From assembly GCA_903837345.1 (NCBI GenBank), contig CAILUG010000057.1:1-64000 (forward strand): 64,000 nucleotides of DNA, given 5' to 3'. This DNA comes from an uncultured Gammaproteobacteria bacterium (GTDB lineage Bacteria; Pseudomonadota; Gammaproteobacteria; Pseudomonadales; Pseudohongiellaceae). Positions within the stretch are counted from its first letter, which is position 1. Every line of letters begins with the position of its first letter. Shown piece after piece: positions 1-64,000 of the stretch. A program made the translations under genes and the position numbers. Under the pieces are notes generated by a model. It saw only the letters and a list, made by a program, of their open reading frames with translations, ran no database searches and had not been told where the DNA came from.

Positions 1-52
1 CCCCAGGGATGGGTTCACGGCGTGTCGACGAACCGTATCCCCGCCAGCGGCT
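1..52 (+). repeat. Palindromic element, copy 1 (cut by window edge)
   Basis: Right half of the dispersed palindromic element described at 41691-41802. Positions 1-23 match the last 23 bases of the core of the copy at 45124-45234 with one difference, including the GATGGGTTCAC and GGCGT blocks. Positions 24-52 are where the 29-base right arm should be; it ends in GGCT like other copies. The matching left arm would lie outside the window. The copy sits just past the 3' end of the alcohol dehydrogenase gene. Confidence 0.75.
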
Positions 53-91
53 ATGCGCCAATGCATCACACGAGCAAACGACGAAATCAAA

Positions 92-2206
92 CTAAGGCGC
101 TTTGGCGCCAGCCTCCACTCCGGTGGTGGAATTGAGTCCCCAGTCTTCATTGGCGCGGGAAATCAGGTAATGATGAATCGCTTCCGCTTCGTCTTTCTTC
201 AGCACGTCGGCAAAACTGGCCATGCCTTTCTGGGTACGGGTGCCGCCCAGCACGATGTTGAGATAGTCGGCATGCACTTCAGTGGTCATGAAACGCAGAT
301 CCTTGAGGCCGCCCACCGCGTTGACGCCATGACATTGCTGACAGGTCTGGCTGTAGAGTTCGCCGCCTTTGCGTACCTGCGCTTCGGAGCCGGTCAGAGG
401 CGGTGGTGATGGTGGCAGCGCGGAGACTAGTGCCAGCGGCGGCAAGGTCGCCTTGCCGCCCAGCTTGAATACCAGCAAACGCGCTGGTGACACCTGTGGA
501 TTGAAGCCGTTGCCGCGACCAATGACGGCGCGGCCACCACCCCAGCCGGCATTGACGGCGATGTATTGCTCACCATCCACCATGTAGCTGATCGGACCGG
601 CCAGCGCGATATTCTGGATCGGCAGGCTCCACAGTTGCTTGCCCTTGTCGGCAGTGTAGGCGACGAACTCACGTTCGACGCTGCTCTGCAGCACCAGGTT
701 GCCGGCGGTGGCCAGTGTGCCGCCGCTGCCTATGTTGCTGTGGTCAACGCGCCACACTTCCTGTTGCTTTACCGGATCCCACGCGGTGAGCCAGGCCTTG
801 CGGCGGTCATTCATTTTTTTGGTGAAGTCAGCGCGTTTTTTCGGATCGGCTTCGAAGCCCCAGCCGGCGTTGGAACGAAACGGTTTCGGTTCCCACTCCG
901 GCCCGGCCACCGAATAAGTGAGCCAGTCTTCCTGTACTGTGAAATAGACCAGACCGGTGAGCGGGCTGTACGACATCGGCTCCCAGTTGTGGCCGCCGCC
1001 GGCAGCAGGGGAGACCAGCACAGTGTCCTTGCCAAAGTCGGCATCAGGGAACATCACCGGACGCCCGGTGTGCATGTCGATGTGGCTGGCCCAGAAGTTG
1101 GGCACGAATTCGCGCGCCGACAACAGTTCGCCGGTGGCGCGATCCAGCACGTAGAAGAAACCATTCTTGGGCGCCTGCATCAGCACCTTGCGCAATTTGC
1201 CGTCGATCCTGAGGTCGGCCAGCATCATCGGCTGGGTGGCAGTGAAGTCCCATTTCTCGCCAGGCACTTCCTGGTAGTGCCACACGTATTGCCCGGTATC
1301 GGCATTCACTGCCACGATGGAGGCCAGGAACAGATTGTCGCCCTTGCCCTCGCTGCGATGCAGATGGGAAAGTGGTGAGCCGTTGCCGACGCCGAGATAG
1401 ACCAGGTTGAGATCGGGGTCATAGACAATGGAATCCCACACGGTGCCGCCCCCGCCGAGCTTCCACCATTCACCATGCCAGGTGGTGGCTGCCATTTTCA
1501 TCGCATCGTTCTCGAAACCGAGCGCGGGATTGCCCGGCACAGTCCAGAAGCGCCACAGCTCCTTGCCGGTATTGGCATCGTACGCAGCAGCAAAGCCACG
1601 TACACCGAGGTCAGCGCCGCCGTTGCCGATCAGCACCTTGCCGTTGAACACACGCGGCGAGCCGGTAATCGTGTAAGGAAAGTTCTTGTCAAAAGTCTGC
1701 ACCGTCCACACCGGTTTGCCGCTTTTGGCATCGAGTGCAATCAGGCGGCCATCGAGCGTGCCAATGTAAACCTTGCCTTCCCACACGGCGAGACCACGAC
1801 TGACTACATCACAGCACGCATAACGGCCCCAGGGGCGCGGCACTTCCGGATCATATTTCCATAGTTCTTTGCCGGTTTTGGCATCCAGCGCGTAGGTGAG
1901 GTTCCAGGCGCTGGATGTAAACAGCACGCCGTCCACTTCCACAGGTGTGCCTTCCACGCCGCGAAATGTGTCCAGATCGTAATACCAGGCCAGCCCAAGC
2001 TGGCTGACGTTCTTGTCGTTGATTTGTGTGAGCGGACTGAAGCGCTGTTCGTTATAGGTGCGTCCCCAGCTCATCCAGTTGGCGCCATCCTTGTCTGCTT
2101 TCAGCATGCGGGCCTGGTTGACATTGGCAGTTTGCGCCAGTGCGGCGGTGCACAGGGTCGTGAGCAGCAAGCCGGCAAACAGGCAATTGTGTGTTATCCG
2201 TTTCAT
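92..2206 (-). CDS. PQQ-dependent quinohemoprotein alcohol dehydrogenase
   Basis: Periplasmic alcohol dehydrogenase that oxidises alcohols with PQQ and passes electrons to its own C-terminal heme c. The 704-residue product starts with a clear signal peptide (cleavage near AALAQ, residue 25). An eight-bladed PQQ propeller follows, with the adjacent-cysteine pair in YACCDVV, the block GGTVWDS, and WDFTATQP, which aligns with the catalytic Asp region of quinohemoprotein ethanol dehydrogenases. The C-terminal cytochrome domain carries CQQCHG (residues 622-627) and a likely Met ligand near 662. The length fits the type with a fused cytochrome rather than methanol dehydrogenase. No pqq synthesis genes are in view. 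Heme attachment would depend on the ccm operon at 54418-61570. The substrate cannot be read from the sequence. Confidence 0.93.
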   Translation of the reverse strand: MKRITHNCLFAGLLLTTLCTAALAQTANVNQARMLKADKDGANWMSWGRTYNEQRFSPLTQINDKNVSQLGLAWYYDLDTFRGVEGTPVEVDGVLFTSSAWNLTYALDAKTGKELWKYDPEVPRPWGRYACCDVVSRGLAVWEGKVYIGTLDGRLIALDAKSGKPVWTVQTFDKNFPYTITGSPRVFNGKVLIGNGGADLGVRGFAAAYDANTGKELWRFWTVPGNPALGFENDAMKMAATTWHGEWWKLGGGGTVWDSIVYDPDLNLVYLGVGNGSPLSHLHRSEGKGDNLFLASIVAVNADTGQYVWHYQEVPGEKWDFTATQPMMLADLRIDGKLRKVLMQAPKNGFFYVLDRATGELLSAREFVPNFWASHIDMHTGRPVMFPDADFGKDTVLVSPAAGGGHNWEPMSYSPLTGLVYFTVQEDWLTYSVAGPEWEPKPFRSNAGWGFEADPKKRADFTKKMNDRRKAWLTAWDPVKQQEVWRVDHSNIGSGGTLATAGNLVLQSSVEREFVAYTADKGKQLWSLPIQNIALAGPISYMVDGEQYIAVNAGWGGGRAVIGRGNGFNPQVSPARLLVFKLGGKATLPPLALVSALPPSPPPLTGSEAQVRKGGELYSQTCQQCHGVNAVGGLKDLRFMTTEVHADYLNIVLGGTRTQKGMASFADVLKKDEAEAIHHYLISRANEDWGLNSTTGVEAGAKAP

Positions 2207-2315
2207 GAAAGTTGTTCGATATCCGGGTTTATGGAGTTGCTGGTTGCAGGTCTGTTGCAGTCAGCTGCCAGCAGCCGGAGTATACCCATGCGGTGATGAT
2301 AGTCTCCAGAGTAGA

Positions 2316-3749
2316 ATGGACGCGATGAACCGATATCTCCCTTTTTATCGCAGCAGCGCTTTTTACCCTCGCCCAAGGGGCGGTGCTCAATTGACGATGC
2401 TGCTGTTGATATTGCTGGCCGGAGGAGTCGGGGCAACGCCGGTGACGATAGCGCTGTGCCCTGCAACTGTTGCAGTTGGCACCGCGGTTTACAGCGAGCA
2501 GTATTTTGCGGCCGATGGTCAGCCACGCCAGTTGCTGGTGCTGGGTGGGCAGCAGCAGCCGACAGGTTGCGAGACGCAGGTGGTGGAGTCTGGAACCGAG
2601 CGGGTGTTGTGGGCTGGCTTGTTGCCGCCTGATCAACGTGCAGATCGCCTGCGCTATCTGGTGCTGCAGGGAAATTTTTCCGCAAGGGCCACCGCTGTCA
2701 GCGAAATCATCAGCAGCAACGAGGATGGGAAAGCGACTCAACCGGGATCACCAGACCAGAAGGTGCCCGCCAATGCGCGCATGCAGCAGAGCGGTTTCGC
2801 CAGCCACAATCCCGACCGCACTGCATGGCTGTGGTCGCCTTCCCTCTGGCAGGACACCCCGGAGCTGGTCTGGCAGTTGCAGACCCATCAGCATCTGGGC
2901 GGCATCTATGTGACAGTGCCGGTGAACGATGATGGCGAGGTGCGGGATCCGCTGGCACTGGCGGCTTTCATCAGTGCTGCCAGCCAGCGCAACCTGAAAG
3001 TGTGGGCAGTGATTGGTGACCCGCGCGATGTGCTGGCAGCCAGCCGTGCCGCTTTGCAGACGCGGCTGGAAGCCTACAAGCTCTACAACCAGAGCGTAGC
3101 AGCTGGGGAAAAGCTCAAAGGTGTGCAACTTGATATCGAGCCCTACCTGTTGCCTGGCTTCGCTCTGGCCCAGTCACATTGGCGCGACAGCTATCTGGGT
3201 GTGGTTGCGTTTGCGCATGAGCAGCTTGGCAAGGAGCTGGCGCTTGATCTGGTGATGCCGGGATGGTGGGGCACACATCCTGACTGGGGCAACCAGTTGC
3301 TGGAGGCACTGGCCATGCCTGATCTGAGTATCACCGTGATGAATTACCAGACTGATCCGGCCCGCTTGCGGCGTGCAGCCGAGCCGTTTTTGTTGTTTGG
3401 ACAACGCACTGGCACTCCGGTGCGGATGGCACTGGAAACCGGCCGGCTTCCCGACGAAACCAGACGCTATTATGCAGGCAATGCCAGAACCGGTGAGTTA
3501 TGGTTGCTGGATGTGCATGGCAATGGCGTGCTGTTGTTGTTGTCAGCAAAAGTAGCCGGTCTGGCGGGGCAAGGCTTCAGTTTCACCGGGGAAAAGCGGG
3601 TGTCAGCCAGCGATACAACATTCGCCGGCAATCTGCCGCTGCTTGACGATGTGATGGGCGAAGTGGAGTCACAGTGGTCAAACTGGCCCACATTTGCCGG
3701 CATTGCACTGCATGGACTGGAAGCAGCGTTAACCGCAGGGGAGCCATAA
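2316..3749 (+). CDS. Secreted TIM-barrel, glycoside-hydrolase-like protein
   Basis: Protein of 477 residues if the ATG at 2316 is used; ATGs at 2325 and 2397 are alternatives. None has a strong ribosome site, but 2316 or 2325 gives a charged n-region before the hydrophobic stretch at about 28-40. The second half reads like a TIM barrel of glycosidase type: a VQLDIEP strand end (D273, E275), an AVIGDP strand, TVMNYQTDP and a late GIALHGLEA strand, with the acidic residues where retaining enzymes carry catalysts. I do not recognise a named family. The stop overlaps the next gene (TAATG), so the two are translationally coupled. The partner carries a deacetylase domain, so a role in trimming or exporting an extracellular polysaccharide is likely. 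The enzymatic activity is inferred. Confidence 0.65.
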   Translation: MDAMNRYLPFYRSSAFYPRPRGGAQLTMLLLILLAGGVGATPVTIALCPATVAVGTAVYSEQYFAADGQPRQLLVLGGQQQPTGCETQVVESGTERVLWAGLLPPDQRADRLRYLVLQGNFSARATAVSEIISSNEDGKATQPGSPDQKVPANARMQQSGFASHNPDRTAWLWSPSLWQDTPELVWQLQTHQHLGGIYVTVPVNDDGEVRDPLALAAFISAASQRNLKVWAVIGDPRDVLAASRAALQTRLEAYKLYNQSVAAGEKLKGVQLDIEPYLLPGFALAQSHWRDSYLGVVAFAHEQLGKELALDLVMPGWWGTHPDWGNQLLEALAMPDLSITVMNYQTDPARLRRAAEPFLLFGQRTGTPVRMALETGRLPDETRRYYAGNARTGELWLLDVHGNGVLLLLSAKVAGLAGQGFSFTGEKRVSASDTTFAGNLPLLDDVMGEVESQWSNWPTFAGIALHGLEAALTAGEP

Positions 3750-5617
3750 TGGGCCAGGGCATTATTCGCGGCGGCATCGTTGCAGTATTGGTGGCACTGA
3801 TCATCTATGCAGTCTTCGCGATGTTGCCGGAGCGGCCGGCATTCCCGCAGCTGGTGGGTCCAGCCGGGGCCACACCACTGCCGCAGCCACCGGTAGCCAC
3901 CGACCCTGCTCTGTACAGTTCCGGCAGCAGCAACAGCATCGCCATTGTGCTGAAGGAGCGCGACAGTTCCTGGCTGGGCCTGGTACATGGTTTCAAAAGT
4001 ATCGGCATTCCATTCCAGATCGTTGGCAGCATTGATGAAGCGGTGCAGCATCATGTAGTGCTGGTATATCCGACACTCACCGGCGGCAATACTGCTCCGC
4101 AGGATTTGCAAAAGCTGGCAGCACATGTGCGCAGCGGTGGCACCCTGATCGGATTTTCGGTGATTGGTGGCGGCATGCCCGAAGTATTCGGCTTTGGGAG
4201 TTCGGAAGAAGTACCGTTGCGCAAACTGGTGAAAATGCAGCCATCGCCACTGACTGCCGGCCTGATTGATGAAGCCGTGGCCGCAACGATCAAACTGGGT
4301 GCAGCCGACGAACCGCAAGCCGGCATGCCGGTCACCACATACAGCGATCTGAAAGCACCGGCGCTGGCGCTGTTTGAAGATGGCAGTGCCGCCATTACCG
4401 GCAATGCTTACCATTCAGACCAACACAATGGTTATGCCTATGCCTTCGGTCTCGATCTCGGCCACTTCATCCTGCGTGCGCAGGACGGGCGATTTACACG
4501 CGTTGCTGCTACTTATGTGAATGATTACCAGCCGCAGGTGGACACCTTCCTGCGCCTGTTGGCTGCAATCTATCGGCAAGGCGAACCGGATGCGGTCATC
4601 CTGTCGCCAACCCCGCACAACCGCGAGTTCACCGGCCTCATCACGCACGACATCGACTTTACCCGCTCGATGACCAACATCCCTGCCTACATGGAAGTGG
4701 AGACTGCCAATCATGCCAGGGCCACTTATTTTGTGCAGACCAAATATGTAAAGGACTACAGCGACGATGTGTTTCTGACACCTGCCAACGTCCCCATCCT
4801 CAAAGCCATACAAGCGCAGCAAATGGAAATCGCCAGCCATACGGTGTCGCACTCGAAAGAGTTCAGCGACATGCCGCCGGGTAATGGCCAGGAACAATAT
4901 CCAGACTACAAACCGTTTGTTAAGGATTACAGTACTGTCAGGGATGGCACCATCATGGGTGAGTTGCGGGTCAGCAAGTTTCTGCTGGAAATGCTGACAC
5001 CCACCAAAGTCGTCTCGTTCCGCCCAGGCCACCTGTCGTTGCCGCGGTCACTGCCGCAAATGCTGGTGGCCAACGGTTATCGCTACAGTTCCAGCATTAC
5101 TGCCAATGAAGCATTGACGCATCTGCCGTACCGGCTGATGGATGATCGTGGCTATGGCAGTGAGGTGGACGCATGGGAGTTTCCGGTCACCATCGAGGAT
5201 GAAGAGGGCAGGCTGGGTGATCGCTTCGATGCGGCGGTGGCGCTGACTGAACACATTGCACGTTATCAGGGTCTGGTGAACATCCTGATCCATACCGATG
5301 TACTGGATCACAAACTGGAGTTTGAGCAGCGCTATCTTGAGCTGTTCGGCCAGCGCGGCTGGTTCAGCACGCTGGCAGCTTATGGTGATTGGTGGTCGAC
5401 ACGTGATTCGGCAGTTGTAGCCGTTGCTGCCGATGCGGCCAACAGTCGCAGGCTGAAGCTGACTGTGACAGGCACGCTGGACGGGCTTGCGTTACAGGTT
5501 CAGGACGGCTGGCATTATCAATCAGGTCTCGACGGTACCACTCAACAGGATGCGCATGTGGTGCTGGGCAAATTCACTGACCAGACCGAGCTGTTGTTTG
5601 CGGTTGATCCCCGCTGA
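3749..5617 (+). CDS. Membrane-anchored polysaccharide deacetylase-family protein
   Basis: Product of 622 residues. One N-terminal membrane segment (about 8-26) is followed by a Rossmann or GATase-like region (about 60-280, with HVVLVYPTLTGG and RSGGTLIGFSVIGGG), then a NodB-type deacetylase domain. The metal-binding motifs are visible: THDID (299-303), SHTVSH (His364, His368) and a later RPGH block. The start overlaps the upstream glycosidase-like gene. The order glycosidase, Rossmann domain, deacetylase across these two genes is the domain order of PelA from the Pel exopolysaccharide system, here split in two. PgaB combines similar domains in the opposite order. No other pel or pga genes are in view, so the polymer is unknown. 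Confidence 0.75.
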   Translation: MGQGIIRGGIVAVLVALIIYAVFAMLPERPAFPQLVGPAGATPLPQPPVATDPALYSSGSSNSIAIVLKERDSSWLGLVHGFKSIGIPFQIVGSIDEAVQHHVVLVYPTLTGGNTAPQDLQKLAAHVRSGGTLIGFSVIGGGMPEVFGFGSSEEVPLRKLVKMQPSPLTAGLIDEAVAATIKLGAADEPQAGMPVTTYSDLKAPALALFEDGSAAITGNAYHSDQHNGYAYAFGLDLGHFILRAQDGRFTRVAATYVNDYQPQVDTFLRLLAAIYRQGEPDAVILSPTPHNREFTGLITHDIDFTRSMTNIPAYMEVETANHARATYFVQTKYVKDYSDDVFLTPANVPILKAIQAQQMEIASHTVSHSKEFSDMPPGNGQEQYPDYKPFVKDYSTVRDGTIMGELRVSKFLLEMLTPTKVVSFRPGHLSLPRSLPQMLVANGYRYSSSITANEALTHLPYRLMDDRGYGSEVDAWEFPVTIEDEEGRLGDRFDAAVALTEHIARYQGLVNILIHTDVLDHKLEFEQRYLELFGQRGWFSTLAAYGDWWSTRDSAVVAVAADAANSRRLKLTVTGTLDGLALQVQDGWHYQSGLDGTTQQDAHVVLGKFTDQTELLFAVDPR

Positions 5618-5902
5618 CTAGCGCCGAATCGTGCGCAGCAATGCTTCCGGTGTAGTGCCAGGCTGCTCTTGTGAGGGAGTCGGGCCAGCCTTGCTGCATC
5701 CACTGCAATCGCCACAGCCGGTGGCAGCGGCACGTGCTTGTGCCGCCATTTCCAGCCTGGTTGCTGTTTTGTCAAGGTGCAGCTTTTTCAGTGCGCCCGC
5801 CAGCCACAGGCTGACAACCATCTGCACATTTTTCGGTGCATAACGTTTGACGACAAAACACACAGCAGCGAAAACGATAACGGCGACGATGATTTCCTGC
5901 AT
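5618..5902 (-). CDS. Small Cys-rich membrane protein linked to FeoB
   Basis: Protein of 94 residues starting with one membrane helix (residues 3-18), then a basic amphipathic stretch and a CGDCSGC cluster near residue 60, followed by a proline-rich tail. This is the layout of the small FeoB-associated Cys-rich membrane proteins found 3' of feoB in many bacteria. Its ATG overlaps the feoB stop by one base (TGATG), so it is almost certainly translated with feoB. It may bind iron or sense redox state as a stand-in for FeoC, but that is an inference. Confidence 0.75.
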   Translation of the reverse strand: MQEIIVAVIVFAAVCFVVKRYAPKNVQMVVSLWLAGALKKLHLDKTATRLEMAAQARAAATGCGDCSGCSKAGPTPSQEQPGTTPEALLRTIRR

Positions 5903-7785
5903 CAGACACCTCCCAGGATTGCACGGCTGATCTGGAACGTAGCGAATGATGCCAGATATGCCAGTGCAAACATGTACGCGGCCATCGCCAGCGCCGGTTT
6001 CCACGAATTGGTTTCACGTTTGACGATCGACAAGGTCGATATGCATTGCGGCGCGAACACATACCAGGCCAGCAATGACAACGCAGTGGGCAGGCTCCAG
6101 GTGGCAGCAATCATCGGGGTGAGGGTGGTGGCGAGCTGGTCGCCAGTGGCCGACAGTGCATACACGGTACCGAGTGCCCCCACCGCCACTTCACGGGCAG
6201 CCAGACCGGGAATCAGTGCAATCGAAATCTGCCAGTTGAAGCCGATTGGCGCAAAAATCACCTGCAGCAGCTGGCCAAGTTTGCCGGCGATGCTGTACTG
6301 GATGGCAGGGCCAACTGCGCCGGCCGGCGGTGCCGGAAAGCTGGACAGGAACCACAGGATCACCATCAGGGCCAGAATGATGGTGCCGACCCGCGTAATG
6401 AAAATCAGTGCGCGCTCCCACAAGCCGATCAAGAGATTGCGCAGATGCGGCCAATGGTAGTTCGGTAATTCCAGCATCAGTGGCTGGTAGCGGCTTTTGG
6501 TCATTGTCAGTTTGAACACATAGGCCACTGCCATCGCCGACACGATGCCGGCGAGATAAAGGCCAAACAGCACCAACCCCTGCAGGTTGAAGGGGCCGAT
6601 GGAACGATCAGGAATAAAGGCGCCGATGATCAGTGCATACACCGGCAAGCGCGCGGAACAGGTCATCAGCGGCGCAATCATGATGGTGGCGAGGCGATCA
6701 CGCGGATTCTGGATCGTGCGCGTCGCCATGATGCCGGGAATCGCACACGCAAAACTCGACAGCAACGGAATGAAGGCACGGCCAGACAAGCCCACGCTGC
6801 CCATCAGACGATCCAGCAAAAAGGCCGCGCGCGGCAGGTAGCCGGAATCTTCCAGTGACAGGATGAACAGGAACAGGATCAGGATTTGCGGCAGGAACAC
6901 CAGCACGCTGCCGACGCCAGACAGGATGCCGTCAACCAGCAAACTGCGCAAAATCCCGGCGGGCAACGCCGTTTGCACTGCATGGCCCAATCCATCCACC
7001 AAGGACTTGATCAGGTCCATCGGCACTTTCGACCAACTGAACACAGCCTGGAAAATCAGGAACAGCAATGCAGCCAGAATCACATAACCAAGCAGCGGGT
7101 GCAGCACGACGGCGTCGATCCTGTCACCGATGTGACTATGGTCGCCTTCCTTGCTGATCACTGCATCCAGGATGCGGCGCACTTCACGCTGGGTGGCTTC
7201 CAGCGTGGCGGTATTGTTGGCATTGAAATTGGCACGCACATCGGCCGCGATACTGGTTTGCGGTTGCTGTGCCATTTTGTCCAGTTGTGCAATCAAGGCG
7301 GTGCCGCCACCGGTTTTGACTGCCACGGTTTCAATCACCGGGATGCCAAGTTCGGCTTGCAACTTGTTGACGTCGATCACCAGGCCACGCTTGTGGGCCA
7401 CATCCATCATGTTGAGGGCCAGCACTGTTGGCCGCTGCAGGCGCAGCACTTCCAGCACCAGCCGCAAATTCAATTGCAGATTGGTCGCATCTGCCACCAG
7501 CACGATGACATCCGGAGGTGCCTCATCGGCTTGCACTCCGAACAGCACATCGCGTGTGATGCTCTCATCCGGTGTCATTGCATTGAGACTGTAGGCGCCG
7601 GGCAGATCCACTACCTGATAGGAACAGCCGGCAGCTGAAGTGAAGTGACCTTCCTTGCGTTCCACCGTCACGCCGGCATAGTTGGCAACTTTTTGTCTGG
7701 CGCCGGTCAGCCGGTTGAAGAGTGCGGTTTTACCGCAATTGGGATTGCCGACCAGGGCAAGGCGCAAGGGAGTGGGGGTGTTCAT
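5902..7785 (-). CDS. feoB: Ferrous iron transport protein B
   Basis: Inner-membrane Fe(II) importer of 627 residues. The N-terminal GTPase domain has G1 GNPNCGKT (13-20), the DLPGAYSL G3 block and NMMD as G4. The C-terminal half has the Gate-type repeats with many membrane helices, including the SFACAIPGIMATR and TCSARLPVYALIIGAF blocks that carry the conserved transport cysteines. It is shorter than E. coli FeoB (773 residues) but within the normal range for the family. It follows feoA closely and overlaps the Cys-rich protein gene. Expression is probably iron-controlled through the Fur-like site upstream of feoA. Confidence 0.96.
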   Translation of the reverse strand: MNTPTPLRLALVGNPNCGKTALFNRLTGARQKVANYAGVTVERKEGHFTSAAGCSYQVVDLPGAYSLNAMTPDESITRDVLFGVQADEAPPDVIVLVADATNLQLNLRLVLEVLRLQRPTVLALNMMDVAHKRGLVIDVNKLQAELGIPVIETVAVKTGGGTALIAQLDKMAQQPQTSIAADVRANFNANNTATLEATQREVRRILDAVISKEGDHSHIGDRIDAVVLHPLLGYVILAALLFLIFQAVFSWSKVPMDLIKSLVDGLGHAVQTALPAGILRSLLVDGILSGVGSVLVFLPQILILFLFILSLEDSGYLPRAAFLLDRLMGSVGLSGRAFIPLLSSFACAIPGIMATRTIQNPRDRLATIMIAPLMTCSARLPVYALIIGAFIPDRSIGPFNLQGLVLFGLYLAGIVSAMAVAYVFKLTMTKSRYQPLMLELPNYHWPHLRNLLIGLWERALIFITRVGTIILALMVILWFLSSFPAPPAGAVGPAIQYSIAGKLGQLLQVIFAPIGFNWQISIALIPGLAAREVAVGALGTVYALSATGDQLATTLTPMIAATWSLPTALSLLAWYVFAPQCISTLSIVKRETNSWKPALAMAAYMFALAYLASFATFQISRAILGGV

Positions 7786-7791
7786 GCAGGA

Positions 7792-8094
7792 TCAATCGAT
7801 TGTGGCAACAGCGGCAAGATCGGCACTCACAATGTGAATCATGGCTGCTTCATGACGTCGTAGCGCAAACGTGGTGTTGCCCACGCGCACCGCGATCGGA
7901 TCGCGGCCTGGAAACGCTTCAGCTATCACGCGCACCTTTACGCCTGGCGCAAACCCAAGCTCCAGCAAACGTATCTTGACGGCGGCCTGCTCAGCACTGG
8001 TGCCGGCATCAAGGCCGGTGATGGTGGCGCACTGGTTTTTTTGCAGCTGATCGAGCTGTGCAGGTTTCAAAAGTGCTGAGTGGGTTGCAGACAT
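7792..8094 (-). CDS. feoA: FeoA-family protein
   Basis: Protein of 100 residues with the SH3-like FeoA fold: the ARLLELGFAPG-type turn is present as RLLELGFAPG, followed by the VRVIAEAFPGRDPIAVRVG strands. FeoA is a cytoplasmic partner that is needed for FeoB function in several species. It is the first gene of a three-gene unit, six bases before feoB. The N-terminal extension of about 20 residues ahead of the core domain is slightly long but not unusual. Confidence 0.92.
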   Translation of the reverse strand: MSATHSALLKPAQLDQLQKNQCATITGLDAGTSAEQAAVKIRLLELGFAPGVKVRVIAEAFPGRDPIAVRVGNTTFALRRHEAAMIHIVSADLAAVATID

Positions 8095-8154
8095 GATTGG
8101 CGTTCCACAATGGCTGCTTCCCGCATGCAGCCAATAAACAAGTTTAATTTTTTG

Positions 8155-8183
8155 ATTATATCATTGTAGCGTGCAAATGATAA
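8155..8183 (-). promoter_or_regulatory. Sigma-70-type promoter of feoA
   Basis: On the minus strand there is a perfect TATAAT (8155-8160) 17 bases from TTATCA (8178-8183, four of six matches to the -35 consensus). It points at feoA, with the -10 about 60 bases from the start codon. The -35 lies inside the Fur-like site. The surrounding 8140-8280 segment is markedly AT-rich compared with the rest of the window. Confidence 0.6.
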
Positions 8184-8191
8184 CTATTCGT
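8173..8191. promoter_or_regulatory. Candidate Fur box upstream of feoA
   Basis: The 19 bases GCAAATGATAACTATTCGT match the Fur consensus at 12 of 19 positions, with the central AATGATAA run intact. The site covers the predicted -35 of feoA, a position from which an iron-loaded repressor would block transcription. Recognised by eye, not by a scored matrix. Confidence 0.55.
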
Positions 8192-8285
8192 AATTGGAAT
8201 GTCTAAAAATTGAGCTGAGTCTGATTTTAACAAAATTACGTAACTATATGAATTTAAATATTATTATATGAAATATGTCAGCCGC

Positions 8286-9137
8286 TTACTTGGTGGCAGG
8301 AGCTGGGGGAGTAGCCTTGAAACTGGCCTGCAACAGGTGCGTCAGCGTATGCACATAACGCAACTTGCCGTTTTCCACACGGAACAGGTGCGTATCAGGC
8401 GCGCCGCTGCCGCTATTGGGGCCGCCGGCGCCAAAAGTGCAATAAGCCACGACTGAGCCGGTTACTTCATCCACGACGAAGCGGCGATTGGCAATGTTGA
8501 CACCGGCCGGCACCCCCACATCGCAGCTGTCATCCGCTTTGCCTTTGCCGGTGTAGGCACCACCCTCGGTGCGCTGGCAGGGGTAACCCCACGGCACCAG
8601 ATCCTTTTTGCCTTCCAGAAATGCGTCGAGGTAGGCGTTGGCGGCGGCTTCCAGCGTGGCGCGTGAATCGCGTCTGTCAGCGGCAATCGGGCCCCAGTTT
8701 TCCTCGGACGCATACTTCAGGTAGTTCCCGGAGTTGAACAGCCAATAGCCGGTGGTGGTCCACAGGATTTCGATCTCGGCGATCTTGTCGTGGTTGATGC
8801 GCATGCGGGTGCCGAGCACGTAGGGTGTTTGTTTGTCGTTGACGATCACTTCGGTAAAGGTCTGGCAGGTGCTGGTATCGAGCAGACTGCTGGCATGATC
8901 GATTTTCAAGGCCTTGCTGACCAGGCCCTGCTTGATGTCAATAGCTGTCATGTTTTCCCAATAACCCAAACCTTTGGCCAACGGCAGGCCGGTGGTATCG
9001 CCTTTGCCTTGCGCAGCGATGTAGAGATCAACCGCACTCTGCAGGCCGCCGCGTGTGCAGCTGACTTCGGCATAGCTGAGGGCGGGGACGAGCAACGCGC
9101 CGGCAAGCGCGAGACCAAGCAAAGATGAGCGTTTCAC
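8286..9137 (-). CDS. Secreted protein with a SnoaL/DUF8021-like fold
   Basis: Product of 283 residues that begins at a GTG with GGAG eight bases upstream. A signal peptide (cleavage after ALSYA, near residue 23) predicts export. The C-terminal half has NRRFVVDEVTGSVVAYC and DTHLFRVENGKLRYVHTLT, which resemble the DUF8021/SnoaL-like proteins known from fungi and bacteria. Cysteines in pairs (SCTRGG, STCQT, YPCQRT, DSCDVG) suggest disulfides in the periplasm or outside the cell. It stands alone between feoA and a small membrane protein, so the context says nothing about function. The family assignment is from memory of the motif and is tentative. Confidence 0.6.
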   Translation of the reverse strand: MKRSSLLGLALAGALLVPALSYAEVSCTRGGLQSAVDLYIAAQGKGDTTGLPLAKGLGYWENMTAIDIKQGLVSKALKIDHASSLLDTSTCQTFTEVIVNDKQTPYVLGTRMRINHDKIAEIEILWTTTGYWLFNSGNYLKYASEENWGPIAADRRDSRATLEAAANAYLDAFLEGKKDLVPWGYPCQRTEGGAYTGKGKADDSCDVGVPAGVNIANRRFVVDEVTGSVVAYCTFGAGGPNSGSGAPDTHLFRVENGKLRYVHTLTHLLQASFKATPPAPATK

Positions 9138-9233
9138 TGAGTGTCTCCAGGAAGGTTATTGTTGTTGTTGAAGTCTGATTATAGGGGAGAGTGGTTATGG
9201 CATGACCAGCACTTTTCAGTGGGCCGGTGCTGA

Positions 9234-9428
9234 TCAGGTACCTGCAGGGTATTTCAAAACGTAGTAAATGACATAGATCCACGACAGGAAGCCATGCACG
9301 ATGGCCCACAGCACTGATTTGTTCAGGCTCCACGAGATCGTGATGGCCAGTGCCGTTCCAAAGCTGATGCCGGCCTTGGCGACGTTGGTAACACGGATGG
9401 CGGTAAGCGAGCGGTTTGATTCATACAT
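9234..9428 (-). CDS. Small two-helix membrane protein, function unknown
   Basis: Protein of 64 residues starting at MYESNRS. This start is favoured by a strong AAGGAG ribosome site just upstream. Two hydrophobic segments (about 19-34 and 39-56) with a short polar link predict an integral membrane protein with both ends on the same side. I recognise no family. It has its own ribosome site and is separated from both neighbours, so it is probably expressed on its own. Confidence 0.6.
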   Translation of the reverse strand: MYESNRSLTAIRVTNVAKAGISFGTALAITISWSLNKSVLWAIVHGFLSWIYVIYYVLKYPAGT

Positions 9429-9463
9429 GGGTTGTCTCCTTGCGGGCAAGCAACTGCCGTGGT

Positions 9464-9913
9464 TCAAGCATTGAAGCGGCGCTGAAAGCCCTGTTTATTC
9501 CCTTTAAAACCAGCTGACTCATAGAATTTCAATGTGCTTGGTTCCTTTGAGCCAGTCATTAACGCAACCTTGTAGCAACCTTTGCCTTCTGCCAGGTTTG
9601 CTGCGTGACCCAGTAATGCTTTGCCAATTCCCTGGTTCCGGTGAGTCTGGGTAACGATTACATTTTCAATGATTGCGTACGGACGGCCTGACCAGGAAAA
9701 GTTAGGACAAATATTCAGAGTACAACTACCAACAACTGCAAAATCCACAACTGCGACCAATACACAGCCGCCACTTTTTAGAAGCTGCTCAAAAATATTT
9801 TGCTGTTCTTGTTTTGAGGGCCAGGCAGAAATTTGCCTTTCATATTCCTCATACAAGGCAAGCACCTGTTCCAGCTCGGGGAACTTCAGCTCTCTGATTT
9901 CCATTGTGTTCAT
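9464..9913 (-). CDS. GNAT-family N-acetyltransferase
   Basis: Product of about 149 residues, using the ATG at 9913; a second ATG at 9904 is possible, and the upstream ribosome site is weak. The GNAT acetyl-CoA motif is visible as VTQTHRNQGIGKALLGHA, and the later ALMTGSKEPSTLKFYESAGF is the usual C-terminal part of the fold. It transfers an acetyl group to an unknown amine. It follows the MetE-like gene by 23 bases, and the two could be co-transcribed. Confidence 0.85.
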   Translation of the reverse strand: MNTMEIRELKFPELEQVLALYEEYERQISAWPSKQEQQNIFEQLLKSGGCVLVAVVDFAVVGSCTLNICPNFSWSGRPYAIIENVIVTQTHRNQGIGKALLGHAANLAEGKGCYKVALMTGSKEPSTLKFYESAGFKGNKQGFQRRFNA

Positions 9914-9936
9914 TTTTAGGGAAAAAGTTGTGGCAA

Positions 9937-11088
9937 TTATTTTTTCCTGAAACACCACTCCGTCGCGATCGCCGCACCTTCTGCCAGTGCTTTCAGCTTC
10001 ATCCACACCACCCCCGGATCAATTGCGGCCTGGCCCACATGAATGCTGAAGCCGCAGTCGGTGGCAGCCATCACATTCTCGCGGCCCACCAGATCAGCGT
10101 AGCGCTTGATGCGTTGCGCGATCAGTTCCGGATGCTCCACATAGTTGCTCTGGCACTCGATCACGCCGGGGCACAGGATCTTGCCTTCTGGCAGCTTGTA
10201 GGTTTCGAACAGCGACCATTCGTGTGCGTGGCGCGGGTTGGCGGCTTCAAACAGCAGCGTGGAAGGCTTGGCCTTCATCACGATGTCGATGATGTCGGCA
10301 AAGTTCATGTCATGGTGATGGGGGCCGCCGTAGTTGCCCCAGCACAGGTGCATGCGCAATTGTTCGGCCGGGATGTTGGCCACGGCATGGTTGAGGGCAT
10401 CCACGTGCAACTGTGCGCGTTTGCGGAAGTCGGCGAGGGTGACGCCGGTGCTGTTCATATGGCGGCCCATGGCGAGATCGGGGCAGTCTATCTGCAGCGT
10501 GGCGCCGCTGGCTGCAATGGCTTCGTATTCGTACTTCATCGCATCGGCGATTGCGAACACATATTCCTCGTGGGTTTTGTAGTATTCATTCTTGAAGAAG
10601 ATGGAGGTGACACCGGGCGAAGCGGAGCTGAAGAACGCATTCTTCATGCCGTCCTTGCCTACCGCGTCCTGCATGTTGCGGATGTCGACATGCACATCTT
10701 CCATGTTCTTGACGCTGATAGGGCCTTTGCAGCCGGGAGCATGCCGGTGCTGGCGCGACGGATCTTCGCCGACGCGTTTGGCCAGACTGGGAAACTCCAC
10801 CAGATCGTCGAACACATAGGTATTTTCGCTGCCGCCAAAACCGTTGAGGCGGTCCTTGATGTAGGTGGCATAGCTGGGTTTGGACACTTCGCCGTCATTG
10901 ACGATGTCGATACCGGCTGCTTTCTGTTTTTTGACGATGCTGATAACGGCCTGGTGCACGGCGTCAGCCATGGCCTTGGGATCCACCGGCACGCCATCTT
11001 CCTTGGCCCACATCATGTGCATCAGGTCTTTTTCACGAGGCAGGCTGCCTACATGTGAGGTAAGAAAATGATCAGTGCTGCGTTGCAT
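9937..11088 (-). CDS. MetE C-terminal-domain-like, cobalamin-independent methyltransferase
   Basis: Protein of 383 residues in the cobalamin-independent methionine synthase family, but with only the C-terminal catalytic barrel. It opens with SHVGSLPR, typical of the short YxjG/YxjH-like members. The zinc ligands are recognisable as HLCWGNY (His and Cys), a central Glu and a late ATDCGF cysteine. A GGGGAG ribosome site precedes the ATG. The missing N-terminal half means it need not use folate as methyl donor. Its substrate could be homocysteine with another methyl donor, or an unrelated thiol. Confidence 0.85.
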   Translation of the reverse strand: MQRSTDHFLTSHVGSLPREKDLMHMMWAKEDGVPVDPKAMADAVHQAVISIVKKQKAAGIDIVNDGEVSKPSYATYIKDRLNGFGGSENTYVFDDLVEFPSLAKRVGEDPSRQHRHAPGCKGPISVKNMEDVHVDIRNMQDAVGKDGMKNAFFSSASPGVTSIFFKNEYYKTHEEYVFAIADAMKYEYEAIAASGATLQIDCPDLAMGRHMNSTGVTLADFRKRAQLHVDALNHAVANIPAEQLRMHLCWGNYGGPHHHDMNFADIIDIVMKAKPSTLLFEAANPRHAHEWSLFETYKLPEGKILCPGVIECQSNYVEHPELIAQRIKRYADLVGRENVMAATDCGFSIHVGQAAIDPGVVWMKLKALAEGAAIATEWCFRKK

Positions 11089-11099
11089 GCGAACTCCCC

Positions 11100-14021
11100 T
11101 TATTGATGATTATTGTCAGTTGCAGTTTTGCTTTTCAGTGGATTGCCTTCGGTATCCAGTTCCACGATCCGGTAACCGAGTTTCACCAGCGAGTCGTTGA
11201 TCACAGTCTTGTCGCCTACTACCAGCAGCTGCATGTTCCCGAACGGCAGGTGGGTGCGGGCCAGTTCGTTGACACGTTGCTGTGTCAGCGCGGTAATCAT
11301 CACTTGCTGTTTTTTCACAAAATCGTTTTTCAGATCATAGGTAGCGATTTGTTGCAGCAACCCGGCTTTCTGCGCCGGTGTTTCATAGCGCAGCGCTTCG
11401 CTCTGGCCCACCGAATTCCTGGTGAAAGCCAGTTCTTCAGCGGTGATGCCCTTGTCGCGGTAACCGGTGATCTCGTTGACGAACTGCACCACTGAATCAG
11501 CAGTGACATCGGTACGCACGCTGGCGCTGGCCGTGAAGGGTCCCGGCAATTTGGTGCCGGTGAAACTGCTGCTGGCCCCGTAGGTGTAGCCCTTGTCTTC
11601 CCGCAGGTTCAGGTTGATGCGGCTGTTGAAGGCGCCGCCCAGCACATAGTTCATCAAATAGCGCTCGTAATAGAGGCCGGTGGGGTCATAGGTGAGATCA
11701 GTGAGATAACCAATGCGGATCTCTGACTGTGCTGCACCGGGCTTGTCGATCAGATACAACGTATTGCCGGTATATTTCGGCGTGGCCGGTTGCTTGCGAA
11801 TGGCGGCGCCACTGGCCGGCAATTGCTGCAGGAAGCCGAGCCTGGCAAGGATGGCGTCTTTTTCCACAGCTCCCACCACAATCACTTCCAGATTGCTGGC
11901 AGTGAGATTGGCAGGCACAAAGGCCTTGATGTCATCCAGCTTGAATTTTTTCAGTTTCGGTATCTCCCCCAAGGCAGGTGCTCCCAGCGCATGGCCCTTG
12001 CCATAAAGCAGTCGCGGCCACACATTGGCGGCTATCGAGCTTGGCTCCTTCTGTCCGGCCTGAATGCTTTCAATGGTCTGTTTGCGCAAGCGGTCGAGGT
12101 CTGCCTGCGTGAAGGCAGAATGCAGCAGGCGTTCTTCCAGCAGCGCCAGCGTGGGCTCGACTTTGTCGGCCAGCATCTGCGCGGTGATGGTGGTGGCATC
12201 GGCACCGGTACCGATACTGATGGTGCTGCCCAGTTTCTGCAATTCCTTCTCAAACTCTTCGGCGCTGTGTTTGTCGGTGCCTTCATCCATCATCTGGGTG
12301 GCCAGCTGGGCCAGGCCGAACTGGACGGGTTTTTCGGCCAGACGGCCGCCGGCAAACACCAGGCGGAGAGTGACAAGTGGCACTTCTGCATCCCTGGTGC
12401 CTATCACTTTGGCGCCATTGGGCAGTTTGTCTTCCCAATAGACCGGCATGGTCACCAGCGGGCTGGCAGCCGGTACCGGTTTCTTGCTGCGATCAATCGC
12501 TGATTTCACATCGCGCAATACCGGCGCAGTTTCTGCGGTTTGCTGACGGGTCAGACGCGCCGGGATAGTGTAGTTGTCAGGCTTGGCCTGGCTGGTGGGC
12601 GCGTTGCCCGGCACGATGCTCTGGATGATCATCGGCTTGTTTTTGATATAGGTGTTGAACACGCGAACGATGTCGGCCTTGGTCAGCTTGCGGATGTCCT
12701 GCAGATCTTTCTGGATCTGGTTGGGGTTGCCCAGGAAGGTCTGGTTGTATGCCAGCTGGCTCACCTTGCCGCTGACACTGGTGAGATTGCGCAGCAGATG
12801 CGCTTCCTGGCCGGCCTTGAAAATCTGCACATCTTCGTCGCTGATCGAATCAGGGCCAAAGCCGGTGATCACTGCACGCAGTTCGGTTTCGAACTGGGTG
12901 AGTGAAATGCCGGGGTAGGGCAGCACGAACAAGGTAAAGGTACCGCTCAGTTCCCCGTTCGGGCTGAAACCGCTGGACTCGATCGCCTTGCGGGTCAGCA
13001 CGAATTTTTTGTAGAGGAACGATTTGCGGCCAACGCCAATGATTTCATTGAGCGCATCCAGTGCCACATGGTCAGGATGGCTGAGTGGCACAGTGGGCCA
13101 TGTGAACAGCAATGCCGGGAACCGGATGTTCTGGTCGACGTACGACACATAACGGTCGGCATCGATTACCGGTGCCGGAAACGTAACCGGACTTACTGCC
13201 GGGCCTGCCGGAATTTCGCCGAAATATTTCACTGCCATTGCCGCCACTTCTTCGCTTTTGACATCACCACCAACCGTGAGCGTGGCATTGTTGGGGCCAT
13301 ACCAGCGCAGGAAGAAACGTTTTAGATCGTCAACGCTGGCGGCATCCAGATCGACCGGATAGCCGATAACCGGCCAGGAATAGGGATGGGAAGGCGGGTA
13401 GAGTGCCGCGTTGTTCACTTCGCCATAACGGCCATAAGGGCGGTTCTCCACATTCTGGCCGCGTTCGTTTTTGACGGTGGCGCGCTGCACTTCGAATTTT
13501 TCCTTTGTCACTGCCTGCAACAGGAAGCCCATGCGGTCACTTTCCAGCCACAGCATGCGTTCGAGCATGTTGCTGGGCACGGTTTCAAAATAATTGGTGC
13601 GGTCTTCGGTGGTGCTGCCATTGAGAGTGCCACCGGATTCGGTGACGGTGCGGAAATGTTCCTTGTCGCCCACATGCTGGGAACCTTCGAACATCATGTG
13701 TTCGAAGAAATGTGCGAAGCCGGAGCGTTGCGGTTCTTCGCGGCTTGCACCCACGTGGTAAGTGACATCGACATGCACGATGGGATCACTGTGGTCTTCA
13801 TGTACGATCACGGTGAGGCCGTTGTCGAGCTTGTATTTCTGGTAGGGAATCACCAGCTCGCCGGAGGTGCTGGCGGGTACGGTTTCCAGCAAGGTATAAC
13901 CGCTGCTGCGGGCAGCAGGATCGGCGGCCAGACCGGTAGCGCTGACCAGAGTGAAAGCCAGCGCGGTGAAACAAACCAGCAAGGCTTTGCTGACGGGGAC
14001 TTGGTTGCTGAGGGCTTGCAT
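11100..14021 (-). CDS. Periplasmic M16 (pitrilysin-family) metalloprotease, two-module
   Basis: Product of 973 residues with a signal sequence ending near residue 32. The first M16 module has the inverted zinc motif HFFEH (104-108) and a downstream Glu in the NERGQNVEN segment, so it should be active. The second module, from about 530, has the same fold but no HxxEH, as is normal for the inactive partner domain that closes the chamber. Such proteins degrade short peptides in the periplasm. It lies 11 bases from the MetE-like gene on the same strand. No chaperone or signal-peptide gene next to it suggests a special substrate. Confidence 0.93.
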   Translation of the reverse strand: MQALSNQVPVSKALLVCFTALAFTLVSATGLAADPAARSSGYTLLETVPASTSGELVIPYQKYKLDNGLTVIVHEDHSDPIVHVDVTYHVGASREEPQRSGFAHFFEHMMFEGSQHVGDKEHFRTVTESGGTLNGSTTEDRTNYFETVPSNMLERMLWLESDRMGFLLQAVTKEKFEVQRATVKNERGQNVENRPYGRYGEVNNAALYPPSHPYSWPVIGYPVDLDAASVDDLKRFFLRWYGPNNATLTVGGDVKSEEVAAMAVKYFGEIPAGPAVSPVTFPAPVIDADRYVSYVDQNIRFPALLFTWPTVPLSHPDHVALDALNEIIGVGRKSFLYKKFVLTRKAIESSGFSPNGELSGTFTLFVLPYPGISLTQFETELRAVITGFGPDSISDEDVQIFKAGQEAHLLRNLTSVSGKVSQLAYNQTFLGNPNQIQKDLQDIRKLTKADIVRVFNTYIKNKPMIIQSIVPGNAPTSQAKPDNYTIPARLTRQQTAETAPVLRDVKSAIDRSKKPVPAASPLVTMPVYWEDKLPNGAKVIGTRDAEVPLVTLRLVFAGGRLAEKPVQFGLAQLATQMMDEGTDKHSAEEFEKELQKLGSTISIGTGADATTITAQMLADKVEPTLALLEERLLHSAFTQADLDRLRKQTIESIQAGQKEPSSIAANVWPRLLYGKGHALGAPALGEIPKLKKFKLDDIKAFVPANLTASNLEVIVVGAVEKDAILARLGFLQQLPASGAAIRKQPATPKYTGNTLYLIDKPGAAQSEIRIGYLTDLTYDPTGLYYERYLMNYVLGGAFNSRINLNLREDKGYTYGASSSFTGTKLPGPFTASASVRTDVTADSVVQFVNEITGYRDKGITAEELAFTRNSVGQSEALRYETPAQKAGLLQQIATYDLKNDFVKKQQVMITALTQQRVNELARTHLPFGNMQLLVVGDKTVINDSLVKLGYRIVELDTEGNPLKSKTATDNNHQ

Positions 14022-14208
14022 GCGAGGGTCCTTGGCGCAGTGGAATCGTCCGGATTAAAGCACAAGGCAATGGCAGCTGCCACGCTCGGCAGGGGGGCGG
14101 GCAATCCCGCGAATTGGTGGCCGATTGGGCCAAAAATGTCGATGCTGGGTTAACATGCAGGACTACGGGGTTGCCGACGTTGGCAACCTGTTATGGAGTC
14201 AGAATCTG

Positions 14209-14577
14209 ATGGCCCACCGTTTGATGAATTTGTGGAATGTGCCGGGCGATGAGATCGACGACATCCACGAGCTGCTGACTGCCAATGCCATCGATTATTA
14301 CGAAACCGGAGGCGGCATGTTCGGACTCACAACGCCGGCCTTGTGGTTGCGGGACATCAGCCAGTTGACGCAGGCCAGACTTTTGCTGGATGAATATGCA
14401 GCCCGCAGAGCCGTGGAGTCACGCCAGCGCTGGCATGAAGAGCTGGCGGCCGGCAACAAACGTACGATAGTCGACATGATGCGGGAGCAGCCGCTGAAGT
14501 TTTTTGTGTACATGGCGTTGATTGCAGCGCTGCTTTACATCTCGTTGGTGCCGGTGTGGCTGATAGGAGGCAAGTGA
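14209..14577 (+). CDS. DUF6164-family protein
   Basis: Protein of 122 residues starting at MAHRLMNL, with a GGAG ribosome site upstream. The body has NVPGDEIDDIHELL and IDYYET, the signature of DUF6164, and ends with one membrane helix (about 100-119). The N-terminal part resembles the signal-transducing DUF2007-like fold. Its function is unknown. It is directly followed by the pirin gene with one base between them. Confidence 0.75.
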   Translation: MAHRLMNLWNVPGDEIDDIHELLTANAIDYYETGGGMFGLTTPALWLRDISQLTQARLLLDEYAARRAVESRQRWHEELAAGNKRTIVDMMREQPLKFFVYMALIAALLYISLVPVWLIGGK

Positions 14578-14578
14578 A

Positions 14579-15589
14579 ATGATTCTTGAAATCAAACAGC
14601 TGGGATTCCAGTGGCAGACCTATGATCCGTTTTTGTTCTGTGCCTATCATCACGACCAGTTTCCGAAAGGCAATGGCAGTTTCGGCCCGGCCACTTCGCT
14701 GGCAGGCCGCAACCTTGGCATGGATTTCGAAATCCGCGACGGCTTTCGCATGTACCACGGCGAGAAAGTGCCTGGCTTTCCGGTACATCCGCATCGCGGC
14801 TTTGAAACCATCACCATCGTGCAGCAGGGGCTGGTGGATCATGCGGATTCGCTGGGCGCGGCCGGTCGCTACGGCCAGGGTGATGTGCAGTGGATGACTG
14901 CCGGCCGAGGCATCCAGCACAGTGAAATGTTTCCGTTGCTCGATGAGAAGAATCCCAATCCGTTGTTGCTGTTCCAGGTGTGGTTGAACCTGCCTGCGAA
15001 GCACAAGATGGTGCCTCCGCATTTCTCGATGTTCTGGGGCAAACAGTTGCCACGCGTCAAGGAAACTGATGCGGCCGGGCGTGCCATCCAGGTTGAGATT
15101 ACTGCCGGGGACTATGCTTCCACCAAAGCCTTGCCGCCGCCGCCGCATTCATGGGCTGCTGATCCTGACAACCATGTGGCAGCGTGGGTGATCGACCTGG
15201 CACCGGAGGCTGAATGGGTATTGCCGGCTGCGGTCACTGGTCTTAACCGAGCACTGTATTTCTTTGAGGGCAGTGAAGCCGGCTTTGATGGCAAGACGGT
15301 AAAGGTGATGCACAGTCTGCGTCTGCAGCCGGATAAGGCCATGACCATCCGCAACGGCAGCAAGGCGGCACGCCTGTTGTTGCTGCAAGGCCGCCCCATC
15401 AATGAACCGGTGGCGCAGCACGGGCCGTTCGTGATGAACACGCAGGCTGAACTGGTACAGGCTTTCAATGATTACCAGCGTGATCATTTTGGCGGCTGGC
15501 CGTGGCCGCGCGCAGATCAGGTGCACGGGCAGCGCCAGCGCTTCGCCCGCTACAGCGACGGCACTGAAACAGACCCCGGCAAAGTTTGA
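14579..15589 (+). CDS. Pirin-family protein
   Basis: Cupin-fold protein of 336 residues. The pirin metal site is complete: HPHRGFET (His70, His72) and GIQHSE (His114, Glu116). It is longer than the usual 230-300 residues because of a C-terminal extension with FGGWPWPRAD. Bacterial pirins have been given quercetin dioxygenase or regulatory roles, and nothing here decides between them. It begins one base after the DUF6164 stop and is probably co-transcribed with the mscS and mobA genes that follow. Confidence 0.92.
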   Translation: MILEIKQLGFQWQTYDPFLFCAYHHDQFPKGNGSFGPATSLAGRNLGMDFEIRDGFRMYHGEKVPGFPVHPHRGFETITIVQQGLVDHADSLGAAGRYGQGDVQWMTAGRGIQHSEMFPLLDEKNPNPLLLFQVWLNLPAKHKMVPPHFSMFWGKQLPRVKETDAAGRAIQVEITAGDYASTKALPPPPHSWAADPDNHVAAWVIDLAPEAEWVLPAAVTGLNRALYFFEGSEAGFDGKTVKVMHSLRLQPDKAMTIRNGSKAARLLLLQGRPINEPVAQHGPFVMNTQAELVQAFNDYQRDHFGGWPWPRADQVHGQRQRFARYSDGTETDPGKV

Positions 15590-15622
15590 TTACACTATCG
15601 TTTTAAATGGCGGAGGTTGAAC

Positions 15623-16453
15623 ATGGAACAACAACTTGCAGAATTCCAGAGCGTCTATAACCAGATCGAACATTTTCTGGTGAGTTACAGTTTCCAGTTG
15701 TTGGGAGCAGTCATTGTCCTGTTGCTGGGACTGGTGCTGGCCCGCAAATTGGGCAATCTGGCCGAGGAGTTGATGGTCAAGCATGACATCGACGTCACGC
15801 TGAGCCGCTTCACTGCCAGCGCGGTCAAGGTGATCGTGATGATCATGGTGGCAGTCATTGCACTTAGCCAGATAGGAGTCAGTGTAGCCCCGTTTGTTGC
15901 TGCCATCGGTGCAGTTTCGCTGGGTGCCGGCCTGGCGATGCAGCGCATGTTGTCGAATTATGCAGCCGGTGTAACGATTGTGGTGACACGACCTTTTGTG
16001 GTGGGTGATACCATATCAGTGAAGGGGGTGAGTGGAGTTGTCACGCAAGTGCGGCTTGGCAATACCATTCTCACCAACCAGGACAACGTACGCATCACCA
16101 TTCCCAATCATCATATTGTCGGCGAGATCATCCATAACTCAGCCAGTGAAAGCATCGTGGAAATGAACTTCGACATTGCTTATGACAGCGATCCGCTCAA
16201 GGCGGTGGAGTTGATCAAGGCCGCCCTGGAGTCGCAGGCGGGCGTGAGCAAGACTCGCGCACCACAAGTCGGCATCCATGATTTCGGTGCCAACGGATTT
16301 ACGCTGGGCCTGCGTTTCTGGGCCACCACCGGGCTCCTGTTCCAGACCCGCTGCCAGACCAATGCTGCCATCCATCTGGTATTGCAGCAAAACGGCATAG
16401 TGATTCCGGCACCACAGCGCGATGTCCGCTTGAAGCAGGTGCAGGGTCAATAA
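15623..16453 (+). CDS. mscS: Small-conductance mechanosensitive channel, MscS family
   Basis: Inner-membrane channel of 276 residues that opens under membrane tension to release solutes. Start chosen at the ATG at 15623, six bases after GGAGG. Three N-terminal helices end in the pore helix with the Gly/Ala-rich pattern AAIGAVSLGAGLAMQ. A MscS beta domain follows (VVGDTISVKGVSGVVTQV), and then the mixed alpha-beta C-terminal domain. The length is close to E. coli MscS (286). The stop is immediately followed by the mobA start. Confidence 0.94.
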   Translation: MEQQLAEFQSVYNQIEHFLVSYSFQLLGAVIVLLLGLVLARKLGNLAEELMVKHDIDVTLSRFTASAVKVIVMIMVAVIALSQIGVSVAPFVAAIGAVSLGAGLAMQRMLSNYAAGVTIVVTRPFVVGDTISVKGVSGVVTQVRLGNTILTNQDNVRITIPNHHIVGEIIHNSASESIVEMNFDIAYDSDPLKAVELIKAALESQAGVSKTRAPQVGIHDFGANGFTLGLRFWATTGLLFQTRCQTNAAIHLVLQQNGIVIPAPQRDVRLKQVQGQ

Positions 16454-17032
16454 ATGTTGAGAGCCGCAGTGCTTGCCGGTGGCCGTTCTTCCCGCATGGG
16501 TCAGGACAAGGCCCAGCTGGTGCTGGAAGGTCAAACCTTGCTGGAACGGGCCGTGGCACTGTTGCAGACAACAGGTGCACAGCAAGTGCTGGTGAGTGGT
16601 CGTCCTGAACATATGCTGGGCATTCCCGATTTGTTGCCGCATTGCGGGCCGCCGGGTGCAGTGTTGTCGCTGTTGACCTGGATGCATGATCACAATCAGC
16701 TGGACGGCGCGCCACTGCTGCTGATTCCGGTCGACATGCCGTTGTTGACCTTGCCAACCCTGCAACAGCTTATCAATGCTGTGAGGCCGGAACGTGGAGC
16801 CCGCTTTCGCAACCAGATTTTCCCCTGCGTATTGCCAGCCAGCCGGAGTCTGCTGCTGCACCTGCAAAAACTTTTCAGGGATGAACGGCATCTTGGTGGT
16901 CTGCGTTCGTTGCGAGCTCTGCTAGAATTCACCCAGGCAGTGCAAATCGATGACTCCACAATATCCTTGCAGGAGTTCCGTAATTTCAATACGCCATCAG
17001 AGTGGCGTGGTCTCGATAGCCCTGTGCCCTGA
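16454..17032 (+). CDS. mobA: Molybdenum cofactor guanylyltransferase
   Basis: Protein of 192 residues that adds GMP to molybdopterin to form the dinucleotide cofactor. The nucleotide-binding signature LAGGRSSRMGQDK is at residues 8-20, followed by the expected SGRPEH and VDMPLLT blocks. The gene starts at the base after the mscS stop. It is 1.3 kb from the formate dehydrogenase genes, a molybdenum enzyme that needs this cofactor, which supports MobA over other NTP-transferases of the same fold. Confidence 0.87.
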   Translation: MLRAAVLAGGRSSRMGQDKAQLVLEGQTLLERAVALLQTTGAQQVLVSGRPEHMLGIPDLLPHCGPPGAVLSLLTWMHDHNQLDGAPLLLIPVDMPLLTLPTLQQLINAVRPERGARFRNQIFPCVLPASRSLLLHLQKLFRDERHLGGLRSLRALLEFTQAVQIDDSTISLQEFRNFNTPSEWRGLDSPVP

Positions 17033-17115
17033 TTTATCCAGGAAAACTACAAGCCTGAGCATGCATGCAGTAACAGGTGCCAATTGCAAAGTGTTGGAGA
17101 ACGGATGTTGTCAAC

Positions 17116-18219
17116 ATGGTGAATCGTAATTTCGATCTGAACAAAGAGCCGTTGTGGGCCATCCCGCAGTCGGTGCAGGAGCGACTGCAACTCGGAGTTG
17201 AGGCAAGTGACTACCGCAGTTTCGTGCTGAGCGGACTCTATTCATTTCTTGCCGTGAGCATGCTGGTGGTGTTTGGTTTCTATTCCGCAACCGTGGGTGA
17301 AGCCACCAATGCTGCGGTTCTGTTCACTTTTGCAGCGGCCACCGGTATCAGCTATGCCGTTATCTGGCTGGGTGGCTGGCACTGGCTTGCCAAACATGTC
17401 ATCTCCACGCTGATGGCAATGCTTTGCCTGTACCTGTTCTACACCGGAGGATTGCAGAATACCGGGCCGCTGTTCTATTTCATCTTCCCTTCGATTGCGA
17501 TGTTCCTGCATGGCCGGTTACGCGGCATCATCTGGATCATCGTGTTGATGGTGCTGACCATACTGATGTGGCATGGCCTGTTCGGTTTCGAGGTCGACCG
17601 CTACGGCAACGTGTTTGTGACGCGCGTTGTCGGAGTCTGTCTGATCATTTCAATGCTGGCATGCATTCCCGAGTATTACCGCATCCAGGCAGAGCGCAAA
17701 CTGCTGTTGAGCATCAGTGATCTGGAAGCTCTCGCCTATGGAGATTTGCGAACCCAGCTTGCCAACCGGGCTTTGCTCGAGAAAATGCTCCAGCTGGAAT
17801 TCAACCGCAACCAGCGCTACGGCTCGGCTTGTTGCCTTATGTTCATCGAAATGGATCCGGTGCTGAAAGCTGGCTCCGGTTTGCGGGAAGATGCAATCAA
17901 TGCGAGTCTGCTGACATTGCTGGCCGATGTATTACGCAAGAATTTGCGTGTGCAGGATATTGCAGGCCGCTGGGACAACCACTGTTTTTTGCTGGTGCTG
18001 CCGGAAATCACACTGGATGGTGCCAGGCTGCTGGCGGAAAGACTGCTGGAAGAGGTGAGGGCGCAAGGTGGTGCACACGGCAAACTGCCATTGCGAATTA
18101 CTGCCAGCATTGGCATTGCCGCGCTCGACAAAAGTCCGGCCACGGAAGTGCTGGATCGTGCCGCCAACAGCCTGGCAGCGGCACAAAGAAAGCACGGCAA
18201 CTGTTACCAGGTACTTTGA
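17116..18219 (+). CDS. Membrane protein with degenerate GGDEF domain
   Basis: Product of 367 residues starting at MVNRNFDL. About six membrane helices fill residues 35-195, then a diguanylate-cyclase-fold domain (DLRTQLANRALLEK, a variant of the usual DPLTGLxNR, through to the SIGIAAL strand). The active-site loop reads RWDNHCFLLVLP: the five GGDEF positions are DNHCF (287-291), so nucleotide cyclisation is not expected. A C-terminal A(A)xxR-type helix remains. It may act as a binding or regulatory module. It is monocistronic and ends at a strong hairpin. Confidence 0.85.
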   Translation: MVNRNFDLNKEPLWAIPQSVQERLQLGVEASDYRSFVLSGLYSFLAVSMLVVFGFYSATVGEATNAAVLFTFAAATGISYAVIWLGGWHWLAKHVISTLMAMLCLYLFYTGGLQNTGPLFYFIFPSIAMFLHGRLRGIIWIIVLMVLTILMWHGLFGFEVDRYGNVFVTRVVGVCLIISMLACIPEYYRIQAERKLLLSISDLEALAYGDLRTQLANRALLEKMLQLEFNRNQRYGSACCLMFIEMDPVLKAGSGLREDAINASLLTLLADVLRKNLRVQDIAGRWDNHCFLLVLPEITLDGARLLAERLLEEVRAQGGAHGKLPLRITASIGIAALDKSPATEVLDRAANSLAAAQRKHGNCYQVL

Positions 18220-18223
18220 ACCC

Positions 18224-18260
18224 GTAAAAAAAAGGCTGGTCCCGCAAGAGACCAGCCTTT
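18224..18260 (-). terminator. Rho-independent terminator of the fds operon
   Basis: A perfect 11-base stem (AAAGGCTGGTC at 18231-18241 with its complement at 18250-18260) has an eight-base loop. On the minus strand it is followed by a run of T complementary to the A-run at 18224-18233. It therefore ends the formate dehydrogenase transcript and may also stop the convergent GGDEF-like gene. A second small hairpin (GCAAGTG at 18264-18270 and CACTTGC at 18274-18280) lies between it and the fdsA stop. Confidence 0.85.
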
Positions 18261-18297
18261 CATGCAAGTGCTGCACTTGCTGCAAGTGTTGCAGGAG

Positions 18298-21177
18298 TTA
18301 TTGCATTATTTCCGCAAGCTTGCGGCGGTTTTCGTTCATGTCCAGATACTGCTTCTGCCATTCGGATATCGCGCTGGCAGGGCTGACCTGTACTGCAGTC
18401 ACCTTGTACTCGGGACAGCTGGTGGCCCAGTCGCTGAACTCGGTAGTGACCACGTTGGCACCGGATTCCGGCATGTGGAAGGTCGTGTAGACAACGCCGG
18501 GCTGCATGCGATCGGAAACCTTCGCGTGCAGGGCAGTATCGCCTTTGCGGCTTCTCAGTGTCACCAGATCGCCATCCTTGATGCCGCGTTCGGATGCATC
18601 ATGTGCATGGATTTCCAGAATATCCTCGTGATGCCACACATTGTTCTCGGTACGGCGGGTTTGGGCGCCGACGTTGTACTGGCTGAGAATGCGGCCGGTA
18701 GTGAGGATGAGCGGAAACCTGGCATTGACGCGTTCTTCGGTAGGCACAAATTCGGTGACCACAAACAAGCCCTTGCCACGCACGAAACCATCGATGTGCA
18801 TGATCGGTGTCCCGTTTGGTGCTGCATCAGTCACTGGCCACTGCATGCTGCCTTCGTGGTCGAGACGATCAAAGCTGACGCGTTTGAAGGTCGGCGTCAG
18901 GCGGGCAATCTCGTCCATGATCTCGGCCGGATTGTTGTAATGCATTTCATAGCCCATCGCTTTGGAAATATCGATGGGGATCTGCCATTCGTGTTTGCCG
19001 GTTTTGGGTGCCATCACCGGACGCACGCGGCCAAGGCGGCGTTCGGCGTTGGTGAAAGTGCCATCCTTCTCGAGGAAGGAAGTGCCTGGCAGGAACACAT
19101 GGGCAAATTTGGCGGTTTCGTTGAGGAACAGGTCACATACCACCAGGCAGTCGAGATTTTCCAGTGCTGCTTCCACGTGATGGGTGTTCGGATCTGACTG
19201 CGCAATGTCTTCACCCTGCACAAACATGCCTTTGTAGATGCCCTTGATGGCAGCATCAAACATGTTGGGGATGCGGTAACCGGGTTCCAGGTCCTGCTCA
19301 ACTCCCCAGGCATTGGAGAACAAGGCATGGGTTTCCGGATCACTGACATGACGGTAGCCTGAGAACTCGTGCGGGAACGAACCCATGTCGCAGGAACCCT
19401 GCACATTGTTCTGGCCACGCAGCGGATTGACGCCACAACCGTTGAAACCGATGTTGCCGGTCAGCATCGCCAGATTGGCCATGCCCATCACCATCGTGGA
19501 GCCCTGTGAGTGTTCGGTAACACCGAGGCCGTAATAAATCGACGCACGTTCGGCGTTGGCATAGCGGCGCGCGGCTTCACGTACCTTGCCGGCATCGCCA
19601 CCGAGCAGGTGAGCAACGGCTTCCGGGGAATTTTTCGGCTGCTTGATAAAGGTGAGCCATTCGTCAAAGGCTTTGGTATCACAACGTGCTTTCACGTAAT
19701 CCCAGTCCGCCAGATTTTCTTCAACAATGGTGTGGGCCATTGCATTGATCAGCGCAACGTTGGAGCCTGGCAACAGCGGAATATGCACGCTGGCCTTTAT
19801 GTGCGGGGAATCCACCAGATCAATGCGGCGCGGATCACATACAACCAGATCAGCGCCTGCGCGCAGACGTGCCTTCATGCGGGAAGCAAACACCGGATGC
19901 GCATCGGTCGGGTTGGCGCCGATCAGCAGCACCATGTCGGTTTCATCAACGCTGGCGAAATCCTGGGTGCCGGCGGAAGTGCCTAGCGTCTGTCTCAGGC
20001 CGTAACCGGTAGGTGAATGGCAAACGCGGGCACAGGTATCAGTATTGTTGTTGCGGAATGCGGTGCGGATCATTTTCTGCACGACCCATACTTCCTCGTT
20101 GGTAGTGCGGGAAGATGTGATGCCGCCAATCGATTTGCGACCGTATTTGCTCTGGATTTCAATGAACTTGCCGGCAGTATATTGAATTGCTTCGTCCCAG
20201 CTGACTTCCTTCCACGGATCAGAAGTCCTGGCACGGATCATCGGTTTCAGGATGCGTTCCTTGTGGGTGGCATAGCCCCAGGAGAAACGGCCCTTGACAC
20301 AGGAGTGGCCATCGTTGGCTTCGCCGCCTTTGGACGGCACCATGCGCACCACCTGGTCACCTTTCATTTCGGCGCGGAAAGTGCAGCCGACGCCGCAATA
20401 GGCGCAAGTGGTTTCCACTGAGTGCTCCGGAGTGCCGAGCTCGATCATTGATTTTTCATTGAGGGTTGCGGTCGGGCAGGCCTGCACGCAGGCGCCACAT
20501 GACACACATTCGGAATTGAGGAAGCCTTCGTCGATACCTGCGCTTACCTTGGAAGCGAAGCCGGTGCCCTGGATGGTGAGGGCGAAAGTGCCTTGCACTT
20601 CTTCGCAGGCACGCACGCAGCGTGAACAGACGATGCACTTGCTGGCTTCGAAAGTGAAATACGGATTGCTTTCATCTTTCGGGCGATCGCAATGGTTGTC
20701 ACCGGCATAGCCGTAACGCACATCGCGCAGGCCGACCGCGCCAGCCATGTCCTGCAATTCGCAGTCGCCGTTGGCAGAGCAGGTGAGACAGTCGAGCGGG
20801 TGGTTGGAGATGTAGAGCTCCATCACGCCTTTGCGCAGCTTGGCAAGTTTGGTGTTCTGGGTAGTGACTTTGAGACCAGGTTCAACCGGCGTGGTGCAGG
20901 AAGCAGGCGTACCGCGGCGACCTTCAATCTCGACCAGACACAAGCGACAGGACCCGAACGGCTCCAGGTTGTCGGTAGCGCACAGCTTGGGTACGGTAAT
21001 TCCCAGTTCCTTGGCTGCGCGCATGATGCTGGTGCCCTTGGGCACAGTTACGCTCTGGCCGTCGATCTCAAGCGTGACCAATTCAGTGCTGGTGCGTAGT
21101 GGCGTACCGTAATCAACCTCGGGAGCAACTGTTTGCGGATCGAAAATGATCGGCTGCATATTGGAAATCGCGTTCAT
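18298..21177 (-). CDS. fdsA: NAD-dependent formate dehydrogenase, alpha (molybdenum) subunit
   Basis: Catalytic subunit of 959 residues oxidising formate to CO2. The N-terminal third is NuoG-like: a [2Fe-2S] site (Cys66, 77, 80, 94), an HxxxC cluster site (His126, Cys130, 133, 139) and two ferredoxin-type [4Fe-4S] sites (CIVCSRC and CVSCGAC). Then come CAYCGVGC for the proximal cluster and the bis-MGD domain with active-site Cys386-His387 in VCHSPT. The catalytic residue is cysteine, so no selenocysteine is used. Its ATG overlaps the fdsB stop (ATGA). The set matches the soluble cytoplasmic FdsGBA enzyme of Cupriavidus and relatives. Confidence 0.95.
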   Translation of the reverse strand: MNAISNMQPIIFDPQTVAPEVDYGTPLRTSTELVTLEIDGQSVTVPKGTSIMRAAKELGITVPKLCATDNLEPFGSCRLCLVEIEGRRGTPASCTTPVEPGLKVTTQNTKLAKLRKGVMELYISNHPLDCLTCSANGDCELQDMAGAVGLRDVRYGYAGDNHCDRPKDESNPYFTFEASKCIVCSRCVRACEEVQGTFALTIQGTGFASKVSAGIDEGFLNSECVSCGACVQACPTATLNEKSMIELGTPEHSVETTCAYCGVGCTFRAEMKGDQVVRMVPSKGGEANDGHSCVKGRFSWGYATHKERILKPMIRARTSDPWKEVSWDEAIQYTAGKFIEIQSKYGRKSIGGITSSRTTNEEVWVVQKMIRTAFRNNNTDTCARVCHSPTGYGLRQTLGTSAGTQDFASVDETDMVLLIGANPTDAHPVFASRMKARLRAGADLVVCDPRRIDLVDSPHIKASVHIPLLPGSNVALINAMAHTIVEENLADWDYVKARCDTKAFDEWLTFIKQPKNSPEAVAHLLGGDAGKVREAARRYANAERASIYYGLGVTEHSQGSTMVMGMANLAMLTGNIGFNGCGVNPLRGQNNVQGSCDMGSFPHEFSGYRHVSDPETHALFSNAWGVEQDLEPGYRIPNMFDAAIKGIYKGMFVQGEDIAQSDPNTHHVEAALENLDCLVVCDLFLNETAKFAHVFLPGTSFLEKDGTFTNAERRLGRVRPVMAPKTGKHEWQIPIDISKAMGYEMHYNNPAEIMDEIARLTPTFKRVSFDRLDHEGSMQWPVTDAAPNGTPIMHIDGFVRGKGLFVVTEFVPTEERVNARFPLILTTGRILSQYNVGAQTRRTENNVWHHEDILEIHAHDASERGIKDGDLVTLRSRKGDTALHAKVSDRMQPGVVYTTFHMPESGANVVTTEFSDWATSCPEYKVTAVQVSPASAISEWQKQYLDMNENRRKLAEIMQ

Positions 21178-22712
21178 TGGAAATCACCCTTGAAGTGTTT
21201 GACTGCACTCATCACTGGCATCGGTGTCAGCCCGCCCATTGCACACAATGAGGCTGACTCCATGGTTTCACACAAATCCTTGAGAATAATGTGCTGCTTG
21301 TCGCGCTCTTTCCCGTCTTTGGCTGCGACGATTTTATCGATGGTCTCCACGCCGCGCACCGAGCCGATACGGCATGGCGTGCACTTGCCGCAGGATTCAT
21401 TCGAACAGAATTCCATGGAGAAGCGTGCCATCTTCGCCATGTTGACGCTGGTGTCGAAAACCACCACGCCGCCGTGGCCGAGCATGCCGCCGACTTTGGC
21501 AAATTCTTCGTAGTCACAAACTGTATCGAGCAGCGAGTCAGGGAAGTAGGCGCCCAGCGGGCCACCAACTTGTACTGCGCGTACCGGTTTGCCAGTGGCG
21601 GTACCGCCACCGAAATCTTCAATCAATTGACGCAGTGTCAGACCAAAGGCTGTTTCCACCAGGCCACCGTGCTTGATGTTGCCGCCGAGCTGGAACGGCA
21701 TGGTGCCAAGTGAGCGGCCGCGACCGAAATTCGCATAATGCTTGCCGCCTTTTTCCAGAATCACCGGAATCGTGGCCAGCGATATCACGTTGTTGACAAC
21801 GGTGGGCTGGCCGAACAACCCTTTCAAAGCCGGCAAGGGCGGCTTGAAACGGATCTGGCCGCGTTTGCCTTCCAGCGATTCCAGCAGTGATGTTTCTTCG
21901 CCGCAGATATAGGCGCCGGCGCCCATGCGGACTTCCATTTCAAACGCCTTGCCGCTGCCAAGAACGTTATTGCCGAGATAGCCGGCGGCACGCGCATTGA
22001 CGATGGCTTCGTTGAGTATGGTCTGGGTCAGCGGATATTCGGAACGCAGATAAACGAAACCTTTGGTGGCGCCCACTGCGATACCGGCGATGGTCATGCC
22101 TTCGATAAGCGACAACGGATCGCCTTCCATGATCATGCGATCGGAGAAAGTGCCGCTGTCGCCTTCATCAGCGTTGCATACGATGTATTTCTGCGCAGCA
22201 TTGGCATCCATCACTGTGCGCCACTTGATGCCGGTCGGAAATGCCGCACCACCACGACCGCGCAGACCGGATTCAAGCACTTCCTGCACAATGGCCTTGC
22301 CATCCTTTTTCAGTGCATTCTGCAGACCGGTGAAACCGCCGAGTTTTTTGTACTCTTCAACAGATGTTGCCGCTATCAGGCCGCAGCGTGCGAAAGTCAG
22401 GCGCTGCTGGTGCTTGAACCACGGCAGATTCTCGACATTGCCGAGAGCCAGTTTGTGTTTGCCACCACCAAGGAAATCGGCATCGAACAATTCAGCAATG
22501 TCTTCGATCTGAACCGGGCCGTAACCAATGCGGCCGGCAGCAGTCTCCACTTCCACCAATGGTTCCAGGAAGCAGGCACCGCGTGAGCCGTTGCGGACTA
22601 TTTCAATCGGCAGATTCCGGTATTTGGCCTCGGTGATGATGGCATCGACGAGGAGTTCAGCGCCAAGTGAAGAGGCGGTGGTTTCGCGCGGGATGTAGAT
22701 ACGTGTCGTCAT
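21174..22712 (-). CDS. fdsB: NAD-dependent formate dehydrogenase, beta (NADH/FMN) subunit
   Basis: NuoF-like diaphorase subunit of 512 residues that passes electrons from fdsA to NAD+. It has an N-terminal thioredoxin-like segment, then the NADH and FMN-binding domain with RGRGGAAFPTGIKWR and AYICGEETSLLESLEGKRG. The C-terminal [4Fe-4S] site is ESCGKCTPCRIG. The length fits FdsB. It starts one base after the fdsG stop and overlaps fdsA by four bases, so the three subunits are translationally coupled. Confidence 0.95.
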   Translation of the reverse strand: MTTRIYIPRETTASSLGAELLVDAIITEAKYRNLPIEIVRNGSRGACFLEPLVEVETAAGRIGYGPVQIEDIAELFDADFLGGGKHKLALGNVENLPWFKHQQRLTFARCGLIAATSVEEYKKLGGFTGLQNALKKDGKAIVQEVLESGLRGRGGAAFPTGIKWRTVMDANAAQKYIVCNADEGDSGTFSDRMIMEGDPLSLIEGMTIAGIAVGATKGFVYLRSEYPLTQTILNEAIVNARAAGYLGNNVLGSGKAFEMEVRMGAGAYICGEETSLLESLEGKRGQIRFKPPLPALKGLFGQPTVVNNVISLATIPVILEKGGKHYANFGRGRSLGTMPFQLGGNIKHGGLVETAFGLTLRQLIEDFGGGTATGKPVRAVQVGGPLGAYFPDSLLDTVCDYEEFAKVGGMLGHGGVVVFDTSVNMAKMARFSMEFCSNESCGKCTPCRIGSVRGVETIDKIVAAKDGKERDKQHIILKDLCETMESASLCAMGGLTPMPVMSAVKHFKGDFQ

Positions 22713-22713
22713 C

Positions 22714-23253
22714 TCACTTGCTCCCTTCTTTTGATGAAGACACTTTGCCGGCCAGGACAGTGGTCAGCTTCTTGAACGAATCGGCAGTAACGCGACCATA
22801 GGTCTGCTTGTCCACCATCACGTTGGGTGAACAGGCGCAGTTGCCCAAACAATATACTTTTTCAAGGGTAAAGTTGCCGTCAGCAGTGGTTTCGTGGAAA
22901 TCACAACCCAGTTGTTGTTTGATCGAAGCAGTCAGCGCTTCCGAGCCCATGGCCTGACAGGCTTCTGCCTGGCAAACCCGTATCGTGTAGCGGCCCGGTT
23001 TGCTGCGACGGAAGTCGTGGTAAAAGCTGGTGACGCCATGCACTTCGGCACGCGATACATTGAAAAGTTTGCCCAGCATTGGCATCGCAGCTTCGTCGAC
23101 GTAACCGAAAGTTTCCTGCAATTTGTGAAGGGCGCTAATCAGCGCACCGGGCTGGTCTTTGAACTCTTGCACCACGGCAGTGGCGACTTCGAGCGTGAAT
23201 TCCTGCAAGCGGGCAGGACTGGCTGCTGGCATCATGGGTTGATTTCGACTCAA
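22714..23253 (-). CDS. fdsG: NAD-dependent formate dehydrogenase, gamma subunit
   Basis: NuoE-like subunit of up to 179 residues that carries a [2Fe-2S] cluster. The cysteines are in CQAEACQAMG and CLGNCACSPN. It is the first gene of fdsGBA. The longest start is a TTG at 23253; ATGs at 23235 and 23232 give products six or seven residues shorter, and no start has a clear ribosome site. A 22-base perfect palindrome lies about 85 bases upstream. The fdsC homologue (fdhD) is not adjacent, and no fdsD was found. Confidence 0.93.
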   Translation of the reverse strand: MSRNQPMMPAASPARLQEFTLEVATAVVQEFKDQPGALISALHKLQETFGYVDEAAMPMLGKLFNVSRAEVHGVTSFYHDFRRSKPGRYTIRVCQAEACQAMGSEALTASIKQQLGCDFHETTADGNFTLEKVYCLGNCACSPNVMVDKQTYGRVTADSFKKLTTVLAGKVSSSKEGSK

Positions 23254-23337
23254 TGAAAGAGCATCGGCCGTCTATCCATAAGCAACGGATTTGCTCGAAT
23301 ATCTTAAAAAATACCATTACTTTCAGTACATTGCTTG

Positions 23338-23359
23338 AGCCGAACCGTCCGGTTCGGCT
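23338..23359. promoter_or_regulatory. Perfect palindrome upstream of fdsG, possible operator
   Basis: Two 10-base arms (AGCCGAACCG and its complement) are separated by TC in the 230-base gap between the propeller gene and fdsG. No run of T follows on either strand, so it does not look like a terminator. Its position upstream of the formate dehydrogenase operon fits an operator for a dimeric regulator. No regulator gene is next to it, so this remains an inference. Confidence 0.4.
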
Positions 23360-23483
23360 GCGCATTCTAGCACGCGGTTTTCAGAGGCGGCAATGTAAAA
23401 AAGTCGCAGGATGCTACCTGCTCACAAAGGGTCTCACAAGCGGGAATTACGACACAAAAGTGCATCAGCCCAAAAGCCGGATT

Positions 23484-24998
23484 TCAAGGTGCCAGCATCA
23501 GCAACACATTGCCTTGCATGCCATTTTTTACCCCGACGTAACCGGACGGTACCAACAGATGTTTGCCTGCTACCACCGGGCCAGCTGCGCCCAGGGATCC
23601 CCCTTTGCCGGCCACACCATTGACTCCACTGAACTCCTTGACGGTATCCAGTTGCCACAGCACCTTGCCATTGGAGGTGGCCAGTGCCCGCAGCACTCCG
23701 TCCCAGCCCCCTGATAAAACCAGATCATTGCTCACGGTCAGCGGGCCATCCTGGCCTTTAAGTGTTACTTTAGAATTGGATGGCAACATATTGGAAAACC
23801 AAAGTTTTTTTCCATCTGAAAGACGCAGTGCAACAACACCGCCAGAGCCCAGACCAAAATAGGCGTTTTGGCCATCATTGGCACCGCCCCAAACGACTTT
23901 GCCACCGAACTCGCTGGTGTTTTCCACTACAGCCGTACGCCACAGCTGTGAGCCGCCAGCCAATGAAAATGCCCTGATCCAACCGCTTTTCTGGCCAGCC
24001 ACCAGATACTCGGTAGCGCCGGATGTCACCAGCATGGCTGGCGACCCGTAGTCCTGATCAGGACCACAATGGCTGGGCGCATTGGGCGCCAGACAGGTGA
24101 CTGTCCAGATATCGTCAGAGGTGCCCTGGTTGATCCACAGCAGGTGGCCATCCAGCAGATCCATGCCCAGTACCGCATCGGTCGCGATATCAGCAGGCGC
24201 GGAATAAGCATCACCCGTGGTCACGAAAATGCGTTTGCCGGCCAGATCGATTGTGGGTGCACTCCAGCTGGCGGCGCCGGATGGTCCCTGGGTATTGGTG
24301 CCGGTTGGTTGGGCGGCAGTCTGGATCGTGTAGCTCTGCCAAAGTTTCTTTCCGCTGAGCGCATCCAGACTGACTATGCTGCCGCGAAACGAGCAGCACC
24401 GATAGGTGGGCACGGCGGCCAGACCTTCTTCGCTGGACGAGACCGGAACCAGCAGTCGGAATGGGTGTGGAGCATCCGGCAGGGCCACAAATTGCGGCGA
24501 GCCGGTGAGGATGGCAGCCGGATGGGTGTCGACCTTGCTCTGCCAGAGTTGTTTGCCGGTAACAGCATCAAGCGCATAGGTATTGGCATTGCGATCACCG
24601 AAATACAGCAAGTGCTTGTCACCAATGGTTGCCATTGCCGGGGCAGTGCGTACGCCGGCTTGCGCCTTGTAGGTCCAGTAAACACAGGCAGACTCCAGAT
24701 CAAGCGCATAAACCTCGCCACTGTCGACGCCGATATAAACCACATCACCATGCACAACCGGATTGCCAACAACCGAACTTACGCCGGGAAACGCAAATGC
24801 CCAGTGCAGATGCAACGATGCCAGATCTTTGCTGTTGAGGCCGTCAGAGTTGTAGCGACTGTTGGCAGGGCCATTGCCCCAGCCCAGCCATTGCGATGAG
24901 CCGGCGAGAGTGGGCGCCTTGTCGCAACTGGCGGCAACAGCAGGCCCGGCAATCACAAAATGCAAAGCCAGCCAGATACAGGCTGTCGAAAGTTTCAT
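23484..24998 (-). CDS. Exported PQQ-type beta-propeller protein (PVA dehydrogenase-like)
   Basis: Product of 504 residues with a signal peptide ending near residue 22. The repeats carry the tryptophan-docking pattern of PQQ propellers (SGEVYALDLES, ANTYALDAVTGKQLWQS, KVLWQLDT). The opening QWLGWGNGPANSRYN and the HLHWAFAFPG block resemble polyvinyl-alcohol-dehydrogenase-like proteins. Unlike those it has no CxxCH heme site, so any electrons must leave through another carrier. Its start overlaps the fdhD stop by four bases, which is unexpected for a periplasmic protein following a cytoplasmic sulfurtransferase. The substrate is unknown and the protein might even lack PQQ. Confidence 0.78.
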   Translation of the reverse strand: MKLSTACIWLALHFVIAGPAVAASCDKAPTLAGSSQWLGWGNGPANSRYNSDGLNSKDLASLHLHWAFAFPGVSSVVGNPVVHGDVVYIGVDSGEVYALDLESACVYWTYKAQAGVRTAPAMATIGDKHLLYFGDRNANTYALDAVTGKQLWQSKVDTHPAAILTGSPQFVALPDAPHPFRLLVPVSSSEEGLAAVPTYRCCSFRGSIVSLDALSGKKLWQSYTIQTAAQPTGTNTQGPSGAASWSAPTIDLAGKRIFVTTGDAYSAPADIATDAVLGMDLLDGHLLWINQGTSDDIWTVTCLAPNAPSHCGPDQDYGSPAMLVTSGATEYLVAGQKSGWIRAFSLAGGSQLWRTAVVENTSEFGGKVVWGGANDGQNAYFGLGSGGVVALRLSDGKKLWFSNMLPSNSKVTLKGQDGPLTVSNDLVLSGGWDGVLRALATSNGKVLWQLDTVKEFSGVNGVAGKGGSLGAAGPVVAGKHLLVPSGYVGVKNGMQGNVLLMLAP

Positions 24999-25846
24999 CG
25001 GCTCATCTGCACTTGATCAGTAATCCGGAAAGCACCATTGTAGATATTGCAGCCATGTTCATTGAGAAAGCCGACCAGCGTCAGGTTGTATTCCCTGGCC
25101 AGCTCCACCGCCAATGATGAGGGTGCGCCCACTGCAGCCAGCAGCGGGCAGCCTGCAGCCAGCGCTTTCTGCATCAGCTCGAAGCTGGCTCTGCCACTGA
25201 CCAGTATTGCATGGTGTGACAACGGCAATTGCTTTTGCTGCAGACGATGTCCAATCAATTTGTCCAGTGCATTGTGACGGCCGACATCCTCGGTAATGTC
25301 GGAAATGGTGCCGGCTGTATCAAACAACGCAGTAGCGTGGTTGCCGCCGGTGAGTTCAAACAGTTTTTGCCGGCCTGTCAGCTGGTTTACCACTTGCAGC
25401 AGTTTTGCGAGCGGCAGCCGGAAGTTGTCATCCTGCACTGCTGCAAAACCGGCAAGGCTCAGGCTTTCCAGCGATGACTTGCCGCACACTCCACAACTGG
25501 AAGTGACATAGAAATTCCTTTCCAGACGCACGACATCAAAAACAGTTTCATCTTTCAGTTCGATCCTGATGACGTTGTCTGCGGATTGTTCGAGCGAAAG
25601 CAGCTCATCAAGGTTCCTGATGATGCTTTCGCTGTAGAGGAAACCGAGGGCAAGCGCGATGTCTTCGCCTGGTGTACGCATGGTGATGGCAATGCTTTTG
25701 TGCACACGCCCCTTGCGGGAATCACGATAGCCCAGCCGGATTTCGAGTGGTTCCTCAACCGCCAGCGTGTCATCAAGTTCGGAACGGGTGCCGTCCCGCC
25801 AGCGGATGATTTTGGTTGTTGTACGTGAGGAGGGGGTTGGGGACAT
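24995..25846 (-). CDS. fdhD: Formate dehydrogenase accessory sulfurtransferase
   Basis: Protein of 283 residues that moves sulfur from the cysteine desulfurase to the molybdenum cofactor of formate dehydrogenase. The reactive CxxC is in SCGVCG (Cys118, Cys121), and the DVGRHNALDKLIG and SGRASFELMQKAL blocks of the family are present. It corresponds to fdsC of the fds operons but lies upstream of the structural genes, separated by the propeller gene. It begins nine bases from the CorB-type gene. Confidence 0.95.
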   Translation of the reverse strand: MSPTPSSRTTTKIIRWRDGTRSELDDTLAVEEPLEIRLGYRDSRKGRVHKSIAITMRTPGEDIALALGFLYSESIIRNLDELLSLEQSADNVIRIELKDETVFDVVRLERNFYVTSSCGVCGKSSLESLSLAGFAAVQDDNFRLPLAKLLQVVNQLTGRQKLFELTGGNHATALFDTAGTISDITEDVGRHNALDKLIGHRLQQKQLPLSHHAILVSGRASFELMQKALAAGCPLLAAVGAPSSLAVELAREYNLTLVGFLNEHGCNIYNGAFRITDQVQMSR

Positions 25847-25855
25847 TTCGATGCA

Positions 25856-27166
25856 TCAGTCGTAGATATTGGCCTGCATTTCGGACAGATCTTCGCTGCC
25901 GGGACTGGCCGCTTCCCACATGCGTACCGATTTGATCTGGTTGTCTGTGGTTTGCAGTATTTCGGCACAGTAACCATTGAGGCGCAGGCCGATCTGGTTG
26001 TCGGGGATGCTTTCGAGTTCTTCCATCAGGAGTCCGTTCAGGGTTTTTGGGCCGTTGGTAGGCAAGTGCCAATGCAAGGCCCGATTCAGGTCGCGCACGG
26101 AAGTACTGCCGTCCAGCACGTATGTGCCGTCATCCTGCGGATAGATTTCCGGCGTTTCTTCGGAAAGATTGGTAGTGAAGTTGCCGACGATCTCTTCCAG
26201 GATATCTTCCAGAGTTACCACGCCGATGACTACTCCGTATTCGTCGACGACGATGGCCATGCGCTTGCGGTTTTTCTGGAAATTCACCAGTTGGGTCGGC
26301 AGGGCAGTACTTTCGGGTACGAAGTAGGCTTCATCGGCATGTTCCAGCAGTTCAACCTTGGAGGCGTGCTCAAGTTGCATCCATCTGGCGGCATTGCGCA
26401 TGTGCAGCATGCCTACCACGTTGTTGAGATCGCCGTGATAGACCGGCAGGCGGGTGTGCTGGCTGTTCAGCAGCACCTGCATGATTTCATCGGGATCGTC
26501 GTCAAGGTTGATGCCCACTACTTCATTGCGGGGAATCATGATGTCGTTGACGGTGACCTTCTCCAGGTCAAGCACGTTCAACAGGATGTTCTGGCGCTGG
26601 GCGGGCAGCTGCCGGCCGGATTCGTCGACGATGCTGCGCAGTTCATCCTGGCTCAGTTGATGGTGTGAATTGTCCCGGTGCTTGAACCCGAGCAATCTGA
26701 CAAACAGCGCTGAAATGTTGCTTAGTGCCCATACCAGCGGATGCATGGCCTTGAGCAGCCAGCGCAAGATGACAGAAGAAGGAAAGGCGATGGTTTCCGG
26801 ATACATCGCTGCAATTGTTTTCGGGGTCATTTCGGCAAAAACAAGCAGCAGGAAAGTTACCAGCAGGGAGGCGGCATATATGTATTTGTCATTATTGCCC
26901 CAGATCCTGATGGCAATGATGGTGGTGAGGGTTGCGGCCAACCCGTTGATGACAGTGCTGCCGATCAGCACCACGCCAATAAGCTTTCCGGGATTGGCAA
27001 GCAGCATGGACGAACGTATCGCGCCGCGATGGCGCTGTTTGGACAGATGCCGCAAACGGAAACGGTTCAACGACAGCATTGCGGTTTCTGATCCTGAAAA
27101 AAACGCGGAAACCAGGATCAGCACCAGCAGTGCTATGAACATGTAATCTAGGGAGTTGTCTTCCAC
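25856..27166 (-). CDS. CNNM/CBS-domain membrane protein, CorB/HlyC-CorC family
   Basis: Protein of 436 residues with an N-terminal DUF21 (CNNM) membrane domain, four hydrophobic segments with the AFFSGSETAMLSLNRFRL start motif, a CBS pair (about 200-320, including IMIPRNEVV and VVDEYGVVIGVVTLEDILEEIVG) and a C-terminal CorC_HlyC domain. Family members are linked to Mg2+ or Co2+ efflux. The start is a GTG at 27166; the ATG at 27142 is possible but would cut the conserved N-terminus. The position next to the ypjD-ffh block is typical of Gammaproteobacteria. Confidence 0.93.
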   Translation of the reverse strand: MEDNSLDYMFIALLVLILVSAFFSGSETAMLSLNRFRLRHLSKQRHRGAIRSSMLLANPGKLIGVVLIGSTVINGLAATLTTIIAIRIWGNNDKYIYAASLLVTFLLLVFAEMTPKTIAAMYPETIAFPSSVILRWLLKAMHPLVWALSNISALFVRLLGFKHRDNSHHQLSQDELRSIVDESGRQLPAQRQNILLNVLDLEKVTVNDIMIPRNEVVGINLDDDPDEIMQVLLNSQHTRLPVYHGDLNNVVGMLHMRNAARWMQLEHASKVELLEHADEAYFVPESTALPTQLVNFQKNRKRMAIVVDEYGVVIGVVTLEDILEEIVGNFTTNLSEETPEIYPQDDGTYVLDGSTSVRDLNRALHWHLPTNGPKTLNGLLMEELESIPDNQIGLRLNGYCAEILQTTDNQIKSVRMWEAASPGSEDLSEMQANIYD

Positions 27167-27187
27167 GCAGCAATTTCGCCTGTGTAA

Positions 27188-28012
27188 TTACACACGGTTC
27201 AACAGAATTTCCAGCACAAACTTGCTGCCAAAATAGGCCAGTATCAACACCACAAAACCGCCGAGAATCCAGCGCAGCGCCACCTTGCCGCGCCAGCCGA
27301 AACGCTGGCGGCCCCACAGCAGGATGCCCCATACCGCAAACGATACGATGGTAAGCACGGTTTTATGGGCAAGATGCTGGGCAAACATGTCATCCATGAA
27401 CATGAAGCCGCTGATGATGACAGCCAGCAAGGCGATGAAGCCGGCCCTGATGAAGTCGAACAGCAACTCTTCCATGGATTGCAGCGGCGGCATATGGCGC
27501 AGGGTGTTGGAGTAATGATGTTGCTTGAGCTCGCGGTTTAGCCACGCCACCACCAGGGCCTGGATGGCGGCGATGGTAAGCAGGCTGAAAGCGAGGATGC
27601 CCAACACGCTATGCAAAGCCACACCGCCAGCCAGACCGGCATGCGGATGGTAGAAGCTGGGCAGGAAAGAGGAGCAGAGAATACTGACTATGGCCAGCGG
27701 GAACAGCACCAGAAACAGGTTGGCAACCGGTTTGCGCAAACTGGCAAGCACCACGATGAGGGCCATGACCCAGCTGAACAGTGAAGCAACCCGGAAAAAT
27801 CCGAAGTCATAGCCGGCCGGTGTGCTGATGGCCAGTATGGCATTGAACAGGTGGATCAGCAGGGCCACGCCTGCCAATGACAGGATGTAGCGGTTGTGGC
27901 CACCCAGGTCGCTGTGGCGCGCCGGCAGGTCTGCGGACAGCATGCGTCGCTGCAGCCAGGCGCTCGCTGCATAAAGTATTGAGGCCATCAAGCCGGTAAG
28001 AATCACACTCAT
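27188..28012 (-). CDS. ypjD: CcsA-like inner-membrane cytochrome assembly protein
   Basis: Integral membrane protein of 274 residues with about eight helices and the conserved His of the cytochrome c assembly fold in LHSVLGILAF. It is the short CcsA/CcmC relative usually called YpjD, often encoded divergently from ffh as here. Its exact job is not settled. It lacks the WWD motif of true heme-handling CcmC, so it is unlikely to replace the ccm operon at 54418-61570. Confidence 0.87.
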   Translation of the reverse strand: MSVILTGLMASILYAASAWLQRRMLSADLPARHSDLGGHNRYILSLAGVALLIHLFNAILAISTPAGYDFGFFRVASLFSWVMALIVVLASLRKPVANLFLVLFPLAIVSILCSSFLPSFYHPHAGLAGGVALHSVLGILAFSLLTIAAIQALVVAWLNRELKQHHYSNTLRHMPPLQSMEELLFDFIRAGFIALLAVIISGFMFMDDMFAQHLAHKTVLTIVSFAVWGILLWGRQRFGWRGKVALRWILGGFVVLILAYFGSKFVLEILLNRV

Positions 28013-28123
28013 GCGGGCAGTCTCTCATAACTGCCAAAGCGGTTGAAGTCTTATCAATGTCTATTGCCCATGCCATCGATACTGTAGAATTTCATGCCAG
28101 TCTTGCGTTACGGATCAGATTCC

Positions 28124-29524
28124 ATGTTTGAAGCCCTGTCTGAACAACTTTCCCATACCCTGCGTGCTCTCACCGGCAAAGCCAAGCTCACGGAAGACAA
28201 CATCCAGGATGCACTGCGTGATGTAAGGCGTGCACTGCTGGAAGCGGATGTTGCGTTGCCGGTGGTGAGTGAATTCACTGAGCGTGTGAAGTTGCGTGCG
28301 CTCGGTCAGGAAGTTGGCAAGAGCCTGTCCCCCGGCCAGGCCTTCATCCGCATCGTGCAGGCAGAATTGCAGTCGGTGATGGGCAACGAGAATTCGGCGC
28401 TTGATCTGCGGGCAGTGCCGCCGGCGGTGATCCTGATGGCCGGGTTGCAAGGTGCCGGCAAAACCACCACGGTCGCCAAACTGGCTTTGCTGCTCAAGAA
28501 CCGTGACAAGAAAAAAGTGATGGTCACCAGTGCTGACGTCTATCGTCCGGCGGCCATAAAGCAGCTGGAAACCCTGGCTGCCGAAGCCGGTGTTATTTTC
28601 TTTCCCAGTGACACAGGCCAGAAACCTGTCGAGATAGTGCAAGCCGCGATTGCCGAAGCCAGGCGCAATTTTGTTGATGTGCTGTTTATTGACACTGCCG
28701 GCCGCCTGGCCATTGACAGCGCGATGATGGAAGAAATCGCCGAGCTGCATCGGGTGGCCAATCCGGTTGAAACCCTGTTTGTCGTGGACGCGATGACAGG
28801 CCAGGATGCTGCCAATACCGCCAGGGCGTTCAATGAAGCGTTGCCGCTGACCGGGGTTATCCTGACCAAAACCGACGGCGATGCACGTGGTGGTGCCGCC
28901 TTGTCGGTACGCCAGATCACCGGCAAGCCGATCAAGTTCATTGGTGTGGGCGAAAAAATAGACGGTCTTGAGCCGTTTTATCCGGATCGTCTGGCATCCC
29001 GCATTCTCGGCATGGGCGATGTGCTGTCCTTGATCGAGGATGTAGAGAAGAAGGTCGACAAGGAGAAAGCACAAAAGCTGGCCAGCAAGATCAAGAAGGG
29101 CGAGCGTTTTGACCTGCAGGACTTCAAGGAGCAGCTGGAGCAGATGCGCAACATGGGAGGCATCACCAATCTGCTGGACAAGATGCCTGGCATGGGGGGC
29201 ATGGCCAAAACCGCTGCCAGCGCTGCCGGCGACAAGAACTTCGTGATGATGGAATCCATCATCAATTCCATGACCAGAAAAGAACGCTCCAACCCTGACA
29301 TCCTCAATGGCTCCCGCAAGCGCCGCATCACCCAGGGCTCGGGCACCACGCTGCAGGACCTCAACCGTTTGCTGAAGCAGCACAAGCAAATGCAGCTGGT
29401 CATGAAGAAAATGAAAGGGGGCGGTTTGACCAATATGCTCAGAGGCATGGGCGGCCGTTTGCCGCCTGGCATGGGGGGTATGGGCGGCGGTATGCCCCCC
29501 GGCGGACGCTTCCCTGGCTTCTGA
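28124..29524 (+). CDS. ffh: Signal recognition particle protein
   Basis: SRP GTPase of 466 residues that targets membrane proteins to FtsY and SecYEG. Start at MFEALSEQ (28124), matching the family. N domain, then the G domain with GLQGAGKTTT (107-116), DTAGR and TKTDGDARGG. The Met-rich M domain starts near 320 and ends in a Gly/Met/Pro tail of the usual kind. It is divergent from ypjD with about 110 bases between start codons. Confidence 0.98.
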   Translation: MFEALSEQLSHTLRALTGKAKLTEDNIQDALRDVRRALLEADVALPVVSEFTERVKLRALGQEVGKSLSPGQAFIRIVQAELQSVMGNENSALDLRAVPPAVILMAGLQGAGKTTTVAKLALLLKNRDKKKVMVTSADVYRPAAIKQLETLAAEAGVIFFPSDTGQKPVEIVQAAIAEARRNFVDVLFIDTAGRLAIDSAMMEEIAELHRVANPVETLFVVDAMTGQDAANTARAFNEALPLTGVILTKTDGDARGGAALSVRQITGKPIKFIGVGEKIDGLEPFYPDRLASRILGMGDVLSLIEDVEKKVDKEKAQKLASKIKKGERFDLQDFKEQLEQMRNMGGITNLLDKMPGMGGMAKTAASAAGDKNFVMMESIINSMTRKERSNPDILNGSRKRRITQGSGTTLQDLNRLLKQHKQMQLVMKKMKGGGLTNMLRGMGGRLPPGMGGMGGGMPPGGRFPGF

Positions 29525-29623
29525 TTCAGAAAATATCTTGGTCTTTCATCAATTTAGAGTTCCCAAAGCGGGGCTTTTCTCTTAGAATGGCGCCCTTTTT
29601 TCCGGGGTGTATAACTGGCTCCG

Positions 29624-29659
29624 GGAATTGAATTAGGGATTGAATCGGGGATTGATCGA
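29624..29659 (+). repeat. Three degenerate 12-base tandem units before rpsP
   Basis: Units GGAATTGAATTA, GGGATTGAATCG and GGGATTGATCGA follow one another between ffh and rpsP. They are imperfect, and they are the first of three 12-base tandem duplications in the rpsP-rimM segment. The 193-base gap otherwise holds a weak hairpin near 29648-29672 and the rpsP leader. Confidence 0.5.
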
Positions 29660-29717
29660 AAGCTCATGATCCCTGACCAAACTGGTTAATTTTTAGTTTT
29701 TAGACGGAATACAAATC

Positions 29718-29975
29718 ATGGTAACAATCAGGCTTGCACGCGGTGGCAGCAAGAAAAACCCGTATTACTACGTGACAGTGGCTGACCATCACAGGGCGCA
29801 CACTGGCAAATTCCTCGAACGCGTTGGTTTTTACAACCCAACCGCGCGCGGCAAGGAAGAGAAACTGCGTATTGACCTGGAACGTGTCAAATACTGGCAG
29901 AGCCACGGCGCACTGGCCAGCCCACGTGTAGCCAATCTGCTGAAAGAAGTGGTTGCTGCTCCGGTAGCTGCCTGA
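29718..29975 (+). CDS. rpsP: 30S ribosomal protein S16
   Basis: Protein of 85 residues with the S16 opening [10 protein letters not shown] and the blocks [12 protein letters not shown] and FYNPTARG. First gene of the rpsP-rimM-trmD-rplS unit. The ribosome site is modest (ACGG about ten bases upstream), as is common for this gene. Confidence 0.98.
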
Positions 29976-29995
29976 GTAGTTGTCTGAGTAGTTGT
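29972..29995 (+). repeat. Twofold 12-base tandem repeat at the rpsP stop
   Basis: CTGAGTAGTTGT occurs twice in a row. The first copy contains the rpsP stop codon, so the duplication adds only non-coding bases before rimM. Confidence 0.6.
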
Positions 29996-30066
29996 CTGGA
30001 TAAAGGCACAATCAAGAGAACGATGCAGACTTTCGGACGCACAGTTCCGGAAGTCGGGGTGAACTT

Positions 30067-30651
30067 ATGAATTCCCCCGGTTCACATGTTGTGATGGGGC
30101 GTATAGGAGCTCCCTGGGGTGTCAAAGGCTGGGTAAAGCTGTTTTCTTTCGCTGATCCCGCCGACAACCTGCTGGATTACCACCGTTTCTGGACCGTTGT
30201 TGCAAACGTGAGTTCAGCGGAAAGTTCAGCGGAAAGTGCAGCGGAAAGTGCGAACGCAAGTACGCACGGGCTGCAAATCCTTGAATTCGACGAAATGAAG
30301 GTGCACGGACACGACTTTGTAGGCCACATCAAGGGATGTGATGTGCGTGAACAGGCCTGCCGCTACACCGGGCTGGAACTCCTGATCGAAAAGACGGAAT
30401 TGCCCGGGCTGGATGCGGGATATTACTGGTACCAGCTGGAAGGGCTGCGGGTGGTGACAGCAAGTGGTCAGGACCTCGGCATAGTGCAGCAGCTGATGGA
30501 AACCGGTGCCAATGACGTGCTGGTAGTGAAAGGCGATGCCCAAAGCGTCGACAAGACGGAACGGTTGTTGCCCTGGATTGAAGACAGCGTGATCAGGCAG
30601 GTCGATCTTGCGAAAGGATTGATACTGGTTGAGTGGGACAAGGATTACTGA
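30067..30651 (+). CDS. rimM: 16S rRNA processing protein
   Basis: Ribosome maturation factor of 194 residues that acts on the 30S head with S19. The N-terminal RimM barrel (VVMGRIGAPWGVKGWVKLFS) is followed by a PRC-barrel (YYWYQLEGLRVVTASGQDLG). Between about residues 47 and 66 there is an insert SSAESSAESAAESANAS, coded by three 12-base tandem repeats, in a loop of the first barrel. It makes the protein slightly longer than the E. coli one (182) and is probably tolerated as a flexible loop. Confidence 0.96.
   Translation: MNSPGSHVVMGRIGAPWGVKGWVKLFSFADPADNLLDYHRFWTVVANVSSAESSAESAAESANASTHGLQILEFDEMKVHGHDFVGHIKGCDVREQACRYTGLELLIEKTELPGLDAGYYWYQLEGLRVVTASGQDLGIVQQLMETGANDVLVVKGDAQSVDKTERLLPWIEDSVIRQVDLAKGLILVEWDKDY
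30211..30246 (+). repeat. In-frame threefold 12-base repeat in rimM
   Basis: AGTTCAGCGGAA twice, then AGTGCAGCGGAA. The unit is a multiple of three, so it extends the protein by Ser-Ala-Glu-Ser units without a frameshift. Such tracts can change length by replication slippage. Confidence 0.85.
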
Positions 30652-30679
30652 GTATTACTGAACAAAACGGGACTTTGCC

Positions 30680-31441
30680 ATGACTGAGACCTTGCAGGTC
30701 GGACTGGTCACGCTGTTTCCGGGCATGTTCAGCGCATTGACAGAATTCGGCATTACCGGTCGGGCGGTGAGGAATCGCCAGGTCAGCATGCAGTACTGGA
30801 ATCCGCGGGATTTCACCACTGACAGGCACCGGACGGTAGACGACAGACCTTACGGCGGTGGTCCGGGGATGTTGATGAAGACAGGGCCCTTGAATGATGC
30901 AATCAGGGCAGCCAGGGCTTCGTTGACAAGGCAGGCGAGACCACCACGGGTGATCTACCTGAGCCCGCAAGGCAAGCCGCTGGATCAGGCGACGGTGAGC
31001 CGGCTGGCTGCGGAACCGGCACTGGTATTGTTGTGCGGTCGTTATGAAGGTGTTGATGAGCGTGTGCTCGCAACGATGGTGGATGAAGAATGTTCGCTCG
31101 GCGATTTCGTGCTGAGCGGTGGTGAACTGGCGGCGATGGCGCTGCTGGATGCTGTAATCAGGCGTTTGCCCGGGGTATTGGGCGATGCAGAATCGGCTTT
31201 GCAGGATTCGTTTGAAGGCGGGCTGCTGGATTGCCCGCACTACACGCGGCCGGAAGTGTTTGAAGGGCTGGAAGTGCCGGCAGTGTTGTTGAGCGGTGAT
31301 CATGCCCGCATCGCACGCTGGCGGGCCCGCGAGAGTTTGTATGCTACCTGGCGCAAGCGTCCGGAGCTGATTGAACGGTTGTCGAAGGAAGGTCTGCTCG
31401 ATGAGCAGCAGAAACTCTGGTTGGCAGAATTTGGCAAGTGA
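30680..31441 (+). CDS. trmD: tRNA (guanine-N1-)-methyltransferase
   Basis: Methyltransferase of 253 residues that forms m1G37 in tRNA and prevents frameshifting. The knotted SPOUT fold shows [12 protein letters not shown] and [13 protein letters not shown], with the [13 protein letters not shown] segment of the active site. It lies 28 bases after rimM in the conserved ribosomal operon. Confidence 0.98.
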
Positions 31442-31468
31442 TAAAAAAGTAGAGCAGTGGAGCAACTT

Positions 31469-31852
31469 ATGAGCAGCAGAAACAAGATCATTCAACTGGT
31501 TGAACAGGAACAGATGAAAAAGAACGTTCCTGATTTCAGCCCCGGCGACACCGTGGTCGTGCAGGTACGCATCAAGGAAGGCGATCGCGAACGTCTGCAG
31601 GCCTACGAAGGCGTTGTGATCGGCATTCGCAACCGTGGTTTGGGCTCAGCCTTCACTGTGCGCAAGATATCCCATGGTGTTGGCGTGGAACGTACTTTCC
31701 AGACCCATAGCCAGCAGGTAGACAGCATCACGCTGAAACGTCGTGGCGATGTGCGTCAGGCCAAACTGTATTACTTGCGTGATCTGACCGGCCGTAAAGC
31801 CCGCATCACCGAGAAACTGGACAAGCGCACAGAAGAACAAGTCGCAGAGTAA
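31469..31852 (+). CDS. rplS: 50S ribosomal protein L19
   Basis: Product of 127 residues starting at MSSRNKIIQ; the start at 31469 is set by GGAG six bases upstream. The blocks [19 protein letters not shown] and [12 protein letters not shown] are diagnostic. The family is usually about 115 residues; the small excess is an extended C-terminus. Last gene of the operon, followed by a hairpin. Confidence 0.97.
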
Positions 31853-31865
31853 GAACCTGCCGGTA

Positions 31866-31899
31866 CTGGCACTGTGCTGGCTTGGCCAGACAGTGCCAG
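31866..31899 (+). terminator. Hairpin after rplS, probable terminator
   Basis: A 10-base stem (CTGGCACTGT at 31866-31875 with its complement at 31890-31899) encloses a smaller CTGG/CCAG stem. Only a weak T-containing stretch follows, so termination may be partial. Confidence 0.55.
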
Positions 31900-31988
31900 C
31901 ACACTTCTCTGTGCATCCGTACTGCGGATGTCGATGTCAGGCAATCTGGATTAATATAGCGCAAGCTCCTTCCAGCCAGGCCAGCCTT

Positions 31989-32774
31989 ATGAACCAGCGA
32001 CTGAACATTCGTTCCTCGTCAGTATTCCTTTTGTGGATTTGCGCACTGTTTGCCGCACTGCCTGGCCTCGCCCAGCAGCAGGATGACTCTGCTCCCGTCG
32101 CCCGCATCCGCGAATTGTTGAACAGAACCCAACCCGACATGAGGATTGCCGCCATCAAGGCCGGCCCGATCAAGGGTTTGTATGATGTGCAGTTGCAGGG
32201 CGGACACTCCATCTATGTGAGTGCCGACGCCAAATACCTGATCCCGGGTGATCTTTATCAGGCCGACAGCGATGGCCTGGTCAACCTGGGTGAAAAGCAT
32301 CGTGACCAGTTGCGACACGACAAAATTGCCGCGGTGGATGAGAAGGACATGATCGTGTTTGCTCCCAAAGGGCAACGCAAGGCCACCATCACCGTGTTCA
32401 CCGATGTGGATTGTCCTTACTGCCGCAAGTTGCACGGCGAGATCGATCAGCTCAACGCGCTCGGCATTGCCGTGCGTTATCTCGCCTATCCCCGTACCGG
32501 CCTCAAAGGTGAAACCTACCGGAAAATGATTTCCACCTGGTGTGCCGATGATCGCAAGGCCATGTTCACCAGTGCCAAACGTGACGGTATCGTGCCGGTG
32601 AAGGACTGTGACAATCCGGTGGATGCGCAATTCGAGCTGGGCCAGGATGTGGGAGTCACCGGCACTCCCGCCATTGTGTTTGATGATGGCACGCTGCTGC
32701 CCGGTTATGTGCCGGCTGCAACACTGGCAGGTTATTTGTTCGGAGACGAGGCCAAAGCGGGCGGCCGTCTATAA
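31989..32774 (+). CDS. dsbC: Thiol:disulfide interchange protein DsbC
   Basis: Periplasmic disulfide isomerase of 261 residues. A signal peptide ends near PGLAQ (about 28), followed by the dimerisation domain and a thioredoxin domain with CPYC (141-144) and the cis-Pro loop VTGTPAI. Start at MNQRLN was chosen because it gives a normal signal peptide. It heads the dsbC-hom-thrC group. xerD, which often precedes dsbC in related genomes, is absent here. Confidence 0.95.
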   Translation: MNQRLNIRSSSVFLLWICALFAALPGLAQQQDDSAPVARIRELLNRTQPDMRIAAIKAGPIKGLYDVQLQGGHSIYVSADAKYLIPGDLYQADSDGLVNLGEKHRDQLRHDKIAAVDEKDMIVFAPKGQRKATITVFTDVDCPYCRKLHGEIDQLNALGIAVRYLAYPRTGLKGETYRKMISTWCADDRKAMFTSAKRDGIVPVKDCDNPVDAQFELGQDVGVTGTPAIVFDDGTLLPGYVPAATLAGYLFGDEAKAGGRL

Positions 32775-32788
32775 CGTTGGAGACAATC

Positions 32789-34102
32789 TTGAAGGTTATC
32801 AATATCGGCATCTGTGGTCTGGGCACAGTTGGCTACGGCAGTTTCAGTGTGCTCAGGAAAAACAGTCGCGAGATTGCGCGGCGGGTGGGAGCAGAAGTAA
32901 AAGTCACCCATGTGGGAGCGCGTCGCTTGCGTCCGGGCCAGGATATTGGCACCGTGAAAAAAAGTTCGGATGTGTTTGCCGTCGTCAATGATCCGTCTGT
33001 GCACATCGTGCTGGAGCTGATGGGAGGCATCGAAGTCGCCAAACCGCTGGTGTTGCAGGCGATTGCCAACGGCAAACATGTGGTAACTGCCAACAAGGCC
33101 CTGATCGCCCAGCATGGCACTGAAATTTTTGCAGCGGCTGCCAAAAAAAATGTGTTGGTGGCCTATGAAGCCTCGGTTGCCGGCGGCATTCCCATCATCA
33201 AGGCAATCCGTGAAGGCATGGCCGGCAACAGCATCCAGTGGCTGGCCGGCATCATCAACGGCACCGGCAATTTCATACTGACTGAAATGCGTGAAAAAGG
33301 CCGCGCCTTTGCCGATGTGCTGAAAGAAGCACAGGCGCTTGGCTATGCGGAAGCGGATCCGACCTTTGATGTCGAAGGTATCGATGCTGCGCACAAGCTG
33401 ACGATTCTGGCTTCGATTGCGTTCGGCATTCCGCTGCAGTTTTCCAGTACTTATACCGAAGGCATCACCAGGATTACCCAGGAAGATATCCGCTATGCCG
33501 ACGAGCTCGGTTATCGCATCAAGCATCTGGGCATCAGCCGCAAAACTGCCAAGGGTATTGAGCTGCGTGTGCATCCTACCCTGATCGATTCCGACAACAT
33601 GCTCGCCAACGTCAATGGCGTGATGAACGCCGTCATGGTTAACGGCGATGCTGTTGGTTCGACGCTTTACTACGGTGCCGGCGCCGGTGCCGCGCCGACT
33701 GCATCAGCGGTGGTGGCAGATATCATCGATGTGGCGCGCATGATTTCGCATCCGGAGAGTGGTGTGCCGGCACTGGCATTCCAGGACGACAGCTTGTCGG
33801 ATGTGCCCATACTGCCCATCAGCGAGATCAACAGCGCGTATTACCTGCGCATCACTGCGATGGATCAGGTCGGTGTGCTGGCTGACATCACCGAAATTCT
33901 CGGCCAAAGCAAAATCAATATCGAAGCCATCATCCAGAAGGAGCCGCGTGGGGCCGATGCCCAGAGCCAGCGCGTGCCAGTCATCATCCTGACGCGTGAA
34001 ATCCGCGAAGCAGTGATGAACGACGCGATTGCACGCATTGAAAAGCTGAAAGCTGTAGCCGAGAAAGTGATGCGTATTCGCGTGTTCAGACTGGACCAGT
34101 AA
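32789..34102 (+). CDS. hom: Homoserine dehydrogenase
   Basis: Reduces aspartate semialdehyde to homoserine for threonine and methionine synthesis. The product has 437 residues from a TTG start at 32789, chosen because GGAG lies six bases upstream and the protein then begins KVINIGICGLGTVG at the NAD(P) fold. The catalytic block follows (NKALIAQHG, AGIINGTGNFIL, DPTFDVEGIDAAHKL), and a C-terminal ACT domain (about 350-437) predicts threonine feedback control. It is followed by thrC with 16 bases between. Confidence 0.97.
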   Translation: MKVINIGICGLGTVGYGSFSVLRKNSREIARRVGAEVKVTHVGARRLRPGQDIGTVKKSSDVFAVVNDPSVHIVLELMGGIEVAKPLVLQAIANGKHVVTANKALIAQHGTEIFAAAAKKNVLVAYEASVAGGIPIIKAIREGMAGNSIQWLAGIINGTGNFILTEMREKGRAFADVLKEAQALGYAEADPTFDVEGIDAAHKLTILASIAFGIPLQFSSTYTEGITRITQEDIRYADELGYRIKHLGISRKTAKGIELRVHPTLIDSDNMLANVNGVMNAVMVNGDAVGSTLYYGAGAGAAPTASAVVADIIDVARMISHPESGVPALAFQDDSLSDVPILPISEINSAYYLRITAMDQVGVLADITEILGQSKINIEAIIQKEPRGADAQSQRVPVIILTREIREAVMNDAIARIEKLKAVAEKVMRIRVFRLDQ

Positions 34103-34118
34103 AGGAAAGGATTGCTTC

Positions 34119-35519
34119 ATGAGATACATCAGCACCCGCGGCCAGAGTCCTGCAGCCACTTTTGAACAAGTGGTATTGACTGGTCTGGCGCCGGATGGCG
34201 GCCTCTACATTCCGGAAAAATTGCCGGTGGTGAGCCTGCAACAGTTGGCTGACTGGCAAAAACTTTCCTACAGCGATCTGGCGTTTGAAGTGATCCGGAT
34301 GTTTGTCGGCGGTGCGATCCCGGACGCGGCCCTGAAGGCCATGATCACCGACAGTTATCGCAGTTTTACCGATCCGGAGGTGGCACCGCTGCGTCACCTG
34401 CACGACAACCAGTGGGTGATGGAGCTCTATTGTGGCCCGACGCTGGCGTTCAAGGATTTCGCATTGCAACTTTTGGGACGCCTGCTTGATTACTTTCTCG
34501 AGAAACGCCAGCAGCATGTGGCGATTCTGGGCGCCACTTCCGGCGATACCGGCTCGGCCGCGCTGGAAGGCTGCAAGCATTGCCGCTTTGTTGACATGTT
34601 CATTCTGCATCCGCACAACCGCGTGTCGGAAGTGCAGCGCCGCCAGATGACCACGGTCACCGGCGACAACATCAACAACATTGCGGTGGAAGGCAACTTT
34701 GACGACTGCCAGGAAATCGTCAAGCAGGCGTTTTCCGACCAGGGTTTCCTGCCCAAAGGCTACCAGCTGGTCGCAGTCAATTCGATCAACTGGGCGCGCA
34801 TCATGGCGCAGATCGTTTATTACTTTCATGCCGGCCTGAAGTTCCTGGGCAAATATCCGGCGGTATCGTTCTCGGTGCCCACCGGCAATTTCGGTGATAT
34901 CTACGCCGGGTATCTCGCCAAACAAATGGGCCTGCCGATACGCCAGCTGATCATCGCCACCAACCAGAACGACATCCTGCATCGCTTCATCAGCAGCAAC
35001 CGTTATCACAAAACCGCGTTGCAGGCTTCACTGTCGCCAAGCATGGACATCATGGTCAGCAGCAATTTCGAACGTTACCTGTTTGACCTGTTCCAGCGTG
35101 ACAGCAAGCGGGTCGCCGGTTTTGTGACCGGGTTGAGCAGGGATGTGCAGCACGTGTCAGAAGCGGAGTGGGCACGGGCGCGTGCGCACTTCGCCAGCTA
35201 CAGTGTCGATGACGCGGCTACCTGCGAGACGATCAGGAGCATTCATGCACGCACCGGCTATCTGGCTGATCCGCACACCGCCACTGGTCTCAAAGCAGCG
35301 GAGATGTGCGATACCGATATCAGCATTCCGATGATTACACTGGCCACTGCGCATCCGGCCAAATTTGCCGATGCAATTGAAAAGGCCGGACTGACCGTGC
35401 CCGGCCTGCCACCGCACATGGCTGATTTGTTCACGCGTCCGGAGCGTTGTTCAGTACTGCCGAACAGTCTGGATGCCGTCAAGCAATTCATGCAGCAACG
35501 GCTGTTGAAGCGAAGCTAG
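34119..35519 (+). CDS. thrC: Threonine synthase
   Basis: PLP enzyme of 466 residues that converts phosphohomoserine to threonine. It starts with MRYISTRGQSP, and the PLP lysine is in GPTLAFKDFALQ. The long-form motif GATSGDTGSAALEGC and the later SVPTGNFGDIYAGYLAK match the gammaproteobacterial type. AAAGGA gives a good ribosome site. The operon probably ends at the hairpin just downstream. Confidence 0.97.
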   Translation: MRYISTRGQSPAATFEQVVLTGLAPDGGLYIPEKLPVVSLQQLADWQKLSYSDLAFEVIRMFVGGAIPDAALKAMITDSYRSFTDPEVAPLRHLHDNQWVMELYCGPTLAFKDFALQLLGRLLDYFLEKRQQHVAILGATSGDTGSAALEGCKHCRFVDMFILHPHNRVSEVQRRQMTTVTGDNINNIAVEGNFDDCQEIVKQAFSDQGFLPKGYQLVAVNSINWARIMAQIVYYFHAGLKFLGKYPAVSFSVPTGNFGDIYAGYLAKQMGLPIRQLIIATNQNDILHRFISSNRYHKTALQASLSPSMDIMVSSNFERYLFDLFQRDSKRVAGFVTGLSRDVQHVSEAEWARARAHFASYSVDDAATCETIRSIHARTGYLADPHTATGLKAAEMCDTDISIPMITLATAHPAKFADAIEKAGLTVPGLPPHMADLFTRPERCSVLPNSLDAVKQFMQQRLLKRS

Positions 35520-35521
35520 TG

Positions 35522-35555
35522 CATCTTGCCGTGGCACTTTCACCACGGCAGGATG
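35522..35555. terminator. Bidirectional hairpin between thrC and the HtrA-like gene
   Basis: A 13-base stem (35522-35534 with 35543-35555, one G-T pair) has an eight-base loop between two convergent genes. No long T-run follows on either side, so the strength is uncertain. Confidence 0.6.
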
Positions 35556-35561
35556 AGGTTA

Positions 35562-36656
35562 TCAGCGACTGCGAATAATTCGTGGCCGGTTTTCCTGATC
35601 CGCCAGCGTCACCTTGAATTCCATGCGCTTGCCATTGCGGTCGGTTACCACCTTGATGGTGTCGCCACCCTTGTGCTGTTCCAGGATTGTCAACAAATCA
35701 TCCGTGGTTTTCACCGGGTTGCCATCAATTTCAGTGATGACATCACCCAGCACAATTTCTCCGCGCCGGTTTTGCTGTGCACCAATAATGCCGGCTTTGT
35801 CTGCCGGCATGCCGGCGGCGACATCAATTACCACCACTCCACTGATGCCATTCTGGCGGGCCCAGGTATCAGAGGCCATGTCGCCGATGCCCATGACCGG
35901 GCGCACCACATGACCGTATTGCACCAGTTGTGGCACCACTTTTTTCACAGTATTGACCGGAATGGAAAAGCCGATGCCGGCACTGGCGCCGCTGGGGCTG
36001 ATGATCTGGGCGGTGACCCCGACCAGCTGGCCCAGCGAATTCAGCAGCGGACCGCCGGAGTTGCCGGGGTTGATGGATGCATCGGTCTGGATCACATCAT
36101 GAATGACACGTTCGTTGGTGGAATTTATATCACGTCCCAGCGCACTGACCACGCCCACCGTCATCGTGGTATCAAGGCCAAAGGGATTGCCGATGGCAAC
36201 CACCTTGCGGCCGACTTCCAGCAGCGAGGAATCGCCAAGTGGCAGTGGTACCAGTTTGTCGGACGGCGCCTTGATACGCAGCACGGCGATGTCCTTGTCT
36301 TCGTTGACACCCACCACATCCGCATCCCAGGTACTGTGGTCACGCAGTGTAATGGTCAGGCGGCTGGCACCCTCAATTACATGGGCGTTGGTGACGATCA
36401 GCCCGGTTTTGTCCCACACGAACCCGCTGCCGCTGCCTTGGGGTACTTCCTGCACATTGCGGCTGAAAATGCTTGTCCGGTGCATCGCACTGTTGGTAAC
36501 AAACACCACCGAAGGACTGGCGTTCTTGAAAATCTCGATGTTGTTGGCCTCATCTTCCGTTTTGAAACTGAGGTAGTCGGGGGCGGCGCTGGCCACTACC
36601 GGAACCAGACCGAGCATCAGTGCGAACAGTCCGGTAACAAGTGAAGTTCTGGGCAT
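35562..36656 (-). CDS. HtrA/DegP-like S1C serine protease with one PDZ domain
   Basis: Periplasmic serine protease of 364 residues with a signal peptide ending near residue 25. The catalytic triad is complete: His92 (TNAHVIEGA), Asp122 (DKDIAVLRI) and Ser200 (NPGNSGGPLL). A single PDZ domain (about 265-355) makes it DegS-sized rather than DegP-sized. Unlike DegS, it seems to have a cleavable signal rather than an anchor. It stands alone and opposite to its neighbours, splitting the thr genes from recJ. Confidence 0.93.
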   Translation of the reverse strand: MPRTSLVTGLFALMLGLVPVVASAAPDYLSFKTEDEANNIEIFKNASPSVVFVTNSAMHRTSIFSRNVQEVPQGSGSGFVWDKTGLIVTNAHVIEGASRLTITLRDHSTWDADVVGVNEDKDIAVLRIKAPSDKLVPLPLGDSSLLEVGRKVVAIGNPFGLDTTMTVGVVSALGRDINSTNERVIHDVIQTDASINPGNSGGPLLNSLGQLVGVTAQIISPSGASAGIGFSIPVNTVKKVVPQLVQYGHVVRPVMGIGDMASDTWARQNGISGVVVIDVAAGMPADKAGIIGAQQNRRGEIVLGDVITEIDGNPVKTTDDLLTILEQHKGGDTIKVVTDRNGKRMEFKVTLADQENRPRIIRSR

Positions 36657-36878
36657 GGGTTCCTCGCTATTGATTCAACAACAAATAAAAACAATGGCCA
36701 ATGCCATTGTGTACAAATTAGGCCCCCGGTATTGCACTTAAGTTCCCGCGCTTGCGTAATAGAGGTCATCATCAGCCAGTTTCAGTTAAGGTTGCGAGGC
36801 TGGCAGGAGCTACTACAATCCGGGCATGGTCCAGAGGGAAAATAGGGCCGCAATTGCTGTTTTCAAGACAGGGGAAGC

Positions 36879-38516
36879 ATGGTGCAGCCAGCACAGCAAA
36901 ATATTGCGCAGATGGCAGCGGAGGCCAGCGTGCGGTTTGCCGGCCAGCCGGCCTGCACCTGCCTGGGCCGTAGCCTTAGCTTCAGCCAGCTGGCCAGTTT
37001 GAGCGATCACTTTGCACACTGGCTGCAGCAGGAGGCCGGGATCAAGCCCGGTGACAGGGTGGCACTGATGCTGCCCAACCTGCTGCAGTATCCGGTGACG
37101 GCGCTGGGTGTGCTGAAGGCGCAGGCAGTAGTCGTCAATATCAATCCGCTTTATACCCCCCAGGAACTGCAGCGGGTGTTACAGGACAGCGGTGCGGTGG
37201 TGTTGGTGGTGGTGGCCAATGTGGCCCACACGGTGGCCGCCTTGTCGGGCGCCACCTCAGTGCGAAAAACAGTGGTGACAGAGATCGGTGACTTGCTGGG
37301 CAAACTGGCAGGACCGCTTGCCAATTTCACTGTGCGGCATGTCAGCAAGATGATCAAACCGTTCCGGCTGGCCAACACGGTCGGGTTTGCAACCGCCATG
37401 CGCGTTGGCAAGCAATGGTGCCAGCGCCAGCCTGGCCTGGGCAAGGATTTCAGTGCCGATACCCTCGCCGTGCTGCAATATACCGGTGGCACTACCGGCG
37501 TGGTCAAAGGGGCGATGCTCACCCACAGCAACCTGCTCAGCAATGTCGGGCAGATCATAGCCAGCATGGCTGGTGATTGCCCTGGCGCTGCAGCAGTGAT
37601 GGTGGCGCCGCTGCCGCTTTATCACATTTATGCGTTCAACCTGAGTTTCCTGCTGGCGTTGCAGCGAGGTCATCATGTGCTGTTGATCCCGAATCCGCGC
37701 GACAGCAGCAGCGTGGCGAAGGCGATGGCAGGCGCCAGAGTGCAGGGTTTTATCGGTATCAACACGCTGTACCAGAGTCTGTTGCAGAATCCACGGTTTC
37801 GTAAACTTGATTTCAGCAATTTGCGCATTGCCAGTTCGGGCGGCATGGCGCTCTCCATGGATGTGTCAGCACGCTGGTTGCAGCTGACCGGCAAACCCAT
37901 ACTGGAAGGTTATGGCTTGACTGAATGCTCGCCACTGGTGACGTGTAATACTTATGCCAACTACAAGCCCAATACTGCCGGTAAGGTGACAGTTGGCACT
38001 GAACTGCGACTGGTAACTGCCAGTGGCAAGCTGGCAGCGCCAATGGAAGCCGGCGAGATCCAGGTGCGTGGCCCGCAAGTCATGCGTGGCTACTGGAACA
38101 ATGCGGACGAAACCGCAATGGTACTGGACCGGGAAGGCTGGTTGCGTACCGGCGATATCGGTGTGCTGGATGCCGACGGTTTCCTGCAAATCGTTGATCG
38201 CATCAAAGACCTGATTGTGGTATCAGGGTTCAATGTTTATCCGAAAGAGATCGAAGAGCGAGTGTTGTCCCATCCTGATATAGCTGATGCCTGTGCCGTT
38301 GCCAGTGGCGACGAGCTGGCGCCTCGCATCAAGCTGTTTGTGGTCAGCAGCAACCCGTCACTGACAACTGCAGATGTGCTGCTGCATTGCCGTACCGGTC
38401 TGGCGGCCTACAAGGTGCCAAAGGAAATCGAATTCCGCACCACGTTGCCAAAATCGGCGCTAGGAAAAGTACTGCGAAGGGAACTGCGTGATTTGGCGAG
38501 GCAGTCAGCGCAGTGA
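36879..38516 (+). CDS. AMP-forming acyl-CoA synthetase, FadD-like
   Basis: Ligase of 545 residues that activates fatty acids or similar carboxylates to CoA esters. The AMP-binding motif is LQYTGGTTGVVKGAMLTH, followed by YGLTECSPLV and the C-terminal GDIGVLDADGFLQIVDR and SGFNVYPKEIEE blocks, with the catalytic Lys near PKSALGKVLRRELR. It is close in length to FadD (561) and most like long-chain enzymes. The recJ start overlaps its stop, an odd pairing with no clear functional link. Confidence 0.92.
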   Translation: MVQPAQQNIAQMAAEASVRFAGQPACTCLGRSLSFSQLASLSDHFAHWLQQEAGIKPGDRVALMLPNLLQYPVTALGVLKAQAVVVNINPLYTPQELQRVLQDSGAVVLVVVANVAHTVAALSGATSVRKTVVTEIGDLLGKLAGPLANFTVRHVSKMIKPFRLANTVGFATAMRVGKQWCQRQPGLGKDFSADTLAVLQYTGGTTGVVKGAMLTHSNLLSNVGQIIASMAGDCPGAAAVMVAPLPLYHIYAFNLSFLLALQRGHHVLLIPNPRDSSSVAKAMAGARVQGFIGINTLYQSLLQNPRFRKLDFSNLRIASSGGMALSMDVSARWLQLTGKPILEGYGLTECSPLVTCNTYANYKPNTAGKVTVGTELRLVTASGKLAAPMEAGEIQVRGPQVMRGYWNNADETAMVLDREGWLRTGDIGVLDADGFLQIVDRIKDLIVVSGFNVYPKEIEERVLSHPDIADACAVASGDELAPRIKLFVVSSNPSLTTADVLLHCRTGLAAYKVPKEIEFRTTLPKSALGKVLRRELRDLARQSAQ

Positions 38517-40252
38517 ATTATCTGCAGTACAAACGCCGCCAGGCGCAATCAACTCCGCAATTCACCAAAGTCCTGCACCCGGTGCTGCAGCAGATACTGG
38601 CAGCCAGGGGAGTGGCGACTGACGAACAATTGCAATTGCAGCTGGCGTTGCTGCATGCGCCTGACACCTTGTCAGGCATGGACAGCGCCGTCTCGTTGTT
38701 GTTGAACGTGCTGGCTCGCCAGCAGCGCGTGATGATCGTGGCTGACTATGATGCCGACGGCGCCACCAGTTGCGCATTGTTGATACTCGGCTTGCGCCGG
38801 CTCGGGTTTTTGCATGTCGATTATCTGGTGCCCAACCGTTTCGAATACGGCTACGGGCTCACGCCACCCATAGTGGAACTGGCACTGCCACTGCACCCGG
38901 ATTTGCTGATCACGGTCGACAATGGCATTGCCAGTCATGCCGGGGTGGCGTTGGCGCGAGACTGCGGCATGGAGGTGCTGATCACCGATCATCATTTGCC
39001 GGCCGACACATTGCCGCGGGCTTCGGCCATCCTGAATCCCAACCAGCGCGGCTGCAGTTTTGCCAGCAAGGCGCTGGCCGGGGTAGGGGTGGTGTTTTAT
39101 CTGCTGCTGGGGATGCGCAAGGCGATGCGTGAGCTTGGCATGTTCAATCCGGCCACCTTGCCTGAACCCAATTTCGCCACCCTGCTGGATCTGGTGGCGC
39201 TCGGCACCATCGCCGATGTAGTGCCACTCGATGACAACAACCGGCGTCTGGTGAAACATGGTCTGGCACTTATACGGCAGGGGCGGGCCCGCCCCGGCAT
39301 TGCGGCGTTGCTCGAATGTGCCGGCAAAAATCCCGCCACCTGTGTCGCCAGTGATCTGGCTTTTGCAGCCGGTCCGCGTCTGAATGCGGCAGGGCGCTTG
39401 CGGGAAATGAGTCTTGGCATCGAATGCCTGATCAGCGATGACAGGGAACAGGCGCGCCAGATGGCGATACAGCTGGATGCCCTCAACAAGGATCGCAAAC
39501 TGATCGAGCAGGACATGCAGGAATCAGCGTTGCAGCAGCTCGACGAGTTGGCCAACGTGGCTGCCCGGCCGGTGAGCCTGTGCCTGTATGACGAACGCTG
39601 GCATCAGGGTGTGATCGGCATCCTGGCCTCGCGGCTCAAGGACCGCTTGCATTGTCCGGTGCTGGTTTTTGCCGATGCCGGCAATGACGAGGCGGCGCAG
39701 CCGATGCTGAAAGGCTCGGCACGATCGATACCCGGCGTGCACATGCGCGACTTGCTCGACAGTGTTGCCACCCACAATCCGGGTCTGCTGGAAAAATTCG
39801 GGGGTCATGCGATGGCAGCCGGGCTCACGCTGCCGAAAGCCGGGTTCGAAGAATTCGCGGCTGCCTTTGACGCCGAAGTGCGCAAGAGTGTGGATCCCGG
39901 GTTGTTGCAACGCGAAATATGGCATGACGGCAATTTGCCGGCTGCCTGTTTTTCGCTGGATTTTGCCGAACAGCTGCGGTCCCTGACGCCGTGGGGCCAG
40001 CATTTCCCCGAGCCGGTGTTTGCCGATGAGTTTGTAGTCCACAGCCACCGTGTCCTGGCCGACAAACACCTGAAACTTGCGGTCAGCGTGCAGGGTGCTG
40101 CGCTGAAAGTGGATGCCATTGCGTTCAATCAGGTACCTGCCATTCCGATTGCCCCCGGCCAGCGCGTGCACTTGCTGTACAAGCTCGATATCAATGAGTA
40201 CCGTGGTGAACGCGTATTGCAGTTGCTGGTCGAACGCTTTGAATTCCTTTGA
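38513..40252 (+). CDS. recJ: Single-stranded-DNA-specific exonuclease RecJ
   Basis: 5'-3' ssDNA exonuclease of 579 residues for recombination and mismatch repair. The DHH phosphoesterase motifs are present: ADYDADGATS, TVDNGIASH and ITDHHLP, then the DHHA1 domain with GGHAMAAGLTL. It starts at a GTG overlapping the stop of the acyl-CoA synthetase gene (GTGA), so it depends on coupling. The length matches the E. coli protein (577). Confidence 0.97.
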   Translation: MNYLQYKRRQAQSTPQFTKVLHPVLQQILAARGVATDEQLQLQLALLHAPDTLSGMDSAVSLLLNVLARQQRVMIVADYDADGATSCALLILGLRRLGFLHVDYLVPNRFEYGYGLTPPIVELALPLHPDLLITVDNGIASHAGVALARDCGMEVLITDHHLPADTLPRASAILNPNQRGCSFASKALAGVGVVFYLLLGMRKAMRELGMFNPATLPEPNFATLLDLVALGTIADVVPLDDNNRRLVKHGLALIRQGRARPGIAALLECAGKNPATCVASDLAFAAGPRLNAAGRLREMSLGIECLISDDREQARQMAIQLDALNKDRKLIEQDMQESALQQLDELANVAARPVSLCLYDERWHQGVIGILASRLKDRLHCPVLVFADAGNDEAAQPMLKGSARSIPGVHMRDLLDSVATHNPGLLEKFGGHAMAAGLTLPKAGFEEFAAAFDAEVRKSVDPGLLQREIWHDGNLPAACFSLDFAEQLRSLTPWGQHFPEPVFADEFVVHSHRVLADKHLKLAVSVQGAALKVDAIAFNQVPAIPIAPGQRVHLLYKLDINEYRGERVLQLLVERFEFL

Positions 40253-40272
40253 TTGGACATGAGTGAATCTTC

Positions 40273-41484
40273 ATGCAGTTGAGTGCCTTCACCCACCGCC
40301 CGTTTGTGCTGTACTGGCTGTCGCGTTTCTGCGCCACTTTTGCGGTGCAGGTGATCGCGGTGTCAGTCGCCTGGCAGGTGTACGACCTGACCCGGCAGCC
40401 ACTTGATCTTGGCATCCTGGGCATGGTGCAGTTTCTGCCCATGCTGCTGCTGGTGTTCATAACCGGTTCTGCGGCAGATCGTTTTGGTCACGGCAAGGTA
40501 ATGATGATATCGGTGGCAGTGGAAGTGTTATGCGCAGCCGCCATTCTGCTGTTCGCATGGCTTGGTCTCGGTTCACCGTTGCCGATCTTTGTGACATTGA
40601 CGGTATTGGCAGTTGCGCGTGCATTCTTTGGACCTGCGTCACAATCACTGGTGGTACATCTGGTCCCCAAACATGATTTTGCCAATGCGATTGGCTGGAA
40701 TTCCTCAGCCTGGCAGATCGCGAGCATCGTCGGTCCGATGGCAGGCGGTTTGCTCTATGGTATTGGTGCCACGGTGGCCTATGGCACTTCCACGGTGATG
40801 CTGGTGCTGGCGCTGGTCTTGTTGTCGAGAATTCCCCCTACGCCAGCGCCGGCGGAAATCCGCAAGCTGACTTTTGCCTCGTTGTTTGACGGCATGCATT
40901 TCATTCGCAAGCAGCCGCTGGTGTTGGGAGCGATCTCGCTCGATCTGTTTGCAGTGTTATTGGGGGGAGCAGTTGCACTGCTGCCAGTCTACGCACGCGA
41001 TATCCTGGAGCTGGGCCCGTGGGGTTTGGGCCTGTTGCGCGCAGCGCCGGGAGTGGGGGCGGTGATCACTGCCGCGTTATTGGCGGTGATGCCGGTACGT
41101 GACAATGCCGGTCGCATCCTGCTGGTATTTGTGGCGCTGTTCGGAGTATTCACGATCGGTTTCGGGGCCTCGCACTGGGCGCCGCTGTCGATCCTGATGC
41201 TGGCATTGATAGGCGCAGCCGACATGGTGAGCGTGGTTATCCGTGAAACCCTGCTGCAGTTGTGGACTCCCGACGAAGTACGCGGCCGGGTCAATGCCGT
41301 CAACATGGTGTTTCTGGGGGCCTCGAACGAGCTGGGCGAATTTCGCGCCGGCCTGATGGCAGCCTGGATCGGGGTGGTGCCGGCTGTGGTGGTGGGTGGT
41401 ATTGGTGCAGTTGGCGTCGCGGCGCTGTGGGCATTGTTCTTCCCCACATTGCGTGATGCCCGTTATCTCGATGGTCGGCGTTGA
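40273..41484 (+). CDS. MFS transporter, enterobactin-exporter (EntS)-like
   Basis: Membrane protein of 403 residues with 11-12 helices. The MFS loop 2-3 motif appears as GSAADRFGHGKVM, and the ARAFFGPASQSLVVHLVP and DEVRGRVNAVNMVFLGASNELGEFRAG blocks are typical of the EntS/MFS_3 group. It likely exports a small molecule, but no siderophore or drug genes are near, so the substrate cannot be given. It starts 20 bases after recJ. Confidence 0.9.
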   Translation: MQLSAFTHRPFVLYWLSRFCATFAVQVIAVSVAWQVYDLTRQPLDLGILGMVQFLPMLLLVFITGSAADRFGHGKVMMISVAVEVLCAAAILLFAWLGLGSPLPIFVTLTVLAVARAFFGPASQSLVVHLVPKHDFANAIGWNSSAWQIASIVGPMAGGLLYGIGATVAYGTSTVMLVLALVLLSRIPPTPAPAEIRKLTFASLFDGMHFIRKQPLVLGAISLDLFAVLLGGAVALLPVYARDILELGPWGLGLLRAAPGVGAVITAALLAVMPVRDNAGRILLVFVALFGVFTIGFGASHWAPLSILMLALIGAADMVSVVIRETLLQLWTPDEVRGRVNAVNMVFLGASNELGEFRAGLMAAWIGVVPAVVVGGIGAVGVAALWALFFPTLRDARYLDGRR

Positions 41485-41527
41485 GTGAGCCTTTGGCAAG
41501 TACTGCGTTCTGCGAGGGTCAGTGCAG

Positions 41528-41635
41528 TCGGGCTTCGTCATGAAGATTACGGGGACACGCACAAGTACGTCCCTGTAGCTCCCTGCGGCCATCCATGGCC
41601 GCAGAGGTCCCCTCCATCTTCATGCCGAAGCCCTC
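41528..41635 (-). repeat. Palindromic element, copy 2
   Basis: Arms at 41528-41556 and 41607-41635 pair at 23 of 29 positions. The 50-base core (41557-41606), read on the minus strand, has GCGGCCA-N4-TGGCCGC, then ACAGGGACGTACT and ends in GCGT. It lies 43 bases after the stop of the EntS-like gene. The 17 bases 41640-41656 just outside the arm match those after copy 5 (46831-46847) at 15 positions. Confidence 0.85.
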
Positions 41636-41690
41636 TTCCGAAATCTGCGCGTGTTCGTTTCGGTTGAATGAATTACGCGCTGAACCAGAG

Positions 41691-41802
41691 AGCCTTGGGC
41701 AGAGTAATGCTTCTGAAACCGTCGGAGGCCATGGATGGCCGGAGGCGAGCCTACAGGGACGTACTCGTGGCGTGTTTCAGCAGCATTACTCTGCCCAAGG
41801 CT
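41691..41802 (+). repeat. Palindromic element, copy 3 (reference copy)
   Basis: Arms at 41691-41719 and 41774-41802 pair at 28 of 29 positions. The 54-base core at 41720-41773 begins CGTCGGAGGCC, contains a GGCCA/TGGCC mini-stem, then ACAGGGACGTACT, and ends GGCGT. The arm sequence is nearly that of copy 7; the three differences between their left arms are matched by compensating changes in the right arms. The pair with copy 2 is divergent. Confidence 0.9.
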
Positions 41803-41900
41803 GTGCTCTGAACAAGAATTCGACTCAAGCATTCATCATATTTGCGCAACAGCAGTGGCATAATGCTCCGGCCTTTCCGCACATCCTTAGGAGCAAGGTT

Positions 41901-42938
41901 ATGCATAACATCTTCACATTTAAAAAACTGGCAGCCTTCGTGAGTCTCAGCCTGATCGCCGGCCTTGCCATTGCCCAGCAGGACTACGTGGTCTATGCCA
42001 CCAACGAAGATTCCAACAATGTCAGCATCATCGATGGCGCCACCAGCAAGGTGCTGGCAACAGTGCCGGTAGGCAAGCGTCCGCGCGGGCTCAAACTCAA
42101 TCCGGATGGCACGCGTTTGTATGTAGCAGTCAGCGGCACCCAGAAGTGCCCGCCGACCATGAAAGATGAGGACTGCGAAAAACTGGCAGTTGATCCGGGT
42201 GCCGACGGCATTGCCGAAGTGGATACTGCCAGCCACGCCGTATTGCGAGTGCTGCCCAGCGGTCTTGATCCGGAACAGTTTGATGTGGACTGGCGCGCCG
42301 GTCTCGTTTATGTAGCCAATGAGGACGCCAACCAGGCCAGCATACTCAGTCTGGAAAAGGGCGAGATCATCACTACAGTACCCACCGGCCTGCAGCCGGA
42401 AGGTGTGCGCCTGTCACCCGATTCAAAACTGGTATATGTCACCGGTGAAGTCGACAGCGATGTTACCGTGATCGATACGGCTACCAACAAACTGAAGAGC
42501 AAGATCAAGGTCGGGTTGCGGCCGCGCGACATCGTGTTTACCAGCGACAGCCGGCGTGCCTTTGTTTCCAACGAAGTCGGCGCCAGCATTGCGGTGATCG
42601 ATGTGGCAAGCAGCAAGGTGGTGAAGACGTACACATTGCCGGAAGGTTCCTTGCCGATGGGACTGGTGCTGTCGCCTGACAACCAGACTCTCTATATCGC
42701 CACAGGTCGCGCCCATAACGTGCTGGCAATGAATGTGGCAGATGGCGCCATCAAGGGCAGTGTTGATGCCGGACGTCGTCCCTGGGGGCTGGTAATGAGT
42801 CCTGACGGCAGCAAACTCTACACTGCCAACGGCCCCTCCAATGATGTGAGTGTGATCGACGTGGCGACTTTCAAGTTGCTGAGCAAGATAACTGTAGGTA
42901 CATCGCCCTGGGGCGTGCGGATCGGGCCGAAGCATTAA
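41901..42938 (+). CDS. Secreted YVTN/YncE-like beta-propeller protein
   Basis: Product of 345 residues; ATG at 41901 with AGGAG eight bases upstream. A signal peptide ends near LAIAQQ (about 25). The rest is a seven-bladed propeller with repeated YVTN-type blades (NVSIIDGATSKVLATVPVG, DVTVIDTATNKLKSKI, DVSVIDVATFKLLSKI). A KCPPTMKDEDCEKL insert in blade 2 could form a disulfide. Similar proteins occur near PQQ-dependent dehydrogenase systems, and this genome has two PQQ-type proteins nearby. The function is not known. Confidence 0.85.
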   Translation: MHNIFTFKKLAAFVSLSLIAGLAIAQQDYVVYATNEDSNNVSIIDGATSKVLATVPVGKRPRGLKLNPDGTRLYVAVSGTQKCPPTMKDEDCEKLAVDPGADGIAEVDTASHAVLRVLPSGLDPEQFDVDWRAGLVYVANEDANQASILSLEKGEIITTVPTGLQPEGVRLSPDSKLVYVTGEVDSDVTVIDTATNKLKSKIKVGLRPRDIVFTSDSRRAFVSNEVGASIAVIDVASSKVVKTYTLPEGSLPMGLVLSPDNQTLYIATGRAHNVLAMNVADGAIKGSVDAGRRPWGLVMSPDGSKLYTANGPSNDVSVIDVATFKLLSKITVGTSPWGVRIGPKH

Positions 42939-42975
42939 GCGCCGCGGCCCTCCGTTGGGACTTGACCGGCTGCGT

Positions 42976-43578
42976 TTATTTCGCAGCCAGTTTGGCTGCA
43001 ATGCCCGCCACATGTTTGCCCTGGAAGCGGGCGATGGTCAGTTCCTTGGCCGAAGGCTGACGACTGCCATTGCCGGCAATCGTGGTGGCGCCATAAGGAC
43101 TGCCGCCACAAATTTCACTGGCTTCCTGCATTTCCGGAATCGCATAAGGCACGCCAACCACCACCATGCCGTGATGGAACAGTGTGGTGTGGAATGAAGT
43201 GAGGGTGGTTTCCTGGCCGCCATGTTGCGAAGCTGTGGAAGTGAACACGCTGCCAACCTTGCCCACCAGTTTGCCGGTGAACCACAGACCGCCGGTCTGG
43301 TCGAGGAAGTTGCGCATCTGCGCGCACATGTTGCCGAAGCGGGTAGGAGCGCCAAAGATGATTGCATCGTAGGAGGCCAGTTCATCGACGGTACACAGGG
43401 GCGCCGCCTGATCGAGCTTGGCACCTGCCTTGCGCGCCACTTCTTCCGGCACCAGATCCGGTACGCGCTTGATGTCGACCTGCACGTCGCCCGCACTGCG
43501 CGCGCCTTCTGCGACTGCATTTGCCATGGTTTCAATGTGGCCGTACATGCTGTAGTAAAGCACTAGAACTTTGGTCAT
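42976..43578 (-). CDS. wrbA: NAD(P)H:quinone oxidoreductase, WrbA type
   Basis: Flavodoxin-like FMN protein of 200 residues that reduces quinones by two electrons. FMN-binding loops are visible as [12 protein letters not shown] and [24 protein letters not shown], with [14 protein letters not shown] as the third loop. The length matches the E. coli protein (198). It lies downstream of the ankyrin gene on the same strand with a 30-base gap. A small hairpin (42968-42988) overlaps its stop codon. Confidence 0.96.
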
Positions 43579-43608
43579 GTTGTATTCCTCAGGGTTGAAA
43601 ATATCAGG

Positions 43609-45288
43609 TTAAGGTTGGGCTCTCGCAGGAGCTTTGGTCTGTGATGATCCCGGCTTGGCACCCAGTTCCAGCAAAACGCCGGCTGTTGCCTTGTTGGGCG
43701 GTGCGTTGCCACCGAAACGACCGGCACCGGCTGCCTTGCCCATCGCCATATCCAGTGCCGTATTGCCGAAGTTGTCCTCAATGTTGAGGTTAGCGCCATT
43801 CTGTGCCAACAGGCGAATGAAATCGTTCCAGCCATTCTGGGCCGCGCCATGCAGCGCACTGCGCCCCTGGTCTTCCCGCGCATCAACCCTGGCTCCGGCC
43901 GCCAGCAACAGTTTCGCGGCAGCGATGCCGTTCTTTTCATCGCGGAAGCGACCGCGAATATCGACGTTGTTGGAGCCGAGCCCCGATACTGCCATCAGCG
44001 GCGTATAACCGGGCTGGTTTTTCAGATTGGCGAGGGCGCCATGTTTGAGCAACAGTTCCACCATGGCCACATCGCCGGCTTTGGCTGCGCGTATCAACGG
44101 TGTGGTACCGGTGGTGAGCATGCTGTCGCCACCACGATCGTTGCCGAGCGAGCGGTAGGGGGGAAACACTTTCAACTGCATGTTGGGGTTGGCCCCTTTT
44201 TCCAGCAATAAAGTGGCGATTTGCACCGGTGTGGTCGCATCCTGTGATGGCCGGTCCGGACGACCTCCGCGCGGCACCGTGTTGAAATCCACAGTGGAGT
44301 AGAGCGGCGCCCGGCCCCAGGTATCCCAGCGATTCACGTCGGCACCGGCCTTGATCAGGTAAGCCGCCAGATCCCAGCGTGCATTCAGGGTTGCCATCAA
44401 TAGCGGCGTGATCCCGTTCGGATCTACCTGGTTGATCATGGCTTTGTGTTCAACCAGCGCTTTGGCACAAGCCACGCAGCCTTCACGCGCAGCAAACAGC
44501 AGCGCAGTGAGGGCGCCCAAGGGTCGGCCCTGCGGCCGCGGTTCAGCGGTGACCTGGCGTTCCCACTCCTGTTCACTCGAAACTGCGTCGGGATCGGCGC
44601 CTTTCTGCAGCAACAACTCCACCATTTCCGGCTGGCTCTGCGCACTGGCAAACATCAACGCCGTCTGTCCGCGCCACTTTTCGCTGGCATTGACGTTGGC
44701 TCCATGCGCAATCAGCAACCTGGCAGCATCCACATGCGGAGTGCGCACCGTGCTCATCAATGCAGTCTGGCCTTCCAGCGTCGGTGACTCCACATCAGCG
44801 CCGGCATCGAGCAACAATTTCAACAAAGACGTCGAACCAAGCACCCCGGCCTCCGACATTGGTGAAGAACCATAATCATTGCGCGCTTTCACTTCAGCTC
44901 CGGCCTTGATCAACACTTTGGTCAATTCCACATTGCCGTTGTACACAGCCCAGTGCAGCGCAGTAGTACCATCCGCAGAGTGCTGCTTCACATCTTCCTT
45001 CGCCGCAATGGCAGCAACGACTGCATCAACATTGTTGGTGCGCGCATCCTCAACAAGATTGGCAAGAGCAGATTGAGTATTTGCAACTGACAGAAAGCAA
45101 AGCGCCCTGAAACAGAACGAGAGGGCTCGGGGCCGGTGGAGGTTTCGACGACTGTCTGAGGCCTGGACGGCCGAAGCCAAGCCCCCATGGATGGGTTCAC
45201 GGCGTGTCGGCGAAACCTCCACCGGCCCCGAGTCGTGCACCAAATCCCAAAGGGCGCCAAAAAATTTAAAACAAAAAGAAATCATCAC
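43609..45288 (-). CDS. Exported ankyrin-repeat protein with repeat element in its 5' end
   Basis: Protein of 559 residues with about 10-12 ankyrin repeats (for example DGTTALHWAVYNGNVELTKV, GRSALHGAAQNGWNDFIRL). The N-terminus is odd: after MMISFCFKFFGALWDL, about 37 residues are encoded by a palindromic element (45124-45234), then a second hydrophobic stretch ending NTQSALA that looks like the original signal peptide. No other in-frame ATG exists before about residue 147, so the frame either reads through the element or uses a rare start. Ankyrin proteins often occur beside DUF1552 and DUF1592 genes, as here. Its binding partner is unknown. Confidence 0.8.
   Translation of the reverse strand: MMISFCFKFFGALWDLVHDSGPVEVSPTRREPIHGGLASAVQASDSRRNLHRPRALSFCFRALCFLSVANTQSALANLVEDARTNNVDAVVAAIAAKEDVKQHSADGTTALHWAVYNGNVELTKVLIKAGAEVKARNDYGSSPMSEAGVLGSTSLLKLLLDAGADVESPTLEGQTALMSTVRTPHVDAARLLIAHGANVNASEKWRGQTALMFASAQSQPEMVELLLQKGADPDAVSSEQEWERQVTAEPRPQGRPLGALTALLFAAREGCVACAKALVEHKAMINQVDPNGITPLLMATLNARWDLAAYLIKAGADVNRWDTWGRAPLYSTVDFNTVPRGGRPDRPSQDATTPVQIATLLLEKGANPNMQLKVFPPYRSLGNDRGGDSMLTTGTTPLIRAAKAGDVAMVELLLKHGALANLKNQPGYTPLMAVSGLGSNNVDIRGRFRDEKNGIAAAKLLLAAGARVDAREDQGRSALHGAAQNGWNDFIRLLAQNGANLNIEDNFGNTALDMAMGKAAGAGRFGGNAPPNKATAGVLLELGAKPGSSQTKAPARAQP
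45124..45234 (+). repeat. Palindromic element, copy 4, inside the ankyrin gene
   Basis: Arms at 45124-45152 and 45206-45234 pair at 27 of 29 positions. The core (45153-45205, 53 bases) begins TGTCTGAGGCC like copy 7 but has the second-type right half with GATGGGTTCAC, as in copy 1. The element is 111 bases, a multiple of three, and read on the minus strand it has no stop codon in the ankyrin frame. Confidence 0.88.
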
Positions 45289-45291
45289 AAA

Positions 45292-46611
45292 TCACACTTC
45301 TTTGAACTTGCCATCACTGTCGCCAATCCTGTCCATGTCGATGCCGACCTTTTCCATCAGCGTCAGATGCAAGTTGGCCAACCTGGTTTTTTCCGGATAT
45401 TTGATGTGCTGATTGCCTTTCAGCTTGCCGGCAGCACCGCCCACCAGCGCAGTAGGCAACGGATAATGGTTGTGCAAATTGCTGTCACTCATGTTGCTGC
45501 CGAACAGGATCATGCTGTTCTGCAACATGTTGTTCTCGCCGTCATGGGTTTCTGCCAGTTTCTTCACGAACTCGGCAAACAGCTGCGTGTTGTAGGCTTG
45601 CAGCTTGGCCAGCCGATCCAGCTTCTGCGGATTGTTCTGGTGATGGGACAGCGGATGGAACGCATCGGGAATCCCGATGAAGCTGTAAGGCTGGTTGCTC
45701 ACTTCCGCTGCCATCATGAAGCTGGTGACGCGGGTCAGGTTGGCGCGCCAGGCCAGATGAATGATGTCGAACATCAGCCGGATATGTTCATCGAAACGGT
45801 CAGGGATGCCGGCCGGAGTAGGCGGCAGAGCCAGTGAATCATTTTTGCCCGACTGCAGTTTTTGGGTACGGCGTTCGATTTCCCGTACTGAATCCAGATA
45901 ACCATCGAGCGCAGTCTGGTCACGCGCGCCCAGCGTTTTGCGCAAATCGCCGGCTTCACGTGCCACCATGTCGAGCAGGCTGTTGTTTTCGCGCGTGAGG
46001 ATCACGCGTTCGGCCGGTGTATCACCCTGACCGAACAGCCGCTGGAACAGTTTGCGCGGATTGTGTTCCATCGGCAGCGGCGTAGAAGGTGTGCTGAAGC
46101 TGATGGTCTTGCCGAACGAACAGCCATAGTTGCGATCACAGGCACCTTCACCACCTTCTTCTTCGGTGGCCACTTCCAGCGACGGCATTGGAGTGTCCTG
46201 CGAAATCAGCTTGGCCATCATCTGGTCGATGGTGACGCCGCCCCATGGATCCTGGCTGATGCGCGGATGCACACAGCTGAGCCAGGTACCGGGCGTGACT
46301 GCATGCACAGGCTCGGCTATGGCCGGAAAATTTTCCAGTTCACTGATTACAGTCAGGTATTTCTGGTAATCCTTCAGTGGCTGCAGGATGGGCTGCAAAT
46401 CGAAATCAGCACCGACTTTGGTGGGGGTCCATTTGCTCATTACTGCGCCGTGCGGAAAATAGATAAAACCGACGCGTGGTTTGGGGGCTGCGGCAGTCTG
46501 CGCGATCGCAGTCGCAGCCGGAATCATTGCATCCAGAAGGGGCAATGCGATGCAGGCGCCCAACCCGCGCAATACAGTGCGGCGTGGCAGGTATTTTTTG
46601 GTCAGAAACAT
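45292..46611 (-). CDS. DUF1552 protein, Tat-exported
   Basis: Protein of 439 residues beginning with a Tat signal (PRRTVLRGLG) and a hydrophobic region ending near AIAQ. The body has FIYFPHGAVMSKWTP and the ELENFPAI, SCVHPRIS and MSDSNLHNHYPLPTALVGG blocks of DUF1552, a family related to DUF1501/sulfatase-like secreted proteins. DUF1552 genes are nearly always next to a DUF1592-type gene, as here (46897). The pair is thought to form a periplasmic redox or hydrolytic system, with unknown substrate. AGAGGA gives a good ribosome site. Confidence 0.9.
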   Translation of the reverse strand: MFLTKKYLPRRTVLRGLGACIALPLLDAMIPAATAIAQTAAAPKPRVGFIYFPHGAVMSKWTPTKVGADFDLQPILQPLKDYQKYLTVISELENFPAIAEPVHAVTPGTWLSCVHPRISQDPWGGVTIDQMMAKLISQDTPMPSLEVATEEEGGEGACDRNYGCSFGKTISFSTPSTPLPMEHNPRKLFQRLFGQGDTPAERVILTRENNSLLDMVAREAGDLRKTLGARDQTALDGYLDSVREIERRTQKLQSGKNDSLALPPTPAGIPDRFDEHIRLMFDIIHLAWRANLTRVTSFMMAAEVSNQPYSFIGIPDAFHPLSHHQNNPQKLDRLAKLQAYNTQLFAEFVKKLAETHDGENNMLQNSMILFGSNMSDSNLHNHYPLPTALVGGAAGKLKGNQHIKYPEKTRLANLHLTLMEKVGIDMDRIGDSDGKFKEV

Positions 46612-46653
46612 GGGCGTTTCCTCTTTAATAAATAGAACTATCTAAACTTTCCC

Positions 46654-46829
46654 GGTCAGGAGCAGGTGCGGGCTTCTGCGACACGCTACGTTGGTGGGAA
46701 ACTCACAATTCCCTCCAGCCACTTCGCAAAGCTCCGTGGCGTTCAGCAATGCACAAAGCTGTGCTTTGTAAGCGCATTGCTTCACCCATGGCCTCCGACG
46801 GTCGCAGAAGCCCGTACCTGCTCCTTCCC
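46654..46829 (-). repeat. Palindromic element, copy 5, with enlarged core
   Basis: Arms at 46654-46682 and 46801-46829 pair at 26 of 29 positions. The core is 118 bases instead of 50-54. Its two ends match the family (ACGCTAC on one side, GGCCTCCGACG on the other), while the middle holds extra hairpins: 46718-46740 with GCCAC/GTGGC, and 46745-46781 with a stem of 15 pairs. It lies between the DUF1552 start and the DUF1592 stop. Confidence 0.8.
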
Positions 46830-46896
46830 TGATATCTGTGCGTGTTCACCAAACATTTTGATGAACGCTTGTTTATATCTTGTTACTGCTACTCGC

Positions 46897-49302
46897 TTAC
46901 TCTGAAGCCACTGAACTAGCTGTGGCTGCAATTGGTTTGTCTTTCAGGAAGGCATCACTTTCCACAATTCCCAGCACTAACGACGACAGTTTGTAATTGT
47001 CGTGTTCGGCCTTGTGTACGATGGCCCTGACTGCCGGCATGTCGTAGTACTCCAGATTACGGCCGAGCGCGAAGATCATCAGCTTGCGGGTGAAGGTGGT
47101 GGCGAAGCGTTCCGGGTCTTTCGACAGTGCCAGTGACAGATCGCGCGGGGTTTTGACTGGTGTGCCATCAGTCAAAGTGCCGGAGGCGTCTATCGGCAGG
47201 CCGGCATCGACATCTTTTGATTGCCACTGGCCGATTGCATTGTAGTTTTCCAGCGACAGGCCCAGTGGATCGATGATGCTGTGGCAGGTTTTGCAGGTGG
47301 GATTGGCGCGGTGATGCTCCAGTCGTTCACGCACGGTCAGGCTGACGGCGCCTTCCTGGGTTTCCGGAAATGCTTCCACATTCGGCGGCGGTGAGGGCGG
47401 CGGGGTACCGATCAGTTTGTCGAGAACCCAGGCGCCGCGGATCACCGGAGACGTGCGGTTGGCATAGGAAGTGGTCATCAGTACCGCACCTTTGCCAAGC
47501 AGGCCGAAACGCTGCGGGTCTTTCAGATCAACACGCTGGAACTGGCCGCCACGCACATTATTGAGTCCGTAATGCAATGACAGCCGTTCGTTGACGTAGG
47601 TGTAGTTGGCAGTCAACAGTTCAGTGACGGGACGATCAGCCTGGAACAGGCTGCCGATAAACAGTTGCAGCTCCTTGCGGAAATCGGGGATCAGATCGAA
47701 AGTAAACTGCGGGAACAAGGTGCGGTCCGGATTGACCTGCTCGAGTCCGCCGACATGCAGCCACTGGAACGCAAAATTGGTAACGAGGGCAGACGCACGC
47801 TGGTCAGCCAGCATGCGTCGCACCTGTTTCTCCAATACTGCACGGTCATGCAACTTGCCTTGCTGTGCGAGACCGATCAACTCGGCATCCGGCTGGCTGC
47901 TCCACAGGAAGAAGGCCAGACGGGTGGCGAGTTCGTTGTCGCTGAGAGCGAAACTGTTCTTGCTGTCGGCTTTGGGGCTGTGGGCACGGTAAAGAAATTT
48001 GGGACTGGCCAGAATCGCCATCAGGCCTTTCTGGATGCCGTCGTCAAAGCTGCCGTGTTCACGGCCACCACTGTAGAACTGCATCGCATTGGCAAGGTCA
48101 GCATCAGTCACTGGCCGGCGGAATGCCGCTTGCGCCAGATTGCCCAGGATGCGTCGCGCACACGCCAGTTCTTCACTGGGCTGCTGCGGTTTGCAGATGA
48201 AAATTTTCTCGCGTGAAGCTGTTGTGCTGACTCCTTTGGGATTGTAGGGGCCGCTGATGCCAATGTTGTCGATGCGGGGCCCGCCTGATACACCCTGCAC
48301 CAGCACTGCCATGCCATCCACCGGCACAAAACCATGCAATGGTTCAATGGTTTCAGCCGAGGAGCGCATGATGAAACTGACGCCCACCCGGTGTGTGCCG
48401 GCTTTTACAAAGTGACGAATGTTGCGGAAGCGCTCATTGATGGCGCCTACCCCTTCGGCCTGTTTGAGATCAACTGCACGCAGGTCTTCCTTGCCGCCCA
48501 CCCTGGCCTGGAAGATGCGCTCATCATCAACCGTGATGATGAGGTTGTTTTCATCCATCACACCCCACACATAGCCGGCGCCGACCAGACCACTCACGGA
48601 AAAGTCATAGTCGCCGTCCGCCGGAAAATCATGTTCCACCACCATGCCGCCACGCGTGCCGAGCGGAAGACCGTCGATGTGCTGGTTCTGGCTGGCGTTG
48701 GCTGCACCCTTGTAGACGCGCGCTACCGGCGCTGCTTGCGGCCGGCCTATCGCCTGCACACTGACCTCGCGCGCGGCCAGCATGTACTGCTCGAGAAAAC
48801 TGGGCGAGACTGACAGCACTGACGCCACATTGTTGAAACCGCTGCTCTCGACATCGCGCGGCAACAGATCGGATGGATCGATGCGCAGGTCGAGCAGGTC
48901 GCGTACGGCGTTGGCGTATTCGGTGCGGTTGAGGCGGTGCAGCATCTCGCTGCCGGGATCGGGCTGCGCGGCGGCCACTGCATCGAGGCTCTGTTCCAGT
49001 GCGTGGATCAGCGCCTTGCGCTGCGTCATCGTCGGCAGGTCATTGCCCAGGGGCGGCATCATGCCGGCGCTGAGTTTGAGGATGGCCTGTTCAAACAGTT
49101 TGCCGTTGGTGGCCAGTGCTTCCGGGCCGAGACCGTCCAGCGAGAAGCCACCGGAAAAGTCATCGTTGTTATGGCACTTCACACAGTAGTTTTGCAACTG
49201 GCCCCACTCCTTGCGGGCGGCAGCATAGGGATCAACCTGTGCATGCGACAGGACTGGAATGACAAGCAGCAGGCTGCAGCTGAGTGACGCAAGTCTGTTC
49301 AT
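46897..49302 (-). CDS. DUF1592/DUF1588-family heme protein
   Basis: Secreted multi-domain protein of 801 residues starting at MNRLASLS, with a signal peptide ending near SHAQ. An N-terminal cytochrome-like segment has CVKCHN (40-45). DUF1587, DUF1595, DUF1592, DUF1588 and DUF1585 regions follow in the usual order. A second CxxCH (CKTCHS) is in the DUF1588 region. These proteins, first noted in planctomycetes, co-occur with DUF1552 proteins. The heme sites suggest electron transfer, but no reaction is proven. It starts two bases after the stop of the metallo-beta-lactamase-fold gene. Confidence 0.92.
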   Translation of the reverse strand: MNRLASLSCSLLLVIPVLSHAQVDPYAAARKEWGQLQNYCVKCHNNDDFSGGFSLDGLGPEALATNGKLFEQAILKLSAGMMPPLGNDLPTMTQRKALIHALEQSLDAVAAAQPDPGSEMLHRLNRTEYANAVRDLLDLRIDPSDLLPRDVESSGFNNVASVLSVSPSFLEQYMLAAREVSVQAIGRPQAAPVARVYKGAANASQNQHIDGLPLGTRGGMVVEHDFPADGDYDFSVSGLVGAGYVWGVMDENNLIITVDDERIFQARVGGKEDLRAVDLKQAEGVGAINERFRNIRHFVKAGTHRVGVSFIMRSSAETIEPLHGFVPVDGMAVLVQGVSGGPRIDNIGISGPYNPKGVSTTASREKIFICKPQQPSEELACARRILGNLAQAAFRRPVTDADLANAMQFYSGGREHGSFDDGIQKGLMAILASPKFLYRAHSPKADSKNSFALSDNELATRLAFFLWSSQPDAELIGLAQQGKLHDRAVLEKQVRRMLADQRASALVTNFAFQWLHVGGLEQVNPDRTLFPQFTFDLIPDFRKELQLFIGSLFQADRPVTELLTANYTYVNERLSLHYGLNNVRGGQFQRVDLKDPQRFGLLGKGAVLMTTSYANRTSPVIRGAWVLDKLIGTPPPSPPPNVEAFPETQEGAVSLTVRERLEHHRANPTCKTCHSIIDPLGLSLENYNAIGQWQSKDVDAGLPIDASGTLTDGTPVKTPRDLSLALSKDPERFATTFTRKLMIFALGRNLEYYDMPAVRAIVHKAEHDNYKLSSLVLGIVESDAFLKDKPIAATASSVASE

Positions 49303-49304
49303 CA

Positions 49305-50243
49305 CTATGCCCTCTTGCCGAAACGGCGGATTTCGGTGACGTGCGGCAGCGTGCCTTCCCACGCCGTGCGGATGAAGAGTTCGGGATCGCCCCATTGGGC
49401 ATCGAATTCCCTGGTGGGTTTGTCGGCGAGGAATTCCGCCAGCGAACCGCCTTTGTAACAGGCAGTACCGATACGATCAGCCACTGCTGAACACATGTCG
49501 AGCTGGCTCTGGATGCGGGCTTTGTTGACGGTACCGCTGCTGGTGATGACACGGGTGTTGTTGTCACACAGTCCCAACAGCTGATTGAGCGAAGTAATCA
49601 TGCCGCCGATCCAGCCGTTGGTGGCGTAATCGACAATCGGGTAGGTGCCGGCGCTGACCACATCACCGACAAAGATCAGGTTCTGTTCCGGCAACTGTAC
49701 ATAGATATCGCCGTCGGTATGCGCCTGCGGCAGGTAGCCGTAACTGAGCGGGTGATTGAAATTGAGGGTTTCACTATCGTAGTAAAAAGTCCTGGTGGGA
49801 AGTGCTGCTGCCGGCAATGGCGGATATACCTGATGCTCCCACTTGCTGACAATTTCCGTGGCAAGCCACTCTTTGGTGTTCTCGTGGGCAATGATGCCTG
49901 CGCCTTGTTTGCCAAGCACCAGATTGCAACCAATCTGGTCGCGATGACAATGACTGTTGAACAACAGTTTGGGTTGTTTGCCGGTACGGGCTTTGACCAG
50001 GGCGAGCAGTGCTGCAGCAGAGCGGGCATTGCCGCCATCGACCAGTGCCACTCCATCCTTGCCATCCACTACCAACACACTACCGCCAGCGCCCTGGATC
50101 AGCGCCAGGCCGTCACCCAGGTCCTGCCATTGCAGGGCAGAGTTGTCTGCGGCAAGCACTTTGGAGCTGTGGCCAAGGTTCAGCGCCAGCCAGGTGCCGG
50201 TGCAGGAAGCTGCATGAAGAAAACGACGACGGGATAAAGCCAT
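49305..50243 (-). CDS. Tat-exported metallo-beta-lactamase-fold hydrolase
   Basis: Protein of 312 residues with a Tat signal (SRRRFLHAA). The metal motif reads HCHRDQIG: the first two His and the Asp are present, but the usual second-site His after Asp is Gln. A third-ligand His is in QAHTDGD and the bridging Asp in VGDVV. The fold is nearest the glyoxalase II/quinoprotein-relay type hydrolases. It directly precedes the DUF1592 gene and is probably part of that unit. It may bind one metal only. Confidence 0.85.
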   Translation of the reverse strand: MALSRRRFLHAASCTGTWLALNLGHSSKVLAADNSALQWQDLGDGLALIQGAGGSVLVVDGKDGVALVDGGNARSAAALLALVKARTGKQPKLLFNSHCHRDQIGCNLVLGKQGAGIIAHENTKEWLATEIVSKWEHQVYPPLPAAALPTRTFYYDSETLNFNHPLSYGYLPQAHTDGDIYVQLPEQNLIFVGDVVSAGTYPIVDYATNGWIGGMITSLNQLLGLCDNNTRVITSSGTVNKARIQSQLDMCSAVADRIGTACYKGGSLAEFLADKPTREFDAQWGDPELFIRTAWEGTLPHVTEIRRFGKRA

Positions 50244-50363
50244 AACACTGTGAAACCGCGTAAGTGCCGATTTGTGTGGGAGTGATTCGGGGCCACGATT
50301 GTCTTATTGCCCTTGGTTGAAGGCAAGCTATATGGCGTGCCAAGGGCAGGGTGGGCTGCAACC

Positions 50364-51506
50364 TCAGAAGCGGTAATCAATACCGAGGGACAAGCGGGTG
50401 AAATTCACCAGTGCCGGACTTCTTTCACCGCTACCCAAAGCCAGTCCGGCCATGGAAACATAGCGTTCGCCACTGACAGAAAAAGTGAACTTGTCAAAGG
50501 TGGTCTGCAGCTTGAGGGTGCCGCTGACTGCTCCATAGGCCGAGAGCCGGAAATCGGAGGAAGCAAGCGTATCGGGAGTGAATACACTGCCGGCATGGAA
50601 GAAATCGGCGGCACTCTGGCGGTAAACCCGGATGCCGGGCACCACTTGCCACTGTTTGCCGATGTTCTGGTACCACTGCAGTTGCAGCGTGTGGGAATCA
50701 ATGCCGAAGGTGTCATGGTAGTAGCGGTAATCGGCATGCAGTGCTGCATTGGCAAACGGCAGGAACTGGCGCCAGGCCGTGGTCCAGGCCCATTCCGTGC
50801 GGTTGTCGGGACGTCTGTCAAAAAGTTTGTAGGGATCACTCAGGTAGCCGCTGTGGTGCGTATAGCTGAGACCGGTTTGCACGAGGCTGTCCGGATTCAG
50901 TATGCGGGTGACCGCCATGAACAGCGACCGGCTCTGTTTTGACGCGCTGGCAATGCGGTTGAATCCTGCTGCATCAGTGGGATTGAGATCATCCGAAGCA
51001 ACACTTGCACCACCGGCCAGTGTAGTGAGGTTGTCATCGAAATGGCGCTCGGCATCGAGGCCGCCACTGATGGATTCGTAATCCTTTTCTTTTGAATATC
51101 CAACATTGGCGCCCAGCGTGCCATTGTCAAAATAGCGGCGGCCGGCTGCGTTAACCTCGGTGCGTTCTTCGCGGATGGTGGCGCCACTCATGATCACTTT
51201 CACCTGGTCGCCGAGCTTGAGTGTGTACCAGGGTGAAGCACCGCTCATGCTTTCGCGACTGCCGCTGAGCGCAAGGCTGTAGTTGTCACCGACCGGTTTC
51301 TCCAATCGCAACTGGTTGATGCTGATGCCATAGCGTTCAGCGCTGCCAACCAGCATTTTTGCCTTGTCCAGCGCATCTTCCTGATAGTCGGAAACCCGGT
51401 AGGACAAGGTGGTGGCTGCAGGGGGCGCATCGGCCCTGGCTTGCTGATCGAGGCCGGGCAGGGCCAGCGCAGAAGCGGTAAGAGCGAGCAGCGTGGAGGA
51501 TTTCAT
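50364..51506 (-). CDS. DUF3570 outer-membrane beta-barrel protein
   Basis: Protein of 380 residues with a signal peptide (about 1-25). Many alternating strands end in a C-terminal Phe (GIDYRF), the mark of an outer-membrane barrel. YRVSDYQEDALD and MSGASPWYTL are DUF3570 blocks. It lies immediately downstream of the DUF4266 lipoprotein and TlpA-like genes, a conserved arrangement. Transport of a small molecule or anchoring of the lipoprotein partner is possible. Confidence 0.85.
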   Translation of the reverse strand: MKSSTLLALTASALALPGLDQQARADAPPAATTLSYRVSDYQEDALDKAKMLVGSAERYGISINQLRLEKPVGDNYSLALSGSRESMSGASPWYTLKLGDQVKVIMSGATIREERTEVNAAGRRYFDNGTLGANVGYSKEKDYESISGGLDAERHFDDNLTTLAGGASVASDDLNPTDAAGFNRIASASKQSRSLFMAVTRILNPDSLVQTGLSYTHHSGYLSDPYKLFDRRPDNRTEWAWTTAWRQFLPFANAALHADYRYYHDTFGIDSHTLQLQWYQNIGKQWQVVPGIRVYRQSAADFFHAGSVFTPDTLASSDFRLSAYGAVSGTLKLQTTFDKFTFSVSGERYVSMAGLALGSGERSPALVNFTRLSLGIDYRF

Positions 51507-51535
51507 TGAGGGCTCTTTTTATTATTCGATTCAGC

Positions 51536-51766
51536 TCAATTGCAGCCGCAACCGCCGCCGCTGGCGCTGTTGCCGCCACTGGAGGCTTCCTTGCTGAAAT
51601 ACACATGGTTGTGCAGCGTGGCTTCGAGCGGGTCCGGCTCCAGTGCCATTTCCGGTTTGGCCAGGGCGCCACGTTCCCACGCAGCCACCGGCGTGCAGGC
51701 TGACAACAACGACGTGCTGATGACAAGGGTCATGAGTAACGTCAAAATTTTTCCGGGGGCGAACAT
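51536..51766 (-). CDS. DUF4266 lipoprotein with C-terminal CGCN
   Basis: Small lipoprotein of 76 residues: the lipobox LLSAC puts the lipidated cysteine at 24. The mature part has WERGALAKPEMAL, a conserved His, and ends in GGGCGCN. This matches DUF4266. The two C-terminal cysteines look like a metal-binding or modification site. The ATG abuts the TlpA-like stop. DUF3570 follows within 30 bases. Confidence 0.88.
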   Translation of the reverse strand: MFAPGKILTLLMTLVISTSLLSACTPVAAWERGALAKPEMALEPDPLEATLHNHVYFSKEASSGGNSASGGGCGCN

Positions 51767-52285
51767 CTAGGGTTTCCCGGCCAGCAGTTTTTCTGCTTCG
51801 GCTTCGATCATTTTGATGTCACTGGTTTTGAAGCCTTGATGGATCAGGCGGATTTTGCCGCTCTGGTCGAGCAGGAAGCCGGTTGGCATGCCTTTTACCT
51901 GGTAACTGGCCGGCGTGGTGCCGGCCGGATCGCTGACAGCAATATATTGCACCGGTTGGTCGGACAGGAAGTCGATGCCGTCGGCCGGCTTTTTGTCGAC
52001 ATTGATCGCCACCACTTCGAAGGCCTTGCCTTGCTTGACCAGCCGGTTGCGCAGCTCGTTCAGCAGCGGCGTGGAAACCACGCAAGGCCCGCACCATGAA
52101 GCCCAGAAATCCACGTATACCACCTTGCCGCGAAAATTGGACAGATTGATAAGGGCGGTGCCGTCCTGCTTGCGCAGCCCCGGCAGGCTGAAGGCCGGCG
52201 CCTCGGCGCCAATGTCCAAAGCGAACGAGAACTGACAAACCCCAAGCAGGGCGGTTGCAAGCAGTACTGCGAGATTATGACGCAT
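51767..52285 (-). CDS. TlpA/ResA-like periplasmic thioredoxin
   Basis: Protein of 172 residues with a signal peptide (about 1-22) and a thioredoxin fold with WCGPC (Cys65, Cys68) and the cis-Pro block KGMPTGFLLD. It probably reduces disulfides of its neighbours, of which the C-terminal Cys pair of the DUF4266 lipoprotein is an obvious candidate. Its start overlaps the stop of the preceding heme-protein gene (TGATG). Confidence 0.92.
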   Translation of the reverse strand: MRHNLAVLLATALLGVCQFSFALDIGAEAPAFSLPGLRKQDGTALINLSNFRGKVVYVDFWASWCGPCVVSTPLLNELRNRLVKQGKAFEVVAINVDKKPADGIDFLSDQPVQYIAVSDPAGTTPASYQVKGMPTGFLLDQSGKIRLIHQGFKTSDIKMIEAEAEKLLAGKP

Positions 52286-53130
52286 CAGAGTTGCTCAAGT
52301 AGTTGCAGGAAGCTGTCCATGCTTTTGTAATCCGTGCTGCCGGTCGGGAGCATAGCGCCTCCGCTATGGCCGAGACCACCGCTGGACTTGTTCAGAATAT
52401 AGACGCGCCCATTGGCTTTGGTGAAGTTTTTCAGGATATTGAAATTGGTGGTGAGATGGTTGGGGTCACTGGAAAAAACATAAAGCAGGCTGGTTTGGCC
52501 GTCAGCTTCGCCGCCTTTGACGTGGCATGCAATACAGTTTGCCTGAATGATTCTGGGCGAAATCGTTGACGAAAACTGGGTCTGTGCCTGCTGCAAAGTG
52601 CTTGGTGGTGGTGGAGGGGGCGGCGGAGGCGGAGGCGGTAACGGGGCCGTAATCGTGATCGAAGCTGGCGCAGGCGTATAGATCAACACCCCATCAGCTG
52701 CCCGGTATCCAAGAAACAACAAAATGGTGCCGGTAAGGGGAATCTTGCTGGTAATGAAATCAACCTGATGCGGGGAAGCAAGCGTCTGGGTTTTAAAAGT
52801 GGCCAGATCGGATGTCAAAAAGTCCCATGGCACAAAATTGCCGGCCGCATTGCGCATGTAATAACTGCTGCCAATGCGAGCCACCACAAAAATATCGGCT
52901 GTTTGTCCTACCTGTAACGCTTCAGGCGCAATGGTGCCAATGATGCGGACACTGTCGGCAGTGGTGGCGGTAGTTACATAACTGGCACCGTTATCCAGCG
53001 TCAAACCCAGCGTAAAACGGGCAGTGGAGCTGCCACCGGTAATACGCGCTGCGCTCAATGAAGTTTGCGCCGATACTGACTGCCCCAGCAGCCCGAACAT
53101 GCACAACAACAAGACTTTCTTGCGATACAT
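52285..53130 (-). CDS. Exported heme protein with polyproline linker
   Basis: Product of 281 residues if started at MYRKKVLL, chosen for GGGA six bases upstream and for a good signal peptide (ending SVSAQ). A beta-rich N-terminal domain (about 25-170) of unknown type is linked by a run of 12 prolines to a C-terminal domain with one CIACH heme site and an HSGGAMLPTG block that could hold the Met ligand. Similar proline-linked domains carry cytochromes across the periplasm. It is translated ahead of the TlpA-like gene. Confidence 0.78.
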   Translation of the reverse strand: MYRKKVLLLCMFGLLGQSVSAQTSLSAARITGGSSTARFTLGLTLDNGASYVTTATTADSVRIIGTIAPEALQVGQTADIFVVARIGSSYYMRNAAGNFVPWDFLTSDLATFKTQTLASPHQVDFITSKIPLTGTILLFLGYRAADGVLIYTPAPASITITAPLPPPPPPPPPPPPSTLQQAQTQFSSTISPRIIQANCIACHVKGGEADGQTSLLYVFSSDPNHLTTNFNILKNFTKANGRVYILNKSSGGLGHSGGAMLPTGSTDYKSMDSFLQLLEQL

Positions 53131-53282
53131 AAACATTCCCGGAATGAAAAACTGCCCTGATCCTGCTTTGTGCTTGGAGCCCCAGTCTAATGTATTAGTT
53201 CCAATGCAGTGGCATGGGGTGTTCACTTGTGAGTGTGATGTTGCTCACACTTTGCAACAAGGGAGGCTGCCGGATCCGGCTC

Positions 53283-53312
53283 AAAAAAAACCCCGCAACC
53301 GAGGCGGGGTTT
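53283..53312 (-). terminator. Rho-independent terminator of the small cytochrome gene
   Basis: A 9-base stem (AAACCCCGC at 53288-53296 with its complement at 53304-53312) has a seven-base loop and is followed on the minus strand by a run of T (complement of 53283-53290). It ends the 53669 cytochrome gene, not the downstream heme-protein unit, which should have its own promoter. Confidence 0.85.
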
Positions 53313-53333
53313 CAGACCAGATTAATGACAAAT

Positions 53334-53669
53334 TTATTTCAGGGTCTTGATGAAGGCAGCCACATCAGCGATGGCCTGTTCATTGGGCAGGGTCTGGGCC
53401 ATCGGCGCCATGGTCATGCCATTGGTGTCCTTGGGATTGGCGCCGCGGATGCCGGCCTTGAAATTCTGCAGCTGGCGGACCACGTACCAATCCTGCTGGC
53501 CTGCCAGTTTGGGTGCGTTGAGGGCTTCCTGGCCTTCGCCATTGGCGCCATGGCAGGCAGCACAAACGCCGTAAAGGACTTTGCCTTTGGCCGCATCGCC
53601 GGCAGCGAGGGTGGTGGCAGAGTAAAGGCTGACGAGGGCGGTAAGGGCCAATGTGAATTGCAACTTCAT
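53334..53669 (-). CDS. Small class I cytochrome c
   Basis: Periplasmic electron carrier of 111 residues. The signal peptide ends near TTLAA, and the heme site is CAACH (36-40). A likely Met ligand is in TMAPMAQTL. The DWYVVRQLQNFKAG segment is typical of the c4/c5-type domains of cytochrome oxidases and alcohol dehydrogenase chains. AGGAG precedes the ATG. It is monocistronic and ends at a terminator. Confidence 0.94.
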   Translation of the reverse strand: MKLQFTLALTALVSLYSATTLAAGDAAKGKVLYGVCAACHGANGEGQEALNAPKLAGQQDWYVVRQLQNFKAGIRGANPKDTNGMTMAPMAQTLPNEQAIADVAAFIKTLK

Positions 53670-53840
53670 TATTGCAGTCTCCTGTTTAAGACAACTCCCA
53701 AAGGAGTTAGGGGTTTACGAAATCTGTAAGTGCTGATTAAAAACCGGGACTCTTGCTCATGCAGGCGCTAAACAAGTGCTGAATATGCTATCTTGCCCGC
53801 CCGTCAAAAACGCGCGCGAGTATAGCTGAGCCCGAACCCG

Positions 53841-54410
53841 ATGACCATCAAATCAGACAACTGGATACGCCGCATGGCCGAACAGCATGGCATGCTTGAC
53901 CCCTTTGAACCCAACCAGGTAAAGGTGGTGGATGGCCAAAAAGTCATTTCCTATGGCACCTCCAGCTACGGCTATGATGTGCGCTGTGCCCGTGAATTCA
54001 AGATTTTCACCAATGTGCATACCAGCAACGTGGTCGACCCCAAAAACTTCGACCCCAGCAGCTTTGTCAGTGTCGAGGAGGACTACTGCATAATTCCTCC
54101 CAATTCATTTGCGTTGGCCCGTACGGTGGAATATTTCCGCATCCCGCCCAACGTGCTGACCATCTGCCTGGGCAAATCCACCTATGCGAGATGCGGCATC
54201 ATCGTCAACGTCACCCCGCTGGAGCCGGAATGGGAAGGACATGTGACACTTGAGTTTTCCAATACCACGCCGTTGCCGGCCAAGATCTATGCGAACGAAG
54301 GGGTGGCGCAGATGCTGTTTTTCGAATCCGACGAGCAGTGTGCTGTCACCTACAAGAGTCGCAACGGCAAATACATGGGCCAGAAGGGTGTGACTCCACC
54401 CAAAGCCTGA
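53841..54410 (+). CDS. dcd: dCTP deaminase
   Basis: Deaminates dCTP to dUTP in thymidylate synthesis. 189 residues beginning [14 protein letters not shown], with [13 protein letters not shown], the substrate block [26 protein letters not shown] kept in full, and a GVAQMLFFE active-site region. The length matches the E. coli protein (193). The ccmA start is seven bases downstream, so read-through into ccm is possible. Confidence 0.97.
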
Positions 54411-54417
54411 GGCCAGC

Positions 54418-55047
54418 ATGCTGACTGTTGCCAATCTTGGCTGTGAACGCGATGAACGGGTGCTGTTTGATCAGCTGTCGCTCACTGTGGGCTCCGGCAT
54501 GCTGATGCAAATCCAGGGTGCCAATGGCAGTGGCAAGACCACAGTGCTGCGCATACTGGCCGGCCTGAACAGTGAATATACCGGCACAGTGTCGTGGCAG
54601 GGCAAGCCATGCCGGCAAGTGCAGCAGGAATTTCAGCAGGCCTTGTTCTATCTCGGCCACGCGCCCGCCATCAATCGCACGTTGACGCCGCTGCAGAATC
54701 TGCGCTGGTTTTGCGCATTGCATGGTTTCAGCGACGATGTGGCCATACACACAGCACTGCAGGAGCTTGGCCTTGCCGGTTATGCTGATATCCCCTGCCA
54801 TCAAATGTCAGCCGGCCAGCAGCGCAGGGTCAGCCTGGCGCGTCTGTCATTGACCACCGCGCCATTGTGGATCATGGATGAACCCTTCACCGCACTCGAT
54901 CGCCAGGGCGTGTCCGAACTGGAAGCGCGCATTGACCGCCATGCCAAAAACGGCGGCGCAGTGATTCTCACCACCCATCACTCCTTGCAGACCACACACT
55001 TGTTGACAGTGGTGAACCTCGACGCGTTGCGCATGGAGGTTGCATGA
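54418..55047 (+). CDS. ccmA: Cytochrome c biogenesis ATP-binding protein CcmA
   Basis: ABC ATPase of 209 residues that powers release of holo-CcmE from the CcmCDE complex. Walker A GANGSGKTT (34-42), signature MSAGQQRRVSLARL and Walker B LWIMDEPFTALD are intact. First gene of the ccmABCDEFGHI set. It overlaps ccmB by four bases. Confidence 0.96.
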   Translation: MLTVANLGCERDERVLFDQLSLTVGSGMLMQIQGANGSGKTTVLRILAGLNSEYTGTVSWQGKPCRQVQQEFQQALFYLGHAPAINRTLTPLQNLRWFCALHGFSDDVAIHTALQELGLAGYADIPCHQMSAGQQRRVSLARLSLTTAPLWIMDEPFTALDRQGVSELEARIDRHAKNGGAVILTTHHSLQTTHLLTVVNLDALRMEVA

Positions 55048-55733
55048 GTCGTAGTGCCATTGGTCTGGGTGGCAGTTTGGGCGCAACCTTGCAGCGCGAA
55101 CTGCAACTGGCATTCAGCAGCCCCGGCCGTATTGTCAATCCGCTGATGTTTTTTGTGATTGCCGTGTCGTTGTTTCCGCTTGGCGGCCGCATGTCGCCTG
55201 ACCAGTTGGGCACCATTGCGCCTGGCGTCATCTGGGTCACGGCACTTTTGGCAGTGATGCTGTCGATGGAAAGCCTGTTTCGCAGTGATTTCGATGATGG
55301 CTCACTCGAACAGCTGCTGTTGAGTCCGCAACCCTTGTATTTCCACCTGCAGGTGAAAGTACTGGCCCATTGGCTGGTCACCGGTCTGCCGCTGGTAGTG
55401 ATTTCCCCACTGCTGGGTTTGTTGCTGCAACTGCCGGCAGCGGGCTATGCCCCATTGTTGCTAGGGCTATTATTGGGGACTCCGGCACTCAGCATGATTG
55501 CCGCAATTGGCACGGCGTTGACGGTGGGTCTGGCTCGCAGTGGACTCCTGCTCGCCGTGTTAGTATTACCGCTGTCGATTCCGGTGCTGGTGTTCGGGGC
55601 CGGCTTGGTTGATACCGCGCTCAATGGGCTGCCGTTGAGTGGAGTGGTCGCCGTGCTGGGTGCACTGTTGGTATTGGCAGGCACTTTGGCCCCCTTGGCG
55701 ATTGGCGCTGCACTGCGTATCAGTGTTCACTGA
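55044..55733 (+). CDS. ccmB: Heme exporter membrane protein CcmB
   Basis: Membrane partner of CcmA, 229 residues with six helices. The opening LQRELQLAFSSPGRIVNPLMFFV and DFDDGSLEQLLLSP are family blocks. It is followed by an unusual gap of 102 bases before ccmC, while all other ccm junctions overlap or are within a few bases. Confidence 0.95.
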   Translation: MSRSAIGLGGSLGATLQRELQLAFSSPGRIVNPLMFFVIAVSLFPLGGRMSPDQLGTIAPGVIWVTALLAVMLSMESLFRSDFDDGSLEQLLLSPQPLYFHLQVKVLAHWLVTGLPLVVISPLLGLLLQLPAAGYAPLLLGLLLGTPALSMIAAIGTALTVGLARSGLLLAVLVLPLSIPVLVFGAGLVDTALNGLPLSGVVAVLGALLVLAGTLAPLAIGAALRISVH

Positions 55734-55835
55734 GGCGTCTGGTGAGGTGTCGGGTGAAAGAAGCCACTGCAACCGTCATGAAACTTGCACTCTGTTTACA
55801 CTTAACCTGCAAAGAACTGTCTTAAGCTGATTCCT

Positions 55836-56585
55836 ATGTGGCAATGGCTGTACAAACTGGGCTCGCCCAGACATTTTTATGAGATGACCACCGGCTTTGT
55901 GCCGTGGTTGACCGGCGTGTCGCTTTTCTTGCTCATCGTGGGTGTGGTGTGGGGTCTTGGCTTTGCACCGCCCGATTATCAGATGGGAGACAGCTACCGC
56001 ATCCTCTACATACATGTGCCGACTTCGATGGGCGGTATGGGGGCCTTTGTGTTGCTTGCCATGATGGCGGCGATGCACATGATCTGGAATATCAAGATGG
56101 CCGATATCGTCGCCAAGGTATGTGCACCGGTCGGTGCCGGTTATACGGCGCTGGGTCTGATTACCGGTTCGCTGTGGGGCAAGCCCACCTGGGGTACCTA
56201 CTGGATATGGGAAGCCAGATTGACGTCTTATCTGATCCTGCTTTTCCTGTTTCTCGGAGTGATGGCATTGCGCGCAGCCTACGATTCGGAAAGATCCGGT
56301 TCCAAAGCCGCTTCAGTGCTGGCTATCGTCGGCGTAGTGAATGTGCCTATCATTTATTACTCGGTGTACTGGTGGAACACGCTGCATCAGGTTCCCAGTG
56401 AATTGGGGCGTGATGGTTCGGCCAATCCGCCGGAAATCTTTATTCCCGCTTTGTTTACGGGTTTCGCGGTCATCGGTTTGTTTTTTCTCGCGGTGATCCT
56501 GCGCAGCCGCAACGAAATTCTTTACCGGGAACGACGTGCGCAATGGGTGCAGGATCTTCTGGAAAAGGAGTTGGCTGATGTTTGA
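55836..56585 (+). CDS. ccmC: Heme-handling protein CcmC
   Basis: Membrane protein of 249 residues that loads heme onto CcmE. The WWD-type motif appears as WGKPTWGTYWIWEARLTS, with flanking His residues in IYIHVPTSMG and NTLHQVPSEL. It overlaps ccmD by eight bases. Confidence 0.96.
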   Translation: MWQWLYKLGSPRHFYEMTTGFVPWLTGVSLFLLIVGVVWGLGFAPPDYQMGDSYRILYIHVPTSMGGMGAFVLLAMMAAMHMIWNIKMADIVAKVCAPVGAGYTALGLITGSLWGKPTWGTYWIWEARLTSYLILLFLFLGVMALRAAYDSERSGSKAASVLAIVGVVNVPIIYYSVYWWNTLHQVPSELGRDGSANPPEIFIPALFTGFAVIGLFFLAVILRSRNEILYRERRAQWVQDLLEKELADV

Positions 56586-56826
56586 ATTCCGTTTCGCCAG
56601 TCTCGGTGACTTCCTGGCCATGGGTGGTCACGCCGGTTTTGTGTGGGGTTCCTATCTGGCGTTTGCCCTGGTAGTGGTGTGGAATTTCTGGCAGCCACGC
56701 ATGGAGCGCAGACGTGTTGTGCGCTTGTTGCATGCACGTCAGGACCGGCAGCCGCAACAGTCAGCCATATCTGTTGCCATACATTCGCAGCAAGGCGCCC
56801 AGCAGCAGCAAGGCGAGGCCGACTAA
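56578..56826 (+). CDS. ccmD: Heme exporter small protein CcmD
   Basis: Protein of 82 residues with one membrane helix (about 18-36, HAGFVWGSYLAFALVVVW) and a basic tail. It stabilises the CcmC-CcmE complex. The start overlaps the ccmC end. Its Gln-rich C-terminus is longer than usual for the family. Confidence 0.9.
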   Translation: MFEFRFASLGDFLAMGGHAGFVWGSYLAFALVVVWNFWQPRMERRRVVRLLHARQDRQPQQSAISVAIHSQQGAQQQQGEAD

Positions 56827-56836
56827 GGTTGTCACC

Positions 56837-57304
56837 ATGAATCAAGTCCGCAAACAGAAATTCCTCATCGTTGGCAGCATCCTGGCCGGTTCAATAGTGA
56901 CCGTTGGGCTGTTGCTGGTGGCATTCGACAAGGGCCTGAATGCCTTCATCACTCCTACCGAAATCGCTGAGGGCAAGGTGAATGGGAGCCATAACTTCCG
57001 CATTGGCGGCATGGTCAAGAAAGGCAGTCTGGTCAGGAAGGGAACCGGCACGCAGATCGAATTCATTGCCACGGATTTCAATGAAGATATTCCCGTGGTT
57101 TACACCGGCGTGCTACCGGATCTGTTCCGTGAAGGCCAGGGTGTCACAGCGGATGGGCACATGGATGCCAGCGGAGTTTTCCAGGCGGATACCGTTCTGG
57201 CCAAACATGATGAGAACTATATGTCGAAGGAAGTCAAAGCAGCGATGGATGCTGCTGAAAAGAAAAAGACAGGCAAGCTGGCAACTGAAGGAGCTCACCC
57301 GTGA
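56837..57304 (+). CDS. ccmE: Periplasmic heme chaperone CcmE
   Basis: Protein of 155 residues with an N-terminal anchor helix (about 9-28) and an OB-fold. The covalent heme-binding His is His124 in LAKHDENYM, with Tyr128 as the axial ligand. The start at MNQVRKQK was chosen over an upstream frame because it gives the normal N-terminus. Its stop overlaps the ccmF GTG. Confidence 0.96.
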   Translation: MNQVRKQKFLIVGSILAGSIVTVGLLLVAFDKGLNAFITPTEIAEGKVNGSHNFRIGGMVKKGSLVRKGTGTQIEFIATDFNEDIPVVYTGVLPDLFREGQGVTADGHMDASGVFQADTVLAKHDENYMSKEVKAAMDAAEKKKTGKLATEGAHP

Positions 57305-59313
57305 TACCTGAACTTGGCAATTTTGCGCTGATGCTGGCGCTGTGCCTGGCGCTGCTGCAGGCAGTGCTGCCAATGGCAGGCACCTATACCGGCAGCACGG
57401 TATGGATGGGGCTGGGTCGGCCACTCAGTGCCGGCATCTGGGTGTTCATGGTGCTGGCATTCGGCTGTCTGGCGCGTTCATTCCTGCACGATGACTTCTC
57501 GGTGGCTTATGTCGCACGCAATTCCAATTCCGAATTGCCGGTGTATTACAAATTTGCCGCCGTGTGGGGCGCCCATGAAGGCTCGCTGCTGTTGTGGGTG
57601 CTGATCCTGTCCAGCTGGGGTTATGCAGTCAGCCTGTTGAGTTCGAAGTTGCCGCTCGACATTGTTGCCCGCGTGTTGTCGGTGATGGGCATGATTACCG
57701 CCGGCTTTCTTGCGTTCATGATATTCACCTCCAATCCGTTCGATCGCATGCTGCTCAACACACCAAGTGAAGGCGCTGATCTCAATCCGTTGTTGCAGGA
57801 TTTTGGTCTCACCGTGCATCCGCCGTTCCTCTACATGGGATATGTCGGCTTCTCCGTCGCGTTTGCATTTGCGATTGCGGCGCTGTTGACCGGTCGTCTA
57901 GATGCTGCCTGGGCGCGCTGGACGCGGCCGTGGACCAATGCGGCCTGGGCCTTCCTTACCATCGGCATCACGCTGGGTTCGTGGTGGTCCTATTACGAAC
58001 TGGGCTGGGGCGGCTGGTGGTTCTGGGATCCGGTGGAAAACGTCAGCTTCATGCCGTGGCTGGTCGGTACCGCGCTGATCCATTCGCTGGCGGTGACTGA
58101 AAAACGCGGCGTATTCAAAAGCTGGACAGTGCTGCTGGCAATCTCGGCATTCTCACTGAGCATGCTGGGCGCCTTCATCGTGCGTTCCGGTGTGATCACT
58201 TCCGTGCATGCGTTTGCGACAGATCCCCAGCGCGGCATGGTGCTGCTGGCCTTGTTGCTGGTGATCATCGGCGCTTCGCTGTGTCTTTACGCGATACGTG
58301 CGCCGGTGGTGAAGGGCTCCGCTGGTTATGCAGCCAACTCGCGTGAAGTGTTTCTGCTGATCAACAACATCCTGCTGGTGGTGAGCACCGCCATGATCCT
58401 GCTCGGCACCTTGTTCCCGCTGATCCATGAAGCCATCTATGGTGAAGCCAATCGTGTATCGGTGGGGCCGCCGTATTACAACACCATCTTTATTCCACTG
58501 ATGGCGCTGTTGGCGTTCTTCCTGGGCGTGTCGACGTTCTCGCGCTGGAAAAAGACCTCAATGGAACATCTGAAAAGCAATCTCAAGCTGGTGCTGCTTG
58601 CCAGCGTTGCACTCGGCATCGTGGTGCCGCTGATTGTCACCGGCGGTTTCAATCCGGCCATCATGTTGGCAGTGGCGCTGGTACTGTGGATCGTGTTCGG
58701 CCTCCTCAAGGACATTCGCGACAAAACTGCCAACAAGGCTTCGCGCTGGGCCGGTCTCTGTGGCCTCGGTCGCAGTTATTACGGCATGCAGCTGGCACAT
58801 TTTGGTGTGGCCGTTCTGATCACGGGTATTTGCCTCACCAGTCATTACAGTGTCGAGCAGGATGTCAGGCTGAAGCCGGGCGAGAGCATCAGCATCGGCG
58901 ACTACAGTTTTGAATTTGGCGGGGTAGTGGAGCGCAAAGGTCCCAATTACGACGCGCAATCTGCCACCATCAATGTCAGCAAGAATGGCAAGCCTTATCG
59001 TGTGATGAATCCGGAGAAGCGCAAATATCACGCAAGCGGCAGTGTGCAGACCGAGGCCGCCATCGACACCGGGTTTTTCCGTGATCTCTTCACCGCTCTG
59101 GGCGATCCGCGTGGCGAAGATGCCTGGGTGGTGCGCTTGCACGTGAAGCCATTCGTGTTCTGGATCTGGATGGGTGCCTTCCTGATGGCAAGCGGCGGTG
59201 TGCTGGCCTTGCTTGACCGACGTTATCGTTACAAGCCGGTGTTGTTGGCTGAAGCTGCTGTGCAACCCGGGTCTGAACCGCAGCCAGTGGCTGCCAAGGC
59301 CGTCAATACATGA
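57301..59313 (+). CDS. ccmF: Heme lyase subunit CcmF
   Basis: Large membrane protein of 670 residues that, with CcmH and CcmI, attaches heme to apocytochromes. Start at a GTG overlapping the ccmE stop. WWD domain as YYELGWGGWWFWDPVENVSF, and the conserved His residues in VWGAHEGSLLLW and VHPPFLYMGY. About 15 helices. It overlaps ccmG by four bases. Confidence 0.97.
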   Translation: MIPELGNFALMLALCLALLQAVLPMAGTYTGSTVWMGLGRPLSAGIWVFMVLAFGCLARSFLHDDFSVAYVARNSNSELPVYYKFAAVWGAHEGSLLLWVLILSSWGYAVSLLSSKLPLDIVARVLSVMGMITAGFLAFMIFTSNPFDRMLLNTPSEGADLNPLLQDFGLTVHPPFLYMGYVGFSVAFAFAIAALLTGRLDAAWARWTRPWTNAAWAFLTIGITLGSWWSYYELGWGGWWFWDPVENVSFMPWLVGTALIHSLAVTEKRGVFKSWTVLLAISAFSLSMLGAFIVRSGVITSVHAFATDPQRGMVLLALLLVIIGASLCLYAIRAPVVKGSAGYAANSREVFLLINNILLVVSTAMILLGTLFPLIHEAIYGEANRVSVGPPYYNTIFIPLMALLAFFLGVSTFSRWKKTSMEHLKSNLKLVLLASVALGIVVPLIVTGGFNPAIMLAVALVLWIVFGLLKDIRDKTANKASRWAGLCGLGRSYYGMQLAHFGVAVLITGICLTSHYSVEQDVRLKPGESISIGDYSFEFGGVVERKGPNYDAQSATINVSKNGKPYRVMNPEKRKYHASGSVQTEAAIDTGFFRDLFTALGDPRGEDAWVVRLHVKPFVFWIWMGAFLMASGGVLALLDRRYRYKPVLLAEAAVQPGSEPQPVAAKAVNT

Positions 59314-59843
59314 GCAATCGCGCCAAACTTTTCATCCCGGCAATATTTTTTGTCACTATGCTGGGACTGTTGCTGTACGGGTTGTTTCACGACCCCAGCA
59401 AGGTTCCTTCCGCATTGATCAGTCGTTCAATGCCGGTATTCACCCGGCCGAATCTGTTCGATGACAAAGCAGCAGTCAGCAATGAACAGCTGAAGGGTGG
59501 CATCTTTCTCGTCAATGTGTGGGCCACCTGGTGTCCGCCTTGCCATGCCGAACATCCCTACCTGCTGGAAATCAGCGAGCGGGAAAAAGGCGTGACCTTC
59601 GTGGGTGTCAATTACAAGGATGATGCGCAAGCTGCACGTGATTTTCTGCAGGAGCGGGGCAATCCGTTCAAGATCAGTTTCAGTGATCCAGCCGGCACTT
59701 TGGGTATCGAGCTTGGTGTTGCCGGCGCTCCCGAAACTTTCCTGCTGGATGCCACCGGCACCATTCGCTACAAGTATGTCGGCGCCATCGACAACCGCGT
59801 GTGGGAGGAAAAATTCGTTCCCCTGCTGGCGCAACTGAGGTAA
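59310..59843 (+). CDS. ccmG: Thiol:disulfide protein CcmG (DsbE)
   Basis: Membrane-anchored thioredoxin of 177 residues that reduces the apocytochrome CxxCH or CcmH. N-terminal helix (about 7-24), then WATWCPPC (Cys75, Cys78) and the GVAGAPETFLLD cis-Pro block. It is four bases from ccmH. Confidence 0.96.
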   Translation: MSNRAKLFIPAIFFVTMLGLLLYGLFHDPSKVPSALISRSMPVFTRPNLFDDKAAVSNEQLKGGIFLVNVWATWCPPCHAEHPYLLEISEREKGVTFVGVNYKDDAQAARDFLQERGNPFKISFSDPAGTLGIELGVAGAPETFLLDATGTIRYKYVGAIDNRVWEEKFVPLLAQLR

Positions 59844-59847
59844 CACC

Positions 59848-60318
59848 ATGTTGCGACGAATCCAGGTATTGTTGTTGGCTTTGCTGTTTGTTGTGCCAGC
59901 GTGGGCCGCCATCGAGGAAGTCGATTTCAACGACGCGCAACAACTGGTGCGTTACAAGGCGCTGATTGCCGAACTGCGCTGCCCGATGTGTCTGAATGCC
60001 AATCTGGCCGGCTCGGATGCGCCGATTGCTGCCGATTTGCGTGCTGAAATCCACAAACAGATTCTGGCCGGCAAAAGTGACGAAGAAATCCTGCAATTCC
60101 TGACTGAGCGCTACGGTGAATTCATCCTCTACAAGCCGCCACTACACATAGCTACTTCGATTTTGTGGTTTACACCTCCGCTGCTGCTCTTGCTGGGATT
60201 CTTTGTGCTGCGCCGCATGCTGGCAGGCTCACGCCTGCAGACAGCCGAGTCGGACCCGCTAAGCAGGCAGGAACAAGAACAATTGCAGCAACTGCTGCAG
60301 AAAGATCAACAAGGTTAA
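59848..60318 (+). CDS. ccmH: Cytochrome c biogenesis protein CcmH
   Basis: Protein of 156 residues with a signal sequence, the LRCPMC motif (Cys45, Cys48) in a three-helix domain and a C-terminal membrane helix. It holds the apocytochrome thiol for ligation. It has only the N-terminal domain of E. coli CcmH; the TPR part is encoded separately as ccmI. Confidence 0.96.
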   Translation: MLRRIQVLLLALLFVVPAWAAIEEVDFNDAQQLVRYKALIAELRCPMCLNANLAGSDAPIAADLRAEIHKQILAGKSDEEILQFLTERYGEFILYKPPLHIATSILWFTPPLLLLLGFFVLRRMLAGSRLQTAESDPLSRQEQEQLQQLLQKDQQG

Positions 60319-60322
60319 TGCA

Positions 60323-61570
60323 ATGATTCAATACTGGGTTCCGCTTGCACTGCTGACAGTGGTCGCCATGTCGTTTGTGCTGATTCCGCTGTGGCGTTTG
60401 CGCAAGCGTGAGTTGCAGCGTGACTGGCATGTGCGCGAGGAAAAGAACCGCGAAATCTTTGCCCAGCGTCAGCAGGAGCTGGAGCAGGAAATGCGGGATG
60501 GCAGCATCGCCAACGAAGATTACCATCGGCTGCTGGCCGAGCTGCAACGCGCGTTTCTTGCTGACATGCAGGGTCTGCAAAGCCTGCAGTCTTCACCGCC
60601 AAATGCGCAAGCCGCCATGTTGTGGGTGCCGTTGGTGCTGGTATTGCTGATTCCGGTAGCGGCGGTGGTGCTCTACAGCTACAAAGGTTCTGCGCCGGAT
60701 TTGCAGTTGCCGGCCTTGATGAAAGAAGTAGGTGCTGCCCAGGACAAGGACAGCCAGGCTGCTGCACTCGACAAATTGGCCACTGTTCTTGCTGAACGCA
60801 TGCAGCGCCGGCCGGCGGATCTGCAGAATGGCTACATGCTGGGTACGCTCTATCTCGGCATGGATCGTCACGCCGAAGCCATCACCGTGTTCAAGCAGAT
60901 GCTGGATCACATGAAGCCAAGCCCGGATCGCGCCACGGTGCTGGGTCAGCTGGCACAGACTTATTTCCTGCAGGCCAACAACACCATTACGCCGGAAGCC
61001 AAGGCTGCGATGGAAGCAGCGCTCACGCTGAACCCCAATGAGCAATCGGTGATGGGGCTCTATGCAGTTGACGCATTTCTCAAGCGTGATTTTGTCACTG
61101 CGCTGAAGTACTGGCGCCGGCAATTGTCCGATCTGCAACCCGGCAGTGCTGATGCCGAACAGCTGCGGCAGAGAATCACCGTAATAGAGTCCAATCTGCC
61201 AGCAGACCAGAAAGCAGCAGCGCAAGGCGCGCGTCTGTCGGTGGTGATTGATGTGTCACCCGAGCTTGCTGCCAAGGTAAGTGGCGACATGCGTTTGTTC
61301 GTTTACGCCAGAAATCCTGCGATGCCGATGCCTATCGTGGCGCAGAATCTGGCGGTGCCCAGCTTCCCGTTCACGATCATGCTCGACAATACGATGTCAA
61401 TGACTGGCATGCAGCTCGAGTCGGCCCCCAAACTGGTGGTGGGTGCGCGGCTGTCGCGTTCAGGCACTGCCATTGCCAAAAGCGGTGATCTGGAAACACT
61501 GTCGGCTCCGTTTGAATTGAAGGACCAGGGCAGCCCGCTGACCATTACCATCAACAGCATCGTGCCCTGA
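60323..61570 (+). CDS. ccmI: Apocytochrome chaperone CcmI
   Basis: Protein of 415 residues: two membrane helices (about 5-22 and 93-112) separated by a loop with coiled-coil character, then TPR repeats (about 140-270) that bind the C-terminus of apocytochromes, and a beta-rich end domain. It closes the ccm operon. The MFS gene follows without a terminator. Confidence 0.94.
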   Translation: MIQYWVPLALLTVVAMSFVLIPLWRLRKRELQRDWHVREEKNREIFAQRQQELEQEMRDGSIANEDYHRLLAELQRAFLADMQGLQSLQSSPPNAQAAMLWVPLVLVLLIPVAAVVLYSYKGSAPDLQLPALMKEVGAAQDKDSQAAALDKLATVLAERMQRRPADLQNGYMLGTLYLGMDRHAEAITVFKQMLDHMKPSPDRATVLGQLAQTYFLQANNTITPEAKAAMEAALTLNPNEQSVMGLYAVDAFLKRDFVTALKYWRRQLSDLQPGSADAEQLRQRITVIESNLPADQKAAAQGARLSVVIDVSPELAAKVSGDMRLFVYARNPAMPMPIVAQNLAVPSFPFTIMLDNTMSMTGMQLESAPKLVVGARLSRSGTAIAKSGDLETLSAPFELKDQGSPLTITINSIVP

Positions 61571-61577
61571 GCAGTCC

Positions 61578-62810
61578 TTGGCCTTCGCAGCCCTCACTGC
61601 CGCCTTTCGCAACCGCAACTACGCCATCTACACCAGCGGCAATTGCCTGTCATTGCTCGGCTTCTGGATGCAGCGGCTGGCAGTCAGCTGGCTTACCTGG
61701 GAATTGTCGCACTCCGAATTCTGGGTAGGGGCGGTCGCCTTTGCTGAAATTGTCCCGCTAATCATTGTTGGGCCGCTGTTCGGGGTGTGGGCCGACCGCT
61801 TTGATCGTCGCAAGCTGGCAATGTGGATTCAGGTGCTTATGCTGACGCAGGCACTGGTATTGTTCATAGCACTCGAACTTGGCTGGGTGTCGATAGGCTG
61901 GTTGTTTGCACTGACCCTGCTGGAAGGCAGCTTGCAAGCCGCCTATCAGCCGGTGCGGCTGTCACTGATCCCCAATCTGGTGGCCAGGTCGGACCTGGTC
62001 GCTGCCGCAGCCTTCACTGCGGTGATCTTCAATGTTGCGCGTTTCCTCGGGCCGGCCATCGCCGGAGTGGTGATTGTCTGGTCCAGCCCGGCCTGGGCCA
62101 TCCTGTTCAATGGTGTCAGTTACCTTTTCATCATTGCGGCCTGGTGGTTTGTGAAAGTGGACGATTCCACACCCGTGCACGCCACTGCTTCCACGCTGAC
62201 CGAGGCACTGCTTGACGGTTATCGCTATGTGCAGCGTGAACCGGCGCTGGCCTTGATTTTCTCGCTGCTGATGTTGCTGGCACTGTTTGCGCGTCCGGTC
62301 ACCTACATGCTGTCTGCGTTTGTGGGAACGGTCTATCAGGGTGGACCACAAACATTGGCACTGTTTACCTCGGCAGTAGGCGCTGGTGCTGTCTTGGCAG
62401 GTCTGAAACTCTCAATGCAGGGCAAGACCAAAGGTCTGGTGCAGGCCATCCTGTGGAATTCCCTGCTTACCTTGCTCAGCATGCTGGGTTTTGCATTAAC
62501 CACCCATGAGCTTGCTGCCACGCTGCTGATGTTTGTGTTTGGCTACTCGGTCACCATCTGTGCGGTGGCAGCGCAGACGCTGGTGCAGAACAGCATCGAT
62601 GACACGATGCGGGGCCGGGTCCTCAGTCTGTGGGTTGCCGCCACACGCGGCCCGCCGGCTTTGGGGGTGCTGGTGCTTGGCTATCTTGGTTCCCGCTATG
62701 GGTTGCAATGGCCCTTTGCCGGTTCCGCACTGCTGTGTTTGCTGGGCTTGCTGTGGCTGGCACGCGGACGCCGAACAATGCGACGCTTCTTCGAACAGGA
62801 ATCGAATTAG
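61578..62810 (+). CDS. MFS transporter
   Basis: Membrane protein of 410 residues with 12 predicted helices and the loop motif GVWADRFDRRKLAMW. EntS-like in the same group as the gene at 40273 (FNVARFLGPAIAGVV and RGRVLSLWVAATRGPPALG). The frame begins at a TTG at 61578, seven bases after ccmI; the first ATG is at 61668 and would remove the first helix, so the TTG is preferred. The substrate is unknown. Confidence 0.8.
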   Translation: MAFAALTAAFRNRNYAIYTSGNCLSLLGFWMQRLAVSWLTWELSHSEFWVGAVAFAEIVPLIIVGPLFGVWADRFDRRKLAMWIQVLMLTQALVLFIALELGWVSIGWLFALTLLEGSLQAAYQPVRLSLIPNLVARSDLVAAAAFTAVIFNVARFLGPAIAGVVIVWSSPAWAILFNGVSYLFIIAAWWFVKVDDSTPVHATASTLTEALLDGYRYVQREPALALIFSLLMLLALFARPVTYMLSAFVGTVYQGGPQTLALFTSAVGAGAVLAGLKLSMQGKTKGLVQAILWNSLLTLLSMLGFALTTHELAATLLMFVFGYSVTICAVAAQTLVQNSIDDTMRGRVLSLWVAATRGPPALGVLVLGYLGSRYGLQWPFAGSALLCLLGLLWLARGRRTMRRFFEQESN

Positions 62811-62901
62811 CTGCACCTCTGTTTTCTGCCTGGAGGTATTCCATAAGAACAGATCAAAAGCGGCCTTACTAAACATCTGAGTATTACAAGCTCTAGCGCG
62901 A

Positions 62902-63013
62902 AGCCGGGGGTGGGCACAGGGTTCGCCGACACGCTACAAGTACGTCCCTGTAAGCTCGCCTCCGGCCATCCCTGGCCTCCGACGGTCGGCGAACCCTGTG
63001 CCCACCCCCGGCT
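62902..63013 (-). repeat. Palindromic element, copy 6
   Basis: Arms at 62902-62930 and 62985-63013 pair at all 29 positions. The 54-base core (62931-62984) is the reverse of copy 3 with about 50 of 54 identities, while the arms are unrelated to those of copy 3. It is divergent to copy 7, with 44 bases between. Confidence 0.92.
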
Positions 63014-63057
63014 TTCAGACATTGTTTTGAGTTCAGGAACCCACAACAGAATCTGAG

Positions 63058-63168
63058 AGCCTTGGGCAGAGAGACGCTTCTGAAACTGTCTGAGGCCAGG
63101 GACGGCCGAAGACAAGCTACAGGGACGTACTCGAGGCGTGTTTCAGAAGCGTCTCTCTGCCCAAGGCT
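63058..63168 (+). repeat. Palindromic element, copy 7
   Basis: Arms at 63058-63086 and 63140-63168 pair at all 29 positions. The core (63087-63139, 53 bases) starts TGTCTGAGGCC, contains GGCC-N6-GGCC, then ACAGGGACGTACT, and ends GGCGT. The arms differ from those of copy 3 at three positions, each compensated on the other side. Confidence 0.92.
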
Positions 63169-63418
63169 GTGCACCGAAATGCAGTTTTGTCCAAACCCAA
63201 ATCAATACTTGAATAAGTGCGAACCTGAACAGATCAGGATTTTGCAAAAATTGCTTCAAGTCGGTGCGTTGGCGGTCGTTATTGGCTGATAAGCATACGG
63301 ATATGGGGTGAGCAAAAGATCAACCCCGGCTTTGGAAGGCAGACTTCCTGATTTCGCCTGGATTGACACTTGCCGATTCAAATCCGGATTGGCATTTATT
63401 TTCTGGGGAAAACCAACA

Positions 63419-64000
63419 ATGAGTATCTATCAGAACCCGGTGTCCCTGGCTGTACAGGCACTTTCTTTCAAAGGCACCAGGGTAGCCAAACTGGAAAATG
63501 ACTACGCTGAACTGCGCAGCCAGATCGATGCGATCTATGCCACGCAGGCTGTAGTCCAGTTCAGCCCCGATGGCATTGTCACTGATGCCAATGAGTTTTT
63601 TCTCAAACTCATGGGATACCGCCTGCACGAAATTGTTGGCAAACATCACCGCATGTTTGTGTTGCCCGAGCAGACCGAGACCGGGCACGAAGCCGGCTTC
63701 TGGAAAAAACTGAACAACGGTGAAGCCCAGCAGGCCGCTTATCCGCGGCTGACCAAGGACGGCAAGGAACTCTGGCTGCGTGCCAGTTACACCCCGATTC
63801 GTGATGGTTCCGGCAATATCTGCAAGATCGTCAAATACGCGGTCGATATCACTTTCCAGCTGCTGATGAATTATGATTTTGAAGGACAGGTCAAAGCCAT
63901 ACGTGCCCATCAGGCGGTTGCCCAGTTCGAAACAGACGGTACCGTTATAGAGGCCAATGAAATCTTTCTTGAAATCATGGGTTTCACGCTTGATGAGATC
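63419..64000 (+). CDS. PAS-domain sensor, probably chemoreceptor-like (partial)
   Basis: The first 194 residues of a protein that continues past the window; start ATG at 63419 preceded by GGGGAAAA. After a short N-terminal coiled segment there is a PAS domain (about 40-145: VVQFSPDGIVTDANEFFLKLMGY with GKHHRMFV and RASYTPIRDGSGN), then the start of a second copy (VAQFETDGTVIEANEIFLEIMGF). Tandem PAS of this kind, with the HHRMFV motif, is typical of BdlA/Aer-like methyl-accepting proteins that bind heme or FAD. The signalling domain is outside the window. Confidence 0.8.
   Translation, partial: MSIYQNPVSLAVQALSFKGTRVAKLENDYAELRSQIDAIYATQAVVQFSPDGIVTDANEFFLKLMGYRLHEIVGKHHRMFVLPEQTETGHEAGFWKKLNNGEAQQAAYPRLTKDGKELWLRASYTPIRDGSGNICKIVKYAVDITFQLLMNYDFEGQVKAIRAHQAVAQFETDGTVIEANEIFLEIMGFTLDEI

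Follow-up and report, generated by a model that had tools for sequence, protein, structure and literature searches.

A copy of a dispersed palindromic repeat lies in frame and antisense in the apparent signal-peptide region of an ankyrin-repeat gene of an uncultured gammaproteobacterium (family Pseudohongiellaceae), where, judging from the sequence, it is probably translated from an upstream GTG or ATG and would thereby lengthen the n-region of the signal peptide. The insertion is confirmed, with support from orthologues. Taken alone it adds one more case to a known phenomenon, and the repeat family is more interesting than the ankyrin insertion. The positions of the gene, the element, and the other copies of the family in the window, i.e., the whole stretch of 64,000 nt that was analysed, are listed in Table 1. 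The genome of the window is referred to as G000, and the congeners with which it was compared as G003, G004, and G007.

Table 1. Features of the ankyrin locus and copies of the repeat family in the window.
Feature	Position	Strand	Remarks
Ankyrin-repeat ORF, 559 aa	43609..45288	-	Start GTG 45286-45288 or ATG 45283-45285
DUF1552 gene, upstream of the ankyrin ORF	45292..46611	-	Stop three bases before the ankyrin GTG
Palindromic element	45124..45234	+ (antisense to ankyrin gene)	Inverted repeat and folding
Full match to family covariance model R1	45106..45252	+	134.7 bits; copy belongs to the model-building set
Outer stem, left arm	45126..45152	+	Variable, covarying among copies
Outer stem, right arm	45206..45232	+	Variable, covarying among copies
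Inner hairpin 1, GGCC-TGGAC-GGCC	45160..45172	+	Lacks the A of the A-N-GGA loop in the ankyrin copy
Inner hairpin 2, GCC CCC-ATGGAT-GGG, 5-nt bulge, GGC	45181..45203	+	
Type B copy, doublet partner	41510..41654	-	Sub-threshold Rfam TwoAYGGAY match 41519-41643
Type A copy, other partner of 41510..41654	41673..41820	+	
Copy, first of second doublet	62884..63031	-	
Copy, second of second doublet	63040..63186	+	
Copy whose arms match but whose interior is longer and different	46636..46845	-	46.9 bits
Copy cut by the contig end	1..70	+	

The element in the ankyrin gene

The ankyrin ORF lies downstream of the DUF1552 gene and of a DUF1587/1592 gene, and its product contains ankyrin repeats recognised by Pfam (e.g., residues 106-138). 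The same protein has 23 matches in G000, and many paralogues of it occur in this genus. An earlier note on this DNA had described a palindromic copy of 111 bases, in frame and without a stop codon, near the start of the gene, and this element is indeed real. Its two arms (27 nt, 96% complementary) enclose a spacer of 53 nt, and the element folded as single-stranded DNA reaches -45.2 kcal/mol (z -7.86), a value equalled by none of 200 shuffled sequences. It makes up codons 19-55 of the ORF (111 nt, 37 codons, in frame and free of stops) and is flanked there by VMISFCFKFFGALWDLVH and LSFCFRALCFLSVANTQSALA. The extent given in the earlier note is slightly short, since the match to family model R1 spans 147 nt, a length that is likewise divisible by three.

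Orthologues and history of the insertion

The comparison of orthologues that had been proposed in the earlier note was carried out on 57 genomes and on the 11 genomes of the genus, and provided three close orthologues. That of G007 (L071/L139; 87% identical) has the insert in frame, of equal length and filling the corresponding codons, and on account of this shared insertion an assembly artefact was rejected. The orthologue of G004 (L072, on a contig shared with L061; 88% identical) aligns with 102 nt less in this region and keeps the frame. The orthologue of G003 (L073; 76% identical) starts MKRLVLKVSVCIALATASVLG and has a short hydrophobic N-terminus without the element, its N-terminal alignment being uncertain.

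In a tree of five neighbouring genes (5706 nt; 153, 129, and 123 informative sites), G007 and G004 group together with bootstrap values of 67 for DNA and 96 for protein. This grouping, combined with the presence of the element in G000 and G007, points to an ancestral insertion followed by a loss in G004. The site in G004 also resembles the ends of the element, with a score of 12.2 vs. 2.6 for the site in G003 and a match as good in 19 out of 2000 shuffles; an equally good match to the element ends occurs in 25 out of 1316 pieces of the window, some of these being real copies. The evidence from G004, a 77% complete genome in 580 contigs, is suggestive and modestly supports the reading that its gene most likely lost the hairpin by an in-frame deletion of 102 nt. 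The insertion is common to G000 and one congener, and was most likely lost from a second.

Probable translation of the element

In-frame ATG, GTG, or TTG codons occur among the first 80 codons in G000 at positions 1, 2, 16, 17, 23, and 37, the last two being inside the element, and those common to G000, G007, and G004 (1, 2, and 17) are all upstream of it. From the end of the element to codon 80, the limit of the scan, neither G000 nor G007 has an in-frame ATG, GTG, or TTG, which makes it most likely that the element is translated, as a lengthened n-region of a putative signal peptide recognised by hydropathy. The earlier note had offered two options, an addition of 37 residues ahead of the signal peptide or initiation at a rare codon beyond the element. 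The former is supported, the additional residues preceding the hydrophobic core; the latter is not supported, and for both carriers an ATG, GTG, or TTG start beyond the element was rejected as far as codon 80. An orthologue starting downstream of the element, which according to that note would place it in the leader only, was not encountered either: G007 has no such start, G003, without the element, starts upstream, and G004 has one late GTG at its own codon 34, late in the hydrophobic core.

We propose that translation starts at the GTG or ATG ahead of the element, so that the pre-protein would possess an n-region approximately 37 residues longer before the hydrophobic core, or 49 residues if the whole model match is counted. 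The additional length would be tolerated, since there is no constraint on the n-region and the signal peptide would presumably be cleaved off; both the translation of the element and the cleavage of the signal peptide are putative steps. Translation may also start inside the element, at GTG 23, which is present in both carriers, or at ATG 42 in G007; G000 has in addition a TTG at codon 37.

Differences between G000 and G007 within the element are distributed over codon positions 1, 2, and 3 as 8/10/5, compared to 47/21/182 in ankyrin codons 76-500, and the leader beside the element shows 4/5/5 and 4/7/10. By this measure the peptide encoded by the element is unconstrained, as is the neighbouring leader. 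The arms behave differently from the peptide. At the ankyrin site, 23 of the 29 arm pairs are unchanged between G000 and G007, three are changed on both sides and still pair, and two are changed on one side and still pair; no pair is broken by a single change and one by a double change, so that pairing is kept at five of the six changed pairs. Nine orthologous comparisons at seven sites (three comparisons share one site) comprise 261 arm pairs, of which 200 are unchanged, 24 show double changes that keep the pairing, 18 single changes that keep it, 18 single changes that break it, and one an unpaired double change. From these patterns the outer stem is judged to be less free to change than the peptide, and it is the structure rather than the peptide that appears to persist.

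The lack of conservation of the peptide would also fit an untranslated leader, with an open frame upstream that has arisen by accident and a genuine start at a rare codon, e.g., CTG, beyond the element. The family is, moreover, otherwise intergenic, and the trimmed ankyrin copy lies 54 nt from the DUF1552 stop. However, the stretch from the element to codon 80 contains no ATG, GTG, or TTG in either G000 or G007, the frame is kept in both carriers as well as in the 102-nt shorter gene of G004, and the element-free gene of G003 likewise starts at the upstream end. We, therefore, consider this explanation quite unlikely. Equally small is the chance that the hairpin acts as a regulatory device that slows or gates ankyrin translation soon after initiation, although the predicted fold of the mRNA is very stable (-102.9 kcal/mol over 251 nt, z -5.13) and most of the pairing is the same or restored in G007. 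A distance of 53 nt separates the ATG from the beginning of the arm (approximately 27 nt if the weaker outer pairing that is predicted is included), and G004 keeps the gene without the hairpin. Since pairing is also kept at unrelated sites of the family, no gene-specific reason for its maintenance is needed. The control of translation by the hairpin that was suggested in the earlier note thus finds no support. Translation from the upstream GTG or ATG through the element is, consequently, the reading that we prefer.

The repeat family

Pattern searches of G000 gave 41 and 52 hits, the reversed control of the second search giving 12, and a family covariance model was built from 27 copies. In this model 93% of the cells are paired and 26 of the 29 outer pairs have changed on both sides, whereas none of 500 shuffles scored as high. 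The model has at least 53 matches in G000 and matches 31 of the 57 genomes (G000 included), belonging to 12 out of 29 genera; it has no match in G003 or in the four genomes of genus g2. Within the genus of G000, the repeat occurs in 10 of the 11 genomes. Contigs C5, C6, C12, C18, C28, C39, and C56 of G000 and the window, at positions 1-70, begin or end in or beside copies. The assembly thus seems to break at the repeats, and the copy number is probably underestimated. A comparison of one type A copy with plasmid and phage collections gave no match.

The copies consist of a variable, covarying outer stem around two inner hairpins with A-N-GGA loops. Both loops have an invariant GGA throughout the 27 copies, and the preceding base varies (T in 21 and G in 6 copies for the first loop; G in 23, T in 3, and A in 1 for the second). 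Among 47 matches in other genomes, GGA was found in 46 first and in 46 second loops, and A-N-GGA-N hexaloops in 39 first and 43 second loops, on stems of many sequences. This loop conservation is partly built in, because the seed patterns contained GGA and the model was made from their copies. In a small unbiased check, five palindromes of the window that were found by their arms alone (arms of at least 27 nt, spacers of 50-54 nt) all carried both GGAs. Matching arms around a longer interior with extra hairpin-like sequence occur in the window (46636-46845) and at L021:1045-1273 and L005:1340-1568; these copies possibly represent a subfamily of greater length or a nested insertion.

Wherever neighbouring copies are separated by less than 400 nt, their arrangement is (-,+) (26 of 26 cases). 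At the place orthologous to the doublet 41510-41820, the model matches only once in G007 (L139), and 191 nt of G004 (L061) are without a visible palindrome. With genes called by a simple codon-score script and orthologous sites counted separately, 120 of 142 copies have a called gene on both sides (convergent in 37 cases, divergent in 12, and co-directional in 71, of which 32 sense and 39 antisense), 20 have no called gene on one side, and two lie in a gene, both being the ankyrin orthologues, i.e., one site. Similarly, among 86 copies in three congeners, again with simple gene calls, the ankyrin site (two orthologues) is the only intragenic one. A sense-strand bias was not found: co-directional single copies comprise 17 sense and 24 antisense (p 0.35), and the doublet members 15 of each. 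In near relatives the ratio of convergent to divergent copies is 22:7, compared to 18:28 for all gaps, a reference that includes the repeat-bearing gaps (p 0.002).

Relation to TwoAYGGAY and possible binding of CsrA

No Rfam family was found in the window at the cut-off. The TwoAYGGAY family (RF01731, clan CL00106) has a cut-off of 43 bits, and the copies in the window score below this, the best (type B) reaching 23.1; the ankyrin copy gave no TwoAYGGAY match, and among the nine candidates scored in G000 none reached the cut-off. Among 20 loci scanned with this model, only L118 of the relative G019 passes, with 43.7 bits. Matches to microRNA families of Rfam, far below their cut-offs, were rejected as an effect of the long stem. 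The family described here shares with TwoAYGGAY a long outer stem that encloses a pair of GGA-loop hairpins, but its loops are A-N-GGA-Y instead of A-Y-GGA-Y, those of the ankyrin copy being TGGAC and ATGGAT. TwoAYGGAY matches at E 0.01 or better occur in 61 of 293 genomes of the order, 24 of them above the cut-off, with a highest copy number of at least 9 per genome. Among the hits listed, many show paired GGA hairpins on quite different stems. At loci L164-L183, TwoAYGGAY, the Rfam type of which is cis-regulatory, is likewise a palindrome dispersed in multiple copies, in several families of the order, and it too has inverted neighbours, e.g., in G166 and G117.

A passage of PMC4333381 gives TwoAYGGAY as predicted, from motif matches, to bind CsrA. 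We regard it as a serious, if tentative, possibility that the family is a candidate CsrA/RsmA-binding RNA spread as palindromic repeats, in which one CsrA dimer would be bound by the two A-N-GGA loops of every transcribed copy. The A-N-GGA loops recur in both hairpins while the stems vary, the architecture is that of TwoAYGGAY, which is itself multicopy in this order and the cut-off of which is passed by the copy in G019, and G000 possesses one csrA. The loops also fit the RsmE consensus, quoted in a passage of PMC6849547 as A/U CANGGANG U/A. However, the absence of an orientation bias argues against a simple mRNA tag, and the conservation of the loops owes something to the GGA-containing seeds. 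Because the ankyrin copy lies antisense, the loops in the mRNA of this gene read UCC instead of GGA. Given this and the unbiased orientation, binding of CsrA is putative, and the ankyrin mRNA would not be involved in it. A search of the open-access literature, PMC4383904 included, showed no link between CsrA and dispersed palindromes. A more far-reaching version is rather doubtful: that the repeats form a dispersed CsrA/RsmA-binding RNA family within a wider TwoAYGGAY superfamily, present in tens of copies per genome across this gammaproteobacterial order, and that they are kept as inverted doublets, each giving one CsrA-binding copy whichever way it is transcribed, and serve genome-wide as a CsrA sponge of which one copy has turned into ankyrin coding sequence.

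Possible mobility of the repeats

We consider it unlikely that the repeats are mobile palindromes of the REP/REPIN type that depend on a RAYT (Y1) transposase for their movement. Like REPs and REPINs, the copies are short palindromes between genes and form inverted doublets, and the single arrangement of these doublets (26/26), the intergenic location, and the over-representation of convergent sites (p 0.002) would fit such an origin. Outside the genus, moreover, Y1 domains occur in 20 of 21 carriers vs. 15 of 25 non-carriers (p 0.006, uncorrected for relatedness). Unlike REPs and REPINs, however, the copies have long variable arms, and within the genus the Y1 domain is absent from 10 of the 11 genomes, including nine of the 10 carriers, among which G000. 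In the set of 57 genomes as a whole, the repeat and Y1 are not associated (Y1 in 21 of 31 carriers and 15 of 26 non-carriers, p 0.58), and the repeat was found in none of 40 Y1-gene regions (chosen by hand from the Y1 matches, approximately 2 kb on each side). RAYTs have an N-H-x-H motif, the first histidine of which belongs to the HUH motif. The Y1 proteins of approximately 330 aa that are common in other genera of this bacterial family (16 read) have D/N-Q/E-Y-H at the motif, without this first histidine, and, therefore, look catalytically degenerate. This conserved Y1-domain protein (MARPLRIEYPDA..., L184-L199), with its apparently degenerate HUH motif, is a candidate domesticated transposase.

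MITEs such as ERIC or NEMIS are dispersed inverted-repeat units with occasional copies in genes. The family resembles them in both respects but differs in that its arms vary between copies and covary, and no parent transposon was found, Y1 being the only type sought. From the element-free intergenic sites A (G004), B, and C (G007), neither a target duplication nor the ends of the insertion were established, because these sites are too diverged.

Significance

Palindromic repeats in frame in genes are known from Rickettsia: a passage of PMC10969869 describes RPEs as palindromic repeats of approximately 150 bp located in frame in Rickettsia genes, nearly half of those of R. conorii being intragenic, each with a conserved peptide. 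The ankyrin copy is comparable in that this palindrome, too, keeps the frame of the gene in which it lies. The present family differs in being intragenic at one site (2 of the 142 copies) and in encoding an unconstrained peptide, RPEs being set apart here by description. The ankyrin gene thus provides a case outside Rickettsia of a palindromic repeat becoming apparent coding sequence, with both carrier and non-carrier orthologues.

The larger point is the family itself: covarying palindromes, tens of them per genome, whose A-N-GGA loops come in pairs and whose inverted doublets have a fixed layout. If the plus strand binds CsrA, this would contribute to an explanation of the orphan Rfam family TwoAYGGAY, and Csr/Rsm control would gain a distributed layer. 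If it does not, these repeats would point to another protein by which the loops are recognised, in either DNA or RNA.
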